A stretch of 15,952 bases of DNA from DASVDK01 sp036562265 [NCBI: Thermodesulfobacteriota bacterium] (GTDB taxonomy: Bacteria > DASVDK01). Positions 1-15,952 of the stretch are shown in pieces. The translations under genes and the position numbers were made by a program. Within the stretch, counting starts at the first letter, position 1; every line of letters starts with the position of its first letter. The DNA is taken from positions 1-15,952 of the forward strand of contig DATCKS010000236.1 in the NCBI GenBank assembly GCA_036562265.1, given 5' to 3'. The notes under the pieces were generated by a model. The model made no database searches. It worked only from the letters and a program-made list of their open reading frames with translations, and was not told where the DNA came from.

Positions 1-726
1 CCGCGTGCCCATGACCAGGCCGTCGAGCGGGGTGAAGCCCATCGTCGTCGCCACGCTGGCCCCGTTCCGGATGGCGCAGAGGCTCGCGCCGTTGCCGAGG
101 TGCGCGACCACGACCCGACCGCCGGCCGCCTCGGGCGCGACCGACGGCAGGGCGAAGGTCACGTACTCGTACGAGAGGCCGTGGAAGCCGTAGCGGCGGA
201 TTCCCTGGGCCGCGTAGGCGCGGGGGAGGGCGAAGGCCCTGGCGACGGGAGGCTGGGTGACGTGGAAGGCCGTGTCGAAGCAGGCGACCTGCGGCACGCC
301 GGGAAGCGCCGAGCGGACGGCCCGGATCGCCTCGGTCTGGTAGGGCTGGTGGAGCGGCGCGAGCGGGACGAGGCGCTCGAGGTCCTCGAGGACGGCGTCG
401 TCGACGAGGACCGGCTGCGTGTACGCCTCGCCGCCGTGGACGAGCCGGTGGCCCACCGCGATCGGCGCCGCGCCGTCGGCGTGGCCGCGCAGCCAGGTGA
501 CCACCTCGGCGATCGCCCCGAGGTGGCCGCGCGGCATGCCGGCGCTCACCGGGCGGTCGACGAGCGTCCGGCCCGCCGTGTCGGCGACGGTGAAGCGCGG
601 CCGGCCGCCGATCCCCTCCACCTGCCCGTGCTCCGCCTGTACGAGGGCCCCGTCGAGCCCGACGCCGAAGACGCCGAACTTGACGCTCGAGGAGCCCGCG
701 TTGACGACGAGAACCCGCTCGGCCAC
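1..726 (-). CDS. ackA: Acetate kinase, N-terminal 242 residues (gene runs off the left edge)
   Basis: Converts acetyl-phosphate plus ADP to acetate plus ATP in the cytoplasm. The reverse strand from 726 reads without a stop to base 1 and starts MAERVLVVNAGSSSVKFG, the first phosphate-binding motif of acetokinases. Further family landmarks follow: GHRLVHGG (Arg about 94), FDTAFH (Asp about 151), YGFHG (His about 182), HLGNGAS, and MGFTPLDGLVMGTR at the edge. The last codon in the window is the Arg that aligns with the catalytic Arg of the GTR motif. About 160 C-terminal residues lie outside, judging by the usual length near 400. The start is a GTG 13 nt after the xfp stop; its SD is poor, so translational coupling to xfp is likely. 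Pairing with xfp fits the family role exactly, because phosphoketolase makes the acetyl-phosphate that this enzyme uses. Propionate/butyrate kinase is a less likely reading given the neighbour. Confidence 0.95.
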   Translation of the reverse strand, partial: MAERVLVVNAGSSSVKFGVFGVGLDGALVQAEHGQVEGIGGRPRFTVADTAGRTLVDRPVSAGMPRGHLGAIAEVVTWLRGHADGAAPIAVGHRLVHGGEAYTQPVLVDDAVLEDLERLVPLAPLHQPYQTEAIRAVRSALPGVPQVACFDTAFHVTQPPVARAFALPRAYAAQGIRRYGFHGLSYEYVTFALPSVAPEAAGGRVVVAHLGNGASLCAIRNGASVATTMGFTPLDGLVMGTR

Positions 727-739
727 GGCCGGTTCGGCG

Positions 740-3136
740 CTACCAGACGCGCGCCCGGACGGCCGCCGCCGATCGCGGTTCGGACGCCGAGTACGCGCCC
801 CAGGTCCAGTCGCGGATCTCGGGCATGTCTTCTCCGTACATCGTGATGTACTGCTTGTGCTCGATCAGCCGGTCGCGCAGCGCCTGCCGCGCGTACGCGG
901 CGATGTAGCCGAGCTTGGGCACCCGGTCGATCACGTCGCCCACCAGGTGGTAGCGGTCGATGTCGTTGCGCACGACCATGTCGAACGGCGTCGTCGTGGT
1001 CCCCTCCTCCTTGTAGCCCCGCACGTGCAGGTTGCGGTGGTTCGTGCGCCGGTACGTGAGCCGGTGGATCAGCCAGGGGTACCCGTGGAAGGCGAAGATG
1101 ATCGGCTTGTCGGTCGTGAAGAGGCTGTCGAACTCCCGGTCCGAGAGGCCGTGGGGGTGTTCGGTGTTCGGCTGCAGCTTCATGAGGTCGACGACGTTCA
1201 CGACGCGGACCTTGAGATCGGGGAAGTACTTCCGCAGGAGGTCGACCGCGGCGAGCGTCTCGAGGGTCGGGATGTCGCCCGCGCAGGCCATGACGACGTC
1301 CGGCTCGCCGCCCACGTCGTTGCTCGCCCAGTCCCAGATCCCGATGCCGGCCGTACAGTGCTTCACGGCCGCGTCCATGTCGAGGTACTGGAGCGCCGGC
1401 TGCTTGCCCGCGACGACGACGTTCACGGTGTTGCGGCTCCTGAGGCAGACGTCGGTCACGTAGAGGAGCGTGTTCGCGTCGGGCGGCAGGTAGACGCGGA
1501 TGATGTCGGGCTTCTTGTTGGTGACGACGTCGATGAAGCCGGGGTCCTGGTGCGAGAAGCCGTTGTGGTCCTGGCGCCAGACGTGGGAGGTGAGCAGGTA
1601 GGTGAGCGACGCGATGGGCGCCCGCCAGGGGACCTCCTTGCTCGACACCTTGAGCCACTTGGCGTGCTGGTTGAACATCGAGTCGACGATGTGGACGAAG
1701 GCCTCGTACGACGTGAAGATCCCGTGTCGGCCCGTGAGGAGGTAGCCCTCGAGCCAGCCCTGGAGGGTCGTCTCGCTGAGGATCTCCATGGCGCGCCCGT
1801 CGGGGGCGAGGTGGTCGTCGTCCGGCAGCCGCTCGGCGACCCAGGTGCGGTCGGTCGCCTCGAAGACGGCGGACAGGCGGTTCGAGGCGATCTCGTCCGG
1901 GCCGAAGAGGCGGAAGTTCGTGGGGTTGGCCCGCATGACGTCGCGGATGAACTGCCCGAGGACGTTCGTGGCCTCGGCCACCACCCTCCCCGGCTCGGGG
2001 ACGTCGACGGCGTAGCGCCGGAAGTCGGGGAGCCTGAGGTCGCGCAGGAGGAGCCCGCCGTTGGCGTGCGGGTTCGCCCCCATGCGGCGGGTCCCCTTCG
2101 GCGCGAGGGCCCGCAGGCGCGGCACCGGCGCGCCGGTCTCGTCGAAGAGCTCCTCCGGCCGGTAGCTCTTCATCCACGCCTCGAGGATCTTCACGTGCTC
2201 GGGCTTCGAGGCCAGCTCCGCGAGCGGCACCTGGTGGGAACGCCAGCTCCCCTCGATCGTCTTGCCGTCGACCTCCTCGGGGCCGGTCCAGCCCTTCGGG
2301 GTCCTGAGGACGATCATCGGCCAGCGCGGGCGGTCGGTCCTGCCGTTCGCCCGCGCCTCGTGCTGGATGCGCGCGATCTCGTCGAGCACCGCGTCGAGCG
2401 TCTCCGCCATCTTCCGGTGCATGACCATGGGATCCGACCCCTCGACGAAGTAGGGCCGGTACCCGTAGCCGACGAGGAGGCTCTCGAGTTCCTCGCGGCC
2501 GATCCTCGCGAGGATCGTCGGGTTCGCGATCTTGTAGCCGTTCAGATGGAGGATCGGCAGCACGGCGCCGTCGCGAGCGGGGTTGAGGAACTTGTTCGAG
2601 TGCCAGGACGCGGCGAGGGGGCCGGTCTCGGCCTCGCCGTCGCCCACCACGCAGGCGACGATGAGGTCGGGATTGTCGAAGGCGGCGCCGTAGGCGTGGG
2701 CGAGCGAGTAACCGAGCTCGCCCCCCTCGTTGATGGACCCCGGCACCTCGGGTGCCACATGGCTCGGGACGCCCCCCGGGAACGAGAACTGCTTGAAGAG
2801 CCGCCGCATCCCCTCGGCGTCCTGCGAGACGCTCGGGTAGAGCTCGCTGTACGTCCCCTCGAGATACGTGTTGGCCACGAGCGCGGGCCCGCCGTGCCCG
2901 GGACCGGTCACGTAGATCATGTTGAGGTCGCGCTCGTTGATCACGCGGTTCAGGTGGACGTAGATGAAGTTGAGCCCGGGCGCCGTCCCCCAGTGGCCGA
3001 GCAGTCGCGGCTTGATGTGCTCGAGCCTGAGCGGTTCGCGCAGGAGGGGGTTGTCGAGGAGGTAGATCTGCCCGACGGACAGGTAATTGGCGGCTCGCCA
3101 GTAGGCGTCGATCGCCTCGAGCGTGGCCTCGTCCAT
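740..3136 (-). CDS. xfp: Xylulose-5-phosphate/fructose-6-phosphate phosphoketolase
   Basis: Thiamine-diphosphate enzyme that phosphorolytically cleaves xylulose-5-P (to acetyl-P and glyceraldehyde-3-P) and, in dual-specificity members, fructose-6-P (to acetyl-P and erythrose-4-P). The 798-residue product has the normal family length. Visible motifs are LGHWGT (His48), GPGHGG (78-83), the family signature NEGGELGY (136-143), and the ThDP/Mg site GDGEAETG (165-172) followed by [12 protein letters not shown]. The three-domain transketolase-like layout appears complete, with an intact C-terminal region. The ATG at 3136 is preceded by AGGTGA that overlaps the TGA stop of glgP. The gap to glgP is 8 nt and to ackA 13 nt, so it is the third gene of the operon. 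Substrate preference cannot be read from the sequence. Lying after pgm and glgP argues for use of fructose-6-P, and this is inference. Confidence 0.97.
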
Positions 3137-3144
3137 GGTTCACC

Positions 3145-5672
3145 TCACCGCTGCCAGAGGATCTGGTTCGCCTCGAGGGGGATCGCCGCGTCCGGATGCG
3201 CGGGCACGGCGCGCGCCGTGTAGTGCCAGGCCGGCCGCGTCGCGGGGATGCGGGCGGCGTAGACGTACCCGGGCTCCGGGCCGGGCAGCCGCGCGCCCCG
3301 CACGAGCGTCTCCCGGACCGGCGGCCCCCCGTCGAGCGGATCGGCGTAGAGCTCCACCCGGATCGCGTCGGGGTCGAGGGAGCCGGTGAAGAGCTCCACG
3401 CGGAACGCGTGATGCCCGCCGGCCGTGTCGACCGAGACGGCGCCGAATCGGAGCGCCCGGAAGTCGCGCGCGAGGTGTCGCCGCCAGTCGGTCAGGCGGC
3501 GGCCGAGGGCCGCGTCGTCGGACGCGCGGCGGCGATAGGCCGCCGCGGCCGGCAGGTAGTGCCGCTCGGTGTACTCCCGCACCGTCCGGTCGGCCGAGAA
3601 CCGGAGCGTCAGGCGGGCCATGCTCTCCCGCACGCGCGCGAGCCAGGCGACCGGGATGCCGCGGACGTCCCGGTCGTAGAAGCACGGGACGACGTCGCGT
3701 TCGAGCCGGTCGTAGAGCGCCGCGGCCTCGGCCGCGTCCCGGGACGGGCCGTCGTCCGGTCCGTCGGCGCCGTCGAGCGCGAAGCCCAGGTCCGGCGCGT
3801 ACGCCTCGGCCCACCAGCCGTCGAGCGTGGAGAGGTTCAGCCCGCCGTTGGCGAGCACCTTCATCCCGCTCGTGCCGCTCGCCTCGTAGGGTCGGCGCGG
3901 CGTGGTGATCCACACGTCCACACCCTGCACGAGGTGCCGGGCGAGGACCATGTCGTAGTCGCCGACGAAGGCGACGCGCGACCGCACCTCGGGCCGCTCG
4001 CGGATGAAGCGCACCCAGGCCTGCACCAGGGCCTGGCCCTCCCGGTCGTGCGGGTGCGCCTTGCCGGCCACGATGAGCTGCACGGGGCGTTCCCGGCTCG
4101 TGAGGAGCCGGACCAGACGGTCCTCGTCGTGCAGGAGGAGGGTCGGGCGCTTGTACGTCGCGAAGCGACGGGCGAAGCCGAGGGTCAACGCCTCCGGGTC
4201 GAACGCCTCGCGGGCCTGGGCGATGTCGCCGTCGTAGGCGCCGGCCGCCGCCAGCTCGCGGGCGACCCGCTCGCGCACGTAGCGGACGAGGGCGCGGCGG
4301 TTCTCGGTGCGCATGCGCCAGAGCGCCTCGTCGGGGAGCCGGCGGATGGCTGCCGCCGCGTCCACCGCCGCGCCATCCCAGGGGCAGGCGCCGCACGCCG
4401 TCTCCCAGAGCCGCGCGGCCGGAGCCGAGTCCCACGAGGGGACGTGGACCCCGTTGGTGACGTGCACGACCGGGACCTCGGCCTCCGGCCAGCGGGGGAA
4501 GATCGGCTGGAAGATCGGCCGGCTGGTCCGCGCGTGGAGCGCGCTCACGGCGTTGACGGCGCCGCTGCCGCGCGCGGCCAGGTAGGCCATGTTGAACGGC
4601 TCGGACGGGTCGTCGGGCCGTGCCCGGCCGAGGGCCAGGAGTTCGGTGAGATCGAGGCCCAGCTCCTTCTTCGCGTAGTGGCCGAGGAGGCGCGCCACGA
4701 GGTCGGGCGCGAAGCGGTCGAAGCCGGCGTCGACCGGCGTGTGCGTGGTGAAGACGTTGCCGGCACGGGTGACGGTGAGCGCCACGTCGAACGGGTGCCC
4801 GGTCTCCGCCATGAAGCTGCGCGCCCGCTCGAGCACGACCAGCGCGGCGTGCCCCTCGTTCAGGTGGCACACCTCGGGCCGGATCCCGAGGGCGTCGAGC
4901 AGCCGCCAGCCGGCGATGCCGAGCACCATCTCCTGCTGCAGGCGAAGCTCCGGGCCGCCCCCGTACAGCTCGCTCGTGATGCCGCGAATCATCGGCGGGT
5001 TGGCCGGGTCGTTGCTGTCGAGGAGGAGGAGCCGCACCCGTCCCACCGTCGCCTGCCAGGCGCGCAGCCACACCGTGTAGCCGGGCATCGGGATGGCCAG
5101 GCGCACCCACCGGCCGCTCGCGTCCCGCACCGGCGTCACGGGGAGCTGGCCCGGGTCGTTGTAGGGGTAGAGGGCGCGCTGGGTGCCGTCGGGCTCGAGC
5201 ACCTGGCGGAAGTACCCCTGCTGGTAGAGCAGGCCGACGCCGACGACCGGGACGCCGAGGTCGCTGGCCGCCTTGAGCTGGTCGCCGGCCACGTTGCCGA
5301 GCCCGCCCGCGTAGATCGGCAGCGCCTCGCTCAGCATGAACTCGAGGCTGAAGTAGGCGACCGCCGTGAGCGGCGAGTCGGGGTGGGTGCGGGCGAACCA
5401 GGTGTCGCGCGCAAGGTAGCGGCGCCGCGCCGCGATCATCGCCGTGGCCCTGGCGCGCAGCTCGCGGTCGGTGCAGATCTCGTGCAGGCGCGTCAGCGAG
5501 GCGGTCTGCAGGACGGCCCACGCGTTGTGGGTGAGCCCCCAGAGTTCTGGCTCGATCCGCTCCCACAGGGCGTCCTCCGCGTGGTCGAAGGTCCACCGGA
5601 GGTCGAGCGCGAGCGCCGTGAGCTCCTCCCACCCCCGGCGCGCCTCCGCCGAGAGGTCGCGGCCGGGGTCCC

Positions 5673-5676
<4 letters not shown>
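3145..5676 (-). CDS. glgP: Alpha-glucan (glycogen/maltodextrin) phosphorylase, DUF3417-type
   Basis: Pyridoxal-phosphate enzyme that releases glucose-1-phosphate from alpha-1,4-glucans with inorganic phosphate. The 843-residue product starts [19 protein letters not shown]. Its first 100 or so residues resemble the N-terminal DUF3417 region of the long bacterial phosphorylases rather than the E. coli GlgP/MalP type. The catalytic half follows, with [59 protein letters not shown] and IVAGKAHP. The PLP site EASGTSGMK has its lysine at residue 606, and is followed by [13 protein letters not shown]. The ATG at 5676 overlaps the pgm TGA as ATGA (4 nt), which fixes the start and implies translational coupling. 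The open frame runs on upstream to 6807, but that part is only a shadow of pgm. The gene feeds glucose-1-P to Pgm, encoded just before it. Confidence 0.96.
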
Positions 5677-7322
<1,646 letters not shown>

Positions 7323-7324
7323 GC

Positions 7325-7364
7325 GTACCTCCGTTCGGGGGCTCGGGTCCCGAACGGATGGTAC
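7325..7364 (-). promoter_or_regulatory. Leader hairpin sequestering the pgm Shine-Dalgarno sequence
   Basis: A near-perfect dyad lies directly before the pgm ATG. On the plus strand the arms are GTACC TCCGTTCGGG (7325-7339) and CCCGAACGGA T GGTAC (7349-7364). This makes a 15-bp stem with one bulged base (7359) and a 9-nt loop (7340-7348). In the minus-strand mRNA the 3' arm contains the whole GGAGGU of pgm, ending 2 nt before the AUG, so the folded RNA would hide the ribosome binding site. Seen directly: the repeat and its overlap with the SD. Inferred: a translational switch or RNA-binding-protein site. The same dyad could be a DNA operator, because an extended -10-like TGGTACCAT sits in its upstream arm. 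No U-tract follows, so a classical intrinsic terminator is unlikely. Confidence 0.65.
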
Positions 7365-7381
7365 CAGATGCGTCGTGGAGG

Positions 7382-7423
7382 CAGGCCGTACGCCGCCTAT
7401 CGAGGCGATCGGCGGCAGGCCTG
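7382..7423 (-). terminator. Two-step GC-rich stem-loop after sdhB (possible terminator, no U-tract)
   Basis: The structure starts 17 nt beyond the sdhB stop. The outer arms CAGGCC (7382-7387) and GGCCTG (7418-7423) enclose inner arms GCCGCC (7392-7397) and GGCGGC (7411-7416). Inside these, after a T/C mismatch, ATCG pairs with CGAT around the 3-nt loop AGG (7403-7405). That is 16 pairs in total with a 4/1 internal loop. It is placed where the sdhCAB transcript should end and before the pgm leader. No run of T follows on the minus strand, so it may act as a 3'-end stabiliser or Rho-assisted terminator rather than an intrinsic one. Confidence 0.45.
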
Positions 7424-7440
7424 AGCGATCGGCGCGACGC

Positions 7441-8220
7441 CTAGGCCGCGTCCTCCTTCTTGTCGGCCAGGGCGCCGCGCGCGCGCCGCGAGGCCGCCAG
7501 GTAGTCGCGGTTGAGGCGCGAGATGAAGCCGATGCTGATCTCCTTCGGGCAGACCGCCTCGCACTCGCCGTAGAACGTGCAGTTGCCGAAGCCCTCGCGG
7601 TCGTGCGCCGCCACCATGCGCAGGACGCGGGTGTCGCGCTCGGGCTGCCCCTGGGGCAGGAGCCCGAGGTGGGACACCTTGGACGCGACGAAGAGCATGG
7701 CCGACGCGTTGGGGCAGGCCGCGACGCAGGCGCCGCACTGGATGCACTGCGCGGCGTCGAAGGCCTTGTCGGCGTTGGGCTTGGGCACGGGGATCGTGTT
7801 GGCCTCGGGCGCGCTGCCGGTGTTCACCGTGATGTAGCCGCCCGCCTGGATGATCCGGTCGAGGGCCCTCCGGTCGACCACGAGGTCGCGGATGACCGGG
7901 AACGCCTTGGCCCGCCACGGCTCGAGCGTGAGCGTCTCGCCGTTCTTGAAGCTGCGCATGTGGAGCTGGCAGACGGCGGTTCCCCGTCCCGGCCCGTGGG
8001 CGCGCCCGTTGATGACGAAGCCGCACGAGCCGCAGATCCCCTCGCGGCAGTCGTGCGCGAAGGCGATCGGCTCCTCGCCGCGGGCGACGAGCTGCTGGTT
8101 CAGCACGTCGAGCATCTCGAGGAACGACATGTCCGGGTTGACGTCGGTGGCCTTGTACGTGACCAGCCGACCCGGGTCGTTCCGGTCGCGCTGGCGCCAG
8201 ACTCTCAGCGTGAACTCCAC
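7441..8220 (-). CDS. sdhB: Succinate dehydrogenase/fumarate reductase iron-sulfur subunit
   Basis: Carries electrons from the flavin subunit to the membrane cytochrome b through three iron-sulfur clusters, on the cytoplasmic face of the membrane. The 259-residue product has the N-terminal plant-type ferredoxin motif CREGICGSC plus a later Cys (C58, C63, C66, C84) for [2Fe-2S]. [12 protein letters not shown] (C159, C162, C165, C169) and [14 protein letters not shown] (C214, C220, C224) serve the [4Fe-4S] and [3Fe-4S] clusters. I chose the GTG at 8220 (MEFTLRVW). It follows GAGGT, which overlaps the sdhA stop, and gives a normal N-terminus. An open extension up to 8367 reads as low-complexity shadow of sdhA and is rejected. 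It is the last gene of sdhCAB, 7 nt after sdhA. Confidence 0.96.
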
Positions 8221-8227
8221 GGTGACC

Positions 8228-10168
<1,941 letters not shown>

Positions 10169-10178
10169 GTGTGCCTCC

Positions 10179-10847
10179 TTACCCGATGAGTCCGGTCATG
10201 ACGGCCAGCGGCACCGAGATGTTGCCCGCCACGACGATCGCGGCCACGATCGGCCCGAGGGCGTTCAGCGCGCGCTCCGTTCGGCGGGCCTCGACCCCGA
10301 GCGTCCGCAACATGCTCGAGACGCCGTGGGAGAGGTGGAAGCCGAGCGCCACCATGGCGAGGATGTAGAAGAGCGAGACGTACCAGACGCGGAAGCCGGT
10401 CACGACGTTGCTGTAGACGTCCATGGGGACGAACTGTCCAGGGGCGTACCCGACCGCGCCGAACGTGAAGTGCAGCAGGTGATAGATGATGAAGAGGAGG
10501 AGGATCACCCCGCCCCACCGCATGGTGCGGGCGGCGTAGTTGTCGGGAGCTTTCGCCTGCACGTAGCGGACCGGCCGCGCCGCGCGACTGTGCCGCGTCA
10601 ACTGGTAGGCCGACGCGATGTGGAGCACCACGGCCACCAGGAGGACGACGCGGGCGATCCAGAGCGCGCCCGAGTAGCCGAGGAAGTCGGCGCCGAACTC
10701 GCGCAACGCCAGGGCGTAGGCGTTGAACGACTCCCGGCCCGCGTAGATCTTCATGTTGCCCGCCATGTGGACGATGACGAAGCCCACCAGGATGAGGCCC
10801 GTCACGGCCATCACGATCTTCTTCCCGACCGTCGATTTCGGCAGCAT
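10179..10847 (-). CDS. sdhC: Succinate dehydrogenase cytochrome b558-type membrane anchor
   Basis: Membrane anchor that binds heme b and exchanges electrons with quinone. The 222-residue product has about five hydrophobic helices, roughly at 11-30, 61-82, 111-132, 154-176 and 198-220. This is the single-polypeptide b558 family pattern, which replaces separate SdhC and SdhD. Candidate heme-ligand histidines lie inside helices: His27 (VHMAGN), His76 (VLHIAS), His123/His126 (IYHLLHF) and His171/His174 (FHLSHG). The two-heme arrangement typical of the family is therefore plausible. The ATG at 10847 is preceded only by a G-rich run (GGGGGG), a weak SD. As first gene of sdhCAB it has a 5' leader that carries a stem-loop (10880-10919). 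Confidence 0.94.
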
Positions 10848-11001
10848 CGCCCCCCGTCCCGTACGAACGTGCGATTCATCCGGCGGACGTAAGCCCGCGA
10901 CCCGGCTCCGTCCCGCCGGATCGGTGCGATCAGTGCTGACCCGGTGTCGCTTCAGGATACCACTGTCGCGTCCCGAATGACGGGGGTCACCCCCCTGGTC
11001 C
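10848..11001 (-). promoter_or_regulatory. sdhCAB upstream region with leader stem-loop
   Basis: The 154-nt gap before sdhC holds an imperfect inverted repeat. CCGGCGGACG (10880-10889) faces CGTCCCGCCGG (10909-10919), 10 pairs with one bulge, and inner AGCC/GGCT pairing is possible. The 3' end of the structure lies about 32 nt upstream of the sdhC ATG on the mRNA. A -10-like TATCCT occurs on the minus strand at 10959-10954, but I see no convincing -35, so the promoter is only a suggestion. Near 10982-10994 is a short palindrome, GGGGGT-C-ACCCCC, shortly after the stop of the next gene upstream; it could mark that transcript's 3' end. Confidence 0.35.
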
Positions 11002-11931
11002 TCATCGTCCGCGGGAGCGGCCCTTCGCCGGCAGGTCGAGGACGACCTCCATCTCGAGCTGCTCGCCCTCCACGTCCGGAGGCAGCGGGGGGAGGCCGGC
11101 CTCGCGCGCCTTGTCGAGCGCGCTCACGATCGACCAGTCGAAGGCGCCGTCGCCCGTGAGTTCCGCGAGCCCGGCCGAGAGGACGCGGCCGCTGCGCGCC
11201 ACGGTGAGCGAAACCCGCGCCGTCCCGCGGGACCGGCGCTCCGGCGGGATCCAGTACGCGGTGACCGCCCGGCGAACCGTCTCGGCGTAGGCCTCGAGCG
11301 CGCGCTCGCGGGCGGCCGCCGCCTCGCGGATGCGGGCCCGGGCCTCGCCGAGCGCCCGCGCCCGTACCTCCGCGGCCTCGCGCCAGCGGCCGACCAGGGC
11401 CTCCACACTCAGCGCCTCGTCGAACGGCACCCCCGCGCAGTACGCGAGCACCCGCATCAGCGCCGGCCGCGTCGCCGCGACGTCGATCCGCCAGGCGAGC
11501 GGCTCGGCTCCGGGGAGGGTGACCTCGATGGCCACCGTGCGGCCGGCCGCGAGCGCCGCCACGAGGTCGAGGTGGTCGCCGCCGGCCCGGACCGCCTCGT
11601 CGCCGCGCTCCGAGGCCGACCAGACCTCCTCGATCGCCGGCCCGTCGTCGACGCGGTAGCGAACGGTCGCGTGCGGCCCCAGAGGCGCCGCCGGACGCCA
11701 GCCGAACCGGACGCCGAAGGCGCCGGGAGGGTCGTCCCCCCGCTCGCAGCCCACCCTGAGGCGGCCCGGCATCGAGGTCCCGAGCGCCGTCCGGGGCGAC
11801 TCGGCGGCGTCGACGCTCGCCCAGAGGCTGGTCGCGCCGTCGGGCAGGTCGGCACGCTCGAGCAGCCAGGCGGCGCGGGCCTTTGCCGGCAGGAGGGCGG
11901 CCAGCACGAGGAGGATCGCGAGGTTCCGCAT
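11002..11931 (-). CDS. Exported protein with C-terminal TonB/TolA-like domain
   Basis: The 309-residue product has three visible parts. Residues 1-20 are a signal peptide ending in ARA before AWLL. Residues about 50-165 are a beta-rich region with a GRLRVGCE start, RYRVDDGPAIEEVW, and Cys62 and Cys165 that could pair; it loosely recalls the VasI-like domain of type VI secretion accessory proteins. An Ala/Arg/Glu-rich helix, probably coiled coil, follows at 178-222. Residues 214-300 fit a TonB/TolA C-terminal domain (AYWIPPERR, SLTVARSGRVLSAG, then LPPLPPD). I chose the ATG at 11931 because it begins the signal peptide directly; a GTG at 11952 in frame has an SD only 1 nt away. It lacks the Pro-rich spacer expected of TonB. 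Whether the N-terminus is cleaved or stays as an anchor is open. A role in envelope integrity or energy transduction is inference. Confidence 0.75.
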   Translation of the reverse strand: MRNLAILLVLAALLPAKARAAWLLERADLPDGATSLWASVDAAESPRTALGTSMPGRLRVGCERGDDPPGAFGVRFGWRPAAPLGPHATVRYRVDDGPAIEEVWSASERGDEAVRAGGDHLDLVAALAAGRTVAIEVTLPGAEPLAWRIDVAATRPALMRVLAYCAGVPFDEALSVEALVGRWREAAEVRARALGEARARIREAAAARERALEAYAETVRRAVTAYWIPPERRSRGTARVSLTVARSGRVLSAGLAELTGDGAFDWSIVSALDKAREAGLPPLPPDVEGEQLEMEVVLDLPAKGRSRGR

Positions 11932-12088
11932 GGCTACCGCCGATCGTCGCACGCCTCCGGGCCGCCGTCCACGACCGGCGCGCCGAGGTTACCCGTGCGC
12001 TCGCGTTGCCTGTATGATAGAAAAACGCTGTTCTCCGCTGCCGCCGGCCCCTCGGCCGGCGCCCCGGACACAGGCTGGAGGGTTCACG
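11932..12088 (+). promoter_or_regulatory. Divergent gap with candidate promoter and leader hairpin of the TRAP operon
   Basis: The gap separates the leftward TonB-domain gene from the rightward dctPQM operon. The only A/T-rich patch is at 12011-12025 and contains TATGAT (12013-12018), a fair -10 box (5 of 6 to TATAAT). The best -35 partner is TTACCC (11989-11994) at 18-nt spacing, which is weak. Downstream, in the expected leader, an 8-bp perfect hairpin CGCCGGCC / GGCCGGCG (12042-12049, 12054-12061) has a 4-nt loop. The SD GGAGG at 12077-12081 lies outside the hairpin and is free. An activator-dependent promoter would explain the poor -35, but this is inference. Confidence 0.45.
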
Positions 12089-13087
12089 ATGCTCACGGTC
12101 GCCCGCCGCATGCTCCCGGTCGCGCTCCTCGCCGCCTGGCTCCTTGCGCCCGGCCCCGCCCAGGCGCAGTCGAAGATCGTCGTCAAGCTCGGCTGGACCA
12201 CCTCGGACGGCCCCCAGGATCCCTATGCGGTCGGGGCGCGGGAGTTCAAGCGGGCGGTCGAGGCCGGCTCGAAGGGGCGGATCGAGGTGCAGCTCTTCCC
12301 GAACCGCGCCCTCGGTGACGAGAAGCCGATGCTCGAGGGGATGCGGCTCGGCACGGTCGAGGCGGGCGTCATCACGAACGCGGTCATCGCGCAGGTCGAA
12401 CCGGCCTTCCAGCTCAACGACCTCCCCTTCCTCTTCGAGAACGAGGCCCAGGCGCAGAAGGTCCTCGACGGACCGATCGGCCGCACGCTGGCGGCGAAGC
12501 TCGAGGGCAAGGGGATCAAGGTCCTCGGCTACATGGAGGGCGGCTTCCGGAACATGATCAACAACGTCCGGCCGGTGGAGAAGCCGGAGGACGTCAGGGG
12601 GGTCAAGTACCGGGTGATGCAGAACCCGGTCTACATCGGCATGTTCTCGTCGCTCGGCGGAAACGCCGTGCCGATGGCCTGGGGCGAGACCTTCACGGCG
12701 GTCCAGCAGGGGACGATCGACGGCCTCGAGATCCCGCTGGCCGTCATCGACCAGAACAAGTTCTTCGAGGTGACGAAGTACCTGTCCCTCACCAACCACA
12801 CCTACTCCATGATCGCCCTCCTCATGTCGAAGCGCGCGTTCGACCGGCTGCCGGACGACCTCAAGGCGGTCGTCGTCGAGGCGGGAGCGACCGCCACCCG
12901 CGCCCAGCGCGAGGCCGCAGCCGCCGCCGCGAAGGAGGTGGTGGCGCGGCTCGAGGCGAAGGGGATGCGGATCAACCGCGTGCCCGACTTCAAGCCGTTC
13001 AGGGAGGCGGTCCGGCCCGTCTACAAGGAGTTCGAGAACTCGATCGGCGCCGATCTCCTGAAGGAGGCGCTCGCTGCGGTCCAGTAA
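12089..13087 (+). CDS. dctP: TRAP transporter substrate-binding protein (DctP family)
   Basis: Periplasmic receptor that captures an organic acid and hands it to the DctQM membrane permease. The 332-residue product has a signal peptide (hydrophobic 8-20, cleavage expected after AQA at 26). It shows the DctP/DctB fold landmarks: GDEKPMLEGMRLGTVEAGV (76-94), LPFLFENEAQA, GGFRNM (Arg154), GVKYRVMQNP (171-180) and NAVPMAWGETFTAVQQGTIDG (192-212, key residues Trp and Glu). Arg175 aligns with the arginine that pairs with the ligand carboxylate in family structures, so a carboxylate ligand is expected; which one is unknown. The ATG at 12089 has GGAGG 7 nt upstream; open frame upstream to 11930 is non-coding leader. 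Its 3' end contains the probable SD and start of dctQ. Confidence 0.93.
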   Translation: MLTVARRMLPVALLAAWLLAPGPAQAQSKIVVKLGWTTSDGPQDPYAVGAREFKRAVEAGSKGRIEVQLFPNRALGDEKPMLEGMRLGTVEAGVITNAVIAQVEPAFQLNDLPFLFENEAQAQKVLDGPIGRTLAAKLEGKGIKVLGYMEGGFRNMINNVRPVEKPEDVRGVKYRVMQNPVYIGMFSSLGGNAVPMAWGETFTAVQQGTIDGLEIPLAVIDQNKFFEVTKYLSLTNHTYSMIALLMSKRAFDRLPDDLKAVVVEAGATATRAQREAAAAAAKEVVARLEAKGMRINRVPDFKPFREAVRPVYKEFENSIGADLLKEALAAVQ

Positions 13088-13628
13088 CGACGGCGGCCGC
13101 GCCCCGGAGCGCCGGCGCGACCGGTCTCGCGTCGCGCTCCGGGCGCGGCTCGTCGGTCTGGCGGCGGGGGGCCTCGGGGCGAGCCTCGTCGCGGCGGCGT
13201 GCGTGATGCTCGCCTGCATCGCGATCCAGGTCGTCATGCGGTACGTCTTCGGCCGCACCCCGTCCTGGTCCGAGGAGCTTGCCGTCCTGATGTTCGCCTG
13301 GCTCACGCTGGGCGGCCTCGCGCTCGGGGTCCACGAGGGCTTCCACGTCCGGATGACGCTCCTCCTCGATCCGATCCCCGGCCCGGCGCGGGCCTGGGTG
13401 GAGCGGGCCATCGACGCGCTGACGGCGGCGCTCGGCCTCTACCTCGTCTGGTCCGGGTGGCGCTTCGTCGAGTTCACGCGCGGCTCGACCTCGGCCGCGA
13501 TCGGCTACCCGATCGAGATCCTCCACGCCCTGGCCCCCGCAAGCGGCGTCCTGATCGCGCTCTTCGCCCTCGACCGGGTCGTTCCGGGCCGTGAGGCGGC
13601 CGGCGCCGCCGCCGGGCCCGAGGCATGA
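13074..13628 (+). CDS. dctQ: TRAP transporter small permease (DctQ family), probable CTG start
   Basis: Four-helix small membrane subunit of the TRAP permease. Conserved DctQ features are VVMRYVFGRTPSWSEELAVLMFAWL, split here as VVMRYVFGR and PSWSEELAVLMFAWL, then GGLALGVHEGFHVRM and a C-terminal helix around IEILHALAPASG. The first in-frame ATG/GTG/TTG is the GTG at 13203. It would remove most of the first membrane helix (LVGLAAGGLGASLVAAACVM and on), so the true start must lie upstream. The frame is open back to a TGA at 13059. A CTG at 13074 sits 6 nt after a perfect AAGGAGG (13061-13067) inside the end of dctP, and gives a 184-residue protein with an Arg-rich cytoplasmic N-terminus and codon use like its neighbours. 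I take that start. A second CTG at 13158 lacks an SD. The gene overlaps dctP by 14 nt and dctM by 4 nt (ATGA). Confidence 0.8.
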   Translation: MRSSNDGGRAPERRRDRSRVALRARLVGLAAGGLGASLVAAACVMLACIAIQVVMRYVFGRTPSWSEELAVLMFAWLTLGGLALGVHEGFHVRMTLLLDPIPGPARAWVERAIDALTAALGLYLVWSGWRFVEFTRGSTSAAIGYPIEILHALAPASGVLIALFALDRVVPGREAAGAAAGPEA

Positions 13629-14902
13629 GCGCCGCCGCCCTCCTGCTCACCGCCGGCTTCGGGGCGCTCGCGGCGCTCGGCGTCCCGTTCGCCATCGCCA
13701 TCGCCGCCAGCGTCACGCTCGTCCTCGTCGCCGCCGACATCGAGCCGGCGTTCCTGGCCCAGCAGCTCGTCGCGGGCTCGCAGTCCTTCAGCCTGCTCGC
13801 GGTCCCGCTCTTCATGCTGGCCGGCCAGCTCATGACGGCCGGCGGGCTCTCGCAGCGGCTCGTCGACGTCGCCGGCGTCCTCGTGCGCCACAGGACCGGC
13901 GGGCTCGCGATGGTGACGGTGCTCGCGGCGCTCGTCTTTTCCGCCATCTCCGGCTCCGCGCCGGCCACGACGGCGGGCATCGGCACCATCCTGGTGCCGG
14001 CCATGGTACAGGCGGGCTACGACAAGGGCTTCGCCGCCGCGATCGCGGTGAGCGCCGGGGTGCTCGGGCCGCTCATCCCCCCGTCCATCGCCTTCGTGAT
14101 CTGGGGCGTCGTCGCCGAGGAGTCGATCGGGCGCCTCTTCCTCTCGGGCGTCGTCCCGGGCCTCTCGATGGCGGCGGGGCTCCTCGTCGTCTGCTACGTC
14201 CACGCGAGGCGCCACGGCGTGCCGCGGCAGGCGCGCGCCACCTGGTCGGAGACGCGGGCGGCCTTCGCCCGCGGCAAGTGGGCGCTCCTCTCGCCGGTCT
14301 TCGTCCTCGGCGGCATCTACGGCGGCGTCTTCACGCCGACCGAGGCGGCCGGCATGAGCTGCGTCTACGCGCTGGTCATCGGCCTGTTCGTCGAGCGGCG
14401 GCTCACGCTCGCCGGCCTGCCGGAAATCGTCCTCAAGGCGGTCAGGACGAGCGCCATCGTCACGTCCATCATCGCCGTCTCGGCCGGCTTCGGCGTCCTC
14501 GTCGCGCAGGAGCAGGTGGCGGTGCGCTTCGCGACCTGGCTCGCCGAGCACGTCGACGAGCGGTGGGCGGCGCTGGCGGGTCTCAACGTCGCCTTCTTCC
14601 TGCTCGCGGCCGTCATGGACGAGATCGCCATCATGGTGATCCTGGGCCCGCTGCTCATCGCCATCGCCTCGAGGTTCGGCGTCGACCCCATCCACTTCGG
14701 CGCGATCATCGTGACGAACGTCGCCATCGGCATGGCGGCTCCGCCGATCGGCTACTGCCTCTTCGTCGGCATGGCGATCTCGGGGCTCGGCCTCGGCCGG
14801 ATCTCGCGCGCGATCTGGCCCCAGCTCGTCGTCATGCTGATCGTCCTCTTCCTGACGACCTACATTCCCGGCTTCACGCTCTGGCTCCAGCCCGGCCGCT
14901 GA
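13625..14902 (+). CDS. dctM: TRAP transporter large permease (DctM family)
   Basis: Multi-helix sodium-coupled translocation subunit of the TRAP transporter. The 425-residue product has the normal family length and about 11-12 hydrophobic segments along its whole length. Family motifs are PLFMLAGQLM near 61-70, FSAISGSAPATTAGIGT near 105-121 and VLGPLIPPSIAFVIW near 146-160. Also present are FTPTEAAGMS, VMDEIAIMVILGPLL and IGMAAPPIGYCLFV in the second half, the repeat-related counterparts. The ATG overlaps the dctQ stop as ATGA, so translational coupling is likely and gives balanced Q and M. It is the last gene of the operon; a G/C-rich inverted repeat follows 15 nt after the stop. Confidence 0.96.
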   Translation: MSAAALLLTAGFGALAALGVPFAIAIAASVTLVLVAADIEPAFLAQQLVAGSQSFSLLAVPLFMLAGQLMTAGGLSQRLVDVAGVLVRHRTGGLAMVTVLAALVFSAISGSAPATTAGIGTILVPAMVQAGYDKGFAAAIAVSAGVLGPLIPPSIAFVIWGVVAEESIGRLFLSGVVPGLSMAAGLLVVCYVHARRHGVPRQARATWSETRAAFARGKWALLSPVFVLGGIYGGVFTPTEAAGMSCVYALVIGLFVERRLTLAGLPEIVLKAVRTSAIVTSIIAVSAGFGVLVAQEQVAVRFATWLAEHVDERWAALAGLNVAFFLLAAVMDEIAIMVILGPLLIAIASRFGVDPIHFGAIIVTNVAIGMAAPPIGYCLFVGMAISGLGLGRISRAIWPQLVVMLIVLFLTTYIPGFTLWLQPGR

Positions 14903-14916
14903 GCGCGTCCGAAAGC

Positions 14917-14943
14917 CGGCCGCGGCGGTGATCGCGGCCGCGG
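14917..14943 (+). terminator. Overlapping inverted repeats after dctM (possible terminator)
   Basis: CGGCCGCG (14917-14924) can pair with CGCGGCCG (14933-14940) over an 8-nt loop. Alternatively CCGCGGC (14920-14926) can pair with GCCGCGG (14937-14943). The two stems exclude each other. The position, 14 nt after the dctM stop and before the maoC-like gene, suits a transcript end. No T-run follows, so intrinsic termination is not shown, and simple G/C richness makes chance stems common. Confidence 0.35.
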
Positions 14944-14991
14944 ATCGCGCCGCCGCCCGTGTTACGCTGGGTCCTCGGAGGTCGTCCCCGG

Positions 14992-15447
14992 ATGTCTGAC
15001 GCGGCGCTCTACTTCGAGGACCTCGAACCCGGCCGTCGCTTCCACGCCGGATCGGTCACCGTCACCGAGGCGGACATCGTCCGCTTCGCGCAGGCGTTCG
15101 ATCCCCAGCCGTTCCACACCGACCCCGAGGCGGCGCGCACCTCGATCTTCGGCGGGCTCGCGGCGAGCGGCTGGCACACCGCGGCGCTCGCGATGCGCCT
15201 CCTCGTGACCGGCGGGCCGCGGCTGGCCCGGGGCGCGGTGGGGGTGGGAGTCGAGTCGCTCGCCTGGCCGCGGCCGGTCCGGCCCGGAGACACGCTCTCG
15301 CTCGACGGCGAGGTGGTCGACCGGCGCGTCTCGCGCTCGCGGCCGGAGCAGGGCGTGGTTCGGCTGCGCAACGTGCTCAGGAACCAGCACGGCGAGGTGG
15401 TCCTCGAGGAGACCGCCGTGCTCCTCGTACCGAGGCGGCCGGCGTAG
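14992..15447 (+). CDS. MaoC-like hot-dog dehydratase/hydratase
   Basis: A 151-residue single hot-dog-fold protein. Family members hydrate enoyl-CoA thioesters or dehydrate 3-hydroxyacyl-CoA thioesters. The diagnostic stretch is FAQAFDPQPFHTDPEAA (residues 32-48) followed by FGGLAASGWHTAALAM. This is the MaoC hydratase loop, with Asp37 and His42 as the expected catalytic pair. Here the usual NP before the His is QP, which is frequent in the MaoC branch lacking a known substrate. The ATG at 14992 follows GGAGG (14977-14981) at 10 nt; an upstream in-frame ATG at 14959 lacks an SD and gives a non-family extension. It stands alone, 89 nt after dctM. A shared role with the TRAP importer in acid catabolism is possible but unsupported beyond adjacency. 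Confidence 0.85.
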   Translation: MSDAALYFEDLEPGRRFHAGSVTVTEADIVRFAQAFDPQPFHTDPEAARTSIFGGLAASGWHTAALAMRLLVTGGPRLARGAVGVGVESLAWPRPVRPGDTLSLDGEVVDRRVSRSRPEQGVVRLRNVLRNQHGEVVLEETAVLLVPRRPA

Positions 15448-15484
15448 GGCGGGCCTCGTCGCGCCGCGGCGCCGGTGGCACGCC

Positions 15485-15519
15485 GGTTGCTCCCTCCTCG
15501 GGCGAAAGGAGGGGCAACC
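15485..15519 (+). promoter_or_regulatory. Leader hairpin sequestering the SD of the next gene
   Basis: GGTTGC T CCCTCCT (15485-15498) pairs with AGGAGGG GCAACC (15507-15519). This is a 13-bp stem with one bulged T (15491) and an 8-nt loop (15499-15506). The 3' arm contains the AGGAGG ribosome binding site of the gene starting at 15524, and ends 4 nt before the ATG. The folded RNA would hide the SD. The architecture repeats that of the pgm leader (long stem, single bulge, SD in 3' arm), though the sequences differ. A regulatory function is inference; the pairing is seen directly. Confidence 0.6.
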
Positions 15520-15523
15520 AGCC

Positions 15524-15916
15524 ATGAGCACCACCAGGCGCACCATCTCGGTTCTCGTCGTCCTGCTCGTCCTCGCTGCCGTGCCGGCACTGGCCATGAC
15601 GGCCGGAGAGGCGCCGGCGCGTGTGCGGTACCTGCGCGCGACCGGCGAGGTCGTCTCGGTCGACGCCGCGAACCGATCGTTCGTCGTCGAGCGGCGGACC
15701 GGGTCCGGAAAGGGCGAGCGACTCACGATTTACAGCACCTCGGAGACGACGCTCGCGGCCGAGGAGGGAAGGCGAGAGGCGACGAGCCTCAGGGTCGGCG
15801 AGTCGGTTCGGGTCACCTACCGGGAGGACGGCGGCCGGTACGTCGCGAGCCGCGTGACGGTCCTCGCGCCGGCCTCGAGCGGCGCCCGCACGACCCCGGC
15901 TGCCGCCGAACCGTAG
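15524..15916 (+). CDS. Small exported protein of unknown function, OB-like beta domain
   Basis: The 130-residue product starts MSTTRRTISVLVVLLVLAAV, a clear signal peptide with cleavage expected after ALA at residue 24 or close to it. The mature part has the pattern ATGEVVSVDAANRSFVVERR, then a charged segment, then LRVGESVRVTYREDGGRYVA and SRVTVLAP. This strand-turn-strand layout, with G-V-V-x-x-V-D and L-x-x-G-x-x-V-x-V-x-Y, recalls the small periplasmic DUF5666/OB-like proteins. I do not recognise a specific family, catalytic residues or cysteines. The C-terminal tail is Ala/Pro/Thr-rich. The ATG at 15524 is preceded by AGGAGGGG at about 10-11 nt, buried in the hairpin above. It appears to be a separate transcription unit from the maoC-like gene, 76 nt upstream. 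Confidence 0.7.
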   Translation: MSTTRRTISVLVVLLVLAAVPALAMTAGEAPARVRYLRATGEVVSVDAANRSFVVERRTGSGKGERLTIYSTSETTLAAEEGRREATSLRVGESVRVTYREDGGRYVASRVTVLAPASSGARTTPAAAEP

Positions 15917-15952
15917 CGTCCGGGCAAGGGCCGGGTGTCCGGATCCCGGTCC
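15917..15952 (+). other. Window-end intergenic sequence
   Basis: After the last stop, 36 nt of G/C-rich sequence remain. A short CCGGG/CCCGG pairing over 9 nt is possible, but there is no T-run and too little sequence to call a terminator. Confidence 0.2.

Follow-up and report, generated by a model that had tools for sequence, protein, structure and literature searches.

A hairpin burying the Shine-Dalgarno sequence of pgm as a candidate translational lock in an uncultured high-GC bacterial lineage

Introduction

Why should the ribosome binding site of a metabolic gene lie wholly inside a long and stable stem, directly before its start codon? The question is raised by the phosphoglucomutase gene (pgm) of DASVDK01 sp036562265, which is carried on a stretch of 15,952 nucleotides (contig DATCKS010000236.1), referred to here as the window. 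A preliminary description of this DNA had placed the hairpin on the ribosome binding site of the lead gene of a metabolic operon and had suggested that it could be a translational switch, a protein-bound RNA element, or a DNA operator lying over an overlapping promoter. The structure, its genomic setting, its occurrence elsewhere and its likeness to known systems were therefore analysed computationally.

Results

Structure of the pgm hairpin

The features at the start of pgm are as follows.

7325 to 7364, minus strand: hairpin burying the pgm Shine-Dalgarno (SD) sequence, 15 bp, 9-nt loop, one bulged A
7327 to 7332, minus strand: pgm SD sequence GGAGGT, recognised from the sequence, all bases paired, within the 3' arm

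Folding of the minus strand from 7364 to 7325 gave 15 Watson-Crick pairs with a computed energy of -25.0 kcal/mol, which reproduced the hairpin as it had been described (15 bp, one bulge, a 9-nt loop, 2 nt from the start). The 5' arm occupies 7364-7349 (minus strand, in the RNA sense, GTACCATCCGTTCGGG), the C-rich loop of 9 nt occupies 7348-7340 (ACCCGAGCC, minus strand) and the 3' arm occupies 7339-7325 (CCCGAACGGAGGTAC, minus strand), with 5 outer pairs, the bulged A at 7359 and 10 inner pairs; 2 nt (GC) separate the end of the stem from the ATG of pgm at 7322. Every base of the SD (7332-7327) was paired in the 3' arm, so that the burial is complete as claimed, and the computed unpaired probability of the SD region was 0.00.

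Among 200 dinucleotide shuffles of 7313-7375, 1 folded as well as the native sequence (z = -3.08). The signal weakened when the longer 7290-7460 was folded (z = -1.59; 12 of 200 shuffles equally good), although its minimum-energy fold and its centroid both kept the hairpin. Stems of at least 15 pairs were present in 1 of 100 shuffled windows, and averaged 0.02 per window in 200 further shuffled windows. The pgm hairpin is real and non-random.

The pgm gene set and the upstream gap

Five features describe the surroundings of the hairpin.

5673 to 7322, minus strand: pgm, phosphoglucomutase (TIGR01132, 889.2 bits against a cut-off of 778.05), ATG at 7322
3145 to 5676, minus strand: glgP-like alpha-glucan phosphorylase gene (TIGR02094)
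740 to 3136, minus strand: xfp, phosphoketolase, the final gene of the pgm set, beginning 8 nt past glgP
7441 to 8367, minus strand: sdhB, its stop 118 nt before pgm, in the same orientation
7392 to 7416, minus strand: another hairpin in the sdhB-pgm gap, 10-bp core, no T-run, off any start

The stop of pgm and the start of glgP overlap in an ATGA at 5676-5673, and most orthologs of pgm align at the Met encoded at 7322 or a few residues from it. The start of sdhB is uncertain, as its family match begins at residue 51 of the open reading frame and 8367, the first ATG, is probably too early. In the preliminary description pgm leads a metabolic operon; it does head a tight pgm-glgP-xfp set, but no more than 118 nt separate it from the end of sdhB, which has the same orientation. 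Because the minus-strand gene order is sdhC, sdhA, sdhB, pgm, glgP-like and xfp, transcripts from the sdh genes may run into pgm. Possibly the stable hairpin at 7392-7416 (minus strand) marks the 3' end of the sdh message.

No ATG, GTG or TTG occurs in the 118-nt gap, which leaves no upstream open reading frame there whose translation could open the stem. The gap does contain three CTG codons, two of them in the pgm frame, and it is open in that frame throughout (7323-7440, minus strand), the nearest in-frame stop lying 504 nt upstream. The in-frame CTG codons in this open gap make an N-terminally extended pgm product conceivable, and one may be made from them, against which stands the alignment of the orthologs at the ATG.

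A consensus scan of 7250-7520 found no promoter of sigma-70 type. At the outer edge of the hairpin a TACCAT, preceded by TG, was seen by eye to match TATAAT at 4 of 6 positions, and this is what can be said for the overlapping promoter (TGGTACCAT) that had been proposed, the scan itself having returned nothing in support of it. The minimum-energy fold and centroid of 7290-7460 showed no other upstream partner for the 5' arm.

A second hairpin of the same design

The window was scanned for stems of at least 11 pairs, with a loop of 3-12 and at most one one-base bulge, and two were found in its entire length: the pgm hairpin and one on the other strand.

15485 to 15519, plus strand: second SD-burying hairpin, 13 bp, bulged T at 15491, 8-nt loop
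15524 to 15916, plus strand: 130-aa gene that follows the second hairpin, weakly matching DUF5666

The second hairpin (computed at -23.9 kcal/mol) contains the SD AGGAGG at 15507-15512, and 4 nt separate its end from the ATG at 15524. At 20.6 bits the DUF5666 match of its gene falls short of the curated cut-off (27), and the N-terminus of the product looks like a signal peptide by eye. None of 200 shuffles equalled the fold of 15470-15545. The computed unpaired probability of its SD region was again 0.00, and the values computed at other starts in the window ranged from 0.12 to 0.64. No TANNNT hexamer was seen by eye just upstream of this hairpin.

Shape and position are common to the two hairpins, whereas their sequences, those of the loops included, differ. 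In each, the 5' arm carries a single bulged base across from the SD, and 5 (pgm) and 6 (second hairpin) more pairs lie outside that bulge. Both genes sit behind a co-directional gene, pgm after sdhB (gap of 118 nt) and the second gene after maoC (gap of 76 nt); the hairpins begin 76 nt and 37 nt, respectively, past the stop codon of that gene. That an unrelated sequence before a second gene folds alike makes the pgm hairpin look like a translational lock and not a product of chance. When the window was shuffled with its 12 starts held fixed, two or more starts with an SD-burying stem of at least 11 pairs were obtained in 1 of 14,641 shuffles; with at least 13 pairs, two or more starts were obtained in none of the 14,641 and one start in 23. 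In these shuffles and in the unpaired-probability runs the glgP start was set at 5677 (it is actually at 5676) and that of sdhB at 8367.

Two other starts in the window were inspected. The gene sdhC also follows a co-directional gene, and the tonB-sdhC gap (10878-10921, minus strand) holds a 12-bp stem with one bulge and a 19-nt loop, which is off the SD and ends 30 nt before the sdhC ATG. The entire gap 11953-12088 ahead of dctP, a gene with a divergent upstream neighbour, contained no stem longer than 8 pairs.

Baseline counts at other starts

The window together with 146 loci containing pgm orthologs (L001-L146; 894,458 bases in total) yielded 38 hairpins of at least 12 pairs, 3 of which lay on an SD and start, 2 of these being the window's own. 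The third (in L050) has a TTTT behind it and resembles a terminator. Outside the window the design is rare: 1 of 36 such stems was on a start, and that one was terminator-like. Position-shifted controls of the same scan gave counts of 2, 2, 0, 2, 0 and 2 against the 3 observed. Because these controls nearly match the raw count, the case against chance rests on the fixed-start shuffles of the window.

A laxer scan was also run (at least 11 pairs, TTG starts and GGGG allowed, open reading frames of at least 60, with loci sharing their middle 200 bases removed). In 196 cellular loci it returned 81 hairpins, 5 of them on a start, and in 25 viral loci, a biased set picked by dyad pattern, 59 hairpins with 2 on a start. 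The IMG/VR collection supplied 25 stretches with the 9-bp dyad and spacers of 5-14, which were used for baseline purposes only.

Leaders of pgm in other genomes

Relatives were searched for in draws from chosen groups, with E-value cut-offs and partly with only the best candidates per genome. The closest pgm found was 76-77% identical at the protein level (L001 and L176, from one genome, G001), and SdhA identity reached at most 77% among the genomes searched, save for one partial stretch at 78% (G649). Conserved pairing in relatives, which the preliminary description had named as a check, was not observed among these distant orthologs (at most 77% identity): an SD stem above 8 pairs was present in 0 of 103 leaders, and one above 10 pairs in 0 of 29 further leaders. 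The 103 derive from 146 loci with 104 distinct leaders, after removal of those that were identical or had no full N-terminus match and of the short L063; the 29 derive from 30 loci, L188 being skipped, and among them L176 repeats L001. Since it is missing from both sets of distant leaders, SD pairing is, as far as these sequences reach, no general property of pgm, and would be lineage-specific, young or accidental.

The longest stem among the ortholog leaders was a 10-bp AT-rich stem reaching the SD in L199. In four Nitrospira-labelled loci (L002, L003, L004 and L005) a TTGACA was seen by eye 35-37 nt before the pgm ATG and a TACAC near the start, as if their pgm mRNA were nearly leaderless. 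In the locus of the closest ortholog (L001) xfp lies immediately upstream of pgm, which is the opposite of the order in the window.

Discussion

A lock against read-through translation

The reading that best accounts for these results, held tentatively and at a little less than even confidence, is that the pgm hairpin is an SD-sequestering translational lock, whose most likely role is to keep read-through transcripts from being translated, in the manner of phage T4 gene e. On a transcript carrying both arms, the pgm SD would be held in the 15-pair stem, as computed, and ribosomes would hardly load. As glgP overlaps pgm and xfp follows close behind, the lock would extend through coupling over the pgm-glgP-xfp set. 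Its likeliest use would be to keep this set silent on transcripts entering from sdhCAB, 118 nt upstream. Productive mRNA would start in or after the 5' arm, or would lose that arm, and so present a freer SD. When the 5' end was modelled at least 9 nt into the arm, the unpaired probability of the SD rose from 0.00 to about 0.20 (0.20-0.21), the trimmed SD still being mostly paired with other sequence; as the SD is freed to about 0.20 only, trimming lends the guard modest support. In favour of the guard, both hairpin-bearing genes follow co-directional genes, and dctP, with its divergent neighbour, has no comparable stem; sdhC, whose stem is off its SD, is an exception. The scan of 7250-7520, which returned no promoter, and the unexceptional fold of 7290-7460 count against it. 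Of the readings first proposed, a non-chance translational element is supported by the unpaired probability of 0.00 and by the same architecture at a second gene; the absence of pairing from distant orthologs weighs against it.

Under IS10-type protection from impinging transcription, the fold of the read-through RNA conceals the start region. The start region of pgm would be hidden on read-through RNA in the same way; IS10 differs in its transposase context, as none of the 12 window genes checked is a transposase.

Phage T4 offers the nearest parallels. Its genes e, soc and 49 and the I-TevI gene are described as having cis-acting leader hairpins that sequester the SD and/or the start codon (PMC3014915, PMC2988022). 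Those of gene e and I-TevI form on longer transcripts from upstream promoters (PMC3014915, PMC2988022), and for gene e the hairpin on the longer transcripts is stated to cut lysozyme synthesis 100-fold (PMC3014915), while messages from the late promoters, which are well translated, are without the 5' portion of the hairpin (PMC3014915; for I-TevI, PMC2988022). A cis-acting hairpin that sequesters the SD and/or the start codon is common to pgm and to these four genes as so described. The parallel is incomplete in two respects: the late promoters of gene e and I-TevI are described as dropping the 5' strand of the hairpin and no such promoter was found at pgm in 7250-7520, and the T4 hairpins sit on phage genes whereas the pgm hairpin sits on cellular metabolic genes.

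Alternative explanations

The main rival to a read-through guard is a regulated switch, in which the hairpin would be on all pgm mRNA and would be opened in trans by a protein, a helicase, a small RNA or cleavage of the loop when the pathway is needed. The stem is computed to stay closed unaided, so that an opener would be required if it sits on productive mRNA, and the C-rich 9-nt loop could serve as a point of contact. The loop sequences of the two hairpins differ, however, no partner is known, and the 5' arm is without an alternative upstream partner in the folds of 7290-7460. Translational riboswitches and RNA thermometers likewise hide the SD in a helix, and the outcome is the same at pgm. 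The pgm hairpin is unlike both in that it matches no Rfam family (no covariance match in the window reached the gathering score), shows no room for an aptamer and is too stable to melt; the earlier remark that no known riboswitch class fits is in line with the Rfam result, which also speaks against a switch. We regard a regulated switch as unlikely, though it is the strongest of the alternatives.

It is improbable that the inverted repeat serves to bind a dimeric repressor at a pgm promoter, with the RNA fold incidental. Arms of 10 bp spaced by 9 bp are a usual dyad geometry, which the repeat fits, and the TG-preceded TACCAT at its outer edge, noted by eye, would suit a promoter there. The suggestion of a DNA operator was nevertheless weakened on several counts. 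The window contains the dyad only once, and no promoter was found in 7250-7520 by the consensus scan. Among 400 genomes of a neighbouring phylum, a search allowing up to 2 mismatches found the dyad in 4 and its reversed control in 10, so that there was no excess in these non-kin genomes. The one-base bulge, with 5-6 pairs lying beyond it (5 at pgm), would put DNA half-sites out of register, and the second hairpin differs in sequence. An RNA lock is favoured over an operator because shape and place are common to the two hairpins and sequence is not, and because the outer helices continue across the one-base bulge.

More doubtful still is a terminator or 3'-end stabiliser of the upstream operon that does without a U-tract, or an attenuator. 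The hairpins do begin 76 nt (pgm) and 37 nt (second gene) past a co-directional stop codon, but no T-run follows either of them, a scan of 7250-7520 showed a single terminator-like site, which is elsewhere than the pgm hairpin, and a position 2-4 nt before an ATG would be needless for such a role.

Chance is very improbable: the absence of pairing from distant orthologs and the position-shifted controls of the 894,458-base scan are compatible with it, but long stems are scarce in shuffled windows and two SD-burying starts arose in 1 of 14,641 shuffles. Least probable of all is an RNA thermometer, since the SD, although placed within a bulged stem as in known thermometers, is computed to be at least 97% paired up to 70 C in both hairpins (unpaired 0.027 for pgm and 0.004 for the second gene at 70 C).

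Wider significance

If the pgm hairpin is a lock against read-through, the second gene, which follows the co-directional maoC and has the same design in another sequence, would point, on two cases, to a recurrent device of the lineage. More speculatively, and with a good deal less confidence than is placed in the pgm lock itself, this uncultured high-GC lineage may generally insulate its genes against read-through translation by placing singly bulged, SD-burying hairpins of unrelated sequence where transcription units begin, which would be the cellular equivalent of the T4 gene e and I-TevI hairpins. Among the titles and opening lines of abstracts covered in the literature, no bacterial genome was reported to carry SD-burying hairpins as a general trait. 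Should both genes of this 16-kb window be locked in the same way, the whole genome of the lineage could carry many such hairpins. Cells, and not phages alone, might then insulate their operons at the level of translation by hairpins limited to read-through RNA.
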